A stretch of 64,000 nt of DNA. Origin: Leptolyngbyaceae cyanobacterium clean351 (lineage in GTDB: Bacteria; Cyanobacteriota; Cyanobacteriia; DAIDHW01). The notes below the pieces were generated by a model. The model made no database searches. It saw only the letters and a list, made by a program, of their open reading frames with translations, and had not been told where the DNA came from. The position numbers were made by a program, and so were the translations under genes. Positions 1 to 64,000 of this stretch are shown here, one piece after another. Positions within the stretch are counted from its first letter, which is position 1. Every line of letters begins with the position of its first letter. The stretch lies in NCBI GenBank assembly GCA_027451865.1, contig DAIDHW010000001.1, forward strand, positions 269,798 through 333,797, written 5' to 3'.

Positions 1-377
1 AATCCCAATTTTTTAGCTTCTGCCTCGGAGCGGCGGACGGTAGCAGCATTGGAGACGTTGAAAACCACGTAGTGGATCTTGCTACCGTATTCCTGTCTGA
101 GCTCAGATAGGGTCGGCGCGATGTTTTTACAGTAAGGACACCAGGTTGCATAAATATCGACAACGACAAGCTTACCTTGCAATTGCCTGGCGAGGGGGCC
201 ACCGACATTCATGGACCGCATCTTCGAAGCGCAGGGGTTTTTTGAGGCGCAGGGGTTTTGGGCGATGGTCATGGATGAACCGTTCACCCTGGGAACAGAG
301 GGCGTTGCCGCGAAAGATGCACTTGCCACTAAACTACTCGCTAACAAACTGAGTAGCAAACCAGGAGTTTTTAGCAT
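1..377 (-). CDS. Exported thioredoxin-fold protein (C-terminus outside window)
   Basis: The minus-strand frame opens at ATG 377 and runs off the left edge. The N-terminus (MLKTPGLLLSLLASSLVASASFA) is a typical signal peptide, so the protein should act outside the cytoplasm. A thioredoxin-like domain follows, with VVVDIYATWCPYCKN; the WCPYC motif is a redox-active CxxC. Such proteins act as thiol-disulfide oxidoreductases of the TlpA/thioredoxin type. Between signal peptide and domain is a perfect two-copy repeat NPCASK-NPCASK, encoded by two nearly identical 18-nt units around 221-256. An AAGGTC stretch just upstream may be the ribosome-binding site. The partner and exact substrate cannot be inferred. 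Confidence 0.75.
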   Translation of the reverse strand, partial: MLKTPGLLLSLLASSLVASASFAATPSVPRVNGSSMTIAQNPCASKNPCASKMRSMNVGGPLARQLQGKLVVVDIYATWCPYCKNIAPTLSELRQEYGSKIHYVVFNVSNAATVRRSEAEAKKLG

Positions 378-667
378 AGAAGACCTTGAGTGTGTGGTAT
401 TGACCGGGCAGTTTAGCGGGAAGAGTAATACAGGGTCCTCACCGAGTTAAACCACCGATGCTTGTATTGAAGTTCAGAAAGATGAGTCTCACATGAAAGC
501 CAAATGAATCCTAAATAAGAAGATGCAGAGCTGATTTTCAGCAAAAATTCATCTGGCTATCAACTGGGGATCAGTTTTAGTTTCTATACTTTAAGTTGTT
601 CAAGCAGTATTGCAGCCCAGCAGCGCGGGATAAAGATCATCTAAACTGCAAAATATGACCAAAGAAT
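378..667. other. Divergent intergenic region
   Basis: This 290-nt AT-rich stretch separates the thioredoxin gene (minus) from the cupin gene (plus) and must carry both promoters. I see no convincing -35/-10 pair. At its right end, AATATGACCAAAG occurs twice in tandem (652-664 and 665-677), so the cupin start region is duplicated and a short overlapping reading frame opens at 655. Confidence 0.5.
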
Positions 668-1279
668 ATGACCAAAGGTGATTGGTTTGTTGTTAAAAAC
701 GGTTACGTTAAGGACAAAATGCAAGACAATCGGCTAGAAGCGGTGTCTCATCCCTACTGGCTTTATCATTTTCTGAGGGATTTAGAGGACATCCTGACAA
801 CGGTTGCCGACGATAGGCCGCGCCTCCAGGCAATTTGCCCGCTGGTTAGCGAGCTGTTAAATAATTCTCCCTTACTACAACTGGCCACCCTCGAGCCCGA
901 TCCCAACACCGGTTGGGAGGTCTTAATTCTGTACGATGAGCCGCTTTTTCCCTTGACCGTACAATTGGTGAGCTGGGCACCGGGGGCAATGTCTTCTATT
1001 CATAACCACGGGACCTGGGGAATCGTCGCCCTGATGGATGGGCAGGAGGAAAATACTTTCTGGCAGCGCTCTCCGACTCCAGCCTGTCCAGACCGGGTGG
1101 TGCCCGCTGGTAAACACCGGTTGGTTGCTGGTGATATTCTCTGTTTAATGCCTGATGTCATCCATCAGGTTACAGCGATCGGCGGTCGTCCTACCCTCAG
1201 TTTCAATTTGTACGGCGAAACTGACTACGATCAGCGATTTGAGTTCGATCCCGTAGGAGGTACTGCAAAACCCTTTTAG
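668..1279 (+). CDS. Cysteine-dioxygenase-like cupin protein
   Basis: A 203-residue single-domain cupin. The motif SIHNHGTWGIVALMDG (about residues 113-128) is the first cupin metal-binding box seen in cysteine-dioxygenase-type enzymes, with paired histidines; a second box includes GDILCLMPDVIHQV. The family binds Fe(II) and oxidises small thiols or related substrates; the substrate here is unknown. The start is ambiguous: ATG 668 lies in a 13-bp tandem duplication, and ATG 719 (MQDNRLEAV) is a credible alternative. It is the last gene before a two-component pair, 43 nt upstream, with no sign of a functional link. Confidence 0.75.
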   Translation: MTKGDWFVVKNGYVKDKMQDNRLEAVSHPYWLYHFLRDLEDILTTVADDRPRLQAICPLVSELLNNSPLLQLATLEPDPNTGWEVLILYDEPLFPLTVQLVSWAPGAMSSIHNHGTWGIVALMDGQEENTFWQRSPTPACPDRVVPAGKHRLVAGDILCLMPDVIHQVTAIGGRPTLSFNLYGETDYDQRFEFDPVGGTAKPF

Positions 1280-1322
1280 GGTATCTGGACTATTCCAGAC
1301 AAAATCTGCTATCTCAAATGCT

Positions 1323-2771
1323 ATGAACTATTCCATACGCGCCACCCTCAATCGGCTTATGGTCAAGCGTTTTTCCACTACATCGTTACAATTTCGCCTG
1401 ACAATAGAACTGATTATTCTCTCAATTGTGGGATTGGGGAGTGTGGCGCTGTGTGCTAGCTGGCAAATGGAGCAAAACTTGGTCGCCGCCCACAAGCAAA
1501 CCCTCGAATATATCGCCATACACTTCCCTGAACAAGTCGCCTTTTACAGTGAAGATGGGTCCATTATAGGTGGACTAGAACGCAGTATACATAAAGTTGC
1601 GATGCCAGGACTTACTGTCTGGGTAAAGAGTCCTGATGGCCAACTCCTAGCGGAATCTTCTGACGTTTCTCAATCTTCCCAAGCACTCCAAAATGTCAGC
1701 GCTCTCTCCGTTGTCCCTAAAAAGCCAAAGGTCTTCCACTTCGGCAATCGCTATGTGGTCCTGTGTGGCACCCCAATCACTGTGAACGGCCGCTCAATTG
1801 GGCAGCTATACTTAGCACAGGACATTACCGAGGACCAACAGAAATTATACACGGGACTGGCGCAATTGCTTTTCGTAAGTCTTTTGGTGTTTGTTTTGTT
1901 GATTGTGGCAATTGCTAAACGAATTGGCAGAGCAATGCATCCTCTAGAGCAAATGAGTCAAGTTGCCAGTGCAGTTTCCGCTGACGATCTTAAGGGAGCA
2001 AAACTGCAACTCAAGCGAGCGCCAGACGAAATTAGAGGGTTAGCTCAAGCCTTTAATGAGATGCTATTTCGCCTATCAGCAGCCTGGGAACAACAACGAC
2101 AATTTGTAGGCAACGTTTCCCATGAATTACTCACGCCACTTACTATTGTTATCGGTTATCTTCAGAGTTTGCAACGTCGAGGGGATAACTTAAACGCTTA
2201 CCAACAGCAAGCACTGGCGACTGCAACAGCAGAAGCAGAACGCACAGTCCGCATGTTGCAAGACCTACTAGATCTTGCCCGAGCGGATAGCGGCCACCTG
2301 CACTTTCGGCTGAATCCAATTATGCTAAATACCCTCATTACAGAAGTCGTCAGCATGAGTCAAAAAGTCAGTAATCGACAAATTAACCTACTGACTACTG
2401 AAGAGGATGTCGTTATTTATGCAGACCAGGATCGCCTACAGCAAGTGTTAATCAATCTAGTCGATAACGCCATTAAGTATTCTGCTGCGGAGCAACCGAT
2501 TGACCTAATTTTAGAGAAGACAGAACAGCACGCTTTAATTCACGTGCGAGACTGCGGCATTGGTATTCCTTTACCCCATCAGCATCGCATTTTTGAGCGC
2601 TTCTACCGGGTTGATGATTCCATGACCCGTTCTAGGGATGGAACGGGGTTAGGACTGGCGATCGCTAAAAGTTTGATTGAAGGCATGGATGGTCGCATCA
2701 CTCTCCGGTCCCGACCAGATGAAGGGAGTATTTTCACCATTGTCCTGCCGCTATGGCAGTCTTTCACCTAA
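1323..2771 (+). CDS. Membrane sensor histidine kinase
   Basis: A 482-residue kinase with the standard layout: a first membrane helix near residues 25-45, an extracytoplasmic sensor of about 130 residues, a second helix near 180-200, a HAMP linker, and a HisKA domain with the H-box FVGNVSHELLTPLT whose histidine is the phosphorylation site. The HATPase domain has the N-box LINLVDNAIKYS and G-boxes DCGIGIPL and GTGLGLAI. It autophosphorylates and passes phosphate to the response regulator that begins within 10 nt of its stop codon. The stimulus cannot be told from sequence. Base composition is AT-richer than the genes after 3.5 kb. Confidence 0.9.
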   Translation: MNYSIRATLNRLMVKRFSTTSLQFRLTIELIILSIVGLGSVALCASWQMEQNLVAAHKQTLEYIAIHFPEQVAFYSEDGSIIGGLERSIHKVAMPGLTVWVKSPDGQLLAESSDVSQSSQALQNVSALSVVPKKPKVFHFGNRYVVLCGTPITVNGRSIGQLYLAQDITEDQQKLYTGLAQLLFVSLLVFVLLIVAIAKRIGRAMHPLEQMSQVASAVSADDLKGAKLQLKRAPDEIRGLAQAFNEMLFRLSAAWEQQRQFVGNVSHELLTPLTIVIGYLQSLQRRGDNLNAYQQQALATATAEAERTVRMLQDLLDLARADSGHLHFRLNPIMLNTLITEVVSMSQKVSNRQINLLTTEEDVVIYADQDRLQQVLINLVDNAIKYSAAEQPIDLILEKTEQHALIHVRDCGIGIPLPHQHRIFERFYRVDDSMTRSRDGTGLGLAIAKSLIEGMDGRITLRSRPDEGSIFTIVLPLWQSFT

Positions 2772-2780
2772 TTGAATCTG

Positions 2781-3455
2781 ATGACTAAGAATATCCTCGT
2801 GGTTGAAGATGATCCTCGCCTCTCCCAGTTTGTTAAGACTGAACTAAGTTTAGAGGGCTATAACGTCACGGTTGCGACAAATGGAATGGATGGTCTGACG
2901 CTGGCAAGGGAAGTTTTACCTGAGCTAATAATTTTAGATTGGATGTTACCTGGTATATCTGGCTTAGATTTATGCCTACGCCTTCGTAAGACAGGTATCA
3001 AGACCGCCATTATCATGTTGACAGCCAAGGATGAAATCCCTGACCGAGTAGCAGGACTTAATGCTGGTGCTGATGATTATGTCACTAAACCCTTTAGCAT
3101 AGAGGAGCTTTTGGCAAGAGTGAAAGCTCATTTACGCCGCAATCATTCTGAGGAGTTAGATATTCTCACGTTTGAGGATTTGAGCCTCAATCGGCTTACC
3201 CGTGAGGTCTATCGCAACCAACATCTAATTGAATTAACTGCTAAGGAATTTGATTTGCTGGCATTCCTGATGCAACATCCCCACCAGGTCCTCACCCGCG
3301 ACCAAATCCTGGAACAGGTTTGGGGCTACGATTTTATGGGTGGATCAAATATTATTGAAGTCTACATTCGAGCATTGCGAATTAAGGTAGAAGCCAATAA
3401 TCCTAAACGCCTATTTCATACTGTTCGTGGTGTTGGCTATGTGTTGCGCGAATAG
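2781..3455 (+). CDS. OmpR/PhoB-family response regulator
   Basis: The receiver domain has the acidic pair VVEDDPR, the phospho-acceptor Asp in IILDWMLPG, and the conserved Lys in YVTKPF. The C-terminal winged-helix domain (VWGYDF ... NIIEVYIRALRIKVE ... VRGVGYVLRE) is of the OmpR type and binds DNA. The ATG at 2781 is preferred; an in-frame TTG at 2772 directly after the kinase stop would add three residues. It is clearly the partner of the preceding kinase, probably co-translated. Target genes are unknown. Confidence 0.92.
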   Translation: MTKNILVVEDDPRLSQFVKTELSLEGYNVTVATNGMDGLTLAREVLPELIILDWMLPGISGLDLCLRLRKTGIKTAIIMLTAKDEIPDRVAGLNAGADDYVTKPFSIEELLARVKAHLRRNHSEELDILTFEDLSLNRLTREVYRNQHLIELTAKEFDLLAFLMQHPHQVLTRDQILEQVWGYDFMGGSNIIEVYIRALRIKVEANNPKRLFHTVRGVGYVLRE

Positions 3456-3541
3456 ATATCTTCCCCATTGAGGATTCAGGTTGTTCAGGAGAGCTTCTGG
3501 CGGGAAACTAGGCTATCCTAGGGGACAACAGGTAAATTCCC

Positions 3542-3889
3542 ATGTACAAGGTGGCTGTGGCTCTGCTGATTGCGACTGGAGGTGTGACAGCTCCCCTGCG
3601 CTGCGGCTGGTTTGAGAATCCTACCCCCGGCAATGCCTGGCTGCAGGACCGGGATGGACTGTGGATTGTAGGGACCCAGGGGGGTCACCAGGCAACCGGC
3701 GACTGGCCTAGTTTTTCTGACCAGTCCCAGTGGGTAGTCACCAATGCTGGGGATTACGGCTATGGGTGTGCCTGCCTACGATTTACGACCCCGCCCCACA
3801 GCCAATTCGTCACTAAAATCCTCTCTGCTTACCCCCGGCCCCTAGCGGCCTGTCGGCAGGACCCCCATCTATCCCATCCCCTACCCTAG
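3542..3889 (+). CDS. DUF4087 family secreted protein
   Basis: A 115-residue protein beginning with a short hydrophobic signal-like segment (MYKVAVALLIATGG). The body contains CGWFENPTPGNAWLQDRDG, WIVGTQGG and GDYGYGCACL, which I recognise as DUF4087, a family of unknown function. Cysteines in CGWF and CACL may form disulfides or bind a ligand. It converges on fur, with a 9-nt overlap of the 3' ends. Confidence 0.75.
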   Translation: MYKVAVALLIATGGVTAPLRCGWFENPTPGNAWLQDRDGLWIVGTQGGHQATGDWPSFSDQSQWVVTNAGDYGYGCACLRFTTPPHSQFVTKILSAYPRPLAACRQDPHLSHPLP

Positions 3890-4366
3890 GGGCGGGAGGG
3901 CGGCTGGGCCAAGCAGGTCTGAGCTCTTGCCTTGGCAAGTAGGGCATAGGGCATGGATGGTCAGCTGACAATCCAAAAGGCGATAGCCCTGGGCTTGGGC
4001 AGCCTCAACTCCCATCTCCAAGATCACGTCGTTTTTGAACTCAATAGTCTGATTACAGGAGACGCAGATCAGGTGATGGTGGTGATGGGGCAGGGGCTGA
4101 TTGAGCTCGTAGTGTTTGTGGCCTTCCGCTAGCTCCAACTCCCGCAGGACCCCCGTCCGAGCCATCAGTTTGAGGGTGCGGTAAATAGTCGACAGGCTAA
4201 TGGGTTCCCCCTCCTCCTTCAGGCGGCCGTGGAGTTCTTCAGCACTGAGGTGATTACCAGGAGTGAGGTCTTGAAAAACTTGCAGGATCGTTTTACGTTG
4301 GGGGGTGAGCCGCCAGCCCCGGCCGTGAAACTCCTCCTTCAGGTCTTGGTCTGTATAAAAGGTCAT
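3881..4366 (-). CDS. fur: Ferric uptake regulator Fur (FurA type)
   Basis: A 161-residue Fur-family repressor. The N-terminal winged helix includes GWRLTPQRKTILQVFQDL and LSTIYRTLKLMARTGVLRELEL. The C-terminal dimerisation domain has the histidine run PHHHHHLICVSC and a second CxxC in CPTC, ligands for structural zinc and regulatory metal. Residue pattern and length match cyanobacterial FurA rather than Zur or PerR, judged from memory of the family. It would repress iron-uptake genes when Fe(II) is plentiful. It is divergent from folP across a short gap. Confidence 0.85.
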   Translation of the reverse strand: MTFYTDQDLKEEFHGRGWRLTPQRKTILQVFQDLTPGNHLSAEELHGRLKEEGEPISLSTIYRTLKLMARTGVLRELELAEGHKHYELNQPLPHHHHHLICVSCNQTIEFKNDVILEMGVEAAQAQGYRLLDCQLTIHALCPTCQGKSSDLLGPAALPPLG

Positions 4367-4457
4367 AACCGCCCATAGTTATCTTGGCAGTAGAGCCTGA
4401 ACTGTGGTCGTCAGCCGCAGTCCCCAATTGACCTACTTGCCTTCTAAACCCTATCCT

Positions 4458-5327
4458 ATGACATCCAAGGATTTGACCCTGAGAGGACAAACCTTCTACT
4501 GGGGTCAACGCACCTACCTCATGGCTATCCTCAACGTCACTCCCGACAGTTTCAGTGATGGCGGCAAGTTTGATACCCTCGACCGAGCAATTGCCCAAGC
4601 TAGTTGCCTCCAAGCGGGGGGGGCCCACCTACTAGATATTGGTGGTCAGTCAACCCGGCCCCGGGCGGAGGAAGTGTCGGTCGAGGTGGAAATGGCCCGG
4701 GTAATCCCGGTGATTCAAGCTCTGCGCCGGGACTCCCACTTTGACTCTCTGCCCATCTCCGTAGACACCACACGCGCGGCGGTGGCTAAGGCAGCGATCG
4801 CTGCCGGGGGAGACCTAGTCAATGACGTCTCTGGGGGCACCTACGACCCTGACTTGCTGCCCCTGGTGGGGGCACTAGGAGTACCGGTTGTCCTGATGCA
4901 CCTGCGGGGTACCCCGGCTACCATGGAGCACTTGACCGATTACCAGGATCTACAGGGGGAAGTGAAGGCTTTCCTTGCTAGACAAGCTGAACGAGCCCAG
5001 GGGGCCGGGGTGGCTGCGGAGCGGATCATTTTAGACCCCGGCCTAGGTTTTGCTAAGACCCCTGCCCAGAATCTGCAACTGCTGCGTTCTCTGCCCCACC
5101 TGCGGGCCCTCGGCTACCCAGTGTTAGTCGGCCCCTCTCGGAAAAGCTTTATCGGCGCCCTTCTGAATCAACCGGACCCGCAGCAACGACTGTGGGGGAC
5201 CGCCGCCGCCTGCTGCGGAGCGATTGCCGGGGGAGCTGACATTCTGAGAGTTCACGACCCACAACCCATGGGGGAAGTGTGTCGGGTAGCCGACGCCCTG
5301 TGGCGACCCCAGCTCGGAAAATGCTAG
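4458..5327 (+). CDS. folP: Dihydropteroate synthase
   Basis: This enzyme condenses p-aminobenzoate with 6-hydroxymethyl-7,8-dihydropterin pyrophosphate in folate synthesis. Signature motifs are [63 protein letters not shown] and [10 protein letters not shown], covering the whole TIM barrel. The ATG at 4458 gives 289 residues, normal for the family; an upstream GTG at 4404 would add an unconserved 18-residue leader. It is followed after about 60 nt by leuA on the same strand. Confidence 0.95.
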
Positions 5328-5388
5328 CATCACACGCAGGAAACTTTTTACTGTCGGCCGTCAACCTCTAAAATTGACCCCTCCTGCC

Positions 5389-6996
5389 ATGACCTTCCCC
5401 CCAGACCGCATCCTCATCTTTGATACTACTCTCCGGGACGGAGAACAGTGCCCTGGCGCCACTCTAAACGAGGAAGAGAAGCTGGCAATTGCTCGGCAGC
5501 TGGCCCGGCTGGGGGTAGACATCATCGAGGCGGGCTTTGCCTATGCCAGCCCGGGGGACTTCGCCGCAGTCCAGAAGATCGCCGAGGTAGTAGGGACTCC
5601 TGAGGGGCCGGTAATCTGCAGTCTAGCCCGGGCGATCCGCCAAGATATCCAGGCTTCGGCGGAGGCACTCAAACCGGCGGCCAAGGCCCGGATCCACACG
5701 TTCATCTCCACCTCCGATATCCACCTGGAGTACCAACTGCGCAAGACCCGCGCCGAGGTGCTCAGCATCGCCGAGGACATGGTGGCCTACGCCAAGTCCT
5801 TCCTAGAGGATGTGGAATTCTCCCCCATGGACGCAGCCCGGTCAGATCCGGAGTTCCTCTATCAGGTGCTAGAGCGGGTGATTGCTGCCGGGGCCACCAC
5901 TATCAACATTCCCGACACCGTAGGCTACATGATGCCCCAGGAGTTTGGGGACTTGATTCGGGGGGTTTGCACCCACGTGCCCAACATCGACCGGGTGGTG
6001 GTTTCTGTCCACGGTCATAACGATCTAGGGGTGGCGGTAGCTAACTTCCTCGAAGCGGTCAAGGCCGGGGCCAGGCAGCTAGAGTGTACCATCAACGGCA
6101 TTGGCGAGCGCGCCGGCAACGCCTCCCTTGAGGAGTTAGTCATGGCCCTGCACGTGCGGCGGCAGTATTTCAACCCCTACCTAGGCCGGCCCGTGGACTC
6201 AACGGCCCCCTTGACTAACATCAACACCCAGGAGATCTACAAGACCTCTCGCCTAGTATCTAATCTGACGGGGATGCTAGTCCAGCCCAACAAGGCCATT
6301 GTCGGCCGCAACGCCTTCGCCCACGAGTCGGGCATTCACCAGGACGGGGTCCTCAAAAATAAGCTCACCTACGAGATCATGGACGCCAAGTCCGTGGGAC
6401 TCCACGAGAATCAGATCGTCCTAGGTAAGCACTCGGGCCGTAATGCCTTTGGTACCCGGCTGCGGGAGTTGGGCTACGAGCTCACGGACCAGGACCTGAA
6501 TCGGGCTTTTGTCCGCTTTAAGGAACTAGCGGATAAAAAGAAGGAGGTTTCTGACCGCGACCTAGAGGCGATTGTCAACGACGAGATTCAGCAGGCTCCG
6601 GAGCTATACCACCTGGAGCGAGTGCAGGTGTCCTGTGGTAATCCCTCCTGCCCGACCGCGACCGTCACCCTGCGTACCCCCGAAGGCAAGGAGATAACCG
6701 ACGCGGCGGTAGGGACCGGGCCAGTAGATGCAGTCTACCGGGCCATGAACCGCCTTGTGGAGGTGCCCAATGACCTGATCGAGTTCTCCGTCCAGTCGGT
6801 CACCGCCGGTATCGATGCCATCGGAGAGGTGACTATCCGGCTGCGCCATCAGGACCGGGTATTTTCAGGGCACGCCGCCAACACAGACATTATTGTGGCC
6901 TCCGCCCAAGCCTACGTCAACGCCCTCAACCGCCTCTGCTATGCCCTGCGCCAGCCAACCCCTGGGGTGCAATCCCAGGTGGCTTCTAACACTTAG
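5389..6996 (+). CDS. leuA: 2-isopropylmalate synthase
   Basis: The first committed step of leucine synthesis: acetyl-CoA plus 2-oxoisovalerate gives 2-isopropylmalate. The HMGL-like barrel begins with [16 protein letters not shown] and includes [16 protein letters not shown] and [13 protein letters not shown]. The C-terminal half carries the LeuA regulatory domain ([11 protein letters not shown]...) that mediates leucine feedback. With the ATG at 5389 it has 535 residues, typical of the family. A TTG at 5374 is the alternative start. The next gene starts five bases after the stop codon. Confidence 0.95.
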
Positions 6997-7001
6997 GGGG
7001 G

Positions 7002-8675
7002 ATGGTGGCGAACCCTAAAACTATCCTGATCACCGGGGTGGCCGGTTTTATCGGCAGTAATCTGGCCGACCGCTTGGTGCGTCAGGGGTTCCGGGTGATT
7101 GGCATTGATAACCTGGCTTACGGAGTGCTCGAGCAGGTTCCGCCAGAGGTGGAACTACACCGCCTAGATATCCGGTCGGCCGCCATTTACCCCCTATTTA
7201 CGGGGGTGGACGCGGTCTACCATCTGGCGGCTAAAAACTGTATTGCCGACTGCCAAGCGGACCCCCTAGAAACCTGTGACATCAACGTCACTGGCACGGT
7301 GAACGTGTTTGAGGCTGCCCGCCTGGCGGGGGTCGGCAAGGTGATCTACGCTGAGTCTTCGGCTCTCTACGAGGGGTCCCAGATTATGCCCACCCCCGAA
7401 TCAGAGGTCAGCCCCCAAAGTCTATACGCCGTCAGCAAATTTGCCGGCATGGCCTTTGCCGAGGCCTACAGGCGGTTTTTTGGTCTGCGCACCACCGCTT
7501 TGCGGTACTTCTGTGTCTACGGCCCCCGCCAAGACTACCGCCGCACTATCCCACCGGTGATGAGTGCTTTTATTATCAAGCTCCTGCAGGCTCAGCCCCC
7601 CACGATCTACGGCAGCGGGGAGAAACGGCGCGACTTTATCTACGTAGACGACGTTAACGACTTTCATCTACTGTGTCTTGAGGACTCCCGCACCGATGGA
7701 CAGGTCTACAACCTCGGCAGCGGGGTGAACTATTCCGTGCGGGAGATCTTCGACACCATCGCTCAGCTCCTGGATACTGACCGGGGGTTTGTGCAAGCAC
7801 TCGACCTACCGGGAGAGGCCCAAACCACCCTCGCGGATATCAGTGCTGCCCGAGCCCTAGGGTGGGAGCCGCGGGTCTCCCTGACCCAGGGACTGCAGGC
7901 CTCCATTGAGTTTATCCGCAGTCAAGTCCTCGCCCCCTCCCCGTCAGTCCCTCCCCTGGGGGTGTTGGTCCTAGCAGCCGGCAAAAGCACCCGGATCCAG
8001 CCGGTCTCGGGGGGGCGGCCAAAACCCCTGCTAGAGGTCCAGGGCCGCACGGTTTTGGAGCGCAACTTAACCTGGTTAGCCGAGCAGGGCCTAGACCGGG
8101 TGTGGATCAATCTCCACTACCGGCCGGAGGAGATCCAAGCTGCTATCGGGGATGGCAGCGCCCTAGGACTGCGGGTGTCCTACTCCCTAGAGCCGGAGAT
8201 CCGCGGCACAGCTGGGGCCTACAAGCAGCTAGAGCCCCACTGGCGGGGTCCCACCCTGGTAGTTTACGGAGATAGTTTAGTACGCTTTAACCTAAAGCAG
8301 CTGTGGCAGGAACACCGACAGTCCGGGGCGGTAGCTACCATCGCCCTATTTGACCAGACCAGGCACCCTAACACCGCCATTGCCGGGGGGCGAGTGCATC
8401 TAGATGGTCAAGGGAAAGTGAAAGCGTTTCAAGAGGGAGGGGGTGATTCTCCCCTGGTTAACGCTGGAGTTTATCTCCTGGAGTTAGCAGTTCTAGGGCA
8501 CATTCCCCCCGGCCAGTTTTGGGATTTTGGCCGTGACCTCTTTCCGTCCATGCTAACAGCAGGCTATCATTTGCAAGGCCATTTGATCGACGGCTATTGT
8601 CTCGGCCTTGATACCCCCGACAGTTACGCCTGCGCTCTGGAACTGACTCAATCTGAGATCGTTAAATTATCATGA
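7002..8675 (+). CDS. NAD-dependent sugar epimerase/nucleotidyltransferase fusion
   Basis: A 557-residue two-domain protein. Residues 1 to about 310 form an extended SDR epimerase/dehydratase: NAD-binding GVAGFIGSNLADRL, then ESSALYEG and YAVSKFAG with the Ser/Tyr/Lys catalytic set. Residues from about 318 form a sugar-1-phosphate nucleotidyltransferase: LVLAAGKSTRIQPVSG, RPKPLLEVQGRTVLERNL, VVYGDSLVRF. The latter resembles HddC-type heptose-1-phosphate guanylyltransferases. It overlaps by 4 nt a GHMP kinase of HddA type, then an ABC-2 exporter, so a role in making an activated surface sugar is likely. I regard it as a true fusion: the frame is continuous, with a short Pro-rich linker. The exact sugar is unknown. 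Confidence 0.8.
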   Translation: MVANPKTILITGVAGFIGSNLADRLVRQGFRVIGIDNLAYGVLEQVPPEVELHRLDIRSAAIYPLFTGVDAVYHLAAKNCIADCQADPLETCDINVTGTVNVFEAARLAGVGKVIYAESSALYEGSQIMPTPESEVSPQSLYAVSKFAGMAFAEAYRRFFGLRTTALRYFCVYGPRQDYRRTIPPVMSAFIIKLLQAQPPTIYGSGEKRRDFIYVDDVNDFHLLCLEDSRTDGQVYNLGSGVNYSVREIFDTIAQLLDTDRGFVQALDLPGEAQTTLADISAARALGWEPRVSLTQGLQASIEFIRSQVLAPSPSVPPLGVLVLAAGKSTRIQPVSGGRPKPLLEVQGRTVLERNLTWLAEQGLDRVWINLHYRPEEIQAAIGDGSALGLRVSYSLEPEIRGTAGAYKQLEPHWRGPTLVVYGDSLVRFNLKQLWQEHRQSGAVATIALFDQTRHPNTAIAGGRVHLDGQGKVKAFQEGGGDSPLVNAGVYLLELAVLGHIPPGQFWDFGRDLFPSMLTAGYHLQGHLIDGYCLGLDTPDSYACALELTQSEIVKLS

Positions 8676-9709
8676 TTATCACCCGTACTCCTTTCCGGGT
8701 CACCCTAGGGGGCGGCGGCACAGACCTGCCCTCCTACTACCAGCACCACGGGGGCTTTATCTTTGCCATGGGCATTGATAAATTCATGTACGTGGTGATC
8801 AATCCCCCCTGCATCGACAGCATGATTCGCCTTCACTACACCCAAAGTGAAGCCGTCTTTCATGTCTCGGAACTGCGCCATGAATTGGCCCGGGAAGCCC
8901 TCAAGTACCACGGTATTAACGAACGGATGGAGATCTCCTCCTTGGCTGACCTGCCAGCCGGGACTGGGGTAGGTTCCTCTAGCGCTTATTTGGTAGGTTT
9001 GCTCCTAGCCCTCGGCAGCTACCGCCGGGATTACATCCCCCTGAGTCAGCTGGCGGAAATTGCCTGCGACATTGAGATCAATGTCCTCAACAAAGGTATT
9101 GGCAAGCAGGACCAGTACATGGCCGCCTACGGGGGGCTAACGGCCCTGGAAATTGCCCCGAATGGCACAGTCACAGTCAAACCCATGGCCCTGGGCAGCG
9201 GAGCCATCGCCGATCTAGTGGCCCACACCCACATCTACTACACTGGCTTTCGCCGGGACGCGGTTGAGATGCTCACGGACCAGCACCAGGCCATGGTTGA
9301 CCAGACGGCTCCCCACCACCAGGTGGTGGCAGAAAGCCTACACCGGATCAAAGACTTGGGTTACCGGATCCAGGAGGCGATTCTGGGAGAGGACCTGCCT
9401 GTCTGGGGACAGCTCTTAGACGAGCACTGGCGCTATAAAAAACAAATGTCTAAACGGATTAGCTTGACGAAGGTAGACCAGATCTACGCTGAAGTACGGG
9501 AAAACTACCACGTCCTCGGTGGCAAGATCATTGGGGCGGGGGGAGGAGGCTTCCTGATGCTCTACTGCGACCGGGGCCATAAACAACTAGAGAAGTTCAT
9601 GGCAGACCAGCACATGCCCCGTCTCCACTACACTATCGAGCCGGAGGGAACCAAGGTGGTGGCCGACTTTTCTCCGGGAGCAGCCTTAGCCTTTCACGGT
9701 GCAGTATGA
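8672..9709 (+). CDS. GHMP-family sugar kinase (heptose-7-phosphate kinase-like)
   Basis: 345 residues with the N-terminal ITRTPFRVTLGGGGTDLPSYY, the ATP-binding glycine loop LPAGTGVGSSSAYLVGLLLAL and the C-terminal GGKIIGAGGGGFLMLYC, all typical of HddA-like D-glycero-D-manno-heptose 7-phosphate 1-kinases and relatives. It would phosphorylate the anomeric carbon of a sugar phosphate, giving the substrate for the nucleotidyltransferase domain encoded just upstream. Its ATG overlaps the previous stop (4 nt), and the next gene overlaps its own stop, so these genes are translationally coupled. Fucokinase-like activity is the main alternative. Confidence 0.82.
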   Translation: MIITRTPFRVTLGGGGTDLPSYYQHHGGFIFAMGIDKFMYVVINPPCIDSMIRLHYTQSEAVFHVSELRHELAREALKYHGINERMEISSLADLPAGTGVGSSSAYLVGLLLALGSYRRDYIPLSQLAEIACDIEINVLNKGIGKQDQYMAAYGGLTALEIAPNGTVTVKPMALGSGAIADLVAHTHIYYTGFRRDAVEMLTDQHQAMVDQTAPHHQVVAESLHRIKDLGYRIQEAILGEDLPVWGQLLDEHWRYKKQMSKRISLTKVDQIYAEVRENYHVLGGKIIGAGGGGFLMLYCDRGHKQLEKFMADQHMPRLHYTIEPEGTKVVADFSPGAALAFHGAV

Positions 9710-10533
9710 CCAGAAGTATCAGCGGCTCTCACCTGAGATCTCAACTGCGCCGTAACCTGGAATTGCTGCAGGTGCTAGTGGACATGAACCTCTACGCTCG
9801 CTACCGGGGCTCCTTTCTCGGGGTTTACTGGTCGATGCTCAATCCCATCATCATGATGAGTATCTACACTGTCATCTTTGGCAAAAACTTTGCCCCCTAC
9901 TACCGGATCCCCGATGACCCCCACGATAATCCGATCCTGAACTACCTCCTGAGTGCTCTAGTGGGGCTCATCACCATCAACTTCTTTACCGCTGCCACCA
10001 GCCAGACCCTACCCTCTGTGGTCCAGAACGGCTCGATCCTCAATAAAGTCCGCCTGCCGGTAGCGGTTTTTCCTGTCTCGGCCATTGCCGCGAACATTTT
10101 TCAGTTTCTCATCGGCTCCATGCCCCTGCTGGTGTTGATTACCCTGGTCAAGAGCCACAACATCCTCAACCTAATCGCCTTACCCTTCCCCTTCATTGCC
10201 CTGATCCTCGTTTCCCTAGGTACTGGTCTGACCATCAGTGCCCTATTTGTCTTCTTCCGAGACCTACCCTACTTTTATGAGTTGGTGGTGTTTGTGATCA
10301 GCTTAACCACGCCGGTCTTCTATCCTGCCACCATTGTCCCCGACAAGTTCCGCTTCATCTTGGCGCTTAATCCCCTGTCTTCGATCATGGAAAGCTTCCG
10401 CCAAATTGCCCTCAAGGAGCAGTTGCCGGACTTGATGGCCATAGTCTACGCACTCATGAGTGGGATTATTGTGTTTGTGGTTGGTTTTGTGGTTTTCCGA
10501 AAACTACAGGGTGAGTTTATGGACCTGCTATAG
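9706..10533 (+). CDS. ABC-2 polysaccharide export permease (Wzm type)
   Basis: 275 residues with six predicted membrane helices and the ABC2_membrane signature region (YRGSFLGVYWSMLNPIIMMSIYTVIFG near residues 28-55). It should form the membrane channel that moves O-antigen, capsule or teichoic-acid-like glycans across the inner membrane, with the ATPase encoded 14 nt downstream. It overlaps the upstream kinase by 4 nt. Confidence 0.88.
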   Translation: MTRSISGSHLRSQLRRNLELLQVLVDMNLYARYRGSFLGVYWSMLNPIIMMSIYTVIFGKNFAPYYRIPDDPHDNPILNYLLSALVGLITINFFTAATSQTLPSVVQNGSILNKVRLPVAVFPVSAIAANIFQFLIGSMPLLVLITLVKSHNILNLIALPFPFIALILVSLGTGLTISALFVFFRDLPYFYELVVFVISLTTPVFYPATIVPDKFRFILALNPLSSIMESFRQIALKEQLPDLMAIVYALMSGIIVFVVGFVVFRKLQGEFMDLL

Positions 10534-10547
10534 GCGGGGGTGGGTGA

Positions 10548-11453
10548 GTGCAACCGATTTGTTTGGAGAATGTTTCCCTCCGGCGACGTACGCAAGAGGA
10601 ATTTAGCTACGACCTCAAGCGGACCGTACTTTACTTTCTAGAGGGTAAGTATAAACATCCACCCAAAAAGCTGGTCCTAGACCAGGTGAGCTTCTGTGTC
10701 GAGCACCGAGAAAAACTGGGGATTATCGGCGCCAACGGGGCCGGTAAGTCTACCCTCCTGAAGGTGATTTCCGGTATCCTTCAGCCCACCCAGGGCAAAG
10801 CCTGGGTTTGCGGCCGAATTTCACCGCTGATCGAGTTGGGGGCGGGTTTTGACCCCCAGAACTCGGTGATCAAAAACATTATTTCCTACGGAGTTTTTCT
10901 GGGGGGACGCCGGCGGGATATGATCCGGCGGGTAGACGCCATTCTCGAGTGGGCAGAACTAGAGGATTACGCCCATACTCCCGTTAAAGCCCTGTCCTCA
11001 GGTATGACCGCGCGGCTCTCCTTTGCCATTGCTACCGATACCCAGCCAGACATCCTGATCCTCGATGAGGTGATGTCCGTCGGGGATGCTAGTTTCCGCA
11101 ATAAAGCTCAGGAGCGGATGCGCCAGCTTTGGGATGCTAGTAGCACGATCCTGTTTGTTTCCCACGACCTCAATACGGTGCGCGAGACCTGTGACCGGGT
11201 CCTCTGGATGGACCGCGGCCGGGTGATGCGCTGGGGGAATACCAATGAAATAGTTGATTTATACTTAAAAGCAGTTAATGAGGGGGCTGACATTGGGCTC
11301 CACCACCACAAAGCTCTCCCCGATTCCCAGCCTGCGGAAGGGCCAGCAGCCTTGAACGGGAGTGCCGGTCCCCCCTCCCTCGGGGAGCCTGCAGCCTTTT
11401 CCCCAGAAACTATTTACCAGGGATCCGGGGGAGAGGGGAGCAATGACCAATAA
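10548..11453 (+). CDS. ABC polysaccharide exporter ATPase (Wzt type)
   Basis: 301 residues, starting at GTG 10548. Walker A is [16 protein letters not shown], the signature [14 protein letters not shown] and Walker [14 protein letters not shown], followed by the H-loop FVSHDL. It powers the permease encoded just upstream. The protein ends in a low-complexity tail of about 50 residues rich in Pro, Gly, Ala and Ser, instead of the C-terminal glycan-binding domain of long Wzt proteins, so termination-signal recognition is not expected here. Its last 11 nt overlap lipA. Confidence 0.88.
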
Positions 11454-12315
11454 GCCGGATTGGTTAAGAGTTAAGGCCCCCCAGGTACAAAGGGTAGGTA
11501 CTGTTAAAGATATCCTCCGGGACCTGAAACTGAACACGGTTTGTGAAGAGGCGTCTTGCCCCAACATTGGCGAGTGCTTTAGTGTGGGGACAGCTACATT
11601 TTTGATCCTGGGCCCCCACTGCACCCGGGCTTGTCCCTACTGTGACATCAGTTTTGCCAAGCATCCCCAGCCCCCTGACCCTACGGAGCCAGAACGTCTT
11701 GCCCGCGCTGTCTGGCGATTGAATCTGCGCCATGTGGTGATCACCGCCGTGAATCGTGACGACCTAGGGGATGGGGGCGCCGGACAGTTTGTGGCTTGTA
11801 TCCAGGCGGTCCGGGCCCTGATGCCCCAGACTACTATTGAGGTGTTGATCCCAGATTTGTGTGGCAACTGGGAGGCTTTAAAACTGATCATGGCCGCCCG
11901 GCCCGCAGTGCTTAACCACAATACCGAAACAGTCCCGCGGCTGTACAACCGGGTCCGGCCTCAGGGAGATTATCAGCGGTCCCTAGAGTTGTTACGCCAG
12001 GTGCGTTCCTTCGCTCCCCAGGTTTACACTAAGTCCGGTCTGATGGCTGGCTTAGGAGAAACCTCCGCCGAGATTGAGCAAGTCATGCGAGACCTACGGC
12101 GGGTTGATTGCGATATCCTCACCCTCGGTCAGTATCTTCAGCCCAGCTCCCAACACCGCCCAGTGTCGGAGTTTATTAGCCCTGAGCAATTTTTCGCCTG
12201 GCAAAAGCTCGGCGAGGAGTTGGGCTTTTTACAGGTAGTCGCTTCCCCTCTCACCCGTAGCTCCTACCACGCCCAGGAGGTGCAAAACCTCATGCGGCGC
12301 TTCCCTCGGCCTTAG
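11443..12315 (+). CDS. lipA: Lipoyl synthase
   Basis: A radical-SAM enzyme that inserts two sulfurs into octanoyl groups on lipoyl domains of 2-oxoacid dehydrogenases and the glycine cleavage system. The auxiliary cluster cysteines are in [15 protein letters not shown], and the radical-SAM CxxxCxxC is in [11 protein letters not shown]. The ATG at 11443 gives [14 protein letters not shown], the usual start, preceded by a strong GGGGGAGAGGGG purine tract. That start lies inside the end of the upstream ATPase gene. Length (290 residues) is normal. Confidence 0.95.
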
Positions 12316-12319
12316 GAAT

Positions 12320-13234
12320 ATGGAAATCCTGGTGATGGGGGCTGGGGCTTGGGGAACCACCCTCGCGCGGTTAGCCCAGCGGGGCGGCCATCAAGTCCAG
12401 GTGTGGAGCCGCAGCGGCGACCAGGATCTAGGTAGCCTGATCGCCAAAGCTGAGGTGCTGATTTCCGCTGTGGCCATGGCAGGGGTCGGCCACACCATTA
12501 CCCAGCTGCAGGCCTGTGGGAGACTCCCCCCGAAGATCCTGGTCACCGCCACCAAGGGATTGGCTCGGGGTCCTAGGATTGTTACGCCCGCCCAGCTGTG
12601 GCAGGCAGCCTTTCCCACTCATTCGGTAGTGGTCCTCTCTGGCCCAAATCTTTGCCGAGAAATTGACCAGGGCCGACCGGCAGCCACAGTAGTAGCTAGT
12701 GGAGACGCCGCAGCCGCGGTAACAATCCAAGGGGTGCTAGCTTCACCCCAATTTCGGGTCTACACCAGCCCTGACCCCTTGGGTGTGGAGTTGGGGGGGA
12801 CTTTAAAAAACGTGATTGCCATTGCCGCAGGTGCCTCAGATGGCCTGGAATTAGGAGCTAACGCCAAGGCAGCCCTGGTAACAAGGGGGCTGGCGGAGAT
12901 GATTAGGGTGGGGACCTATTGGGGGGCCAAGACGGAGACTTTTTATGGTCTGTCGGGCTTGGGAGACCTGTTAGCTACCTGTAATAGCCCCTTGAGCCGT
13001 AATTACCAGCTAGGCTACCAGTTAGCCCAGGGTAGTAGTCTGAAGACTGCCCTAGAGAAATTGTCAACCACGGTAGAGGGAGTAAACACCAGTCAAGTGG
13101 TAACGGACTTGACCCCAAATCCTGAGCAGATTATGCCTATCTCCTACCAGGTTGCCTGTCTTTTGCGGGGAGAGATTACTCCCCAGGTGGCGGTAACTAA
13201 CCTAATGCAAAGAGACGTCAAATCCGAGTGGTGA
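12320..13234 (+). CDS. gpsA: Glycerol-3-phosphate dehydrogenase [NAD(P)+]
   Basis: Makes sn-glycerol-3-phosphate from dihydroxyacetone phosphate for lipid synthesis. The nucleotide-binding loop is MGAGAWGTTLARLA, with TATKGL, VLSGPNLCREI, GGTLKNVIAIAAG and YGLSGLGDLLATC as catalytic and substrate motifs. At 304 residues it is shorter than enterobacterial GpsA because a segment after the first beta-alpha unit is absent; I recall cyanobacterial members being similarly compact. It follows lipA by 4 nt. Confidence 0.92.
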   Translation: MEILVMGAGAWGTTLARLAQRGGHQVQVWSRSGDQDLGSLIAKAEVLISAVAMAGVGHTITQLQACGRLPPKILVTATKGLARGPRIVTPAQLWQAAFPTHSVVVLSGPNLCREIDQGRPAATVVASGDAAAAVTIQGVLASPQFRVYTSPDPLGVELGGTLKNVIAIAAGASDGLELGANAKAALVTRGLAEMIRVGTYWGAKTETFYGLSGLGDLLATCNSPLSRNYQLGYQLAQGSSLKTALEKLSTTVEGVNTSQVVTDLTPNPEQIMPISYQVACLLRGEITPQVAVTNLMQRDVKSEW

Positions 13235-13404
13235 GGACTTCCCCCTAAAAATATTTAGTGAGGCTGCCTTTAGGTCAAATAAACTCCATCTCCGGAATCA
13301 CCGCCCCTGCCCCTGTAGCCTCAAAATGGTGACTGTCCCTAGCGGCCTGGGTTCGGTGAGCGGAGGGCCAGTCCCCCCGACCCTATCGAGTAAGAGAGAT
13401 AACC
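13235..13404. other. Intergenic region before sigma factor gene
   Basis: 170 nt between gpsA and the sigma factor gene. Just after gpsA there is a weak CTAAA/TTTAG stem (near 13246-13259). No clear promoter could be assigned, though the sigma factor gene probably has its own. Confidence 0.3.
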
Positions 13405-14607
13405 ATGCAGGTGCCTGATGTCAACCTCTCGGACGTGGATGCTTTTAGTGGGGAAGAACCGGACCTTGCGGGTCTAGGGAGCCTGACAGACCCCGAAGCT
13501 TTGGGTTTAAGCCTAACCACTAGACACGGGCGGGATTTAGTCCGTTTATACCTACAAGAGATCGGACGAGTACCACTCCTAGGTCGGGAGGAGGAGATAG
13601 CTGAGGCTAAAATGGTTCAGAGGTATCTGCAGATCGTACAATTATGTCACCACACTTCTCAGTACCAAGACCCGCTCATTCGTCACTACTGTCATCTGAT
13701 TAAAGTCCACAATACTCTAGTTGCCCAACTAGGGCACCGACCATCCCTAGAACGTTGGTCGGCAGCGGCAAACCTCGAACCCCACCAACTTAAGCCGGCC
13801 TTGGCGGCGGGCAAGCGGCAATGGGCGCAGATGGCTGGCCTACGCCTAGAGGAGCTCGAGACCATCCAGCGGGAGGGAGTGCGAGCCCGAGAGCACATGA
13901 TCAAAGCTAATCTCCGCCTGGTAGTTTCTGTAGCTAAAAAGTATCAAAATCGAGGTCTGGAGCTGCTGGATCTGATCCAAGAAGGCACCTTAGGCTTAGA
14001 CCGAGCCGTGGAAAAGTTCGATCCCACTAAGGGTTATCGCTTTAGCACCTACGCTTACTGGTGGATTCGCCAGGGGATTACTAGGGCAATCGCTACCCAG
14101 AGCCGGACTATTCGCCTGCCGGTGCACATCACTGAAAAACTCAACAAAATCAAAAAAGCCCAGCGCAAGATTTCCCAGGATAAGGGCAGAACCCCTACTA
14201 TCCAGGACATTGCCCTAGAGCTAGATATGACTTCCCTGCAGGTGCGTGAGGTGCTCCTGCGCATCCCCCAGGCCATTTCCCTGGAAACTAAGGTTGGTAA
14301 GGAGAAAGATACAGAACTTGGCGATCTACTCGAGTCAGAAAGCCTGACGCCAGAAGAAATGCTAGTCCGGGAGGGTCTGCGCCGAGACCTAGAGCAACTC
14401 CTAGCCGATTTAACTAGCCGGGAGCGGGATGTGATCCAGATGCGGTTTGGCTTGGGAGACGGTCATCCCTACTCCTTAGCAGAGATCGGCCGAGCCCTAG
14501 ATCTATCGCGAGAAAGGGTCCGCCAGATTGAAGCCAAGGCACTACAAAAATTGCGTCAGCCCAAGCGGCGCATCCGGGTGCAAGACTACCTAGAGGGACT
14601 GAACTGA
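13405..14607 (+). CDS. sigC: RNA polymerase sigma factor, group 2 (SigC-like)
   Basis: 400 residues. Region 1.2 begins at RDLVRLYLQEIGRVPLLGREEE; region 2 has MIKANLRLVVSVAKKYQNRGLELLDLIQEG and YRFSTYAYWWIRQGITRAI; region 3 follows; region 4 ends with SLAEIGRALDLSRERVRQIEAKALQKLR. It lacks the long group 1 N-terminus and keeps full -10 and -35 recognition regions, so it is a non-essential group 2 factor. An acidic N-terminal extension and the sequence of region 1.2 suggest SigC rather than SigB/D/E, but that sub-assignment is from memory. SigC-type factors act in nitrogen, carbon or heat acclimation. Confidence 0.85.
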   Translation: MQVPDVNLSDVDAFSGEEPDLAGLGSLTDPEALGLSLTTRHGRDLVRLYLQEIGRVPLLGREEEIAEAKMVQRYLQIVQLCHHTSQYQDPLIRHYCHLIKVHNTLVAQLGHRPSLERWSAAANLEPHQLKPALAAGKRQWAQMAGLRLEELETIQREGVRAREHMIKANLRLVVSVAKKYQNRGLELLDLIQEGTLGLDRAVEKFDPTKGYRFSTYAYWWIRQGITRAIATQSRTIRLPVHITEKLNKIKKAQRKISQDKGRTPTIQDIALELDMTSLQVREVLLRIPQAISLETKVGKEKDTELGDLLESESLTPEEMLVREGLRRDLEQLLADLTSRERDVIQMRFGLGDGHPYSLAEIGRALDLSRERVRQIEAKALQKLRQPKRRIRVQDYLEGLN

Positions 14608-14613
14608 TTCGCC

Positions 14614-15561
14614 CTAAAAGTAGTCGAAGCCTTGACTCTGGCTGGAGGATTGGGGGTCAGGGGCGAAGGCTAGCCACAGGGAAAACCGCAGCAGACTCAG
14701 GCTCACCTGGTTTTCAGTTTCATCAATCACCACTAGGGGCATCAACCCTTCCTGTTCAAGCCGTTCCGCCTTGAGAGCCAGTAGGTCTGGGTCATCAAAG
14801 ACCGCCACTCCCCGGTCAGAACCAAAGTCGGTCCGCACAAGTCCCAGGCAATCCTGGACTCCCCGCCGCCATTCCCCCATGCGCTCCGGGGAGCTCACGA
14901 GGATCAAGGTGCGCTGGCTAGAGCCGTAGAGCTCCCGGAGAACCGAAATAATTGCCGAAGTGATCAGGATGTTCTGCAAGCGACTACCCGTACTCTTAAG
15001 TGCCCCCCTCCCCCCTAGGGTAAAAAACCAGGTAGAAACCCGCTCTGCGTGAACAGGCTCAAAGGTGCGCCGCAGCTGCCAAGGGGGACCGTAGTAGTCC
15101 GGTTGGTGCCGGTACTGGTCTAACAATCGCCGGATCAGCTTGCCTTGGTCCTGGAAGGAGGACTCACTAAACCGTGGGGCAGATGCCGCTTCGGGAGCGG
15201 CGGGGGGGGCAGGCGGCGGCACTTCCACCTGCGCCAGGGGCAACTCCTCCGCTGCACTAACTAGCTCCTGAAGACTGCCGACTAGATACTCCTTAAAGCC
15301 CTGGACGCGAATCACTAGGTCCTGGGAAACCCCGGCGAAATTACTGCGCATCTCAGCCCGCATCCGCTCCTGGCGCCGCTCAAGTTGCTCAATGGCCGTT
15401 TGTAAGGCTTGCTTGCGTTGCTCTAAGTCCCGCAGGGCTTCCTGGACCAACTGCTGCATTGCCAGAGCCTGCTCCTTGAGCAACTCATGGCGACGGCGCT
15501 CGAGTTCGGCAATTTCCTGGCGGAGGGTTTGGGCTTGTTGTTCCTGGAGGTCGTCGGTCAT
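14614..15561 (-). CDS. DUF3086 family protein
   Basis: A cyanobacterial protein of unknown function. From ATG 15561 it starts MTDDLQEQQAQTLRQEIAE and forms a long coiled coil to about residue 110 (repeated Glu/Arg/Gln heptads), then a Pro/Ala linker, then a globular domain with YYGPPWQLRRTFEPVH and VVAFDDPD-like strands that I recognise as DUF3086. It lies 10 nt after the DUF3119 gene on the same strand; the pair is probably an operon. A TTG at 15606 would extend the start into the upstream gene. Confidence 0.8.
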   Translation of the reverse strand: MTDDLQEQQAQTLRQEIAELERRRHELLKEQALAMQQLVQEALRDLEQRKQALQTAIEQLERRQERMRAEMRSNFAGVSQDLVIRVQGFKEYLVGSLQELVSAAEELPLAQVEVPPPAPPAAPEAASAPRFSESSFQDQGKLIRRLLDQYRHQPDYYGPPWQLRRTFEPVHAERVSTWFFTLGGRGALKSTGSRLQNILITSAIISVLRELYGSSQRTLILVSSPERMGEWRRGVQDCLGLVRTDFGSDRGVAVFDDPDLLALKAERLEQEGLMPLVVIDETENQVSLSLLRFSLWLAFAPDPQSSSQSQGFDYF

Positions 15562-15571
15562 AGGAGAGAGC

Positions 15572-15961
15572 TTAAACAGGGGAGGAGGGGGGGCAGTACT
15601 GCTCAAGGCAGGTTCTTAGGGCTTGGGGGTCAAAGAGAATTGGCAGCAAATGAATACTTTTAACCTCCCGAAAGTAGAACAAAATCGGTACAGGTGGCCA
15701 AAGAATTAACCAGGATTGCCACTCGGTGTAGGGAAAGTGGCGGATTTGCTCTGAACCAAGATATACCTTGAGGGCTTGGTAGGTAAAATGCAGACGCAGG
15801 GTGGCACTCTGGTAAGCCAAAAAGAGCCCGAACAACCACAGGCCCAAGGTCACCAAGGGTTGCAATCCGAGGCAAATTAAACCGATGACTCCCAAACCTA
15901 GGGCAAGGGAGTAGTTGGGGGCAAGCTCGGTTCCTTGGTTGATGGTTGAAGGTGAAGACAT
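15572..15961 (-). CDS. DUF3119 family membrane protein
   Basis: 129 residues from ATG 15961 (MSSPSTINQGTEL). Two hydrophobic helices (LALGLGVIGLICLGLQPL and TLGLWLFGLFLAY) precede a soluble part ending in FYFREVKSIHLLPILFDPQALRTCLEQY, the conserved block of DUF3119, a cyanobacterial/plastid family of unknown role. It lies just upstream of the DUF3086 gene. Confidence 0.78.
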   Translation of the reverse strand: MSSPSTINQGTELAPNYSLALGLGVIGLICLGLQPLVTLGLWLFGLFLAYQSATLRLHFTYQALKVYLGSEQIRHFPYTEWQSWLILWPPVPILFYFREVKSIHLLPILFDPQALRTCLEQYCPPSSPV

Positions 15962-16036
15962 GGCAAAAATTCCCAGGCTGACCAGGACTCTAATTGTATC
16001 TGTCTTGCCAGGCATAACGCCAGGGGTACCCATCGC

Positions 16037-17005
16037 TCATCCCTTCCCCACCTCCGGTAGCCCAGCCCCGAGGACCTCCCGGACCCGGTAAATTGGCCGC
16101 CCCTGGGACTCATGGTAGGTACGCATCTGCAATTCTGCCAGCAGACCAAAGCCAAATAGTTGCACACCCCCAAGTAACAACATCACCGCCAGAAATAGCA
16201 GGGGGCGGCTACCAATACTTTGGTGCAAGAACAGTTTTAGGCAGGTCAAATAAATCCCCAAGCCCAGCCCAGCCCCGATCGCCCCCAGACCAAAAAAGCC
16301 AAATACGTGCATGGGCCGGGTCAAGAAGGTTTTCATGAAGGCAATGGTCAGCAGATCCATTAGCACCCGAAAGGTCCGGTCTAGACCATACTTGCTGCGG
16401 CCAAACAGACGGGGGTGATGGAGGACCTCTACCTCGGCAATTTTTGCCCCTTCAATGTAGGCCAGGGCCGGCAAGAAGCGATGCAGTTCTCCGTACAAAT
16501 TCAGGTCAGCCACCAATTCTGCCCGGTAGGCCTTCAGGGAACAACCGTAGTCGTGGAGCCTCACCCCGGTTACCCAGCCAATTAACCAGTTAGCAATTCG
16601 TGAGGGGATGAGACGGGTCACAGTGGCATCTTGACGCTCTCGCCGCCAACCACTGACCAGGTCATAGCCCTGGGCCAACTTATCTAAAAGCCGGGGGATA
16701 TCCTGGGGGTCATTTTGCAGGTCACTGTCCAGGGTAACAATCACCTCCCCGCGGGCAGCGTGGAAGCCGGCCGCCATGGCCGCAGTTTGACCGTAGTTAC
16801 GCCGCAACAGCACCGCCCGGAGATCACAACGGGTCTGGGCCAGGTGTCGCAGCAGTTCTGTAGAACCATCCTGAGAACCATCATCCACACAGATGATTTC
16901 GTAGGGGGTCTGAGTCCCCTGGAGGGTAGTCGCCAAAGCCTCGAGCAGCCGCGGCAGGTTTTCCACCTCGTTATACACGGGCAAAACTACCGAGAGACGG
17001 ATCAT
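16037..17005 (-). CDS. GT2 polyprenyl-phosphate glycosyltransferase
   Basis: 322 residues. The N-terminal GT-A domain has VVLPVYNEVENLPRLLEAL, ICVDDGSQDGS and the DxD-type VTLDSDLQNDPQD, followed by WRRERQD. Two C-terminal membrane helices (FGFFGLGAIGAGLGLGIYL and LFLAVMLLLGGVQLFGFGLLAEL) place it with DPM1/ArnC/GtrB-like enzymes that load a sugar on undecaprenyl phosphate at the inner membrane. It overlaps by 4 nt the downstream end of the NlpC/P60 gene. Confidence 0.88.
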   Translation of the reverse strand: MIRLSVVLPVYNEVENLPRLLEALATTLQGTQTPYEIICVDDGSQDGSTELLRHLAQTRCDLRAVLLRRNYGQTAAMAAGFHAARGEVIVTLDSDLQNDPQDIPRLLDKLAQGYDLVSGWRRERQDATVTRLIPSRIANWLIGWVTGVRLHDYGCSLKAYRAELVADLNLYGELHRFLPALAYIEGAKIAEVEVLHHPRLFGRSKYGLDRTFRVLMDLLTIAFMKTFLTRPMHVFGFFGLGAIGAGLGLGIYLTCLKLFLHQSIGSRPLLFLAVMLLLGGVQLFGFGLLAELQMRTYHESQGRPIYRVREVLGAGLPEVGKG

Positions 17006-17679
17006 GGCCGCCAGCCCTGATAGCTAGCTACCACTCGGCCAGCCCCGCGCCACTGCTGGCGGTAGACCTCACTGACCGGATCAAGGTCCGCACCCCACAA
17101 CCAGTCAATGCCAATGCCGTTGCGGCCCCGGTCCTTGCCCGAACTGTGGATGTAAGCGCCCTCTCCCATGTGGATACCTACATGGGTAGCTCGGGGACCA
17201 AGACCGAAAAATACCAGGTCCCCCGGTTGTAGTTCTGTTTGGGGGACGGGGGCGACAAAGTCCTCCTGTTGGTAAGCATCCCGGGGCAGCCAGACCCCCA
17301 GACTACTGAAAGCCCACTGGACCAATCCCGAACAGTCGTAGTCGGGACCTAGGGTCCCACCCCACAGGTAAGTATTGGGGCGAGCCATAGCTTGACGGAC
17401 CCGCTCAAGGACCTGGGGGATTAACGCTTGGATATCATCCGGTTTCCAGAAGCGAGGATGGTAGGAGTCACCGACGGGCAGGAGGGCTAAGGTATCACCT
17501 CTGGCAAGCCAACCGCAGTAGCCATCTTCCCACAAGCACACCCGGGGGGTAGCACCGGATTCAAGAACCTCCAGGCAGCGTCCGCGCTCGGCTTGGGTGG
17601 CTAACCGGTCACAGGCGGGGGAGTCATAAATGCTCAGGCCAGTGTTGACCTGGTAGGTACCGGGAGATAGGGGGGTCAT
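17002..17679 (-). CDS. NlpC/P60 (C40) cell-wall peptidase
   Basis: 225 residues. An N-terminal SH3-like region (to about residue 75) binds peptidoglycan. The C40 peptidase domain has the catalytic Cys in YDCSGLVQWAF, His in THVGIHMGEG and a third polar residue in YIHSSG. It resembles the cyanobacterial gamma-D-Glu-diaminopimelate endopeptidases that cleave stem peptides. No signal peptide is visible, which would suit cytoplasmic recycling of muropeptides. It is co-directional with the glycosyltransferase that overlaps its stop. Confidence 0.87.
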   Translation of the reverse strand: MTPLSPGTYQVNTGLSIYDSPACDRLATQAERGRCLEVLESGATPRVCLWEDGYCGWLARGDTLALLPVGDSYHPRFWKPDDIQALIPQVLERVRQAMARPNTYLWGGTLGPDYDCSGLVQWAFSSLGVWLPRDAYQQEDFVAPVPQTELQPGDLVFFGLGPRATHVGIHMGEGAYIHSSGKDRGRNGIGIDWLWGADLDPVSEVYRQQWRGAGRVVASYQGWRP

Positions 17680-17978
17680 GGGACCATAACTGTCAGGGAG
17701 AGAGATGTGATCTTCCCCTGGTAGTCTACACCGGGGAATGTTGAGATTAATGAGGATAATTCAAGTTAAGCCTCACAGCTTCAGAAATACTTATCAGTCC
17801 CTACAAAAAAAGCAAACTGTAATTATGAGATATGGATGGGAGACCCTGATAGACTGAGCTATAGTTACGTCTCTATACACCCCATAGATCTTAATAAACT
17901 GACACATCAGGGAGATACCTAGGGGCGTGCTAGGGGCAGAGCGAATTTTGCCCACGGTATTCAAATTGGGAAAACCAC
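17680..17978 (+). promoter_or_regulatory. rbc operon upstream region with LysR-type element
   Basis: 299 nt between the peptidase gene and rbcL. At 17746-17760 is ATTA-N7-TAAT (ATTAATGAGGATAAT), one mismatch from the RbcR consensus ATTA(G/A)-N5-(C/T)TAAT as I recall it. It lies about 220 nt before the rbcL ATG. The TATAGT at 17860-17865 could be a -10 box, but I see no matching -35. The region is AT-richer than the flanking genes. Confidence 0.45.
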
Positions 17979-19409
17979 ATGTCCTACTCTCAAACCAAGA
18001 CCCAGACCAAAACCGGGTACCAAGCTGGGGTCAAAGAATACAGGCTCAAGTACTATACTCCGGACTACGTGCCTAAGGATACAGACATCCTGGCAGCTTT
18101 CCGGGTCACCCCCCAGCCGGGAGTTCCCCCGGAAGAGGCAGGGGCGGCGGTGGCAGCTGAGTCTTCTACCGGCACCTGGACCACGGTTTGGACCGACCTG
18201 TTGACCGACCTAGACCGTTACAAGGGTCGCTGCTACGATATTGAGCCGGTCCGAGGAGAAGATAACCAGTATATCTGCTACATTGCTTATCCCCTGGACC
18301 TGTTCGAGGAAGGCTCTGTCACCAACATGCTCACCTCCATCGTCGGGAACGTGTTTGGTTTTAAGGCCCTCAAAGCCCTGCGCCTCGAAGACCTGCGCAT
18401 CCCGGTAGCCTACCTGAAGACTTTCCAAGGTCCTCCCCACGGCATTCAAGTGGAGCGGGACAAGTTGAACAAGTATGGCCGGCCCCTCCTGGGCTGCACT
18501 ATCAAACCCAAGCTGGGCTTATCCGCCAAGAACTACGGTCGGGCAGTCTACGAATGTCTGCGGGGGGGGCTAGACTTCACTAAGGATGACGAAAACATCA
18601 ACTCCCAACCCTTCCAGCGCTGGCGGGACCGCTTCCTGTTCGTAGCCGATGCCATCAAGAAGGCCCAGGCGGAAACCGGGGAAATCAAGGGTCACTACCT
18701 GAACGTCACAGCTCCTACCTGTGAAGAAATGCTCAAGCGGGCCGAGTTCGCCAAGGAACTCGAAATGCCCATTGTCATGCATGACTACCTCACCGCTGGT
18801 TTCACCGCCAACACTACCCTGGCCCACTGGTGCCGCGATAATGGTCTGCTCCTGCACATTCACCGGGCTATGCACGCGGTCATTGACCGGCAGAAAAACC
18901 ACGGCATCCACTTCCGGGTCCTGGCCAAGTGCCTGCGGCTGTCTGGGGGAGACCACATCCACACTGGAACTGTGGTGGGTAAGCTTGAGGGAGATAAGGC
19001 GATCACCCTCGGGTTTATCGACCTGCTGCGGGAGAACTACGTCGAGCAAGACTTGTCCCGAGGGATCTACTTCACCCAAGATTGGGCATCTATGCCTGGG
19101 GTAATGGCCGTAGCCTCCGGGGGGATTCACGTATGGCATATGCCAGCCCTGGTGGAAATCTTCGGTGATGACTCGGTGCTGCAATTTGGGGGTGGGACCC
19201 TAGGCCACCCCTGGGGTAATGCCCCGGGAGCCACAGCTAACCGGGTAGCCCTGGAGGCCTGCGTCCAAGCCCGTAACGAGGGCCGCGACCTGATGCGGGA
19301 AGGGGGAGACATTATCCGCGAAGCCACCAAGTGGAGCCCAGAACTAGCTGCTGCCTGCGAACTCTGGAAGGAAATCAAGTTCGAGTTTGAAGCGGTAGAC
19401 ACCATCTAG
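17979..19409 (+). CDS. rbcL: Ribulose bisphosphate carboxylase large chain (form IB)
   Basis: 476 residues, the standard length. It fixes CO2 onto ribulose-1,5-bisphosphate in the carboxysome. The catalytic loop [11 protein letters not shown] contains the lysine to be carbamylated and the Mg2+ ligands; [26 protein letters not shown] and [11 protein letters not shown] are further active-site motifs. The sequence is green-type form IB, as in beta-cyanobacteria. The next gene is rbcX, with a perfect 9-bp stem-loop in between. Confidence 0.99.
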
Positions 19410-19416
19410 ACACCCT

Positions 19417-19439
19417 AGACCTGGGATCACCCCAGGTCT
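19417..19439 (+). repeat. Stem-loop between rbcL and rbcX
   Basis: AGACCTGGG (19417-19425), loop ATCAC, CCCAGGTCT (19431-19439): a perfect 9-bp inverted repeat starting 7 nt after the rbcL stop. No T-run follows, so it is not a classical terminator; it may stabilise the rbcL transcript or reduce readthrough into rbcX. Confidence 0.7.
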
Positions 19440-19453
19440 GGAGGGGAGGCGCC

Positions 19454-19834
19454 ATGGATACTAAGCAAGTTACCAAGGATACGGCCAGTTTTCTCATTAG
19501 CTTCCTCACTTATCAGGCCGTGCGCCTGGTAATTGCCCAGCTGAGTGAAACCGACCCCCCTGTAGCCTACTGGCTGCAAAACTTCTCCTCCACCTCCCGC
19601 GTCCAGAATGCGGAAGTTTACCTGCAGGACCTGTTTCGTGAGCGTCAAGAACTGGCCCTGAGGGTCTTGACCGTCCGTGAGCACCTTGCGGAAGAGGTCG
19701 TAGATTTCTTGCCGGAAATGGTCCGTACCGGCATTCTCCAGGACAACGCCAAGCAACGACGCCAACATTTGGAGCGGCTGACTGGGCTTGATTTTTCGCC
19801 CCAGACCGACCGACCCCCTGAACCCCAAGGCTAG
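19454..19834 (+). CDS. rbcX: Rubisco assembly chaperone RbcX
   Basis: 126 residues, all helical in the family. The homodimer binds the C-terminal tail of folded RbcL and promotes L8 core assembly before RbcS displaces it. Conserved segments are TASFLISFLTYQAVRLVIAQL, ETDPPVAYWLQNFSS and LFRERQELALRVLTVREHLAEEV. It sits between rbcL and rbcS, the usual order. A GGAGGGG tract upstream serves as ribosome-binding site. Confidence 0.97.
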   Translation: MDTKQVTKDTASFLISFLTYQAVRLVIAQLSETDPPVAYWLQNFSSTSRVQNAEVYLQDLFRERQELALRVLTVREHLAEEVVDFLPEMVRTGILQDNAKQRRQHLERLTGLDFSPQTDRPPEPQG

Positions 19835-19861
19835 CTAACCCTTTTTACTCCAGAACTACCC

Positions 19862-20203
19862 ATGAAAACTCTACCGAAAGAGCGCCGGTTCGAAACCCTT
19901 TCCTACTTGCCCCCCCTCACGGATGCCCAGATTGCCCGGCAGGTACAGTACATCCTAGACAAGGACTATATTCCTGCTATTGAGTTCAACGAAAGCTCTG
20001 ATCCTACTCAGTACTACTGGACCATGTGGAAGCTGCCTCTATTCGGGGCCAGCTCAGTCCAAGAGGTGATGCAGGAAGTCCAAGCCTGCCGCTCCGAGTA
20101 CGCCAATTGCTACATTCGGGTGGTGGGTTTTGACAACATTAAGCAGTGCCAAATCCTCAGTTTTATTGTCTACAAGCCTAACAGCGGCTATCGCTCCTAC
20201 TAA
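19862..20203 (+). CDS. rbcS: Ribulose bisphosphate carboxylase small chain
   Basis: 113 residues, with [38 protein letters not shown] and [24 protein letters not shown]. It completes the L8S8 Rubisco holoenzyme. It starts 27 nt after rbcX and is followed by a stem-loop before rca. Related small-subunit-like domains occur in Rca (20271-21467) and CcmM (47903-49492) in this window. Confidence 0.99.
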
Positions 20204-20214
20204 GCTCTAGACTC

Positions 20215-20238
20215 AGGGGCAAGCGAAACCTTGCCCCT
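20215..20238 (+). repeat. Stem-loop between rbcS and rca
   Basis: AGGGGCAAG (20215-20223), loop CGAAAC, CTTGCCCCT (20230-20238): a perfect 9-bp stem starting 11 nt after the rbcS stop. There is no T-run after it, so partial attenuation or 3'-end protection of the rbcLXS message is more likely than full termination. Confidence 0.7.
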
Positions 20239-20270
20239 AGCCTCAAGTTTCGCACTATCGCCTGTTTGGC

Positions 20271-21467
20271 ATGGCTACCAACTACTACCTATCCCCTCGG
20301 TTCCTCGATAAGCTCTCCATTCACATCACCAAGAATTACTTGCCCCTGACCCACCTCCAGGTCCCCCTGATGCTGGGGATTCACGGCCGCAAGGGGGAAG
20401 GCAAGTCCTTCCAGTGTGAGCTGGTGTTCAAGCGCATGGGGGTAGAGCCTATCCATATCTCCGCCAGTGAACTAGAAAGCCCTGATGCTGGTGACCCAGC
20501 CCGGCTCATTCGCTTACGGTATCGGGAGGCGGCGGAGTTGACCCGGGTCCGCGGCCGGATGACAGTCCTGATGATCAACGATATCGACGCTGGCATTGGC
20601 CGTCTTGATGCCCACACCCAGTACACCGTCAATACCCAGTTGGTGTCAGGCACCCTGATGAACATTGCTGACAACCCCACCAACGTTCAGCTCCCGGGCA
20701 GCTACGAAGTCGAACCGATCCAGCGCATCCCGATCATCCTGACAGGTAATGACTTCTCCACCCTCTACGCCCCCCTGATCCGCGATGGCCGGATGGAAAA
20801 GTTCCACTGGCAGCCTACACCGGCTGAGCGCCTCGGCATAGTCAGGGGTATTTTCGCCCACGAGCCAGTCAGTCAGGAAGACGTAGAACGGCTGGTGAGT
20901 CGCTACGGTGACCAGGCGATCGACTTTTATAGTGCCCTGCGCTCCCGGCTGTACGACGAACTTGTCCGGGAGTTCATCGGCCGGGTCGGCCTCGATCAGG
21001 TGTCTCGGCAGCTGGTCAACAGTGACAGCCCCCCCCCAGCCTTGGCCCCCACCCACATTACCTTTGAGCAGCTAGTAGATATTGCGCAGGAGTTGGTCCG
21101 CGAGCAACACCAAGTCAAACAAAATTTAGCGGCGGAGTACCAGTCCCAGCCAACCCCGGGGGTCTTGCCAACCGCCACACCAGAGTCTAATGGTTCCCTG
21201 TCCCCGGCGGTGCGCCACCAGGTGCAAGGGATCCTCGCCCAGGGCCAACGCCTGGGGATTGAGCACGTTGATGAGCGCCGATTCCGCACCCAAGCTTGGG
21301 AGTGTTGTGCCACCATTAACCCCGGAGAGGCTTCCCAGGCTTGGGAATTGCTTGAGCAGTGCTGCCGCGAGCATCCCCAGGCCTACGTCCGCCTGGTGGG
21401 TATCGAGCCGGGCAGCCGCCGTCGCCTCACTGAAGTGATTGTCCAACGGCCGGCTGTTCATGGCTGA
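20271..21467 (+). CDS. rca: Rubisco activase with C-terminal SSU-like domain
   Basis: 398 residues. The AAA+ core has Walker A IHGRKGEGKSFQCELVF, Walker B VLMINDIDAG and sensor region IPIILTGNDFS. After a linker, residues from about 310 (VQGILAQGQRLGIEHVDERRFRTQAWECC ... VRLVGIEPGSRRRLTEVIVQRP) form a Rubisco small-subunit-like module, like those in CcmM. In beta-cyanobacteria this tail brings activase into the carboxysome by binding Rubisco; the motor removes inhibitory sugar phosphates. It sits 67 nt after rbcS and overlaps the next gene by 8 nt. Confidence 0.95.
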   Translation: MATNYYLSPRFLDKLSIHITKNYLPLTHLQVPLMLGIHGRKGEGKSFQCELVFKRMGVEPIHISASELESPDAGDPARLIRLRYREAAELTRVRGRMTVLMINDIDAGIGRLDAHTQYTVNTQLVSGTLMNIADNPTNVQLPGSYEVEPIQRIPIILTGNDFSTLYAPLIRDGRMEKFHWQPTPAERLGIVRGIFAHEPVSQEDVERLVSRYGDQAIDFYSALRSRLYDELVREFIGRVGLDQVSRQLVNSDSPPPALAPTHITFEQLVDIAQELVREQHQVKQNLAAEYQSQPTPGVLPTATPESNGSLSPAVRHQVQGILAQGQRLGIEHVDERRFRTQAWECCATINPGEASQAWELLEQCCREHPQAYVRLVGIEPGSRRRLTEVIVQRPAVHG

Positions 21468-22221
21468 ATCCCCGAGCCGATGGCTCAGATCCTTTCTGGC
21501 TATGGGGTTGCGCCGGCTGGTGGCAATTCTGGAAGGGTGGATCCAAAGGCTTGAGGCTGAGACCCCTTGGCCCTGGGCCGAGGTCCTGGAGCGCCGCTGG
21601 TTTAGCCTAGTCTACCTGGTGCGGGCCCTGGCCCCCGCTCCCTTACAGGCTTGGGCCCCAGTACTAGCAGCTGGGCTAGTCCTAGTACCCCTAGGAGGCC
21701 TGCTCTGGTTGAGTGCTGCCCTTCTGCTCCCGAGTCCCCCAACCCGCCCTGAGGTACTGACCCCCGAGGTAAGGCAGCCCCTAGTAACCTCAGTTACTCC
21801 CAGCCTCTCTCCCACCCCGGAAACTGCCCCGGCACCGCTTGCTCCTGAGGAACCGGAAGTGACCGCCACTCCTGGGGAACCCCCCGCCCCTGCACCCCTT
21901 ACCCCCCAGGAGCGCCTCCTCGCCACGATTAAAGAGCCCCTGGAAAGGGCCACTGGCTCCTACGGGGTTCGCCTCACAAATATCCTGCGCACCGACTTTG
22001 TTGCCAGCTTGCTCGCGATTGAACTGAGTGCCGATTGGTATGACCTAGCTCCGGAGAAACAGCAGCACCTCGCCCAGGAGCTACTGAGCCAATCCCGGTC
22101 CCTAAACTTCCAATCCCTCGAGGTGAAGGATGAACAGCACCACCTCTTGGCCCGCAGCCCAGTCCTAGGAGACCAAGCGGTGATTTTGCGCTCTAGGAAT
22201 CTAAGCGCCGGACAACTCTAG
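21460..22221 (+). CDS. Uncharacterised single-pass membrane protein, coupled to rca
   Basis: 253 residues from ATG 21460, overlapping the rca stop by 8 nt. An amphipathic N-terminus is followed by one hydrophobic helix (VLAAGLVLVPLGGLLWLSAALLL, about residues 67-90), a Pro/Thr/Ala-rich linker of about 60 residues, and a C-terminal soluble domain beginning near LLATIKEPLERATGSYGVRLTNIL and ending SPVLGDQAVILRSR. I recognise the latter as a conserved cyanobacterial domain with no known function. Its 3' end overlaps the convergent GTPase gene by 29 nt. Coupling to rca may only reflect compact gene packing. Confidence 0.7.
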   Translation: MAESPSRWLRSFLAMGLRRLVAILEGWIQRLEAETPWPWAEVLERRWFSLVYLVRALAPAPLQAWAPVLAAGLVLVPLGGLLWLSAALLLPSPPTRPEVLTPEVRQPLVTSVTPSLSPTPETAPAPLAPEEPEVTATPGEPPAPAPLTPQERLLATIKEPLERATGSYGVRLTNILRTDFVASLLAIELSADWYDLAPEKQQHLAQELLSQSRSLNFQSLEVKDEQHHLLARSPVLGDQAVILRSRNLSAGQL

Positions 22222-23686
22222 TAACCGCCTGCTGCAAAAATATCCGCATAAACTGCTCGCGGCGGTTAAGTTCAAACTGCCGCTGCACCACTTCACTAAT
22301 CCCGCCATCCCCCCAACTCTGGTCTTGGCGGAAGTACTCGATAAAGCTTTTGCCCGCGATCCGGGTCAGGTAGGCGGCACTCACCCCCTGGATTGCCCGG
22401 CCCACCATCAGCCCAACAATACTCAGATCCAATGCCGTGGTGACTATTTCCAAAACTCCCTTGACAATCCCTAATTGCAGCAGGGTCTTGCCCAAAGAGA
22501 AGGATAACTCCCGGCCCCGCTCCCAATTTACATCACAGCCATAAACTCGCCCGATCGCCATCACCATCTGGGCATTCACCGCCGCCGTGGCCAACAGGTC
22601 CACCACCGGTAAGGGGGTAGCCGCCACTACTCCCGCGGTGATCCATTGAAATCTTTCTACTACTGCTTCCGCCTCCCGGCGCCGCTGATGATCCAAAAGC
22701 CGCCGGGCTTGCTCCCCCAACAGATGGGAGCGCAGTAGGATCCCATCCGCCAGTAAATTCTCTCCTTCAGCCCGGAGAATAGCCCCCAGGCGCCGGACTA
22801 GGGGACGCAGCTGGGGGGGCGGGGTAAAAACTTCCCCTGAAGGCAAAGTCACGGGGCTAGGAGCAGCAGCCACGGCCACCACATCCAAACCCTGGATCAA
22901 GCCCTCGACCCGTTGGCGCAGGCGAGTTAGGATTTGCTCCTGGTCTGCGGCCAGGTACAAGTCAGCCTTATTGAGCACCAGTAGGGACCGTTTGCCCATA
23001 TCAGCCAGGGCTTTGAGGGTTAGGTACTCAGCCTTTTGGAGGTCATTGTCCACCACGAAGATTAGCAGGTCAGCTTGGGTAGCCAGAGCTCGGGCCTCTT
23101 CCTCGCGCTCCTCCCCCAAACATCCCGCCTCCAAAATCCCCGGTGTGTCCGTGAGGCGAATTTGCCGACCGGCCCCCGGCACCTGCAGGCAATAGGTCTG
23201 GGGGGTGGTAGTGGTCCCCATAGTCTCGGCGACCGCCCCGGCCGGTCGGCCTAGAAGGGAGTTGACCAGGGAGGTTTTGCCCGCTGACCCGGTACCAAAC
23301 ACCACCACCCGTAGCTCTCCTTCAACTAGGCTAGCTTGAATTTCTCTCACTCGGGTCGATAACTCCTCCCGAGCAACCTGGTCTTGGATCTGCTCAAGCT
23401 GTTGCTGCACAGCTTCTAGGTTTTGTTCCGCCACCTGGGGTTTTTCCTTAGCCAAGCGTGGGGCCGGCCGGGGTCGGGGGGGGCGAGTAAACCTGAAGAC
23501 CAAGTAACCAAGGAGGGCAAATAGGCCCAGCAAGGCACCGCCAACAACCCCAAAAATTAGGTTGGCCAAGGCAGCTGGCAGAAAGGTAAGTAACTCTTGA
23601 TGCAGGCTTTGCGCTAGGTTTACCAGGTTGCTAACTACTACCAGAAACAACCCGAGGCTGAGAATAATGATTAACAGCCGCCGCAT
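22193..23686 (-). CDS. Membrane-associated GTPase with DUF697 domain
   Basis: 497 residues. Two N-terminal hydrophobic segments (LLIIILSLGLFLVVVSNLV and FGVVGGALLGLFALLGYLVF) anchor it. The GTPase domain has the P-loop VVFGTGSAGKTSLVNSLLG, G3 LTDTPGILEAG and G4 VLNKADLY. A C-terminal region with WITAGVVAATPLPVVDLLATAAVNAQMVMAIGRVYG is of the DUF697/YcjF type. Such dynamin-related or Era-like proteins act at membranes; the target here is not known. It is divergent from the FHA-PrsW gene. Confidence 0.82.
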   Translation of the reverse strand: MRRLLIIILSLGLFLVVVSNLVNLAQSLHQELLTFLPAALANLIFGVVGGALLGLFALLGYLVFRFTRPPRPRPAPRLAKEKPQVAEQNLEAVQQQLEQIQDQVAREELSTRVREIQASLVEGELRVVVFGTGSAGKTSLVNSLLGRPAGAVAETMGTTTTPQTYCLQVPGAGRQIRLTDTPGILEAGCLGEEREEEARALATQADLLIFVVDNDLQKAEYLTLKALADMGKRSLLVLNKADLYLAADQEQILTRLRQRVEGLIQGLDVVAVAAAPSPVTLPSGEVFTPPPQLRPLVRRLGAILRAEGENLLADGILLRSHLLGEQARRLLDHQRRREAEAVVERFQWITAGVVAATPLPVVDLLATAAVNAQMVMAIGRVYGCDVNWERGRELSFSLGKTLLQLGIVKGVLEIVTTALDLSIVGLMVGRAIQGVSAAYLTRIAGKSFIEYFRQDQSWGDGGISEVVQRQFELNRREQFMRIFLQQAVTRVVRRLDS

Positions 23687-23869
23687 GCTAGGGAGTCCGC
23701 CGGAGGTGGGGAAGATGGGTTTAGTCTACCCTAAGGAACCCGTCCTAGGGAGCTTCCTAGGCCTTAACCCCCCTCTAGTCTAAGCCGGTGGCCGCTTCAA
23801 ATGGTACCAACACACTCATTCTGGTCTTAGTTGGGTGAGGTATCATGGGTGCATGCCAGCCCTTATCCT

Positions 23870-25165
23870 ATGGCCTCTCCTAGTGCCTCTTTGCGTTCGA
23901 TTGGTCTCCAAGGAGTTCCCCAGCGGTTCCCCCTTGCCGCTGAGGTGGTGATTGGTCGAGAGCCTACCTGTCAAATCGTCCTTGACTCTAATCAGTACGG
24001 CAATGTCTCCCGCCGCCACGCAGTAATTAGGTGCGCCCCCGACGGTACCTGGCGCATCATGGACCTAGGGAGTGCCAATGGTACCTACGTCAATCAGCAG
24101 TTATGTACCACTGAAAGCCCCCTCAAACCGGGAGACCACATCCGCCTGGGTGCAACGGGAGCAGAATTCGTCTTCGAGTTGCAACAGCCCCCCCCGCCCG
24201 AGGTGCAGATTAAGCCGGGCCTGTCCATGAGCCAACTCTTGCCAATTATCTCCACTGGTAAGGACCTGCGTCGTAAGGCATTTTTGGTTCCGGGAGCATT
24301 AACGGTGCTGCTGGTGATGGTCATGTTTGCCGCCCAGGGGAACTTTGGTGTCTACGCCTGGGTTTTGGCTTTGTATATTGGTGGCGGCGCCTACTTTTTT
24401 GTCTACCAGCTGTGTGGTAAAGCCAAACCCTGGTGGCTGCTGGCCCTGATCGGTGTGACCACCATGGGAGTGCTTGTCAGTCCCGTGTTTGATGGAATTG
24501 CCTTTTTCTTTCGCCACGTCTTGCCCGGAGATGCCTTTGGCCTGATCCAAGGACACCCTAGCTTCTCCACAGCCATCCTGGTTAAGACCCTTGGGAATGG
24601 CTTTGTCAGCCTATTTGTGGTGCTGTTCTTTGGCGCGGGTTTGACGGAGGAGCTCACCAAAGCCCTACCAGTGTTTGCCTTGTGCTTTCTCGACCGGTTA
24701 CCGGGTCCCCTGAGACGTCGGAGAAATTTGGCAGTACAAGAGCCCCTAGATGGGATCCTCTACGGCACTGCCTCGGCTCTGGGCTTCACCCTGGTGGAGA
24801 CCATGGGCCAGTACGTGCCCCAAATTATTCAGAATGGGGGGGCAGGGCAGCTAGGGGGTCTAGAGCTGCTGATCCCGCGGCTGCTCTCTGCCATCTTCGG
24901 ACACATGGCCTATAGTGGCTACTTCGGCTACTTCATCGGCATGAGCAAATTAATACCTGCCCGTGCACCGGTAATCCTGCTGGTGGGTTACGGCACCTCA
25001 GCGGCCCTGCATGCCCTATGGGATACCACTGCCTTTGCTAACCTGCCCTTCTTGTCTCCTGTAGTCGGAGTAGTGTCCTACGCCTTCCTGGCGGCAGCTA
25101 TCCTTAAGGCCCGGGCCATTTCCCCGACTAGGTCAGCCAATTTTGCCACCCGGATTAAGCCCTGA
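23870..25165 (+). CDS. FHA-domain PrsW-family intramembrane protease
   Basis: 431 residues from ATG 23870. The N-terminal FHA domain (residues about 1-100) has VVIGREPTCQIVLDS, NVSRRHAVIR and DLGSANGTYVNQQ, which bind phosphothreonine peptides. Eight or so membrane helices follow, with the PrsW metalloprotease-like motifs FGAGLTEELTKALPV and FGHMAYSGYFGYFIG carrying the conserved Glu and His residues. PrsW cleaves anti-sigma factors in Bacillus; the substrate here is unknown. A TTG at 23831 would add 13 unconserved residues. Joining phosphopeptide recognition to an intramembrane protease suggests Ser/Thr-kinase control. Confidence 0.82.
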   Translation: MASPSASLRSIGLQGVPQRFPLAAEVVIGREPTCQIVLDSNQYGNVSRRHAVIRCAPDGTWRIMDLGSANGTYVNQQLCTTESPLKPGDHIRLGATGAEFVFELQQPPPPEVQIKPGLSMSQLLPIISTGKDLRRKAFLVPGALTVLLVMVMFAAQGNFGVYAWVLALYIGGGAYFFVYQLCGKAKPWWLLALIGVTTMGVLVSPVFDGIAFFFRHVLPGDAFGLIQGHPSFSTAILVKTLGNGFVSLFVVLFFGAGLTEELTKALPVFALCFLDRLPGPLRRRRNLAVQEPLDGILYGTASALGFTLVETMGQYVPQIIQNGGAGQLGGLELLIPRLLSAIFGHMAYSGYFGYFIGMSKLIPARAPVILLVGYGTSAALHALWDTTAFANLPFLSPVVGVVSYAFLAAAILKARAISPTRSANFATRIKP

Positions 25166-25605
25166 GGGCAGGGTCGCCAGTAGCCAGGGAGGGGGTTAGT
25201 CGGTGGCACAGAACCTTGGAGCTTGCCCCCTGGCGAAAAATTTCCCAGCTAGGTTAGATGTGGCTTCGGCTTTCTGGCGGAGTCCTGACCCCGCTTGGCC
25301 TCTAGAACGCGACACAACAAGGAGTGTTGACGGCACATGTATTTATGTTGAGAAATAAGTATATAGTTGCTATACCTGTTAGTATGTCTCCCAGGAATTG
25401 ACAGTTAAGACTAGGGCAAAGCAAATTGAAACTGCGGTTGAGCTGCCAGCGGGGTTGTGGCTGTCTTCCAAGACATCAGACCCCCGTAGTCGGGGGCATC
25501 CGGCACGGTCGTGGCCGTCAGTGAGCCCCTGATCAACGAGAAAAATGCCTCGGTTCTCGCCACCGGCTAAGCCCGAAGATCAACGCCTCGAGGTCTCCCC
25601 CTAGA
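25166..25605 (+). promoter_or_regulatory. 440-nt intergenic region with promoter and hairpins
   Basis: No credible gene. A sigma-70-like promoter, TTGAGA (25348-25353), 17 nt, TATACC (25371-25376), would start a leader of about 220 nt before the hybrid kinase gene. The leader holds two stems: CCCCCG/CGGGGG (25481-25496, loop TAGT) and CGAGAA/TTCTCG (25537-25559). Neither is followed by a T-run. It could be a structured 5' UTR or contain a separate small RNA; I do not recognise a known riboswitch. Confidence 0.4.
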
Positions 25606-34217: not shown

Positions 34218-35349
34218 GGGCCTGACGATAGATCTCCATCAACTGCCGGTAGTTCTCGGCCGCAGTGTAACGATGTTCAAACTCGGCCCGGGCCTGGTGG
34301 CGCATCTGCTGCCACTCCCGGGGATGGGCAAGCATCCATTCCACCTGATTCCTTAGGTCCTGGGAGTCCCCAGGCCGGAATTTCAGGCCCGTGCGGCCGT
34401 GGTCAATTAGTTCCCCCACTGCCCCGTGGTCACTGCCGATCACCGGGGTGCCGCAGGCGAAGGCCTCTACGATCACCCGACCAAAGGTCTCGTACCAAGT
34501 CGAGGGGACTAGGACCACCTGCGCCTCGGCCATGTAGGCATACACCTGGGAGAGAGTCTGGGGACCGAGAAACTCCACTCCCCGGAGAGGTCTAAGGGCA
34601 GTTGAGTCACCTGCCCCAATCACCTTTAGGGGCAAGGGCACATCCTCCCAGGCGGCTAGGAGCTCAGGTAAGCCTTTTTCTGGCTCTAGGCGGCCAACAA
34701 ATAACCCATAGCCTCCAGTACCTGTCCCCATTCCCGGGTCCGGGTAAACGAAGTTGGGCTTGACGAAAACCTTGGCCGGGGGCAGACCAGCAGCCACGAA
34801 TAGTTGCCGGGAAAACTCCGTCAGGGAAATATAGCAGTTCACGTCTCGGTTCCAGGTCCCCCACCAACGGTGCCCGCCGGTCATGGTGGCTACGGTGGCA
34901 CTGGCCAGATAGTTGTGCTGATAGCAAGCGCGGGCGATTCCGAACCAGGGCACGGATTTCCCTAGACAGTCCCGACAGACGTGTCCCTCCCGCCAGAGGC
35001 GACCATTCACACACAGGAGGCGATAGTTGTGGAGGGTCTGCACCACTGGTACCCCGAGGTCCTGGGCAGCCCTATAGACCGAGGGAGACAGGAGCGGAAA
35101 AAAGTTATGTACATGCACCAGATTGTGGACTTGTCGACGCAGGCGTGCCTGGACCTGCCGGTAGGACTCCCCTGACCAGACAGTCCGGATGGCTAGGGAT
35201 AAGGGGTGAATCTGGGCAATGCGTTGGTTAGTATCAGTGTGGAGGGTCACCTGATGCCCGGCCTGACGGAGCATAGCTGCCTCAGAGGCAAAAACCTCGT
35301 CCTCCCCTCCGGGCAGACGGTAGTAGTTGTGAATGCTGAGGATGCGCAC
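34210..35349 (-). CDS. GT4-family glycosyltransferase
   Basis: 379 residues, GT-B fold. N-terminal ILSIHNYYRLPGGEDEVFASEAAML is a typical nucleotide-sugar transferase start; the C-terminal domain has LFVGRLEPEKGLPELLAAW and VLVPSTWYETFGRVIVEAFACGTPVIGSDHGAVGELI with the E-x7-E motif. The middle contains several cysteines (RLLCVNGRLWREGHVCRDCLG), seen in some family members. It probably builds a surface polysaccharide. Donor and acceptor are unknown. Confidence 0.88.
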   Translation of the reverse strand: MRILSIHNYYRLPGGEDEVFASEAAMLRQAGHQVTLHTDTNQRIAQIHPLSLAIRTVWSGESYRQVQARLRRQVHNLVHVHNFFPLLSPSVYRAAQDLGVPVVQTLHNYRLLCVNGRLWREGHVCRDCLGKSVPWFGIARACYQHNYLASATVATMTGGHRWWGTWNRDVNCYISLTEFSRQLFVAAGLPPAKVFVKPNFVYPDPGMGTGTGGYGLFVGRLEPEKGLPELLAAWEDVPLPLKVIGAGDSTALRPLRGVEFLGPQTLSQVYAYMAEAQVVLVPSTWYETFGRVIVEAFACGTPVIGSDHGAVGELIDHGRTGLKFRPGDSQDLRNQVEWMLAHPREWQQMRHQARAEFEHRYTAAENYRQLMEIYRQALN

Positions 35350-35398
35350 CAGGGACTAGGAGGGCTAATTTCTACACTGCGGATTTGCCTGTCTGTCT

Positions 35399-35914
35399 TC
35401 AGTAGTCAAAGTTTTCCTCTTCCCAGTCCCCACTCCCATCAGTGAGGGGCACCAAGTGTTGCCATTGGGCTTTGCCCCGGGCGGTATCGATCAAAGCTTC
35501 TCTAACCACCGTCGCTAAGTTCAACCAAGTCAGGTCCCGGGCCCTCAGGAGACGCTTGAGGGCCTCGAGAGCCGCCTCAGCCTGTTCACTGGCCGGCTTC
35601 TCCTCAGGCTTTTGTTTAACTTGCAGGGGCACTGACACCCGCAGGGGGTCCTGTTGGACCGCTGCCAAGCCGTGCCGCACCGCCGCGGCAATCTGGGTTC
35701 CTAGCTCTTGTCGCCCACGGATGCGCTGCTGTTTCCAGCCCTTCTCGCAGGTGGCGTAGAGGGGCGGCAGGCGGTTCAGGGCATAGGCGATCACTTCAGC
35801 CTGGCGGATGTAGTCGAGAAGTTTATTCGGTACCAAGCGCAGTTGCCGTTCGAGCTCTTCTTCAACTAGCGACTCCATTGCATTGCGATAGGTTTGCGGA
35901 TCCTCTTGTACCAT
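35399..35914 (-). CDS. ComFB family protein
   Basis: 171 residues. AMESLVEEELERQLRLVPNKLLDYIRQAEVIAYALNRLPPLYATCEKGWKQQ is the ComFB domain; the TrpLys-Gln block and the RLPPLYATC segment are its core. Cyanobacterial ComFB proteins have recently been described as cyclic-di-nucleotide receptors linked to motility and competence; I rely on memory for that. A charged C-terminal part of about 80 residues is less conserved. It is monocistronic by position. Confidence 0.8.
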   Translation of the reverse strand: MVQEDPQTYRNAMESLVEEELERQLRLVPNKLLDYIRQAEVIAYALNRLPPLYATCEKGWKQQRIRGRQELGTQIAAAVRHGLAAVQQDPLRVSVPLQVKQKPEEKPASEQAEAALEALKRLLRARDLTWLNLATVVREALIDTARGKAQWQHLVPLTDGSGDWEEENFDY

Positions 35915-36025
35915 AATGCCATCAACCGGGGGGGACTAAGGAGCACCTGCCCAGAGCCCATGGTAGCACAGTAGCACACCACAGCCTCGGGGGCATGGGC
36001 TAGCTACCGCACGGCAGGGAGTACT

Positions 36026-36949
36026 TTAGTCGACCGATTCTAGGCAGGCTTGAGGCTGGCTGGTTTGAACAACAGGTAGATCAGGCAGTCTTACCTGTTC
36101 AACCCGCACGGATAGACCTAACCACTGGGAGGAAAGCCGGGCAAAACTATCTGGGCAACCACTAACACAGAATCTGGTAGGTAGAGGCCGGCGGGGGTTG
36201 TGCAGACCGAGCAGGTCTAGTTCCTGAGCCGTAGCCGCCGCCACGTGGACTGCCGGATCGATCGAGCGGACGTGGGCGGGCAGGAGGGAGCGCAATACTG
36301 GAGCCAGATGGGGGTAGTGGGTGCAACCGTAAACCAGGGTATCAATCCCTTCACTCAGGAGGGGTGCTAAGTAGTGATGTGCCACCTTATAGGTGTAGGG
36401 ATCACGGATCCGGTTTTGCTCCACCAGAGGCACAAACTTAGGGCAAGCTACTTGCCAGACTGCCGCCGAACTGTCCATCTCATGAATCGCATTCGGGTAG
36501 GCCTGGCTGGCTACAGTGGGGGGAGTAGCAATAACCCCGATGCGCTTACCCTGCTTGACCGCCGCCCTAGCCCCGGGCAGCACTACTCCCAAAATCGGAA
36601 TGGGAAACTCAGACTGGACGGTTTCTAGGGCCAGAGCAGAACTGGTGTTGCAGGCCATAACTACCATCTTTACCCGCTCACCCATCATCCAGTGAAGGAT
36701 TTGCCGGACAAAGGTAAGGATTTCTGCAGCAGAGCGGTCTCCGTAGGGAAGGCGGGCAGTGTCTCCAAAGTAGAGGATTGATTCGTTAGGTAATTGTCGG
36801 TATAGCTCTCGTAGAACTGTCAGACCCCCCACGCCGCTGTCGAAAACGCCGATGCGAGCCTGGTGACCGTGGGGAGTGGGATAAATGATACTAGATCTGA
36901 CTTCACCCGGCAAGAAAGGAGGTACTAGATTGGGATGGATACGAGACAT
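36026..36949 (-). CDS. murI: Glutamate racemase
   Basis: 307 residues. IGVFDSGVGGLTVLRELYRQLP is the N-terminal signature; the catalytic cysteines lie in VVMACNTSSALALE and LVYGCTHYPHLAP. It makes D-glutamate for peptidoglycan. An N-terminal extension of about 30 residues precedes the core; a later start is possible but no ATG lies closer to it. A C-terminal tail of about 30 residues is unconserved. Confidence 0.95.
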   Translation of the reverse strand: MSRIHPNLVPPFLPGEVRSSIIYPTPHGHQARIGVFDSGVGGLTVLRELYRQLPNESILYFGDTARLPYGDRSAAEILTFVRQILHWMMGERVKMVVMACNTSSALALETVQSEFPIPILGVVLPGARAAVKQGKRIGVIATPPTVASQAYPNAIHEMDSSAAVWQVACPKFVPLVEQNRIRDPYTYKVAHHYLAPLLSEGIDTLVYGCTHYPHLAPVLRSLLPAHVRSIDPAVHVAAATAQELDLLGLHNPRRPLPTRFCVSGCPDSFARLSSQWLGLSVRVEQVRLPDLPVVQTSQPQACLESVD

Positions 36950-37059
36950 TATAGGATGTTAGGGCAGACAGGACGGGCAAGAAAGATTAACAATTGTGCA
37001 GATACCGTAGAATAACATGACCCAAAGAAATTGCCCTATACCCAGCCCCCCAGTTTTAT

Positions 37060-37419
37060 TTATTTCCAGATATTCCCTATCGACCAGGGACGAAAGGGTG
37101 ACCGAGGAGGGGTATTTACCCTTCCCAATTTAAGCACCAAATTCAGTAGTGACAGCACTCGGCGTAATTTACGCAGCTGCGGTTCTAGGCGTTGGTACTG
37201 GAGTCGGCCCTGATGTACTCCAGCCTGACCAATCATGATCACCTGGGGTGCATTACGCAGGGTGTTGTAGACGTGTTGTTCAGCGGTCTGCAGGGCAGCC
37301 GCAGCTTGCCGCAGATGACGGCGCCATTGCCACATTTGGCTCACCAGCCACCAACACCCCACCATAAGTAGACCATTAATGACTAAAACAGCTGACAGCA
37401 CAGTCAATCCTGATTCCAT
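37060..37419 (-). CDS. Hypothetical membrane-anchored protein
   Basis: 119 residues from ATG 37419. One N-terminal helix (LTVLSAVLVINGLLMVGCWWLVSQM), a coiled-coil-like stretch (WRRHLRQAAAALQTAEQHVYNTLRNAPQ), then basic helices ending in LRRVLSLLNLVLKLGR. I do not recognise a named family. Its ATG shares the CCATGG at 37416-37421 with the ATG of the opposite gene, so the two open head to head with no spacer. The longer frame upstream of 37419 is antisense to the next gene and is not supported. Confidence 0.65.
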   Translation of the reverse strand: MESGLTVLSAVLVINGLLMVGCWWLVSQMWQWRRHLRQAAAALQTAEQHVYNTLRNAPQVIMIGQAGVHQGRLQYQRLEPQLRKLRRVLSLLNLVLKLGRVNTPPRSPFRPWSIGNIWK

Positions 37420-39382
37420 GGATTCCCTTCTGCAGGAGTTTATCCCCATGGGTGTAGTAGCTACTACACCCCAAGGATGTAGTTTACTCCAACCCCTCTG
37501 GCGGCGATCCCAGGTTTCCCTGTGGATACCCTCTGAAATTAGCTCCCAATTTCCCCTCGCCCCCACTGAGACCGGCACCCTGTCAGAGTTCCTGACTAGG
37601 CTGTGGCCCCAAGCCCAGAGCTTAGTTTTCAGCCTAGCCCTAGGTGCTGTAGTACGTATAATCGTTCCTTTGTTAGAGCATAAACTGTGCGACCCGGGAG
37701 TGGTTGTCGTTGATCCCCTAGGCAAGTTTGTTGTGAGCCTATGCGGCGGCCACAGCGGCGGGGCAGACCAGTTAACGGTCCTGTTGGCCAGGCTCCTGGG
37801 GGCTACACCGGTACTGACAGGAGCAGCTCAAACCCACGGTTTGGTAATCGATCAACTAGGCAGTCCTTTTGGGTGGCGGCGGGGTCAGGGAGAATGGACA
37901 GCTGTTAGCGCTGCTGCCGCCCGTCGGGAGCCGATCCAGGTGATCCAAACTGCAGGCTCCACCCTATGGCGGGAAGGTTTACCTGGGGGTCATCCCTTAC
38001 GGTTTGGCCCAGACCACCAGGCTCTCACTGCCCAGGTGGTGATTAGCCCAGCCCAACCGGCTCCCAGTTCACCAAACCTACCTCGGGTGCACTGGCACCC
38101 CCGCGTTCTCTGGATTGGGGTTGGTTGTGTGCGGGGGGCTGCCAAAAGCCTGATCGCCGATTGCATAGACCAACTCCTCCACGCTCACCAGCTAGCCCCC
38201 GAGGCGGTGGCGGGCGTGGCCACCCTAGACCTAAAGGCTGACGAACCGGGCCTAGTCGAACTCTGTCAAGAGCGCGCTTGGCCCCTGCGGTCCTTTAGCC
38301 CCGACCAATTGTCTCAGGTCTCGGTACCTCACCCCTCGTCAGTAGTGCAAAATGCCGTGGGGACTCCCAGTGTGGCGGAGGCGGCGGCTCTCCAAGGGGC
38401 GGGAGTTGTCCAGCTACGAGTCCCCAAACAGGTCTACCGGGCTGCCCAAGGATCGGTCACCTTAGCCATCGCCCAGGCGGACTATGAGTATTCCGACCGC
38501 CCGGGACGGCTTTGGTTAGTAGGCACGGGACCGGGAGACCCAGGGCAAGTCACCCCCGCTGCCCAAGGCGCACTCAGCTTGGCAGAGGTAATTATTGGCT
38601 ACGATTTATACCTGGAATTGATTCGTCCCCTTACCCGCCCCGGTCAAATCCTGCTTGCCTGGCCGATCACCCAAGAACGGCAACGCGCTGAACAGGCCAT
38701 TAGTTTAGCCCGTCGGGGGTTGACGGTGGCGGTGGTCTCCTCGGGAGACTGCGGGGTCTACGGTATGGCGGGCTTAGTTTTGGAGTTGCTCCAGGCCCAA
38801 GGGTGGGATGGAACAACGCCTCAAGTAGAGGTTTTCCCCGGCATCAGTGCTCTCCAAGCGGTTGCCTCGCGGTTGGGAGCTCCCTTGATGCAGGATTTTT
38901 GCGCTATTAGCCTCAGCGATCTCCTAGTTCCCTGGGAGGTAATTGAAGGGCGGCTCCAAGCGGCAGCCCAAGGAGATTTTGTGACAGTCATATATAATCC
39001 TCGCTCTGAACGGCGGCAGGCTCCCCTGGCAAGAGCCCAGAGAATTTTCCTGGACCATCGCCCCCCAGAAACACCTGCAGCTATAGTACGTTGTGCCTAC
39101 CGAGACCAGGAGCAGGTGATTATTACCTCCCTAGCTGAGCTGCTCGACCATCCTGTAGACATGTTAACTACGGTTTTGATTGGTAATCGCCGTACAAGGG
39201 TCCATCAGGGCTGGATGATCACCCCCCGGGGCTACTTAGACCAAAAGTTTATGCATCACCCAGGACACCAAGCTCAGGATAATCGATCCAATCAGAGCCG
39301 GCATGAATCCTTGCACTCTAAATCCGAGGCCAAGACTGCCAACGATCCAAATCGTCAGGGCATTGACCACAAACAAGAATAA
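37418..39382 (+). CDS. cobJ: CbiG-CobJ fusion (cobalamin synthesis)
   Basis: 654 residues from ATG 37418; ATG 37448 (MGVVATTPQGC) is a good alternative. The N-terminal half is CbiG-like (DPLGKFVVSLCGGHSGGADQLT; IGVGCVRGAAKSLI), cobalt-precorrin-5A hydrolase related. The C-terminal half, from about GRLWLVGTGPGDPGQVTP, is precorrin-3B C17-methyltransferase with the SAM loops VVSSGDCGVYGMAG and VFPGISALQAVASRLGAP. Such fusions are usual in cyanobacteria. After MITPRGYLDQ, the normal end, there are about 47 extra residues that are wholly antisense to the convergent holin-family gene. Confidence 0.88.
   Translation: MDSLLQEFIPMGVVATTPQGCSLLQPLWRRSQVSLWIPSEISSQFPLAPTETGTLSEFLTRLWPQAQSLVFSLALGAVVRIIVPLLEHKLCDPGVVVVDPLGKFVVSLCGGHSGGADQLTVLLARLLGATPVLTGAAQTHGLVIDQLGSPFGWRRGQGEWTAVSAAAARREPIQVIQTAGSTLWREGLPGGHPLRFGPDHQALTAQVVISPAQPAPSSPNLPRVHWHPRVLWIGVGCVRGAAKSLIADCIDQLLHAHQLAPEAVAGVATLDLKADEPGLVELCQERAWPLRSFSPDQLSQVSVPHPSSVVQNAVGTPSVAEAAALQGAGVVQLRVPKQVYRAAQGSVTLAIAQADYEYSDRPGRLWLVGTGPGDPGQVTPAAQGALSLAEVIIGYDLYLELIRPLTRPGQILLAWPITQERQRAEQAISLARRGLTVAVVSSGDCGVYGMAGLVLELLQAQGWDGTTPQVEVFPGISALQAVASRLGAPLMQDFCAISLSDLLVPWEVIEGRLQAAAQGDFVTVIYNPRSERRQAPLARAQRIFLDHRPPETPAAIVRCAYRDQEQVIITSLAELLDHPVDMLTTVLIGNRRTRVHQGWMITPRGYLDQKFMHHPGHQAQDNRSNQSRHESLHSKSEAKTANDPNRQGIDHKQE
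37450..37471. repeat. Perfect 22-bp palindrome at the start of cobJ
   Basis: GGGTGTAGTAG (37450-37460) followed directly by its reverse complement CTACTACACCC (37461-37471). It lies inside the first codons of cobJ and about 30-52 nt upstream of the ATG of the opposite gene, where an operator would be expected. Confidence 0.7.
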
Positions 39383-39574
39383 CCCCAGGGTCAGGATGGT
39401 GACGGGCAAGGTGAGCACCACCAGAATCGGGCGCAGAGTAGCATTAGCCAAACCCAAGATGGCGGCGGCCACCAAGGCAGCACCAAATCCATGGACCTCA
39501 AATCCCCGCACCAGGTGGGCAGTGATCAGCAGGGCCAAGGCGGAAATCAACCAAGTGAGAAAAAAGCTAGTCAT
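39236..39574 (-). CDS. Phage-holin-family (holin 4 superfamily-like) membrane protein
   Basis: 112 residues with four hydrophobic helices: FLTWLISALALLITAHLV, GAALVAAAILGLANATLRPILVVLTLP, ILTLGLFLFVVNALTIWIVGSL and ALIGSIILSLVSWVMHK. The LANATLRPIL and NALTIW motifs are those of the widespread phage_holin_4_2 (YvlD-like) family, which in cyanobacteria is a chromosomal house protein of unclear function rather than a prophage marker. Its last 147 nt overlap the convergent cobJ frame. Confidence 0.85.
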   Translation of the reverse strand: MTSFFLTWLISALALLITAHLVRGFEVHGFGAALVAAAILGLANATLRPILVVLTLPVTILTLGLFLFVVNALTIWIVGSLGLGFRVQGFMPALIGSIILSLVSWVMHKLLV

Positions 39575-39837
39575 GATAGATAGCTCCGGACAGTTGATGA
39601 GGTTACTTCTCCATCTTAGGCACGCGCCCCTTTGGTAATCTCCATGCCAGGTTCAGAGCAGACCCCACCAGTCAAGGCTCACCTGAACCTAACCTCAGCC
39701 AAGAAAGCTAACCTAGCGATCCCCATCCGCCTGAGGCTCGACCAGTTAATTGTGTAAAAGCCCCAGAAATTCTGCCCCTCAGGGCAACATCTAACCCATA
39801 ATTGAGAGTGTGGATGAGTAGATATACAGAGGCATCT
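39575..39837. other. Intergenic region between holin-like and pedR-like genes
   Basis: 263 nt holding the promoters of both divergent genes. CAGAAATTCTG (near 39766-39776) is a short palindrome; no -35/-10 pair stands out. Confidence 0.3.
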
Positions 39838-40143
39838 ATGATGGGGGAAGAGTCTCACGCCCAAGGAAAGCTTTCCGGACGAGAGTTACAGGTGCTGCAA
39901 TTAGTTGCCGATGGATTGATCAATCAGGATATTGCCAAGCGCTTAGCGATCAGTAAGCGTACAGTGGACAACCACATCAGCAATATTCTCACCAAGACCG
40001 CCACCGACAACCGGGTAGCGCTGGTGCGCTGGGCCCTGCAGTGGGGGAAGGTTTGTGTAGAAGATGTCAACTGTTGTGCCCTACCCCAACCCAAGGACAA
40101 GTTGCTCTCCTGCAATCTAAGTCATGGTCATGAACCCAACTGA
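39838..40143 (+). CDS. pedR: LuxR-type regulator, PedR-like
   Basis: 101 residues from ATG 39838, with AGAGG five bases upstream; in-frame ATG 39814 is an alternative. Nearly the whole protein is a LuxR helix-turn-helix: LSGRELQVLQLVADGLINQDIAKRLAISKRTVDNHISNILTKTATDNRVALVRWALQWGK, without a receiver domain. The tail VCVEDVNCC has conserved cysteines. This matches PedR of Synechocystis as I remember it, a redox-controlled regulator that responds to photosynthetic electron transport through thioredoxin. Its last 20 nt overlap the next gene. Confidence 0.75.
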   Translation: MMGEESHAQGKLSGRELQVLQLVADGLINQDIAKRLAISKRTVDNHISNILTKTATDNRVALVRWALQWGKVCVEDVNCCALPQPKDKLLSCNLSHGHEPN

Positions 40144-40408
40144 AACCACCGTGGTGCGCTTAAGTATTCCTGAACTACCCCTGGCGGTCTACCGGGAGGT
40201 AGCTGCTCACCTGCAGCAGGTGGAAGGGGTAACAACCGAGCTACACCCCCAAACCTCTGGGGAATTTAACTACCACCTAAGCCAAGTTGGCAGCATCTCT
40301 GTTGAATATCCTGGGGCTTTTGGTCAGAATCCGCAGCTGCAGGAAATTCTGGATTACTATGGTCAGCGCTTTAGTCCCTGGCAGGTCCTAGACTCCTCCC
40401 ACCCATGA
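40124..40408 (+). CDS. Hypothetical protein between pedR-like gene and hisS
   Basis: 94 residues from ATG 40124 (or 40130). No transmembrane segment. Features are an acidic, mixed alpha/beta composition with VVRLSIPELPLAVYREVAAHL, FNYHLSQVGSISVEYP and LQEILDYYGQRFSPW. It overlaps pedR-like by 20 nt and hisS by 4 nt, so translation is probably coupled. I do not recognise the family, though it looks like a real small cyanobacterial protein. Confidence 0.7.
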   Translation: MVMNPTETTVVRLSIPELPLAVYREVAAHLQQVEGVTTELHPQTSGEFNYHLSQVGSISVEYPGAFGQNPQLQEILDYYGQRFSPWQVLDSSHP

Positions 40409-41703
40409 TCCAATCTCTTCCTGGCACCTTTGACATCCTTCCTGACCAAATTCCCTACTGGGACTACCTGCTATCCACAGCCCGCACCATCCTTTCTCAA
40501 GCGGCCTATCGGGAAATTCGCACTCCCCTGTGCGAGGCGACGGAGTTGTTCCAGCGCAGCATTGGTGAGGCCACAGACGTGGTCGGGAAAGAGATGTACA
40601 CCTTTGAGGACCGGGGGGGCCGCTGGACGACCCTGCGGCCGGAAGGTACCGCTGGAGTTGCCCGCTGCTACGTGGAGCATCACCTGGGATCCTTGGGTAG
40701 ACTTCAGCGTCTGTGGTACTCTGGTGCGATGTTTCGCTACGAGCGTCCCCAGGCCGGTCGCCAGCGGCAGTTTCACCAACTAGGGGTGGAGGTTCTAGGT
40801 AGCAGCGATCCCCGGGGAGATGCGGAGGTAATTGCCCTCGCTAACGATATCCTCCAGGCCCTCAAGTTAACGGATTTACACCTGGACCTTAACTCCGTGG
40901 GCACCCCGGAAGACCGCCGAGATTACCGGCAGGCCCTGGTGGACTACCTTAACCCCTACCAAGGGGATCTAGACCCAGACTCCCAAGACCGCCTTGAGCG
41001 TAACCCCCTGCGTATCCTCGACAGCAAGCACCCCCGCACCCAGGAAATTGTCCAGGCTGCCCCTTGTCTGCTGGATTTTCTCAGCCCGGCCTCCCGGCAT
41101 CACTTTGATCAAGTCCAATTTCACCTGGAATCTCTGCACATCCCCTACACCATTAATCCCCGACTGGTCCGGGGTTTAGACTACTACACCCATACTGCCT
41201 TCGAAATTAAGTCCTCAGCCCTAGGAGCTCAGGATACCGTCTGCGGCGGGGGCCGCTACGACGGACTGATTGCTCAGTTGGGTGGGGACCCTACCGCAGC
41301 CGTGGGTTGGGCCATGGGCCTGGAGCGTTTAGTTCTCCTCCTCCAAAAGCTCCTACCTCCCCCTCAGGACCCCTTAGACTTTTACCTGATCTCCCGGGGG
41401 CCAGCGGCGGAGGCCCGGGCCATAGTCTTCGCGCGGCAACTGCGCCAGGCGGGTTACGGGGTGGAGCTAGACCTATCCGGCAGTGCCTTCGGAAAACAGT
41501 TTAAACGGGCAGACCGCAGTGGGGCCGTCGCCTCCCTAGTCCTTGGGGAGCAGGAAGCTCAAACCGGGGCTGTGCAATTGAAATGGCTGGCATCCGGGCA
41601 GCAGCAGTTAGTCCCCCAAGCCCAACTACTCCAAGCGTCTCAGGTGTGGCAAGCCCAACTCAGAAACTCCCTCAATAGCTTGCAGGGGGGCCAGGATCCC
41701 TAG
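40405..41703 (+). CDS. hisS: Histidyl-tRNA synthetase
   Basis: 432 residues, class II synthetase. Motif 1 is near IREIRTPLCEATELF; motif 2 is WYSGAMFRYERPQAGRQRQFHQLGVE; the histidine motif is LVRGLDYYTHTAFE; motif 3 is GGGRYDGLIAQLGG ... VGWAMGLERL. The C-terminal anticodon-binding domain follows (LRQAGYGVELDLSG). It charges tRNA-His. It overlaps the upstream small gene by 4 nt. Confidence 0.96.
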   Translation: MIQSLPGTFDILPDQIPYWDYLLSTARTILSQAAYREIRTPLCEATELFQRSIGEATDVVGKEMYTFEDRGGRWTTLRPEGTAGVARCYVEHHLGSLGRLQRLWYSGAMFRYERPQAGRQRQFHQLGVEVLGSSDPRGDAEVIALANDILQALKLTDLHLDLNSVGTPEDRRDYRQALVDYLNPYQGDLDPDSQDRLERNPLRILDSKHPRTQEIVQAAPCLLDFLSPASRHHFDQVQFHLESLHIPYTINPRLVRGLDYYTHTAFEIKSSALGAQDTVCGGGRYDGLIAQLGGDPTAAVGWAMGLERLVLLLQKLLPPPQDPLDFYLISRGPAAEARAIVFARQLRQAGYGVELDLSGSAFGKQFKRADRSGAVASLVLGEQEAQTGAVQLKWLASGQQQLVPQAQLLQASQVWQAQLRNSLNSLQGGQDP

Positions 41704-41841
41704 GGGGCATGTCCTTTTAAACATAAAGAGGGGGTCCCGGTTAAGCTTTGGAAACTCTTATGTAATCTTATGTGTTCAGGTTCCCAGGGGCCTAAGGAGG
41801 GGTTACCATAAAATCTGAAGAAAACCCTAAGAGGGCTCTTT
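41704..41841. other. Intergenic region after hisS
   Basis: 138 nt before a small gene. Two TTATGT/TTATGT repeats (near 41758-41772) and an AT-rich CCATAAAAT stretch near 41807 suggest a promoter, but no confident -35 is visible. Confidence 0.3.
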
Positions 41842-42051
41842 ATGACTCCAACTGTGCTAAGAAAACTATGGTCGTTGGTAGAAACGACCCAGGCAAGTTT
41901 TCTGTTAAGACTGGATGACGCAGCCCTAGGACAATGGTTATACCGTCAGCTAGAGGCCCAAACCAATCTTGACCGCGATGAGGCTGACAGTCTTAATGCC
42001 TACATTCGCTCTCGTTTAGTATTAATCCGCGAGTTTGCCCACCAACGCTAA
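41842..42051 (+). CDS. Small conserved cyanobacterial protein
   Basis: 69 residues, helical by composition: LRKLWSLVETTQASFLLRLDDAALGQWLYRQL, then LDRDEADSLNAYIRSRLVLIREFA. I recall similar small hypothetical proteins in many cyanobacteria, but know no function. Its stop codon overlaps that of the convergent cup gene by 4 nt. Confidence 0.72.
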   Translation: MTPTVLRKLWSLVETTQASFLLRLDDAALGQWLYRQLEAQTNLDRDEADSLNAYIRSRLVLIREFAHQR

Positions 42052-43178
42052 ACCCACTGCCAGGTCAGCACCTGGGAGTCCTGCAGACGATAAACCCACT
42101 GGCGCAGGTGCAGATGATTTGCCTGCCGCTGCTCGGGGTTGGCAGTATCCAAGGGGTAGGGCAACAGACCCAGAATGGTGGCGGTGGTGACGCAAAACAT
42201 GGATTTTTGGAAACTAATACAGATTTTGACTCTCAGGTCTGCTTCCCCCCGGGTCTGGCTAAGATAGCGCTGGCGCAGGTACGGGGGCAGGTAGTGGCGC
42301 ATGTCTTGCATCAGGAGGGTGGGAGGAATGCCCGCCCCTCCTGTAGTGACTGGGTCAGCGTAGAGGGCTCCGTAGGTGAATCTGCTGGGATCGTTGGAGA
42401 TTTCCTGAAGCTGAGCATTGTAGGAGACCACACCGAAGAAGGGGGTACCCCGAAAGAAAATTGCCTCCACGTAGGGGATGGCCGCATCGGCTAGGAAAGT
42501 CAGGCCGGCACTGGCGGGGATGATATCGTAGGTGGCTCCATCCAAGGTGACTTGGTATACCAAAGGCTGGCTAGCAGCCGCCACCAGCCCAGCCTTGACA
42601 TGATCTACCACCTCTGGGATGCTACGAACTTCCCCCCGTTCGTAGGCCTCAGCTAGAGTCAAGAACAGGGGGCTCATCACTTGCCAAAACTGCCCCAGGA
42701 CATGGTAATAAACCGCTTGGCGCACCTGTTCAAGGAGAAAATCGGGGAACAGCCCCTCGAGCAATCGCATCCCAGGATTAAGCCTTATTTTCTGCGCAAT
42801 CGCTAGGTGTGCCAAGGCTATAAATTGCTCCGATTCCAGGTAGGTCTCCAGGCCCCCCCCTCCATGCCACATCATCGTCCTGAGGGTGTATTCGGCGTAC
42901 TCATAGTTAATCCGGTCATGCCACCAGTGCTTGAGGAGGCGCTCGAGGGTGACGTGACCGTCAAAATACTTGAAGAAAGGAAACAAGACTAGAAACTGGC
43001 GCTCGGCAATGTCTAGGAGGTTGCGGTAGTAGGCATCTAAGACTACACCGTAGCTTTGGAGGATACCCACCACCTCTTCTAGGTTTTCTGGGGTGTCAGG
43101 TAATAAAGCCTCTCCGGCCTGTAACCGTTCTACTAGTTGGTCTAGGAGGGTCCGGGTTTTGCTTCTAGTTACAGCCAT
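42048..43178 (-). CDS. cupB: CO2 hydration protein of NDH-1 CO2-uptake complex (CupB-like)
   Basis: 376 residues. This is the Chp/Cup family: a carbonic-anhydrase-like subunit that hydrates CO2 to bicarbonate at the thylakoid NDH-1MS complex. Segments such as FFKYFDGHVTLERLLKHWWHDRINYEYAEYTLRTMMWHGGGGLETYL, EAIFFRGTPFFGVVSYN and KICISFQKSMFCVTTATILGLLPYPLDT identify it. The length is closer to CupB (ChpX, about 380) than CupA (ChpY, about 440), and no cupS follows, so I favour the constitutive NDH-1MS' type. Its start overlaps ndhD by 10 nt. Confidence 0.85.
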   Translation of the reverse strand: MAVTRSKTRTLLDQLVERLQAGEALLPDTPENLEEVVGILQSYGVVLDAYYRNLLDIAERQFLVLFPFFKYFDGHVTLERLLKHWWHDRINYEYAEYTLRTMMWHGGGGLETYLESEQFIALAHLAIAQKIRLNPGMRLLEGLFPDFLLEQVRQAVYYHVLGQFWQVMSPLFLTLAEAYERGEVRSIPEVVDHVKAGLVAAASQPLVYQVTLDGATYDIIPASAGLTFLADAAIPYVEAIFFRGTPFFGVVSYNAQLQEISNDPSRFTYGALYADPVTTGGAGIPPTLLMQDMRHYLPPYLRQRYLSQTRGEADLRVKICISFQKSMFCVTTATILGLLPYPLDTANPEQRQANHLHLRQWVYRLQDSQVLTWQWV

Positions 43179-44650
43179 GGGGAAAAGCTAGATAGGGTAG
43201 ACAGAGCAGCCGGGGGTAGGACCAGGGTTGCTTCACTCCAATGCACTAATAGACCGGGCTGAACCCCGAGGATAACAATTATTAACCCTAAAATCAGGGC
43301 GGGAATCCGCTCGGACCAGGTGCTCTCAGGCAGCACTCCCCAGTTCTGGGGCAGGCGGCCAAAGAAGGCCCGGTTAATCAGCAGTAGAAAGTATACGGAA
43401 GTGAGACCCGTGCCGAGAATACATAGAATGGTCTGCCAGGGGAATTGGGCAATACTCCCCCGGAAAACCAGAAATTCACTCACAAAGCCGGCCATCCCGG
43501 GAATTCCAGCGCTAGCCATTACCCCCAGGACCATTAGGGACCCTACAATTGGCAAGCCCCGCTCGGGATTGAGGAGCCCTCGCAGCACCCCTAAGTCCCG
43601 GGTACCAGTTTTTTGGTAGACTACCCCGACCAAAAGGAACAACTGAGCCGAGATCAGACCATGGCTGACCATTTGGAAAACCGTGCCAATTAGACTGACA
43701 GGTGTAGCTGCAGCTAAGGCCAAGAGAATATAACCCATGTGACCAATGGAACTGTAGGCAACCATTTTCTTCATGTCGGTTTGGGCAATGGCCGTCAGGG
43801 AGCCGTAAAGTACGCCCACCACCGCCCATAGGGCTAATCCTGGGGCTACCACCCGCCAGGCATCACCAAATAGCCCCCAACCAAACCGCATCAGGCCGTA
43901 GGTACCCAACTTCAACAGCACCCCAGCTAGTAGCACAGAAACAGGGGTAGAGGCTTCCACGTGGGCATCCGGCAGCCAGGTGTGGAAGGGTACGAGGGGA
44001 ATTTTGATCCCAAATCCCACCAGCAGCAAGCTCAAAAGGACCAGCTGGGCGGCTAGGGGCAAAGGGTGCTTCAAGAGCACTGCGTAGGTAAAAGAGCCAG
44101 TGCCACTCAGCCAAGCCAAACCCAAAAAGGCCGCCAGCACCAGCACTCCAGACACGGCTGTGTAGATGAGGAACTTCATGGCTGCATAACCACGGCGCTC
44201 CCCGCCCCAAATGGCAATCAATAAGTATAAAGGAATTAGTTCTAGTTCATAAAAAAGAAAGAATAATAGCAGATTCTGAGCTAGGAAAGCCCCCGCCACA
44301 AAACCCATCAGGGATAATAGGAGGGGGTAGTATAGGCGGGGCCGAGGGATTTCCCGGTCACTGCTATAGATAGCGATGCAACCTAGGCAGCTGTTGAGGA
44401 TCACCAGGGGTAAGGAAAGACCATCGATGCCCAGGTGATAGGTAAGATCTAAAGCATCAATCCAAGCCCACTGCTCGCTGATCTGCATACCCGCCAAGCC
44501 AGGATCAAAATGCTCCAAGACTAGGATTGTTAATAGGAGATTCAGGCCAGCTATGCCCAGGGCTAGGGAACGAGCATGGGCCCCCGGCCAAAGTGCCACT
44601 ACCAAGGCTCCTAGGCTCGGCAACCAAACCAATCCACTCAGAATCAGCAC
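43169..44650 (-). CDS. ndhD: NAD(P)H-quinone oxidoreductase subunit NdhD (CO2-uptake type, D3/D4)
   Basis: 493 residues with about 14 helices, starting at GTG 44650. The proton-pumping core has LFFLFYELELIPLYLLIAIWGGERRGYAAMKFLIYTA with the essential Glu, PLVPFHTWLPDAHVEAPVSV-like block (PFHTWLPDAHVEASTPVSVLLAGVLLKLGTYGLMRF) and TDMKKMVAYSSIGHMGYILL. It forms the distal membrane arm of NDH-1MS together with NdhF and the Cup protein. Its position between ndhF and cupB, and CupB length, favour ndhD4. Confidence 0.88.
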   Translation of the reverse strand: MLILSGLVWLPSLGALVVALWPGAHARSLALGIAGLNLLLTILVLEHFDPGLAGMQISEQWAWIDALDLTYHLGIDGLSLPLVILNSCLGCIAIYSSDREIPRPRLYYPLLLSLMGFVAGAFLAQNLLLFFLFYELELIPLYLLIAIWGGERRGYAAMKFLIYTAVSGVLVLAAFLGLAWLSGTGSFTYAVLLKHPLPLAAQLVLLSLLLVGFGIKIPLVPFHTWLPDAHVEASTPVSVLLAGVLLKLGTYGLMRFGWGLFGDAWRVVAPGLALWAVVGVLYGSLTAIAQTDMKKMVAYSSIGHMGYILLALAAATPVSLIGTVFQMVSHGLISAQLFLLVGVVYQKTGTRDLGVLRGLLNPERGLPIVGSLMVLGVMASAGIPGMAGFVSEFLVFRGSIAQFPWQTILCILGTGLTSVYFLLLINRAFFGRLPQNWGVLPESTWSERIPALILGLIIVILGVQPGLLVHWSEATLVLPPAALSTLSSFSPWL

Positions 44651-44663
44651 TCCCCCTCCTCCT

Positions 44664-46505
44664 TTACCAATACCAAAGGACTCCTAAGCCCAGGAGTCCC
44701 ACCCCTAGGAGGATTGTCAATAAGTAAAACTGTGACTGCCCGGAGCTGGTGTAACGTAAGGACTCGCCACCGCCTAGGGAAACCAGCGCCATCAGGTTGA
44801 CTACTCCGTCCAACACCTGTCGGTCTAACCAACTAGTCAACCGAGAAAGGCTACCCACCGCCGCCACTACCGTCAACCGGTAGAGACGATCAACATAAAA
44901 ATCGTAGGCCAACAGGTCCTGGAGAAATTTCCAGGTCCACTGGACTGGCCGAGACCAAGTGCGGGTCAAAACCACCAGACTTCCTAAAAGGCACCCTAAA
45001 AGACCGGAACCAATCAGCAGCCCAGTCATCTGCCAGCCTAGGTCTTGCCAGGCCGGCAGGAGGTTCAAGCTTGAAAGCACTAGGGGTCCAGTCAGGGTCA
45101 GTACTGTCAGGGAAACCATGGGTACCGCCATAGGCCAACCCACCTCTGGAGCACGCCGGGTTTTGACTTGAGGGTCACCCAGAAACACTAGGCGGAACAC
45201 CCTAGTCAAGTTCAAAGCCGTCAAACAGTTTACCAGGAGGACTACCCCCACCAACCAGGGGGCTGAGCCCCAAAAGTCATTTAGTCCCAAGTGCAGGGCC
45301 CAAAACCCCCCTAGGGGCAACACCCCCTCTAAACCAATGCTGCCCACCAGAAAAGCAATAGTAGTAGCGGGCATCCGCCGTCCCAAGCCGCCCATCTCCG
45401 TAAGAGTCTGGGTGTTAGTAGTATAAATGACTGCCCCCACACTCATGAAAAGCAGCGCCTTCGCCAGGGCATGGGCAAATAGTAACAGCAGGGCAAACCC
45501 CGTCCACTGACTACCAATGGCAATAAATACTAACCCCAAGTAAGCACTGGTGGAATGGGCCAGGGCCCGCTTGATATCGATCTGGGCCATAGCCACTAGG
45601 CAGGCACCCACAGCCGTCAAAGTCCCGAGCACCGTCAAGGTAGTCGAGGCAACCGGAAAAATCACTAACACCGGCTGCAGTTTGATGAGCACGTAGGCAC
45701 CACAAGCCACCACTACTGAATTGCGCAGAATCGAGGCTGGGTTGGGTCCCTCCATGGCCTCGTCCAGCCACAGGTGGAGAGGCACCTGAGCACATTTGCC
45801 CGTCGGCCCGGCGATCAAGGCTAACCCCAACAGGGCTGTAACGATTGGGGGCAACTGAGCTGTTTCAGCCCACTCGTAGAGGTCAGGGAAGTTAAAACTA
45901 CCAGCCAGGGTGCCAAGGGATATCACCCCCATCAACAGGAGCACATCACCAATCCGCTTGGTTAAGAAGGCATCCCGGGCAGCCGTAACTACCATGGGTT
46001 GAGCGTACCAGAAGCCCACCAACAGATAAGTGGAAAGGGTGAGAATTTCCAGCAGAGCATAACTCAACAGCAGGGAGTCGCTGAGGGCAAGACCACTCAT
46101 GGCCCCTTCAAAAAACCCCATCAGACTAAAAAACCTAGCCATCCCCCAGTCTTTTTCCAGGTACCCTAGGGCGAAGACTTGGGCAAGAAGGCTGAGGATA
46201 GTCACCAACTCCATAGCACCAGTACTCACGGAGGAAATGTCCAACACAAAGGACAGATCCAAATCCGCCGCCCTCAGCCAGTGAAACACCAAGTACTGCG
46301 GCTCTTGACTCCAGGTGGTGCGAAATACGATGCTCCCATGTACGACTGCTAGGACCGTCGCTAAGAGGTTGATATAGGCGGCCGGCCTCGGCCCGGAACG
46401 CCGAATCAATCCTAAAGACCAGGGCAGGGCCAGGCAAGCTCCCAAAACACCGTACAGGGGTATCCACCAACTGCCGTGGAGGAGAAACTGAGCCATGACG
46501 ACCAT
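44664..46505 (-). CDS. ndhF: NAD(P)H-quinone oxidoreductase subunit NdhF (CO2-uptake type, F3/F4)
   Basis: 613 residues; ATG 46496 (MAQFLLHGSW) would remove three residues. Conserved NuoL/NdhF segments are LLLSYALLEILTLSTYLLVGFWYAQP, DAFLTKRIGDVLLLMGV, GPTGKCAQVPLHLWLDEAMEGPNPASILRNSVVVACGAYVLIKL and MAQIDIKRALAHSTSAYLGLVFIAIG. The PASILRNS variant is, in my memory, that of CO2-uptake NdhF3/F4 rather than respiratory NdhF1. It leads the minus-strand operon ndhF-ndhD-cupB and starts 318 nt from the divergent ccm operon. Confidence 0.88.
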   Translation of the reverse strand: MVVMAQFLLHGSWWIPLYGVLGACLALPWSLGLIRRSGPRPAAYINLLATVLAVVHGSIVFRTTWSQEPQYLVFHWLRAADLDLSFVLDISSVSTGAMELVTILSLLAQVFALGYLEKDWGMARFFSLMGFFEGAMSGLALSDSLLLSYALLEILTLSTYLLVGFWYAQPMVVTAARDAFLTKRIGDVLLLMGVISLGTLAGSFNFPDLYEWAETAQLPPIVTALLGLALIAGPTGKCAQVPLHLWLDEAMEGPNPASILRNSVVVACGAYVLIKLQPVLVIFPVASTTLTVLGTLTAVGACLVAMAQIDIKRALAHSTSAYLGLVFIAIGSQWTGFALLLLFAHALAKALLFMSVGAVIYTTNTQTLTEMGGLGRRMPATTIAFLVGSIGLEGVLPLGGFWALHLGLNDFWGSAPWLVGVVLLVNCLTALNLTRVFRLVFLGDPQVKTRRAPEVGWPMAVPMVSLTVLTLTGPLVLSSLNLLPAWQDLGWQMTGLLIGSGLLGCLLGSLVVLTRTWSRPVQWTWKFLQDLLAYDFYVDRLYRLTVVAAVGSLSRLTSWLDRQVLDGVVNLMALVSLGGGESLRYTSSGQSQFYLLTILLGVGLLGLGVLWYW

Positions 46506-46592
46506 AATTTGACACTGACATCAACCTTAACAGACTGTGACACCAGTCTCAGTTTTCTCCCCCAGAGAGTTTGGCCCAAGTTGAATAAGCAT

Positions 46593-46611
46593 ATATTATT
46601 TTATTTAATAT
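46593..46611. promoter_or_regulatory. LysR-type operator candidate between ndhF and ccmK
   Basis: ATATTA (46593-46598), seven bases, TAATAT (46606-46611): a perfect inverted repeat in an AT-rich patch of the 317-nt region between ndhF (minus) and ccmK (plus). Its core ATTA-N7-TAAT differs by one base from the RbcR consensus ATTA(G/A)-N5-(C/T)TAAT as I recall it. RbcR is the LysR-type activator of carbon-fixation genes in cyanobacteria and red-algal plastids. Confidence 0.5.
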
Positions 46612-46642
46612 TGAAGATTTGAGACTATCATCTTGGATTATG

Positions 46643-46671
46643 TTGTCAAAGAGTAGACATATCTCTATTGT
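46643..46671 (+). promoter_or_regulatory. Likely ccm operon promoter
   Basis: TTGTCA (46643-46648), 17-nt spacer, TATTGT (46666-46671). Transcription would start near 46678, giving a leader of about 145 nt before ccmK. It lies about 30 nt downstream of the LysR-type palindrome, a spacing that suits activation. Confidence 0.45.
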
Positions 46672-46822
46672 TGGTATAGAGCACTCAAGCTTCCCAGCTA
46701 AAAGTCAGGTTTTCGCTCCGGCTTACCGCCTGTAGGGGCTGACGTCAGTTTAAAGACTCGACCGGGGCGGTGGCTGGGGGTGTGCCCGATCCCTTACAGT
46801 TTACCCGTTCAGGAGTTAGACC

Positions 46823-47134
46823 ATGCCCATTGCCGTTGGAATGATTGAAACTAAAGGGTTCCCCGCTGTGGTGGAAGCCTCGGATGCCATGGTTAAGGCA
46901 GCCAGAGTCACCCTGGTGGGCTACGAAAAAATTGGCAGTGGCCGGGTCACCGTGATTGTTCGGGGAGACGTGTCAGAAGTGCAAGCCTCGGTAGCAGCGG
47001 GCATTGAATCCGTCAAAAGAGTTAGTGGTGGGGAATTACTTTCGCACCACATCATTGCTCGCCCCCACGAAAATCTGGAGTACGTGCTGCCGATCCGCTA
47101 TACCGAGGCGGTTGAGCAGTTCCGTAACTACTAA
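46823..47134 (+). CDS. ccmK2: Carboxysome shell protein CcmK (CcmK2-like)
   Basis: 103 residues, single BMC domain. [58 protein letters not shown] and [29 protein letters not shown] are the standard CcmK sequence. It forms hexamers that tile shell facets, with a KIGSGR pore loop. First gene of ccmKKLMNO. The next CcmK is nearly identical through residue 95, differing mainly in the tail. Confidence 0.96.
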
Positions 47135-47218
47135 CCCTTAGTCTACTAGGGTTCTTAAGTCTCCTAGTGTTTCGGCTCATTTCTAAGTTACGCAAAGAAT
47201 CTTCAACAGGTAAAACGT

Positions 47219-47560
47219 ATGGCAATCGCAGTTGGTATGATCGAGACCCTTGGATTCCCTGCTGTGGTGGAGGCCGCCGACGCCATGGTTAAGGCAGCCC
47301 GAGTCACCCTGGTGGGTTACGAAAAAATTGGTAGTGGCCGAGTCACCGTAATCGTCCGGGGAGACGTATCGGAAGTTCAAGCCTCCGTCTCCGCCGGTAT
47401 TGATTCCGTCAAGCGGGTCAGTGGTGGGCAACTGCTCTCCCATCACATCATTGCTCGCCCCCACGAGAATCTGGAGTACGTGCTGCCGATTCGCTATACC
47501 GAAGCCGTTGAACAGTTCCGGGATAGCGTGAACGCCATTCGGCCCATGGGTCGTCCCTAA
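47219..47560 (+). CDS. ccmK1: Carboxysome shell protein CcmK (CcmK1-like)
   Basis: 113 residues, single BMC domain nearly the same as the preceding CcmK, with an extended C-terminus ([16 protein letters not shown]). The pore loop KIGSGR is retained. The two probably co-assemble in the shell. Which is K1 and which K2 is a naming guess. Its TAA overlaps the ccmL ATG by one base (TAATG), so ccmL translation is coupled. Confidence 0.95.
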
Positions 47561-47862
47561 TGCAGTTGGCCCGGGTGCGCGGCACAGTTGTCAGCACCCA
47601 AAAGGAGCGCACTTTACAGGGAGTCAAGCTCCTGCTGCTACAGCTGCTAGATGACCAAGGTAACCCCTTGTCTGGGTACGAGGTGGCTGCTGACGGGGTG
47701 GGAGCCGGAATCAACGAGTGGGTGCTAGTCAGCCGGGGTAGTGCCGCCCGGCAGATTCCCGGCAGTGAGGCCCGGCCCGTGGACGCAGCGGTGGTGGCTA
47801 TCGTTGACACAGTTACCTTGGAAGACCGGCGGGTCTACAGCAAAAAAGACCAAGACCGTTAA
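47560..47862 (+). CDS. ccmL: Carboxysome vertex protein CcmL
   Basis: 100 residues: [57 protein letters not shown] and [16 protein letters not shown]. This is the pentameric EutN/CcmL family that closes the vertices of the icosahedral shell. It sits between ccmK and ccmM as usual, 40 nt before the ccmM start. Confidence 0.96.
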
Positions 47863-47902
47863 AGCGCCCCCCCGTTTCATTCACTTCAGGAGAACATTAC
47901 CG

Positions 47903-49492
47903 ATGGTAGCCCGTGGCATTCCTGCCCCCCCCACCCCCTGGTCTAAATCCTTAGCTCAGCCCAAGATCCATGAGACCGCCTACGTCCACTCCTTCTCCAA
48001 TATCATTGGCGATGTCAGGGTGGGCGCTCAGGTGATGATTTCACCGGGCACTTCAATTCGGGCTGATGAGGGGAGCCCATTTCACGTCGGGGAAGGAACA
48101 AATATTCAAGATGGCGTAGTCATCCATGGCCTGGCCGAGGGCCGGGTGACCGGAAATGACCAACAGGAGTATTCGGTCTGGATTGGAGACCGCAGCTCTA
48201 TCACCCACATGGCCCTGATCCATGGCCCCGCCTACGTGGGGGACGATTGTTTTATTGGGTTCCGCTCCACTGTCTTCAACGCCCAGGTAGGCAATGGCTG
48301 TGTAGTAATGATGCACTGCTTGATTCAAGACGTGAGTATACCCCCGGGGAAGTACGTTGCCTCCGGTTCGGTGATCACTAATCAGCAGCAGGCCGACCGC
48401 CTCCCTAACGTTCAGGACCAAGACCGAGAGTTCAGTCGCCACGTGGTAGGAATTAATCGCGACCTGCGCAGCGGCTACCAGTGTGCCTCGAGTGACTCCT
48501 GTCTAGCCAGTTTAGGGGTTAAGGCCCAAGCTCCCACCGCCAGCAATGGCCATCAGCAGGCCGACCCTGGACTAGCAGGCCAACTGGAGCAGCTGTTGAG
48601 TCGAGGCAACCGGATTGGCTTGGAGTACGCTAGTGAGCGCCACTTCCGCACTAGCTCTTGGCAAAGCGGCACTGCTCTCCAGGTGCGCAACGGTGCGGAA
48701 GCCTTGGGGGCAGTCAACGCCTTCCTCGCCGAGCATCCCGGGGAGTACGTGCGTCTAATCGGCATTGACCCCAAGTCCAAGCGCCGCACCACTGAGGTGA
48801 TGCTCCAGCGTCCGAGTGGCAAAGGGTTCGCCCCGATTCCCCTGCCGACTAAGGGGGCTAAGACGGCGGCCAGTAAGTTCCCCTTCACCGAGGAGACAGG
48901 TGTTGACTCTGCCTTAGCGCAACAGCTCAACCAGTTAATTAGCCAAGGTAACCGGATTGGCTTGGAGTACGCCAGCGAGCGCCACTTCCGCACTAGCTCT
49001 TGGCAAAGTGGTACTGCCCTCCAGGCGCGCAACGGTGCGGAAGCTCTAGGGGCGGTCAACGCCTTCCTCGCCGAGCATCCCGGGGAGTACGTGCGTCTAA
49101 TCGGCATCGACCCCAAGTCTAAGCGCCGTACCACTGAGGTGATGCTCCAGCGTCCGGCCGGTAAGGTGGCGGTTGCCTCTCAAAAGGCCAACTCTAGTCC
49201 GACCCAGGCCGCAACCCCGGCAAGTTCTACCTCCCTAGGGGAGCAGGTAGTCGCCAGTGTACGTAGCCTGTTAGCCCAGGGTTATCGCATCGGCACCGAA
49301 CACGTAGATAGCCGTCGCTTTCGGACTGGGTCTTGGGTCAGTTGTGCCCCCGTCGCCAGCCAGCGAGAGCCGGAGGTGATCAAGGCTCTAGAGGCCTGCC
49401 TCGTGGAACACAGGGGAGAGTACGTCCGTCTGATTGGTATCGACACTAAGACCAAAAAACGGGTTCATGAACAGGTGATTCAAAGACCCTAG
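47903..49492 (+). CDS. ccmM: Carboxysome scaffold CcmM (gamma-carbonic anhydrase + 3 SSU-like repeats)
   Basis: 529 residues from ATG 47903. Residues 1 to about 200 are a left-handed beta-helix gamma-carbonic anhydrase with likely zinc ligands in VVIHG and [11 protein letters not shown], and Cys194/Cys200 (QCASSDSC). Three Rubisco small-subunit-like repeats follow (about 230-304, 343-418, 452-529), which bind and condense Rubisco. Repeats 1 and 2 are nearly identical in DNA and lack cysteines; repeat 3 is divergent with one Cys (SWVSCAPV). The short form M35 may start at an internal codon; GTG 48443 (residue 181) is in frame. It lies 2 nt before ccmN. Confidence 0.96.
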
Positions 49493-49494
49493 CC

Positions 49495-49998
49495 ATGTAC
49501 CTGCCCCCCCTGCAACCCCCCCAGTTCCTCCATGTGCCCCCCCGGGGGGACGTGCGGGTCCATGAGAGTGCCTTGATTGGACCCGGGGTGTTACTGCAAG
49601 CTGATCCTGGGAGCCAGATTGTAATCGGGGCGGGGGTGTGTGTGGGCATGGGGTCGATTCTCCATGCCCACAGTGGCTCTCTAGAGTTAGACGCCGGTGT
49701 GATCGTGGGGGCTGGAGTCCTGCTCCTTGGCCATGGCCACTTTGGCGCTAACGCCTGCGTTGGTTCTGCTTGTACCATCTACAATGGCAGCATCCCCGGT
49801 CAGGCTGTGATCGCTCCTGGGTCTGTGATCGGGTTAGGTACACCCCCAGAGGCTGCCGTGGAAGCTGCCCCTGAGCCAGCAGCCACCCCAGCTAGCCCGC
49901 CCCCCGCCCAAACCGTCGTCTACGGCCGGGTGCATATCGACCATCTGCTCACTACCCTGCTACCCCATCGCCATCTCGGGGTAAATCATGAGTCCTAA
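49495..49998 (+). CDS. ccmN: Carboxysome adaptor CcmN
   Basis: 167 residues. The N-terminal domain is a hexapeptide-repeat beta-helix (ESALIGPGVLLQADPGSQIVIGAGVCVGMGSILHAH). After a Pro/Ala linker there is a C-terminal amphipathic peptide, VVYGRVHIDHLLTTLLPHRH, the encapsulation peptide that joins the CcmM-Rubisco core to the CcmK shell. It overlaps ccmO by 11 nt. Confidence 0.94.
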   Translation: MYLPPLQPPQFLHVPPRGDVRVHESALIGPGVLLQADPGSQIVIGAGVCVGMGSILHAHSGSLELDAGVIVGAGVLLLGHGHFGANACVGSACTIYNGSIPGQAVIAPGSVIGLGTPPEAAVEAAPEPAATPASPPPAQTVVYGRVHIDHLLTTLLPHRHLGVNHES

Positions 49999-50764
49999 TC
50001 CTGACAACTATCATGAGGAGGTAGTCCCTCACCGGGCTGTAGACTATCGAGATATGGCTCTAGGGCTAGTCTCCACCTACAGTTTTCCCGCCCTGATCGG
50101 CACAGCGGACATGATGCTCAAGAGTGCTGCTGTCCATCTGGTGGGCTACGAGAAGATTGGCAGTGGTCATTGCACAGTGGTGGTCCGGGGGGGAATTTCC
50201 GATGTCCGCTTGGCGGTCCACAGTGGCGTAGAAGTAGCCGAACAGTTTGGCCAGCTCGGGGCTCACCTAATTATCCCCCGTCCCTATCCCAACCTGGATG
50301 CAGTCCTGCCCATCGGCAGTCGCCTAGCCCAGGTCCTCGGGGAGCGGGGTTACAGCCGCATGAGCAATCAGGCCGTCGGTCTCTTAGAAACCCGGGGATT
50401 TCCGGCCATGGTAGGGGCGGCTGACGCTATGGTCAAGGCGGCAGACATCAAGTTTGTTGGCTATGAGACCATTGGTGCTGGATTATGTACCGCCCTGATC
50501 CGGGGCAAGGTATCCGACGTGGCCATGGCCGTCGATGCAGGTATGTACGAGGCGGAGCGCATTGGTGAACTCCACGCGGTGATGATTATCCCGCGGCCCC
50601 TAGATGAACTGGAGCAAAGTCTACCTGTGGCCCAGGCATTCCTTGAACAACCCCTTAATTTACCGCTGAGTCTAAAAGAGAAAACTCGAGAGTTAGTCCA
50701 GTTACCCTTGACCCTGGAAGTCCCTGCGGTCAGGCAACCCCAGGAGGTGGTCTATGACCCCTAG
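49988..50764 (+). CDS. ccmO: Carboxysome tandem-BMC shell protein CcmO
   Basis: 258 residues with two BMC domains: [45 protein letters not shown] and [45 protein letters not shown]. CcmO forms trimers at the shell and is needed to close it. A C-terminal tail of about 40 residues is not conserved. Last gene of the ccm operon; the next gene starts about 52 nt later and concerns glycans. Confidence 0.95.
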   Translation: MSPNPDNYHEEVVPHRAVDYRDMALGLVSTYSFPALIGTADMMLKSAAVHLVGYEKIGSGHCTVVVRGGISDVRLAVHSGVEVAEQFGQLGAHLIIPRPYPNLDAVLPIGSRLAQVLGERGYSRMSNQAVGLLETRGFPAMVGAADAMVKAADIKFVGYETIGAGLCTALIRGKVSDVAMAVDAGMYEAERIGELHAVMIIPRPLDELEQSLPVAQAFLEQPLNLPLSLKEKTRELVQLPLTLEVPAVRQPQEVVYDP

Positions 50765-50816
50765 GATTTGCCCAGTCGTTAACCCTCAATCCTCCCAGGT
50801 ATAGGTAGGTTATCGC

Positions 50817-52079
50817 TTGCCTCTCCCACCGCGGGCTTTACACATTAGTGTCAGTGATAACTTAGGGGGGGCGGCTCGCTCCGCCTACAAGATTCACACT
50901 GGCCTGCGCAACCTAGGCTGGGATTCTCGGATGCTGGTGCGCGAAAAGCGGACTGGAGATCCCAGTGTCGGCCACATCCGGGGCCAGAATCCATGGTTGC
51001 GGGCGGGGGACCTCCTCTGTCGCCAGGTATTTGACCGCGGCTTGGGGCTAGAAAACTGGTATTATCCATCTTCCTTCCAGATCACCAAGCATCCCTGGTG
51101 GCCGGATACTCAGGTAGTGCAGTTTTACAATCTCCATCCCAATTTCTTTAGCTATCGGGCTTTCCCCCACCTGAGTCAGACTAAACCTCTGGTGTGGCGT
51201 CTGCCGGACATGTGGGCCTTCACTGGGCACTGCACCTACAGCGGTCCTTGCCAGAGGTGGCAGACCGGTTGTGGTCAGTGTCCGCTTCTTACCCCCCTTC
51301 CGAGGGACACCACAGGCCGACTGTGGCGCATAAAGGGAAGCGTCTATCGGCGCTCCCGACTGACTGTTGTGGTTACTAACCAGTGGATGGAATCCCTAGT
51401 CAGTCAAAGTCCCCTCCTTGGTCACCTGCCGCGACGCCGGATCCCCAATGGGGTCAACACTCACCTCTATCGACCCCTGGACCAGATTGCCTGTCGTCGA
51501 GCTCTCCAGCTTGACCCGGCGGCCAAAGTGGTTTTGTTTGCTGCCGCCTTTACCCAAGACCGCACCAAGGGGGGAGCAGAGGCCCGACGGGTCCTTGGGC
51601 GATTAGCAGCGGCGGGCCTAGAGGATCTAGTCCTGCTGGTATTAGGCCAGGGGGCAGACACCTGGGGCCAGGAACCCGGCTACCGCACCGTATGCCTTGA
51701 GCAAACTGCCAGTGACCGATTTCTGGCCCTAGCCTACGGCGCCGCCGACCTCCTGTTGCACCCAGCCCAGGTGGAGAACTTCCCCAACACAATTTTGGAG
51801 AGCATGGCCTGCGGTACCCCCTGTGTTGCCTTCGCCGTAGGTGGAGTGGGGGAGGTAGTCAAATCCGGGCAAACCGGGCACCTGGGATCACCAGGGGATA
51901 TGGAGAGCATGGTGGTAGGGGTTAGGCAACTGCTGGAGAACGAGCCTTACCGGCAGACAATCAGCCGGAATTCCAGGCAAGTGGTGGAAGCTGAATACAC
52001 CCTGGAGTTACAAGCCCAGCGGTTTGCTGACCTATACCAAGAGCTGACCCAGATGCCTTTTTCTCCCCCCGCCCACTAG
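50817..52079 (+). CDS. GT4-family glycosyltransferase
   Basis: 420 residues. The only start upstream of the conserved part is TTG 50817, as a stop codon lies just before it. HISVSDNLGGAARSAYKIHTGL is the family start; VWRLPDMWAFTGHCTYSGPCQRWQTGCGQCPLL is a cysteine-rich segment seen in such transferases; the donor domain has LLHPAQVENFPNTILESMACGTPCVAFAVGGVGEVV with the E-x7-E motif. It precedes two GT2 genes at 3 nt and by overlap, a glycan-synthesis group. Confidence 0.87.
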   Translation: MPLPPRALHISVSDNLGGAARSAYKIHTGLRNLGWDSRMLVREKRTGDPSVGHIRGQNPWLRAGDLLCRQVFDRGLGLENWYYPSSFQITKHPWWPDTQVVQFYNLHPNFFSYRAFPHLSQTKPLVWRLPDMWAFTGHCTYSGPCQRWQTGCGQCPLLTPLPRDTTGRLWRIKGSVYRRSRLTVVVTNQWMESLVSQSPLLGHLPRRRIPNGVNTHLYRPLDQIACRRALQLDPAAKVVLFAAAFTQDRTKGGAEARRVLGRLAAAGLEDLVLLVLGQGADTWGQEPGYRTVCLEQTASDRFLALAYGAADLLLHPAQVENFPNTILESMACGTPCVAFAVGGVGEVVKSGQTGHLGSPGDMESMVVGVRQLLENEPYRQTISRNSRQVVEAEYTLELQAQRFADLYQELTQMPFSPPAH

Positions 52080-52082
52080 TCT

Positions 52083-52988
52083 ATGGTGCCTCAGGTATCC
52101 CTAATCATCCCCGTCCATAATCGCCGCTCCCTCACCCTCAGGTGCCTAGCAGTCCTGCGGGACCAGGGTCAGTTGGGGGAGTGCTTGGTGGTCGTGGTTG
52201 ATGACGGTTCAACAGACAGCACCGCCGAGGCCATCGGCCAGGAATTTCCCACTGTGGTGGTGCTGCGGGGAGATGGTCATCTGTGGTGGACCGGAGCCAT
52301 AGCCCTGGGGATGGAGTACGCCTACCGCCAGGGGGCTGAGTACTTCGTCTGGCTCAACGATGATACCCTGCCTTATCCCGAGGCTATTCCCTGCTTGGTG
52401 AGTGCTTGCCAAGCCAACCCCACCTGGATCAGCGCTGGCCAGTGCCACGAACCCGGCCAACCCCACCGCCCCAGCTACGGTGGCCTAAACCAGAGGTGGT
52501 GGGGGCTAAAACGCCTGACAGCCGACCGGGAACAACGGCGCACCTGTGACGCCCTGCCGGGTAACCTTACCTGCCTCCCCCGCCGGGTAGTCGAGGACTT
52601 GGGTTATCCCCGCTCCGACCTGACTCCCCACTACCACGGTGATGTTCTGTACACCACCCGGGCGCGGCGGCGGGGCTATCAGTTAGTCCTAGTGGGTGTT
52701 GCCCGGGCAGTCTGTGCCGATAATCCTGGTAATGAGTCGTGGCTGGTGGGCCGGGCCTCAGCCGCCCAGGTGTGGCAGGGTTTCTGGAGTCCCAAATCCC
52801 CCTTCTACATCCCCGGGTTCTGGCATTTTTGTCTATATCTTTGGGGAACGTGGGGGATAGTAGTATTCTGCCGTCCCTACCTCCACTGGAGCATCATTGC
52901 TCTCCTGAGGTTGGCTTTGCCCCTATCTTTGCGTCAGAAACTCCAATGCCAGATCCGACGTCTCCAGCGCTACCCTTTGTCTCGGTAA
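52083..52988 (+). CDS. GT2-family glycosyltransferase (rhamnosyltransferase-like)
   Basis: 301 residues. SLIIPVHNRRSLTLRCLAVL, VVVDDGSTDST and VWLNDDTLPYPEAI (DxD-type) mark a GT-A fold; CDALPGNLTCLPRRVVEDLGY is the acceptor part. It ends with a hydrophobic stretch (FCLYLWGTWGIVVFCRPYL). Similar to transferases for surface glycans. It overlaps the next gene by 43 nt. Confidence 0.85.
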   Translation: MVPQVSLIIPVHNRRSLTLRCLAVLRDQGQLGECLVVVVDDGSTDSTAEAIGQEFPTVVVLRGDGHLWWTGAIALGMEYAYRQGAEYFVWLNDDTLPYPEAIPCLVSACQANPTWISAGQCHEPGQPHRPSYGGLNQRWWGLKRLTADREQRRTCDALPGNLTCLPRRVVEDLGYPRSDLTPHYHGDVLYTTRARRRGYQLVLVGVARAVCADNPGNESWLVGRASAAQVWQGFWSPKSPFYIPGFWHFCLYLWGTWGIVVFCRPYLHWSIIALLRLALPLSLRQKLQCQIRRLQRYPLSR

Positions 52989-53890
52989 TTATTCCGGCCT
53001 ACAATGGCGCCCAAACCCTGGGAAAGCTCCTGGCAGCCCTCAGTTGTCAGACCTATCCCCGGGAAAGCTTGGAGGTAATTGTAGTCGACAACAACTCCCA
53101 AGATGGCTCAGACCAGATCGCCCGCAGCTTTACCGGGGTGAAGGTAGTCTACGAACCGGTCCAGGGCCGCAGTGCCGCCCGTAACCGAGGGATTGCCACT
53201 GCTCAGGGCTCTGTGTTGGCCTTTACCGATTGTGACTGCATTCCCCACCCGGACTGGATTAGGGCCGGAGTCCAGCTTCTGCTGACCTCGGGGGCCCAGC
53301 GAGTGGGGGGACAGATAATTCTCGACCCCATTACCCCCGACAGTCCGAGCACTAGTCTGCTCGACGCCCTCTATAATTTCCATCAGGCAGAGGTGATCCG
53401 GCGCTACGGGGCAGTAATCACGGCCAACTTCATCACCTATAGGTCCCTCTTTGGGCTGGTAGGTCTTTTCAACCCTCAAGCCACCGGCCTAGAGGATATG
53501 GAGTTTGGCCTGCGGGCCGAGCTTGCCCATACTAAAGCAGTCTACGCTCCAGACTCCATCATCTTCCATCCCCCCCGGGATTGGTCTACCCTCCTGGCTA
53601 AGGGACGGGCTTCCGGGCGAGGCACCTACCTGCTATGCAAGGTCTATCCTACCTGGTCAGGACTGTGGGGCTGGAAACATCCCTTACGGATTATCAAGTT
53701 GCTTCTGTGGCCTCGGCCACTCCATTGGCAGCGCCTTCCCTTCTCCCCTCGTCGTCTCAGGTGGTCCCAAGTGTTCTGGATCCACCTCCTGGGCTGGCGG
53801 CTCATCTATTGGCCGAGTGCTCTCACCTACGCCCAATTGTGGCTGCAAGACCTGGTAAACCGGGGGCTGACCACAACCAAAGCCAATTAA
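52946..53890 (+). CDS. GT2-family glycosyltransferase
   Basis: 314 residues from ATG 52946 (MPDPTSPALPFVSVIIPAYNG). VIIPAYNGAQTLGKLLAALS, VVDNNSQDGSDQIA and FTDCDCIPHPDWI (DxD-like) mark the GT-A fold; LEDMEFGLRAELAHTKAVYAPDSIIFHPP is the conserved ED(Y/M) block. The open frame runs further upstream, but that part is antisense-like shadow of the previous gene. Last of the three glycosyltransferase genes. Confidence 0.86.
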   Translation: MPDPTSPALPFVSVIIPAYNGAQTLGKLLAALSCQTYPRESLEVIVVDNNSQDGSDQIARSFTGVKVVYEPVQGRSAARNRGIATAQGSVLAFTDCDCIPHPDWIRAGVQLLLTSGAQRVGGQIILDPITPDSPSTSLLDALYNFHQAEVIRRYGAVITANFITYRSLFGLVGLFNPQATGLEDMEFGLRAELAHTKAVYAPDSIIFHPPRDWSTLLAKGRASGRGTYLLCKVYPTWSGLWGWKHPLRIIKLLLWPRPLHWQRLPFSPRRLRWSQVFWIHLLGWRLIYWPSALTYAQLWLQDLVNRGLTTTKAN

Positions 53891-53941
53891 CTCCCTAACC
53901 ACTTAGGCCCAAGAGTAAGGAGGTCAAGAATGGGCAGTCAG

Positions 53942-53970
53942 TTGACAATCCTATCTAGGTTTTGTTATTT
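53942..53970 (+). promoter_or_regulatory. Promoter upstream of glutamine riboswitch
   Basis: Consensus -35 TTGACA (53942-53947), 17-nt spacer, -10-like TTATTT (53965-53970). It would start RNA close to 53977, just before the riboswitch. The -10 is weak, as expected of a regulated promoter. Confidence 0.5.
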
Positions 53971-53983
53971 TAGATACAGAATA

Positions 53984-54066
53984 ATCGTTCATCTCTCCTG
54001 TTGAAACCCGACCACTCGGGTCGCTGGAGAGACGGAAGTAGGGATTGTCCCCAAGGAACGCGCCTA
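53984..54066 (+). promoter_or_regulatory. Glutamine riboswitch (glnA RNA / Downstream-peptide family)
   Basis: The strand reads ATCGTTCATCTCTCC ... GGAGAGACGGAAGTAGGG ... CCCCAAGGAACGCGCC, the conserved blocks of the glnA RNA motif. CGTTC (53986-53990) pairs with GAACG (54056-54060) as P1; TCTCTCC (53992-53998) pairs with GGAGAGA (54026-54032), capped by a CCCGA/TCGGG hairpin (54007-54020); GGGA/TCCC forms the third stem. This aptamer binds L-glutamine in cyanobacteria. It lies 27 nt before a 71-codon gene, the arrangement typical of the Downstream-peptide class. Confidence 0.85.
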
Positions 54067-54092
54067 ACATCTCCACCCTGAGGCACAATTCC

Positions 54093-54308
54093 ATGACGTT
54101 TTCTAATTTGGCCGTTGTAGCACCGACCTATCATCAAGGGGTCAATCCCACCCCCTCCCCCGTCTCCTCCGGGAGCTACCTGGGGGGGACGCTGGTATTT
54201 GTGGCCTTGGCCGTGATGGTGATAACTGGGCTAGCAAGTGCCGGGGTCCTGCAGCCCCGGGAGACAGTCAAGTCCCGCCTGGGTCAGGCTTCTGGTCCAG
54301 CCCACTAA
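54093..54308 (+). CDS. Small single-helix membrane protein under glutamine-riboswitch control
   Basis: 71 residues from ATG 54093. A Pro/Ser-rich N-terminus (PTPSPVSSGSY) is followed by one membrane helix, LGGTLVFVALAVMVITGLASAGVL (about residues 32-55), then a basic soluble tail (QPRETVKSRLGQ). I do not recognise it. It is unlike the soluble glutamine-synthetase inactivating factors (GifA/GifB) that riboswitches control in other cyanobacteria, because it has a membrane helix. An intrinsic terminator follows 32 nt after its stop, so it is a stand-alone transcript. Neighbours are PII paralogues. Confidence 0.72.
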   Translation: MTFSNLAVVAPTYHQGVNPTPSPVSSGSYLGGTLVFVALAVMVITGLASAGVLQPRETVKSRLGQASGPAH

Positions 54309-54339
54309 CACCATCACGCTATAATCTCTCTATCCCGAA

Positions 54340-54368
54340 AGCCGCGTCAGACTGACGCGGCTTTTTTG
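54340..54368 (+). terminator. Intrinsic terminator of the riboswitch transcript
   Basis: AAGCCGCGTCA, short GAC loop, TGACGCGGCTT, then TTTTTG. Strong GC stem of about 11 bp with a T-run, shortly after the small membrane-protein gene. It also lies just after the 3' end of the convergent PII gene. Confidence 0.9.
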
Positions 54369-54388
54369 TTTAAGGGTGGGCTAAGGAC

Positions 54389-54781
54389 CTAGGGATTAGT
54401 CATCCCCTCTAATTCCGGTTCTGGCAATAGCACTTCCACTCCAGTCTCTCCCGTCCGAATCCGCACAGCCTTGGTGACGGGCAACACAAACACCTTACCG
54501 TCACCGATTTTGCCCGTGTGAGCCGTCTTGACAATTGTATCGACCACCAGTTCGGTCATTTCAGAGGCCACTACCAATTCCAGTTTGACCTTGGGAATGA
54601 AATCGACGGTAAAGGGTTGCCGCTGGGCATTGTACAGGCCCAGGAAGGCCAAGGGACGCCCCTTTTGCCGCCCGAACCCCTTAACTCCAGTGACCGTCAT
54701 CCCCTGCACCCCCACCTTGACCAACGCTTCCTTAAGTTCCTCTAGCTTGGCAGGTTGAACTACCGCAATAATTAAATCCAT
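54389..54781 (-). CDS. PII-family signal protein with variant T-loop (paralogue 1)
   Basis: 130 residues. PII motifs are GMTVTGVKGFGRQKG, FIPKVKLELVV, TGKIGDGKVFVLPV and VRIRTGET, which hold the ATP/ADP and 2-oxoglutarate ligands. The T-loop differs from standard GlnB: between GRQKG and VDF there are 17 residues (RPLAFLGLYNAQRQPFT) instead of 11, and the Ser49 and Tyr51 equivalents are absent. It likely senses the same ligands but has other partners and is not phosphorylated at Ser49. A C-terminal tail (LLPEPELEGMTNP) is acidic. It has its own promoter at 54923-54951. Confidence 0.88.
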   Translation of the reverse strand: MDLIIAVVQPAKLEELKEALVKVGVQGMTVTGVKGFGRQKGRPLAFLGLYNAQRQPFTVDFIPKVKLELVVASEMTELVVDTIVKTAHTGKIGDGKVFVLPVTKAVRIRTGETGVEVLLPEPELEGMTNP

Positions 54782-54918
54782 AGTCGTCTAGGCGCCTTTT
54801 TTAGATCAGGGTCCAAATCCCCATAGATGTGCCTAGCTATGAGCCGAGCCACCTGTGACCTTGGCAGCCCATAACTAACCCAAATGCACACTCGAAGACT
54901 AGATTCTGTATTTTACGA

Positions 54919-54951
54919 GACAGATATAACAGTTTTATATTGGTCTGTCAA
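54919..54951 (-). promoter_or_regulatory. Promoter with overlapping palindrome before PII paralogue 1
   Basis: On the minus strand, TTGACA (54951-54946), 17 nt, TATATC (54928-54923). The same bases form a nested inverted repeat: GACAG (54919-54923), ATATAA (54924-54929), CAGTT, TTATAT (54935-54940), TGGT, CTGTC (54945-54949). A protein bound there would cover both promoter boxes and repress. Confidence 0.55.
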
Positions 54952-54976
54952 GGATTACCCGGTCCACGTGGCCATG

Positions 54977-55004
54977 AAAAAAGCCACGCCCTAAAGACGT
55001 GGCT
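54977..55004 (-). terminator. Intrinsic terminator after PII paralogue 2
   Basis: On the minus strand, AGCCACG (55004-54998), 9-nt loop, CGTGGCT (54988-54982), then a T-run (54981-54977). It ends the permease-small protein-PII transcript. Confidence 0.85.
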
Positions 55005-55043
55005 GGACTCAGAGGCCGGAGGTCTAGCCCCCGTCAAGTAACC

Positions 55044-55430
55044 CTAGCCCACGGGAGCTTCGGCCTCCTCGGGGGTGAGGGCAGCAACATCGGTTTCGTT
55101 GGTGCGGATCCGGACTGCCTTGGAGACTGGGATCACAAACACCTTGCCATCGCCGATCTTGCCGGTGTGGGCGGTTTTGACGATGGTGTCTACCACGGCA
55201 TCGGTGAGCTCAGAGGGCACCACCATTTCCAATTTCACCTTGGGGATAAAGTCAACCACAAAGGGCTGACGTTCCATGTTGTAGAGGCCGAGAAAAGCCA
55301 AGGGGTGACCTTTCTGCCGCCCGAAGCCCTTGACGCCACTGACCGTCATGCCTTGGATGCCAGCTTTAATCAGCGCTTCCTTCACTTCATCCAGCTTAGA
55401 AGGCTGAATTACCGCCATGATTAAGTCCAT
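55044..55430 (-). CDS. PII-family signal protein with variant T-loop (paralogue 2)
   Basis: 128 residues, closely similar to the PII paralogue 263 nt away. GMTVSGVKGFGRQKG, FIPKVKLEMVVP, TGKIGDGKVFVIPV and VRIRTNET are present. The T-loop is again 17 residues long between GRQKG and VDF (HPLAFLGLYNMERQPFV), without Ser49/Tyr51. It lies 34 nt downstream of the small membrane gene and 290 nt downstream of the permease stop on the same strand, and is followed by an intrinsic terminator. I infer that it controls the permease or the small protein, as GlnK does with AmtB. Confidence 0.88.
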   Translation of the reverse strand: MDLIMAVIQPSKLDEVKEALIKAGIQGMTVSGVKGFGRQKGHPLAFLGLYNMERQPFVVDFIPKVKLEMVVPSELTDAVVDTIVKTAHTGKIGDGKVFVIPVSKAVRIRTNETDVAALTPEEAEAPVG

Positions 55431-55463
55431 AAGTTACCTTTTCCTGTGCGTAAAATGCTGGAG

Positions 55464-55622
55464 CTATAGACCCAGCGCTGTCTCAACCACCAAACCAAAA
55501 ATCACCAATCCCAGGAGCACCTTGCCGGCGGTTTGAAAACCTACCTTCAGGATTCGCCTTTGCTGTTTACGGGGGAGAGTCGGCCACTCCTGGGGGTCAA
55601 TGAACCATTTGTTTGTTGCCAT
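55464..55622 (-). CDS. Small single-helix membrane protein between permease and PII
   Basis: 52 residues from ATG 55622: a soluble start MATNKWFIDPQEWPTL, a basic stretch PRKQQRRILKVG, and a C-terminal helix VLLGLVIFGLVVETALGL. A GGAG-rich tract on the minus strand precedes it weakly. I do not recognise the family. Its place inside the presumed permease-PII operon suggests a transporter accessory or PII docking role, but that is inference only. Confidence 0.6.
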   Translation of the reverse strand: MATNKWFIDPQEWPTLPRKQQRRILKVGFQTAGKVLLGLVIFGLVVETALGL

Positions 55623-55654
55623 AGGGGAGAGGGTAGATAGGAGGAGAGATGAGA

Positions 55655-55690
55655 CTCTCCCGGGGTGCCCTGGGTACCGCTCCGGGAGAG
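55655..55690 (-). repeat. Stem-loop between permease and small membrane gene
   Basis: CTCTCCCGG (55655-55663) and CCGGGAGAG (55682-55690) form a perfect 9-bp stem with an 18-nt loop. It lies after the permease stop, with no T-run on the minus strand, so it is more likely an mRNA-stabilising or partially attenuating hairpin than a full terminator. Confidence 0.6.
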
Positions 55691-55719
55691 CTTCTGGGGC
55701 GGGGAAGCCAAAATCAGAC

Positions 55720-57393
55720 CTAGTAGTCTCGCTTCGATTCCCGCAGGGGATGGTCAATGTCGTGGGGGACTAAGATCGGCCGGCCAGTCATCATACTGGT
55801 GCCAAAGACGTAGAGGAACCCAAGACCAAAGAATACCACTGACACCCCGATGGCGATTTGGGCGTTGGTGGCCGAAGAACCCCCGGCGGTGAAGCCAAAG
55901 TAGAACACCCCAAACATCATGGCGAAGTTCATAATGGCCCCAATAATGGGGATGACCACGGTCTGCCAGACGTTAGTTTCCTCCCCAAGCAGATGGTCTA
56001 GGGAAGCTACCAGGGTAACTAGACAGGTCAGACCGTAAAAAATAAAGGTGCCAATGTTTGACATCAAGGTGACTTGGGTCAGGTTGTTAACATTGAGCAC
56101 TCCGTATCCACCGATGGCGGCCGACAGGATAGTCAGGAAGATGACTCCAATGTAGGGCGTGCCAAAGGAGCGGTGCAGCCGGCCAAAGGCCGCCGGCAGT
56201 TCGTTATCCGCAGCCATGGCGTAGGTGATCCGCACCCCCGTGGATAGGGAGGAAAGGGTAGTGCCTACCAAGGCCATCAGCACCGTGATCGCGAGCACCA
56301 CCACCAGTACAAAACCGTGCCCACCGAGGAGCTGGTCCCCTAGAATGCGCGCCATGTCCCCGATAGGGGCACCGGAAAGGGCCGCCGCGTCAAAGCCGGT
56401 AACGATGCTGCCCCCAGCGTACTTAGCGGGGTCAAGGCCCAGGGCCTTCACGGCAGCCGCAAAGTCGGTAATCTTGGGGTCTAGGCCGGAGACGAAGGAG
56501 GAGGCATCTTGGGCCTTATCGACTACCCCCGCGTAGGCGTTGCTGATAAAGAAGTTAGCCGCAAAGTACTCGAGGAAGTAGCAAATGCAGGCTTGAATAA
56601 ACAGGGAGAGAATAACCGCCTTCGGGATATCCCGCTTGGGGTTAATGGCTTCTCCCGCTAGGGCGGTGGCAGACTCAAAACCCACCACCAGCAAGATGGC
56701 GATTGTGCACTGGAACAGCAGGCCGTTGAAGTCGTGGGGTAACAGCACACTCACGGCGTTGGGGAATTCGTACTTGAACTCTGGATGTCCAAGGCGAAAG
56801 GCAATGAACATTATGCTCAAGATGACCAGAGAGACGATCTGGACAATGTTGATAATAATGTTTACCAGAGTCGACCCAGTCACCCCCATGAGGGCAATGA
56901 AGCCCACCAAAACCGCAAACACGGCACACAGGGCGATCTGGGAAAAGGGGTCAGAGGCGAAGTTAGGGTTGAACAGCTGACCAATGTAGACAATCAGCGT
57001 CCCCATGAAGGCTACCATAACCCCAGGGTAGACCCAGTAGTACAGGTGGGAGGACCAGCCAGTAAGAAACTTGACGACCCGGGCGAAGCGGAAGTGCTTG
57101 TGCTCTTCCTTGCTGAGAATGGCGACCTCGGCATAAAAGTAGGAACTGCCTGCCCCAGCGTTGGGGTAGGCCTTGGACATGGTGGCAAAGCAACTGGCGG
57201 TCAGCAGGGCAATCATCGTAGCAATGGCAATAGAGGACCACATGTTCAGGGCTGAGGAACGGGGGGCCTGCACCTGATAGGTGGTCCACAAGAAGGCCCC
57301 AGGAGCGATCAGGGCCATCGCATTGATGGTAACCCCGATTAAGCCTAGGGTAGGCTTAAGGCCTTCGGAGGCGGGAGATTCTGCACTGGACAT
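55720..57393 (-). CDS. APC-superfamily amino-acid/amine permease
   Basis: 557 residues from ATG 57393; a TTG at 57411 would add six. About 12 helices. The first, GLIGVTINAMALIAPGAFLWTTYQ, has the unwound-helix substrate motif of APC transporters; LLVVGFESATALAGEAINPKRDIPKAV is the conserved helix-6 block. A long extracytoplasmic loop (about residues 290-370) is unusual. Substrate is probably an amino acid or polyamine. It heads a minus-strand group with a small membrane protein and a PII paralogue. Confidence 0.85.
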   Translation of the reverse strand: MSSAESPASEGLKPTLGLIGVTINAMALIAPGAFLWTTYQVQAPRSSALNMWSSIAIATMIALLTASCFATMSKAYPNAGAGSSYFYAEVAILSKEEHKHFRFARVVKFLTGWSSHLYYWVYPGVMVAFMGTLIVYIGQLFNPNFASDPFSQIALCAVFAVLVGFIALMGVTGSTLVNIIINIVQIVSLVILSIMFIAFRLGHPEFKYEFPNAVSVLLPHDFNGLLFQCTIAILLVVGFESATALAGEAINPKRDIPKAVILSLFIQACICYFLEYFAANFFISNAYAGVVDKAQDASSFVSGLDPKITDFAAAVKALGLDPAKYAGGSIVTGFDAAALSGAPIGDMARILGDQLLGGHGFVLVVVLAITVLMALVGTTLSSLSTGVRITYAMAADNELPAAFGRLHRSFGTPYIGVIFLTILSAAIGGYGVLNVNNLTQVTLMSNIGTFIFYGLTCLVTLVASLDHLLGEETNVWQTVVIPIIGAIMNFAMMFGVFYFGFTAGGSSATNAQIAIGVSVVFFGLGFLYVFGTSMMTGRPILVPHDIDHPLRESKRDY

Positions 57394-57567
57394 GGTTCTT
57401 GAAGGTTTCAAGGAGTGATTAAGCTTCCAAGATCCCGGATCCCTTACCTAGGATTCTGTAGCCCAGAATACGGATAGTCCCAATCTACGAGAATGAAATA
57501 ATACCGATACGCATTTGTCATTCCCCCCCTTGCCCCAGTCGCCCAACTGGAGTTATTCGGCCCGCGG
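57394..57567 (-). promoter_or_regulatory. ntcA site: Permease upstream region with GTA-N8-TAC (NtcA-type) site
   Basis: About 170 nt between purQ and the permease. GTA-N8-TAC is at 57458-57471 (GTA, GCCCAGAA, TAC), 65 nt before the permease ATG. This is the NtcA consensus, but I see no TAN3T -10 box at the normal distance downstream, so the site could be activating with a weak -10, repressing, or chance. A TATTAT at about 57491-57496 on the minus strand could be a -10 upstream of it. Confidence 0.4.
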
Positions 57568-58251
57568 CTAGGGGGAGGCTGCTAGCAGGCCGGCGAAAAG
57601 TCGGCGACCGGCGGTGCCGCCCGTGAGGGGGTCAGCCGCCCGCTCTGGATGGGGCATCATCCCCAGCACGTTACCCGCAGCATTACACAGGCCAGCGATC
57701 CCATTCAGGGATCCATTAGGGTTCTCGTTAAGGGCGCCGGAGGCTGAGCAGTAGCGCAGCAGCACCTGGCCCTGGTCCTCTAGTTGGCGCAGAGTAGTCG
57801 GGTCAGCGTAGTAACAGCCTTCCCCGTGGGCGATGGGGAGGGTAATTACTTCCCCCACCCGGTAGTCCTGAACCCAGGGGAGGTCCTGACGCTCGACGCG
57901 CAGGTGCACCCGATCACAGGTAAAGTGCAACTTTTGGTTGCGGATCAAAGCTCCCGGCAACAAGCCCGCCTCCGTGAGCACTTGAAAGCCATTACAGATT
58001 CCCAGGACCATCCCCCCCCCTCGAGCAAAGGCGCACACCGCCTCCATCACTGGGGAGAGGCGTGCTAGGGCCCCACAGCGCAGGTAGTCCCCATAGCTGA
58101 ACCCCCCCGGGATCACCACCACATCCACGCCCCCCAGGTCCTGTTCCGTGTGCCAAATCCAGTGCAACTGCTGGCCGAGCAGGTCCTGAACCACGTAGGC
58201 CACATCCCGGTCACAGTTGGACCCCGGAAAAACCACCACCCCAAATTTCAT
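57568..58251 (-). CDS. purQ: Phosphoribosylformylglycinamidine synthase subunit PurQ
   Basis: 227 residues from ATG 58251 (MKFGVVVFPGSNCDRDVAYV). Class I glutamine amidotransferase with catalytic Cys in VLGICNGFQVLTEAGLLPGAL and His/Glu in MMPHPERA. It supplies ammonia to PurL in purine synthesis. The open frame upstream of 58251 reads out of the GIY-YIG gene and is not supported. Its glutamine use links it only loosely to the neighbouring nitrogen block. Confidence 0.95.
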   Translation of the reverse strand: MKFGVVVFPGSNCDRDVAYVVQDLLGQQLHWIWHTEQDLGGVDVVVIPGGFSYGDYLRCGALARLSPVMEAVCAFARGGGMVLGICNGFQVLTEAGLLPGALIRNQKLHFTCDRVHLRVERQDLPWVQDYRVGEVITLPIAHGEGCYYADPTTLRQLEDQGQVLLRYCSASGALNENPNGSLNGIAGLCNAAGNVLGMMPHPERAADPLTGGTAGRRLFAGLLAASP

Positions 58252-58273
58252 CTCTTGGCACCCCAGAAAACTA

Positions 58274-58807
58274 CTAGCTGATGTCGAGAAACCCGCTTTC
58301 CTTGAGTTTGGGGTTGAACCGCACCCCCAGTCTTGCCCCCCGCTGGGCCAGGCACTCAAAAATCTCCGCCTCCACTCGCCGGGCCGCCTGCTTCATCACT
58401 CGGCCCCGGTCAGCCTCGGTAACGGCGCTGGCCAACTGCTGGGCTTCCTGGGGGGTGAGGCGGGGGGCCACGGCCACCGGCTCGGTCCAGCGGCAGCGCT
58501 CCGGACCATTGCCGGGGGGTATTTGACCATTCTCCTCAATCCAGGCCCCCTGGGTCTGCTCTAAAAAGGCCCGTTGTGGTCGGGTCTGGACATAGACCTT
58601 TAGCCAGTAGCACTCCCGGGGACAGCGCACCAACACCTGCTGAAGAGTCAAAGAAATATCCCGCGAGTAACCCACGTACTGCAGAATCTTACCTTGGTCA
58701 AAGACTCCGAAAACTCCAGGTTTAGCCTGTAGATGGGCGGGCAACTGGCCATTGGTGTCTAGAAAGGGGATAAATTCCAGGTCGGCTAAGGCTACCGCTT
58801 CAGTCAT
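58274..58807 (-). CDS. GIY-YIG nuclease-fold protein
   Basis: 177 residues. [29 protein letters not shown] is a GIY-YIG-type core with variant GVF and YVG triplets; the C-terminal part ([37 protein letters not shown]) is seen in plant and cyanobacterial homologues. Whether it is an active nuclease is doubtful because the first motif is altered. Its start overlaps minE by 8 nt. Confidence 0.75.
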
Positions 58808-59084
58808 CCTTGGTCATCTCTCCCCGGACGCGGCGAATCGGTAAATTAGCCACCAGAGCTGTAGCCCGCTGGTTACTGTCAAGGACAAACTCCATTCCCT
58901 CTGGGTCAATCTCTACGTAACGGGAGACCACTGCCAAAATTTCCTGACGCATGGCGGCCACCATTTCCGGCGGCAAGTCGGCCCGGTCGTGGGCGATCAC
59001 CACCTTTAGGCGCTGTTTCACTTCCTCCCGGCTACCGCTAGGCTGAGGTCGGGGGAAGAGTCGCTCTAGGAGTTCGTGAATCAT
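58800..59084 (-). CDS. minE: Cell division topological specificity factor MinE
   Basis: 94 residues from ATG 59084 ([14 protein letters not shown]). [47 protein letters not shown] is the conserved MinE core that stimulates MinD ATPase and drives pole-to-pole oscillation. It follows minD by 10 nt. The order here is minC-minD-minE, the usual operon. Confidence 0.95.
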
Positions 59085-59094
59085 AGACCCTGCC

Positions 59095-59901
59095 CTAAAT
59101 AACTTTCGCAAAGAGGATCTTTTGCAGCCGGTCTAGGAAGCCCTCCCGGGGAGCCTCAAGGGGCAAAAAGGGTACATCCTCTCCCTCTAGTCGCCGCGCA
59201 ATATTCTCAAAAGCTAAGCCCGCTAGGGGGAGGGGGTCAGCGAGGACTAGGGGCTCACCCCGGTTGGTAGATACAATCACTTTTTCGTCATCCGGAATTA
59301 CCCCCACCACCGGGATGGCGAGGATCTCTTGCACATCCTTCACCGACATCATATTGTTGGCTGCCACCATGGCGGGGCGGACTCGGTTGACCACCAGCTG
59401 AATTTTTTTGACGCTGTTAGCTTCAAGGAGACCCACCACGCGGTCCGCATCCCGGACCGCAGCAATTTCAGGGGTGGTGACAATTAAGGCCTCCCGGGCC
59501 GCAGCTACGGCATTCTGAAATCCCCCCTCGATCCCGGCGGGACTGTCAATGAGAATGTATTCGAAGTCCTCCGCCAGTAGACTGACTAACTGGCGCATCT
59601 GGTCAGCAGAAACCGCCTCCTTAAGGCGATTCTGGGCCGCGGGCAATAGGCAAAGATTACTCTGGCGCTTATCGCGCACCAGGGCTTGCTCTAGGCGACA
59701 CTCCTGGGCCAATACCTCTACGGCAGTGTAGACAATGCGGTTCTCAAGTCCCAGCAGCAGATCTAAATTGCGCAACCCAAAGTCTGCATCAATAACCACC
59801 GTTCGCCGGCCTCGCTTGGCCAAGGCCATGCCCAGGTTAGCGGTGGTGGTGGTTTTGCCTACCCCCCCCTTGCCGGAGGTAACTACAATCGTGCGGGTCA
59901 T
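59095..59901 (-). CDS. minD: Septum site-determining ATPase MinD
   Basis: 268 residues from ATG 59901 ([24 protein letters not shown], deviant Walker A with the signature lysine). [20 protein letters not shown]-like Walker B and [18 protein letters not shown] follow; a C-terminal amphipathic tail ([11 protein letters not shown]) attaches it to the membrane. It recruits MinC and is displaced by MinE. An upstream frame adds 10 unconserved residues. Confidence 0.96.
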
Positions 59902-59956
59902 AGGGCTGGTCTGGTGAGAGGTTAGCAACAAGTCTGGGTTAAGGATAACCCAGTTA

Positions 59957-60703
59957 CTATTCTTTGAGCATCAGGGAGGCAGAGTTTTTCAGAAAGTCAA
60001 GGCCAGGGGTCAGCCGAATTCCCTCGGGGGTCACGTGGGCTACCTCCGGTCGCTGATCGGCTGGGGAAGACTGGGGAGGACGTGCCACTAAGGAGCCAAT
60101 CCGCAGCTGGGTGGGCTCCATCTGCACTGCAGCGATGATGCACTGGGTGTCCCCCTGGGCGCCGGCGTGGGCAACCCCCCGCAGCCTGCCCCAAACTAGG
60201 ATGTCCCGGCCGGCGATCACCGCGCTGCCGGGATTGACATCCCCAAACACCACCACTGTTCCGGGATGGTAGACCTCCGTACCCGAGCGCAGGGTCTTTT
60301 GGAGGTAGAGGGGTGGTGTCACCCCTTGAGGGGGTTGGTTAAGCGAGGCAGCAAAGGTCCGCTGGTCCACGGAATAACCAGCGGCGGCGGCGGCCACAGC
60401 TGTCTGGCGGCGGCTAGTACAAACCCGCTGCAGGTCTAGTTGAAATTCAGCCAAAGCCTCTGCGACCATTTGGAAGTGACGACCGTCTAAGAGGTGGTCT
60501 TGAGCCAATAACCAAACCGCTGCCCCCGGTTGCCAAAAACGCTCTGTCCCCCGGAGTCTTTCCTTAAGCTGCTGCCAAACCTCTAGCCAAGTATAGGGAA
60601 CACCTTCCGTTTCAGCCTCCTCTAGGGCAGGGGGGAGGGTGAGACTAATGTGGCCAGCCTCAGGCTGGAGGTTAATTTGATAGTGAAATGGTTTCAATGT
60701 CAC
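59957..60703 (-). CDS. minC: Septum site-determining protein MinC
   Basis: 248 residues. The N-terminal domain is weakly conserved; the C-terminal beta-helix has TLRSGTEVYHPGTVVVFGDVNPGSAVIAGRDILVWGRLRGVAHAGAQGD, the MinC_C signature that binds MinD. It blocks FtsZ polymerisation away from midcell. First gene of minCDE, 55 nt before minD. Confidence 0.93.
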   Translation of the reverse strand: MTLKPFHYQINLQPEAGHISLTLPPALEEAETEGVPYTWLEVWQQLKERLRGTERFWQPGAAVWLLAQDHLLDGRHFQMVAEALAEFQLDLQRVCTSRRQTAVAAAAAGYSVDQRTFAASLNQPPQGVTPPLYLQKTLRSGTEVYHPGTVVVFGDVNPGSAVIAGRDILVWGRLRGVAHAGAQGDTQCIIAAVQMEPTQLRIGSLVARPPQSSPADQRPEVAHVTPEGIRLTPGLDFLKNSASLMLKE

Positions 60704-60969
60704 AAACCCGTTACCCCAGGGAAATAACAGCAGTGTAAATTACTTTAACTGAAACCATAGCTTTGTCAGGGTTCAAGGCTAGGAAGGTCATAAATAGGGC
60801 GCCCTTTAGGACATCCACCAGCCCTGGCCCGGTTTCAACTGCTCCCAGGGAAACTTCCCACGCAAAGACCAAAGTCCTACCATGGGCTGACAAGGTTTAC
60901 CGTGAATCATAATCATCTTAACTGCCCTTGTACAAGCGGGAGGACCACCGGTGCACATTCCGGACTGCC
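60704..60969. other. Divergent region between minC and HtrA-type gene
   Basis: 266 nt with promoters for the min operon (minus) and the protease (plus). I see no tRNA, riboswitch or confident promoter. TTGTACA near 60929 is a short palindrome. Confidence 0.3.
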
Positions 60970-61785
60970 ATGAAATCTCCTAGTAGACGGTTGCCAGCGG
61001 GGTTGGTTTGGATACTGCTACTCGCGCTAGGGGGTGGGGTTGGCCTAGTAATTGGCCAGGTGTGGCTAAGCCCTAAACCCCTACCATCCCCTCCCGTCCA
61101 CCAGCTTTCTCCTGCTTATCTGCCCCCACCCGGGGGCAATTTCCCTGACTTCGTGCCCCAGGTCGTGAAGAAAGCCGGCCCAGCAGTGGTGCGCATAGAT
61201 GTTACCAGTTTAGTCACCAGTAACGGACCGGACCACGGGGTCATTCCCCAAGTTCAAGAGGGGATTGGTTCGGGATTTATCCTCACTAGTAATGGGCTGA
61301 TCGTCACCAATGCCCACGTGGTGGCGGGGGCTCGTCAGTTAAGTGTCACCCTGACCGATGGGCGGGTGTTCCCGGGCCATCTAGTAGGCATGAATGTGTC
61401 CCAAGATGTGGCGGTAGTAAAAATCAATGCTCGGAACCTACCAGTGGTCCAACCGGGAGACAGTGCTAAGCTGCTGCCGGGGGAGTGGGTAATCGCCATT
61501 GGTAACCCCTTCGGCCTTGACAATACGGTCACCCTTGGCATTGTCAGTGCAGTCCAGCGCTCCGGTGCCGCAGCGGGGGCGCCCAATCCGGCTGAGGATT
61601 TCCTGCAGACCGACACTGCCATCAACCCAGGCAATTCTGGGGGGCCGTTGCTCAATGCCCAAGGCCAGGTGGTGGGGATGAACACAGCCATGCGGGCTAA
61701 CTCCCGCGGCCTAGGATTTGCCATTCCCATCAACACTGTCCTCGAGGTGGTGCGTTACATCCTCAAAAGCCACCGCCTAGACTAG
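60970..61785 (+). CDS. HtrA/Deg-type serine protease without PDZ domain
   Basis: 271 residues from ATG 60970; an ATG at 60928 is also open. An N-terminal helix ([22 protein letters not shown]) anchors or exports it. The trypsin-like domain has the triad His in [10 protein letters not shown], Asp in SQDVAVVKI, Ser in [15 protein letters not shown]. The family usually has one or two PDZ domains after this; here the gene ends at LKSHRLD shortly after [13 protein letters not shown], so the PDZ domain is missing. Role: extracytoplasmic protein quality control. Confidence 0.88.
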
Positions 61786-61870
61786 AACAGCCCAAGAGCC
61801 TGGCGGGGGTCGCCAATCCTGGGTCTTTAATGTTACAATTTACACCTTGTGTATTGTGCACTCCAAACAT
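61786..61870. other. Intergenic region before rpsP
   Basis: About 85 nt. AT-rich near 61830-61845 with ATGTTACAATTTAC, consistent with a -10 area for rpsP, but not precise. Confidence 0.3.
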
Positions 61871-62125
61871 ATGATCAAACTACGACTGAAGCGCTTTGGC
61901 AAGAAACGCGAACCTAGCTATCGGATTGTGGCGGTTTCCAGTTTGTCTCGCCGGGATGGGAGACCCCTGGCCGAACTGGGATTCTACAACCCGCGCACAG
62001 ATGAGGTCCGGCTGAATGTCGAAGGTCTGGTTGAACACCTGCGCCACGGGGCTCAACCAACCGACACTGTGCGAGATATCCTGAGAAAAGCCAAGGTCCT
62101 AGACCAGGTCGCAGCCCAATCCTAG
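61871..62125 (+). CDS. rpsP: 30S ribosomal protein S16
   Basis: 84 residues from ATG 61871: [49 protein letters not shown], the full S16 signature. It helps fold 16S rRNA. The upstream in-frame extension from 61847 is unconserved. Its TAG shares CTAG with the stop of the convergent kinase gene. Confidence 0.97.
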
Positions 62126-63822
62126 GGGAGTGGTAGTTCAACCACAAAGCTTGTGTACCCTGGCCCACTCCTGGCCAGAATTGTCCCCCCAAGGTGGCCA
62201 GTTAGCTTCTGGACCAGGTGCAACCCTAAGCCGGTACCGGAATACCGATAGGGGTCAGGCTGAGGGGCCCGGTAAAACTTTTCGAAGATCTGCTCTAGGT
62301 CTTGGGGCAGTATTTCTACCCCCATGTTGCGCACCTCAGTCCGGAACTTTCCCCCCACCAGGTGTGTCTTGACGGTGATCTTACCCCCCGGGGGAGTATA
62401 CTTGCAGGCGTTGGTAAGCAGCTCTGTGAGGATGCGGGTCAGGCTAAATACTGAAGTGGTAATCGGGGGCAGGTGGGGACATATATCCACCTCTAGGGTC
62501 TGCCCTGACTGCAGATGACTAGCCTGGACCGACTCGATCAAGGGGATAATCCACTCCTGCCAATGGATCTGAACCTTGTCTAGGGGGTATTCCCCTGCGT
62601 TCAGATGCTGCAGATCCAAGATGTCATTAATCAGATTCATTTCCCGGTCTGCCTCGGTTTTGAGAATCTGTAGATACTGGGAAGCCTGCTCAGGGACGTT
62701 GCCCTCCTGGAAAATTATTTGCAGCAGTTGAGCAGCCATCTTGATGTTGGCAATTGGACTGCGCAACTCGTGGGATACCGTGCTTAGGAAGTCATTTTTA
62801 AGCTGGTGGAGATGCTCAAGCTCCCGCACCTGGGTCTGGGAGAGTTGGTAGAAGCGGGCCTGACGCAGGGCGATAGTGCATTGGTTGGCTACCTGCTCCA
62901 CTAAACGAGTTTCTAGTTGGCTGAAGACCTCTGGCCCCCGCCTAAATAACCACAGGTCCCCAATAACACCTTCATCCCCCATAATCGGGCAGACAAAAAT
63001 TGTGTAGTCTCGCAGCACCGGCCGAAAAGCCTTGCTGCCACTCAAGGTAAACTGAAATGATTCCCCTTGCAACAGCTGCTGGTAGATGCCCGGAAAGTCC
63101 TTCATCTGCACCATTTGGCCGCAGCTTGAGGGTAGTCCGGGGCTGTCTTCGTACTTAATCCAGGACTCCCGGCGGTCTAGGTTGTAGAGGGCTGCATCAC
63201 AACAGGCCAAATTCAGTCCCACTGTCAGGGACTGCACCACCGACGTCAGGACCTGGTCCTGGTCTAGGTTGTCACGGACCTTGTCGGTAATCTTCTTGAG
63301 TAGTCCTTCAAAGTAGAGAGACTTGGCCAAATCCGCGGTCCGCTGCAACACCTTCTGTTCTAGACTGTCGTTGAGAGCCTGCAGCTGGCGGCTGAGGAGC
63401 TGGCGATGAAGCAGATGGCGCACCCGTTGGCGCAGCACTGCCCAATGCACCGGTTTAGTTACGTAGTCGTCAGCCCCGGAGGCAAAAGCTTGATCGACGG
63501 AGTAGGTGTTATCTAGGGCAGTGATCATCACCACGGGGATCCTGACTCCTCCAGGAAGCTGCCGCAGGCGCCGACAGCACTCAAAACCATCTAGGCCCGG
63601 CATAATCCCATCAATTAACAGGATGTCCGGTTGAAAGCTCTGGTACAGCATCAGGGCCTCCTCTCCATTGCAAGCCTCCAAGACTTGGTAGCCGCAGCGT
63701 CTCATTTCAATGGCCAGGATGCTGCGGTCAAACTTCCCATCCTCAGCAATCAAGACCTTAAAGGCTTCATGGGGAGGAGTTGGTGCCTGGGGCAGAGAAA
63801 CTATAGAATGGGGCTGGTGCAT
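62122..63822 (-). CDS. Response-regulator/histidine kinase hybrid (receiver-GAF-HisKA-HATPase)
   Basis: 566 residues from ATG 63822 ([12 protein letters not shown]). The receiver has [13 protein letters not shown], phospho-acceptor in [17 protein letters not shown], Lys in YVTKPVHW. A coiled-coil linker leads to a GAF domain (about 180-330). The kinase core has [25 protein letters not shown]-box [13 protein letters not shown], and [12 protein letters not shown]. No membrane segment. Partner unknown. Bottom-strand gene convergent with rpsP and head to head with the partial gene at 63854. Confidence 0.87.
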
Positions 63823-63853
63823 GCTAGTTAGGTTATAGGCATTTTTCAATGCA

Positions 63854-64000
63854 ATGGTTGCGTTTACGGACGGTCAGGAGTCCTATAAATTTAGGGCCGG
63901 CCGGCTGGTCGACCAGCGGGCTTGCCTATACCTAGTAGGGTTGACAGACAAGACTTGGAGGGGATTATATCTGATCTCGGACCGTCTCACCGATGCTAAC
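63854..64000 (+). CDS. Partial open frame at right edge
   Basis: ATG 63854 opens a frame with no stop to the window end (49 codons): MVAFTDGQESYKFRAG ... LYLISDRLTDAN. It looks protein-like and lies head to head with the hybrid kinase gene. Too short to assign; the LYLISDR end is only vaguely like a ThiE-type start and I do not rely on that. Confidence 0.4.
   Translation, partial: MVAFTDGQESYKFRAGRLVDQRACLYLVGLTDKTWRGLYLISDRLTDAN

Follow-up and report, generated by a model that had tools for sequence, protein, structure and literature searches.

Glutamine riboswitches are known mainly for soluble outputs of the DUF4278 and inactivating factor (IF) types, and the best studied of them switches off glutamine synthetase (GS). 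What, then, does such a riboswitch control when the gene behind it encodes neither? The question is raised by one locus in a 64-kb window (the whole stretch of DNA analysed here) of a cyanobacterial genome, G000, which measures 2.48 Mb and is 98.8% complete. A type-1 glutamine aptamer is present in the window: RF01739 (glnA) was matched at 51.1 bits against a gathering score of 35 (E 2.8e-8 over the whole window, model positions 1-53 of 53). It is the sole match in the Rfam scan of the window, and one glutamine riboswitch copy was found in the host genome. The initial annotation had recognised a glutamine aptamer, which the Rfam search bears out; the part of its reading that pointed to the Downstream-peptide class does not hold, as RF01704 (type-2 glutamine) was not reported. 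The features of the locus are collected in Table 1.

Table 1 Elements of the riboswitch gene, in window coordinates
Feature	Position	Strand	Basis and remarks
-35 hexamer TTGACA	53942..53947	+	Consensus scan; TTGAC(A) at the same place in many related riboswitch promoters
-10 TATTTT	53966-53971	+	18-nt spacer from -35, TG-extended, 10/12 consensus matches
NtcA-like box GTTATTTTAGATAC	53964..53977	+	GTA-N8-TAC 5/6; overlaps -10 TATTTT
Type-1 (glnA, RF01739) glutamine riboswitch aptamer	53984..54064	+	Rfam scan, 51.1 bits
P1 stem	53986-53990/54056-54060	+	Part of RF01739 aptamer
P2		+	Long hairpin insert; part of RF01739 aptamer
Conserved core GGAAGTA	54034-54040	+	Part of RF01739 aptamer
P3 start, GGG	54041-54043	+	Part of RF01739 aptamer
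G-to-C at conserved aptamer position	54052	+	Consensus GAAGGAAC, here CAAGGAAC
Anti-Shine-Dalgarno GCCU	54062..54065	+	Shortened form of conserved CGCCUC; sequence comparison over 161 leaders
Shine-Dalgarno GAGGC (GAGG 54080-54083)	54080..54084	+	Position equivalent to relatives' GAGGCG
ACAAUUCC next to ATG	54085..54092	+	Predicted pairing with GGGAUUGU (54041-54048), energy model only
ORF P0001, ATG 54093, 71 aa	54093..54308	+	Coding-like codon usage; 27 uncharged residues at the N terminus, then one membrane helix and a short basic tail
Codons of predicted transmembrane helix (residues about 26-51)	54168..54245	+	Hydropathy 2.45
Intrinsic terminator	54337..54365	+	-21 kcal/mol, z -5.5

The type-1 conserved blocks (CGTTCATC...GACGGAAGTAGG...GAAGGAACGC) are all present, as first read, except for a single conserved G that is C at 54052. 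Of 178 aptamers, 174 have G at this place, directly before AAGGAAC; C occurs in that of the window and in three others. All four C-bearing aptamers stand before genes of neither the DUF4278 nor the IF type (4/36 versus 0/142, Fisher p 0.0015, calculated over lineages that are not independent). In the crystal construct the strand UGAAGC, corresponding to the 54052 region, forms one side of an E-loop (PMC5393176). An A-C pair may take the place of a sheared A-G pair in such a loop. The riboswitch itself is ordinary; the gene behind it is not.

The promoter upstream of the aptamer was correctly recognised at the outset, with a spacer given as 17 nt that in fact measures 18. Transcription is predicted from the position of the -10 element to start near 53978, and the predicted transcript is monocistronic, ending at about 54370. 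A perfect GTA-N8-TAC stands within 60 bases before CGTTC at 116 of 170 related aptamer loci, compared with 1.6% of shuffles. Matches of at least 5/6 in these loci cluster between -22 and -31 from CGTTC, and the window box lies at -22. Chance often yields a best match of 5/6 (24% of shuffles do so); it is the position of the candidate NtcA box, rather than its match, that argues for it. If transcription begins at the predicted nucleotide, the box would be centred at -7.5. For gifB, NtcA is reported to act as a repressor at a site whose centre is -7.5, and the glutamine riboswitch (glnA aptamer) to activate expression with glutamine (PMC6316151). By homology to gifB, we infer NtcA repression and a glutamine-ON direction for P0001 as well.

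How could the aptamer act on translation? In relatives, CGCCUC directly follows the aptamer and can pair with a GAGGCG Shine-Dalgarno (SD) sequence a few bases before the ATG. The exceptions co-vary: CACCUC/GAGGUG, ACCUC/GAGGU, CGCUUCAUU/AAUGGAGCG and ACUUA/UGAGU. As the helix is otherwise nearly invariant and co-variation is confined to these exceptions, exchanging partners among loci (mean score 16.1 versus 15.7) is uninformative. The SD and ATG of the window stand at places equivalent to those of related leaders, and the helix between anti-SD and SD is GCCU/AGGC, only 4 bp long. In the unconstrained fold GGGAUUGU, which includes the 5' strand of P3, pairs with ACAAUUCC, and this pairing is predicted to mask the start region in the ligand-free state. 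When P1 and P3 are imposed, opening the SD-ATG region costs about 4.3 kcal/mol in the model, down from about 7.0, for RNAs with short 3' ends, a difference that vanishes once the modelled RNA runs to 54160. Modelled leader folding is compatible with a translational ON switch, without amounting to proof.

The gene itself scores 0.199 bits per codon, against 0.257 +- 0.10 for true coding pieces of the window and -0.166 +- 0.18 for wrong-frame pieces, 1.8% of the latter scoring as well as P0001. Its product has one hydrophobic stretch, at residues about 28-53, where Kyte-Doolittle hydropathy peaks at 2.45, and single-sequence AlphaFold places a helix at 26-49 with pLDDT about 90, confidence being low elsewhere (mean 67). 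With no charge in the first 27 residues and +3/-1 after the helix, the protein is probably oriented N-out/C-in by the positive-inside rule. A coding ORF with a membrane helix is thus strongly supported by prediction, in agreement with the initial annotation, which had also rightly placed an intrinsic terminator after the gene. Its remark that the protein does not resemble GifA/GifB is sustained too: inspection of P0001 shows no arginine-rich IF motif, and it has no Pfam or NCBIfam match above cut-off, PF14105 (DUF4278, with its hallmark YRGxxY repeats) included.

No homologue of P0001 was found in Pfam, NCBIfam (above cut-off), PDB sequences, genome_contigs, 291 genomes of the class or viral contigs; these collections contain no other genome of the host's order, so the absence of a match does not mean that the frame is unconserved. 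Matches at E 0.004-0.009 among the 291 class genomes lie mostly inside much larger, unrelated frames (L033 was inspected), and a search of plasmids with the leader DNA gave no match. The reading frame therefore draws no support from conservation, which we count against the explanation proposed below.

The outputs of other glutamine aptamers put the gene in context. Behind 178 distinct cyanobacterial aptamers we find 142 DUF4278/IF proteins, 17 members of a family A3, 4 of a family A2 and 15 others including P0001, shares that are not unbiased because part of the set came from A3 and A2 protein searches. The riboswitch-led set (n=163), drawn mostly from higher-scoring matches, comprises 132 DUF4278, 10 IF7-like, 4 A3, 2 A2 and 15 other outputs. 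Glutamine riboswitches thus repeatedly, though in a minority of cases, precede genes for membrane microproteins. That such an output is unusual, as initially stated, is true of its frequency (A3 and A2 make up 21/178, to which P0001 and a few others are added) and not of its uniqueness, since two other, unrelated membrane-microprotein families are linked to the riboswitch in other cyanobacteria. Counting the orphan P0001, the membrane families found behind glutamine riboswitches number at least three, all unrelated.

A3 proteins have one helix and 38-53 aa, with GLEIIAxVT...LPDR as a signature (e.g. MSTALVAGLEIIAAVTLMTVVVCPVLVWILPDRSQPVG); their loci (L010, L144, L279-L284, L286, L288-L291, L295-L297, L309, L310) belong chiefly to one cyanobacterial family. 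A2 proteins have two helices and about 72 aa (SIxTxEE...APW), and in a few lineages are found behind glutamine riboswitches (L107, L150, L249, L250, L252, L253); the family was matched in 39 of 242 genomes, most members elsewhere having no aptamer. Those A3 and A2 sequences that were scanned against Pfam and NCBIfam gave no match above cut-off, and inspection of the ORFs flanking the two families revealed no shared neighbour genes. No description of membrane microprotein outputs was found in a review (PMC6316151) or in a full-text search that covered part of the primary literature. Soluble proteins of about 140 aa (WQNYRxLELIPN...) also stand behind the glutamine riboswitch, at L021, L022, L113 and L136, where the leaders carry a co-varied anti-SD/SD pair, GCUUCAU/AUGGAGC. 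At L145 (G012:C2:1066502-1067661) three successive DUF4278 genes each have their own glutamine aptamer, and at L124 the protein behind the aptamer is 99 aa long, rich in Gln and Asn, and begins like a signal peptide.

The host, whose nearest relatives among the genomes searched are at class level, lacks the usual outputs: at E<=1 it has no match to DUF4278 (PF14105) or to the IF7/IF17 domain (profile A1), found in 28/30 and 23/30 genomes of the same searches, respectively. It has single genes for an ammonium transporter, GS and a canonical GlnB (L349), along with two variant PII genes, and the evidence singles out none of these as the target of P0001. According to the review, the C-terminal GS residues tied to IF binding show no conservation (PMC6316151), for which reason they were set aside as a test of lost IF binding.

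One variant PII gene is the immediate neighbour, and the distance of 80 nt first noted between its 3' end and the P0001 stop is correct (54308 to 54389). An operon link does not follow from it: the PII gene is on the opposite strand and convergent, and the terminator of the riboswitch strand lies between the two, which rules out a common operon. The neighbourhood contains two tandem PII paralogues (54389-55430, minus strand), separated by a terminator-like site (54982-55004). They are identical at 96/128 aligned positions, and their T-loop is altered, with GRPLAFLGLYNAQRQPFTVDF in place of GQTERYRGSEYTVEF. Together with an APC permease and a one-helix protein of about 52 aa (MATNKWFIDPQEWPTLPRKQQRR...) they occupy 54389-57411 on the minus strand; two Pseudanabaena genomes (L164, L165) have also preserved the grouping of the APC, variant PII and ~52 aa genes, without an aptamer beside them. 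This suggests a permease system under PII control, with no relation to the riboswitch. Upstream of it, at 57458-57471, stands a perfect NtcA-like GTA-N8-TAC, of which about one is expected by chance in such a length. On the minus strand, the stretch beyond the distal PII gene (53880-54389) revealed no intrinsic terminator; transcription from that gene might thus continue across the riboswitch gene in antisense.

We propose, at roughly even chances, that the locus is a one-gene nitrogen-excess module, NtcA-repressed and glutamine-ON, whose membrane microprotein damps a partner in nitrogen or amino-acid uptake. When nitrogen is short, NtcA would repress the promoter, as its gifB counterpart suggests; when nitrogen is plentiful, the leader would be transcribed. 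Binding of glutamine would then favour P1 and P3 and free the SD and start region, the ON direction again being taken from gifB, and the 71-residue single-pass protein would be translated and inserted N-out/C-in. There it would bind and damp a membrane partner, for example a nitrogen transporter, occupying the regulatory place of the soluble DUF4278/IF proteins missing from this genome; the membrane target is speculative. The proposal is supported by the aptamer score, the offset of the NtcA-like box, the placement of SD and ATG, the co-varying anti-SD/SD helix of some relatives and the codon usage, as well as by the lack of DUF4278/IF in a nearly complete genome and by the two other membrane families behind the riboswitch. 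It is weakened by the 5/6 box, the 4-bp anti-SD helix, an opening difference of only about 3 kcal/mol and the uncommon base at 54052, as well as by the absence of a neighbour gene common to A3 and A2.

Other readings start from the same facts. Having lost its DUF4278/IF gene, the riboswitch might now drive a fortuitous ORF, or else a small RNA, P0001 being non-functional; the orphan sequence, the absence of the usual outputs, the shortened anti-SD and the G-to-C change all lean that way. Yet promoter, aptamer, SD, ATG spacing and terminator are all intact, the codon score exceeds that of 98% of wrong-frame pieces, and one open frame of 71 codons holds a clean membrane helix, so that we regard decay as rather unlikely. 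P0001 could instead stand in for the GS inactivating factors, capturing or inhibiting GS at high glutamine, perhaps at the membrane. The riboswitch and NtcA-box promoter type shared with gifB (PMC6316151) would fit, as would a host with one GS gene and no IF7/IF17/DUF4278; however, the arginine-rich IF motif is missing, one would hardly expect a soluble enzyme to pair with a hydrophobic single-pass protein, and IF genes persist in some genomes with membrane outputs (G012, G002), which leaves this role improbable.

We hold it equally improbable that P0001 acts on the adjoining APC permease and variant PII system. Proximity speaks for this target, and so does the other small one-helix protein of that group; but the genes are convergent with a terminator between them, the Pseudanabaena group lacks an aptamer, and no such neighbour was seen beside related riboswitch membrane proteins. 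Finally, P0001 might be a diverged A3 member, given the alike size, topology, promoter, leader and start position. A three-row A3 profile found nothing in the host genome, and the A3 profile score of P0001 is -1.7 bits, no better than shuffles (of 494 shuffles with a score, 448 did as well or better); with a longer N-terminus and no LPDR motif in P0001 such kinship is very doubtful.

An intact riboswitch before a membrane microprotein, in a genome free of DUF4278/IF, together with A3 and A2, suggests that glutamine control has a second arm, directed at the membrane. Tentatively, an NtcA-box and riboswitch module may run independently recruited membrane families, at least three of them unrelated, as an unrecognised glutamine-sensing branch that damps nitrogen-related membrane proteins. 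The idea is directly testable in culturable relatives with A3 or A2.

Among known systems, the picocyanobacterial Downstream-peptide (type-2) genes share with P0001 a glutamine-controlled short ORF in the 17-100 aa class (PMC2864571, PMC6316151), whereas their aptamer class, RF01704, was not found here and their ORFs are of DUF4278 type. A2 is likewise a membrane microprotein under a glutamine riboswitch, but has two helices, an unrelated sequence and mostly aptamer-free members. A3 matches P0001 in riboswitch, single membrane helix and small size, with no detectable sequence homology; the distance from aptamer core to start codon is 59 nt in the P0001 leader and mostly 63-73 nt in A3. Synechocystis gifB (IF17) resembles our locus in the glnA aptamer of its 5' UTR, an NtcA box (a candidate one at our locus) overlapping the core promoter, and a short stand-alone gene whose leader apparently acts on translation (PMC6316151). 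It differs in its product: that of gifB is a soluble DUF4278/IF17 inactivating factor, and P0001 a one-helix membrane protein.

Follow-up and report, generated by a model that had tools for sequence, protein, structure and literature searches.

A predicted nitrogen-regulated operon pairing an APC-superfamily permease with a long-T-loop PII protein in cyanobacteria

Layout of the locus and upstream signals

The analyzed window (the whole stretch of DNA under study, 64 kb in length) contains a minus-strand array of three genes, in the order permease, 52-aa ORF and PII-1 (Table 1). The preliminary description had placed a permease, a small membrane protein and a PII gene on one strand with a terminator after the PII gene alone, and both points were borne out: the three genes are found on the minus strand, where no terminator-like site was detected between permease, microprotein gene and PII-1, the sole candidate between or downstream of them being a hairpin 3' of PII-1. 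Past this terminator, 262 nt downstream of PII-1, lies PII-2; together with a canonical GlnB encoded elsewhere, the genome thus carries three PII genes. No Rfam matches were found at the locus. An 87-aa ORF on the plus strand (54045-54308) encodes one hydrophobic helix and has no family match above cut-off; past it lies a strong terminator-like hairpin (54337-54365).

Table 1. Features of the permease-PII module, with positions in the window unless another locus is named.
Feature	Position	Strand	Evidence or remark
APC-superfamily permease	55720..57393	-	557 aa; PF13520, PF00324; 75-82% identical orthologues
52-aa single-TM protein MATNKWFIDPQEWPTLPRKQQRRILKVGFQTAGKVLLGLVIFGLVVETALGL	55464..55622	-	homologues; dN/dS
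PII-1, T-loop 6 residues beyond canonical length	55044..55430	-	PF00543; residue table; clade support 99; AlphaFold2 core
Terminator-like hairpin with T-run, 3' of PII-1	54982..55004	-	terminator scan; fold z = -2.55
PII-2, tandem paralogue of PII-1 (79% identity), equally long T-loop	54389..54781	-	past terminator
NtcA-type palindrome GTATTCTGGGCTAC	57458..57471	.	78 nt upstream of permease ATG
Permease insertion, ~35 residues (residues 293-327)	56413..56517	-	alignment of 21 permeases
Codons for six added T-loop residues LYNMER	55269..55286	-	exact placement alignment-dependent
YflT-like gene, example from locus L181	3600-4118	module orientation (reverse complement of stored locus)	equivalents in 19 other loci

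The permease matched PF13520 (3.7e-18) and PF00324 (7.4e-17), its AA_permease_2 score (66.1 bits) being well above the Pfam cut-off of 27, and its ATG (57393) agrees with the start in relatives. Judged by its sequence, it is a member of the APC superfamily and a distant relative of CAT4 and GkApcT, to which it bears a weak resemblance, and the family points to an amino acid or an amine as the most likely substrate. The ~35 extra residues of the long form of the permease follow TM7 and were found only in the microprotein-bearing subclade. An AlphaFold2 model of the permease, with three close sequences as input, reached a pLDDT of 34.

The box upstream of the permease has the GTAN8TAC pattern of the NtcA regulon, and is similar to the box upstream of the genome's own glnB (GTATTTTGCGCTAC in the latter, GTATTCTGGGCTAC in the former). 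Of 23 loci, 18 have a box of this type in the 400 nt preceding the permease, whereas Markov controls predict 1.6 such loci (at most 5 in 300 runs); the loci are related and so not independent. We read this pattern as predicted NtcA control of the operon. Two observations qualify the reading: the class-II -10 box (TAN3T, ~22 nt past the NtcA box) was not seen at this locus, only one of the 23 loci having TAN3T, at 21 nt, and Pseudanabaena has no GTAN8TAC box.

The permease-linked PII proteins

PII-1 matched PF00543 over its whole length (9.2e-32; 109.9 bits, cut-off 25), and AlphaFold2 modeled its PII core with a pLDDT of 83 and a disordered T-loop. In a phylogeny computed without the T-loop columns, the permease-linked PIIs (24/24, PII-2 included) grouped in one clade (SH-aLRT 99) outside cyanobacterial GlnB, so PII-1 does not belong to the GlnB clade. 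No curated NCBIfam family corresponds to the long-T-loop clade, the best scores lying far under the cut-off. PII-2 was placed as sister to PII-1 (support 81), on a branch longer than that of PII-1; mixed trimers or split functions could result from the presence of two long-T-loop PIIs in one genome.

The T-loop of the linked proteins reads GRQKG-xPLAFLGLYNMERQPFxVDF, six residues longer in 24/24 than the canonical GRQKG-QTERYRGSEYTVEF. All 24 also carry Q9 in place of R/K9, and L47, P50 and F51 in place of R47, E50 and Y51, along with F46 and a small residue or Asn at position 11, where F11 is usual. The residues of the nucleotide/2-oxoglutarate site (Q39, K58, G87, K90, R101 and R103) were kept in the 24 sequences, as was D88. 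The replaced R47 and Y51 sit at the T-loop tip, R47 being the classical Amt-plugging site. A modifiable T-loop is found in many PIIs, though not in all. The known modification sites are Y51 and S49 (PMC6243067), and the linked PIIs lack both the Tyr51 of uridylylation and the Ser49 of phosphorylation, having F51 throughout and Q or K at position 49. In Synechocystis PII, the R9L substitution abolished binding to Amt1, NrtC, NrtD and NAGK (PMC6603209), and R9 is among the residues taking part in 2-oxoglutarate binding (PMC6243067), so the loss of R9 in the linked PIIs may also alter the binding of this metabolite. The pattern fits a protein that would still bind adenylates, and probably 2-oxoglutarate, and that was rebuilt for a different partner.

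The long T-loop was absent from all 78 best non-cyanobacterial PII matches, every one of which has a canonical T-loop and no such permease nearby. In plasmids, no relative of the permease was detected and all PII matches were below 60% identity. Another divergent PII, with the T-loop GHSVIFRGFGSAAQF and no Tyr51, was observed in genus g14 (positions 1501-1840 of loci L006 and L007), on a long branch apart from both GlnB and the permease-linked clade. Two adjoining, strongly divergent PII-like frames (38-41% identity) occur in one further genome (G021:C1:3400321-3401102).

Conservation of the permease-PII pair and associated genes

Among the sampled genomes, to which all counts refer, the permease subfamily was sharply delimited (17 of 388 in the class; 8 of 42 in one family). 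The proposal of PII control relied on a neighborhood conserved in relatives, and such a neighborhood was found: a same-strand PII of the long-T-loop type follows the permease in 24 loci (tblastn table) from several cyanobacterial families, and the adjacency holds in every intact locus, i.e. every one with its downstream side assembled and a permease that is not a decayed fragment. The gap between the two genes is 13-16 nt in several loci. Since the genes flanking the module in this window are essentially not common to relatives, permease and PII stayed paired while their surroundings changed. G626 and G630 have an interrupted or split PII frame, G624 adds a further permease-PII pair distributed over two apparently abutting contig ends, and the contig of G653 and one of G617 stop within the permease. 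These data from relatives turn what had been a guess about PII control into a strong inference, drawn from sequence comparison.

Across 386 genomes of the phylum, the long-T-loop PII was found only alongside the permease, and the permease only alongside the long-T-loop PII; in G491 the permease is decayed and the linked PII gone, with GlnB retained. Both this exclusive one-to-one co-occurrence and the joint loss argue against an improbable alternative, namely a PII that serves as a general nitrogen regulator of soluble targets and is co-expressed under NtcA with a nitrogen-scavenging permease that it does not bind. The common NtcA-type box would account for co-expression without contact and the PII core is intact, as this alternative supposes, yet the loss of R9, R47 and Y51 together with a uniform T-loop insert suggests dedication to a single partner, and the PII's constant neighbor is the permease. 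The permease fragment of G491 (L179; G491:C15:57000-69000) comes from a genus in which another member, G632, keeps the module intact.

In the microprotein, the N-terminal half is positively charged and a single hydrophobic helix lies towards the C-terminus; by the positive-inside rule, the N-terminus is predicted to lie inside. No matches were found in Pfam or NCBIfam. Homologues (about 35-44% identical) occur in four Pseudanabaena, where they are located 3' of PII, and 23 C-terminal residues (RIASTLIVTLVAFSLIVEAMLGL) were recovered at a contig edge of G624 immediately 5' of PII, as in this window. Conserved motifs include KW...P..W..L...QQ..I...G and ...VET..G, and the dN/dS values among the Pseudanabaena copies (~0.12-0.24) indicate purifying selection. 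The gene is confined to one subclade (this genome, G624 and the four Pseudanabaena), in two gene orders, and its presence coincides perfectly with the permease insertion, yet on one branch, which amounts to a single event. Four weak matches to the microprotein in the phylum (E 6e-4 to 9e-3) were set aside as partial and near chance level, and none was found in viral contigs. On this comparative evidence, the microprotein is a real gene, associated with the permease-PII pair and optional to it; because it is absent from the other subclade, it cannot be essential to coupling everywhere. The earlier suggestion that control is exerted via the small protein is thus retained in part: conservation of the microprotein extends to one subclade, but the gene lies 3' of PII in Pseudanabaena and is missing from the other subclade.

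In the other subclade, many operons carry a YnfA-family gene instead of the microprotein, abutting or overlapping the PII frame. Also frequent in that subclade is a conserved YflT-like, glycine-rich protein of 170-185 aa, encoded close to the permease-PII pair in 20 loci; G624 has one too. Conceivably, one of these other cassette membrane proteins (YnfA, the YflT-like protein or the microprotein) is the true target of PII and the permease merely its constant neighbor, as the position of YnfA and YflT-like genes 3' of PII in many loci and the contact between PII and YnfA frames would allow; this is still less probable, given that neither gene adjoins PII in this genome, where no YflT-like gene was found anywhere, and that the permease is the only partner present always. 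Least probable is a passively transferred cassette whose adjacency reflects recent common descent rather than function: its occurrence is patchy, but the pair is intact between subclades in spite of identities of ~60% (permease) and 67-74% (PII) and unrelated flanks, the upstream box is conserved, and the microprotein is under purifying selection.

Comparison with known systems and proposed mechanism

The arrangement resembles AmtB-GlnK of E. coli (Amt1-PII in Synechocystis) in the adjacency of a transporter gene and a PII gene with a link to nitrogen, and in a PII with an ATP/ADP/2-oxoglutarate site and a T-loop as the likely contact. It differs in that the transporter is an APC permease rather than an Amt channel, and in the sequence and length of the T-loop, so that neither the Amt neighbor nor the R47 and Y51 typical of GlnK were found. 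SbtA-SbtB is comparable as a case of a PII-superfamily protein dedicated to one cyanobacterial secondary transporter, although SbtB responds to AMP while the PII of this locus has the profile score of a classical PII and carries the nucleotide/2-oxoglutarate motif, and SbtA is a bicarbonate transporter from a different family. With canonical cyanobacterial GlnB, the linked PII shares the PF00543 core and possible NtcA control through a near-identical upstream box, whereas its separate clade, Q9, L47, P50, F51, long T-loop and constant permease neighbor set it apart. The microprotein recalls regulators of the AcrZ, MgtS and WatS1 type, which are ~50-residue single-helix proteins co-encoded or associated with a transporter, but it has no sequence family match and also adjoins a PII gene. 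As a group, APC transporters are not known to form trimers, which counts against PII gating. A review lists Amt (AmtB), Nrt, Urt and SbtA as the transporters under PII control, and suggests that such control may be limited to transporters able to act as trimers (PMC10710835).

The best explanation, for which we estimate a probability of about 0.7, is that permease, microprotein and PII-1 form a nitrogen-regulated transport operon in which a dedicated PII gates an APC permease; co-transcription, contact between PII and permease, the direction of control, the substrate and the role of the microprotein are inferred. Gene order, conservation, the PII clade and its residue changes, the upstream box and the selection on the microprotein support this reading. 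PII control of an amino-acid or amine permease, as proposed in the preliminary description, would thus be favored by the conserved permease-PII adjacency. Under nitrogen limitation, NtcA would switch the operon on, and the solute carried by the permease would be organic and nitrogenous, an amino acid or an amine being the most likely. The PII made along with it would be a specialized paralogue that kept its ATP/ADP/2-oxoglutarate site, acquired a longer and chemically different T-loop, and lost the residues with which PII proteins usually contact their targets. As 2-oxoglutarate falls, this PII would dock on the cytoplasmic face of the permease and shut it. In the subclade that has it, the microprotein would probably be an accessory subunit, with its helix packed on the permease, and its cytoplasmic N-terminal segment could help dock PII. 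The broader proposition that long-T-loop PIIs are an undescribed subfamily of dedicated gatekeepers of an APC-fold permease, assisted by the microprotein in one subclade, is one that we favor by a small margin.

No case of an APC-PII pair was found in the open-access papers searched, and a PII-controlled APC transporter is likely to be new. Few nitrogen sensors are as widespread as PII; if the proposed gating is true, its control would no longer be confined to transporters considered trimeric, but would extend to a major amino-acid carrier superfamily. A one-to-one tie between an APC permease and a PII whose T-loop has been rebuilt would directly test the trimer limit and would show how T-loop sequence sets the choice of target. 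Such a pair would also suggest that cyanobacteria take up or release organic nitrogen in a regulated way.
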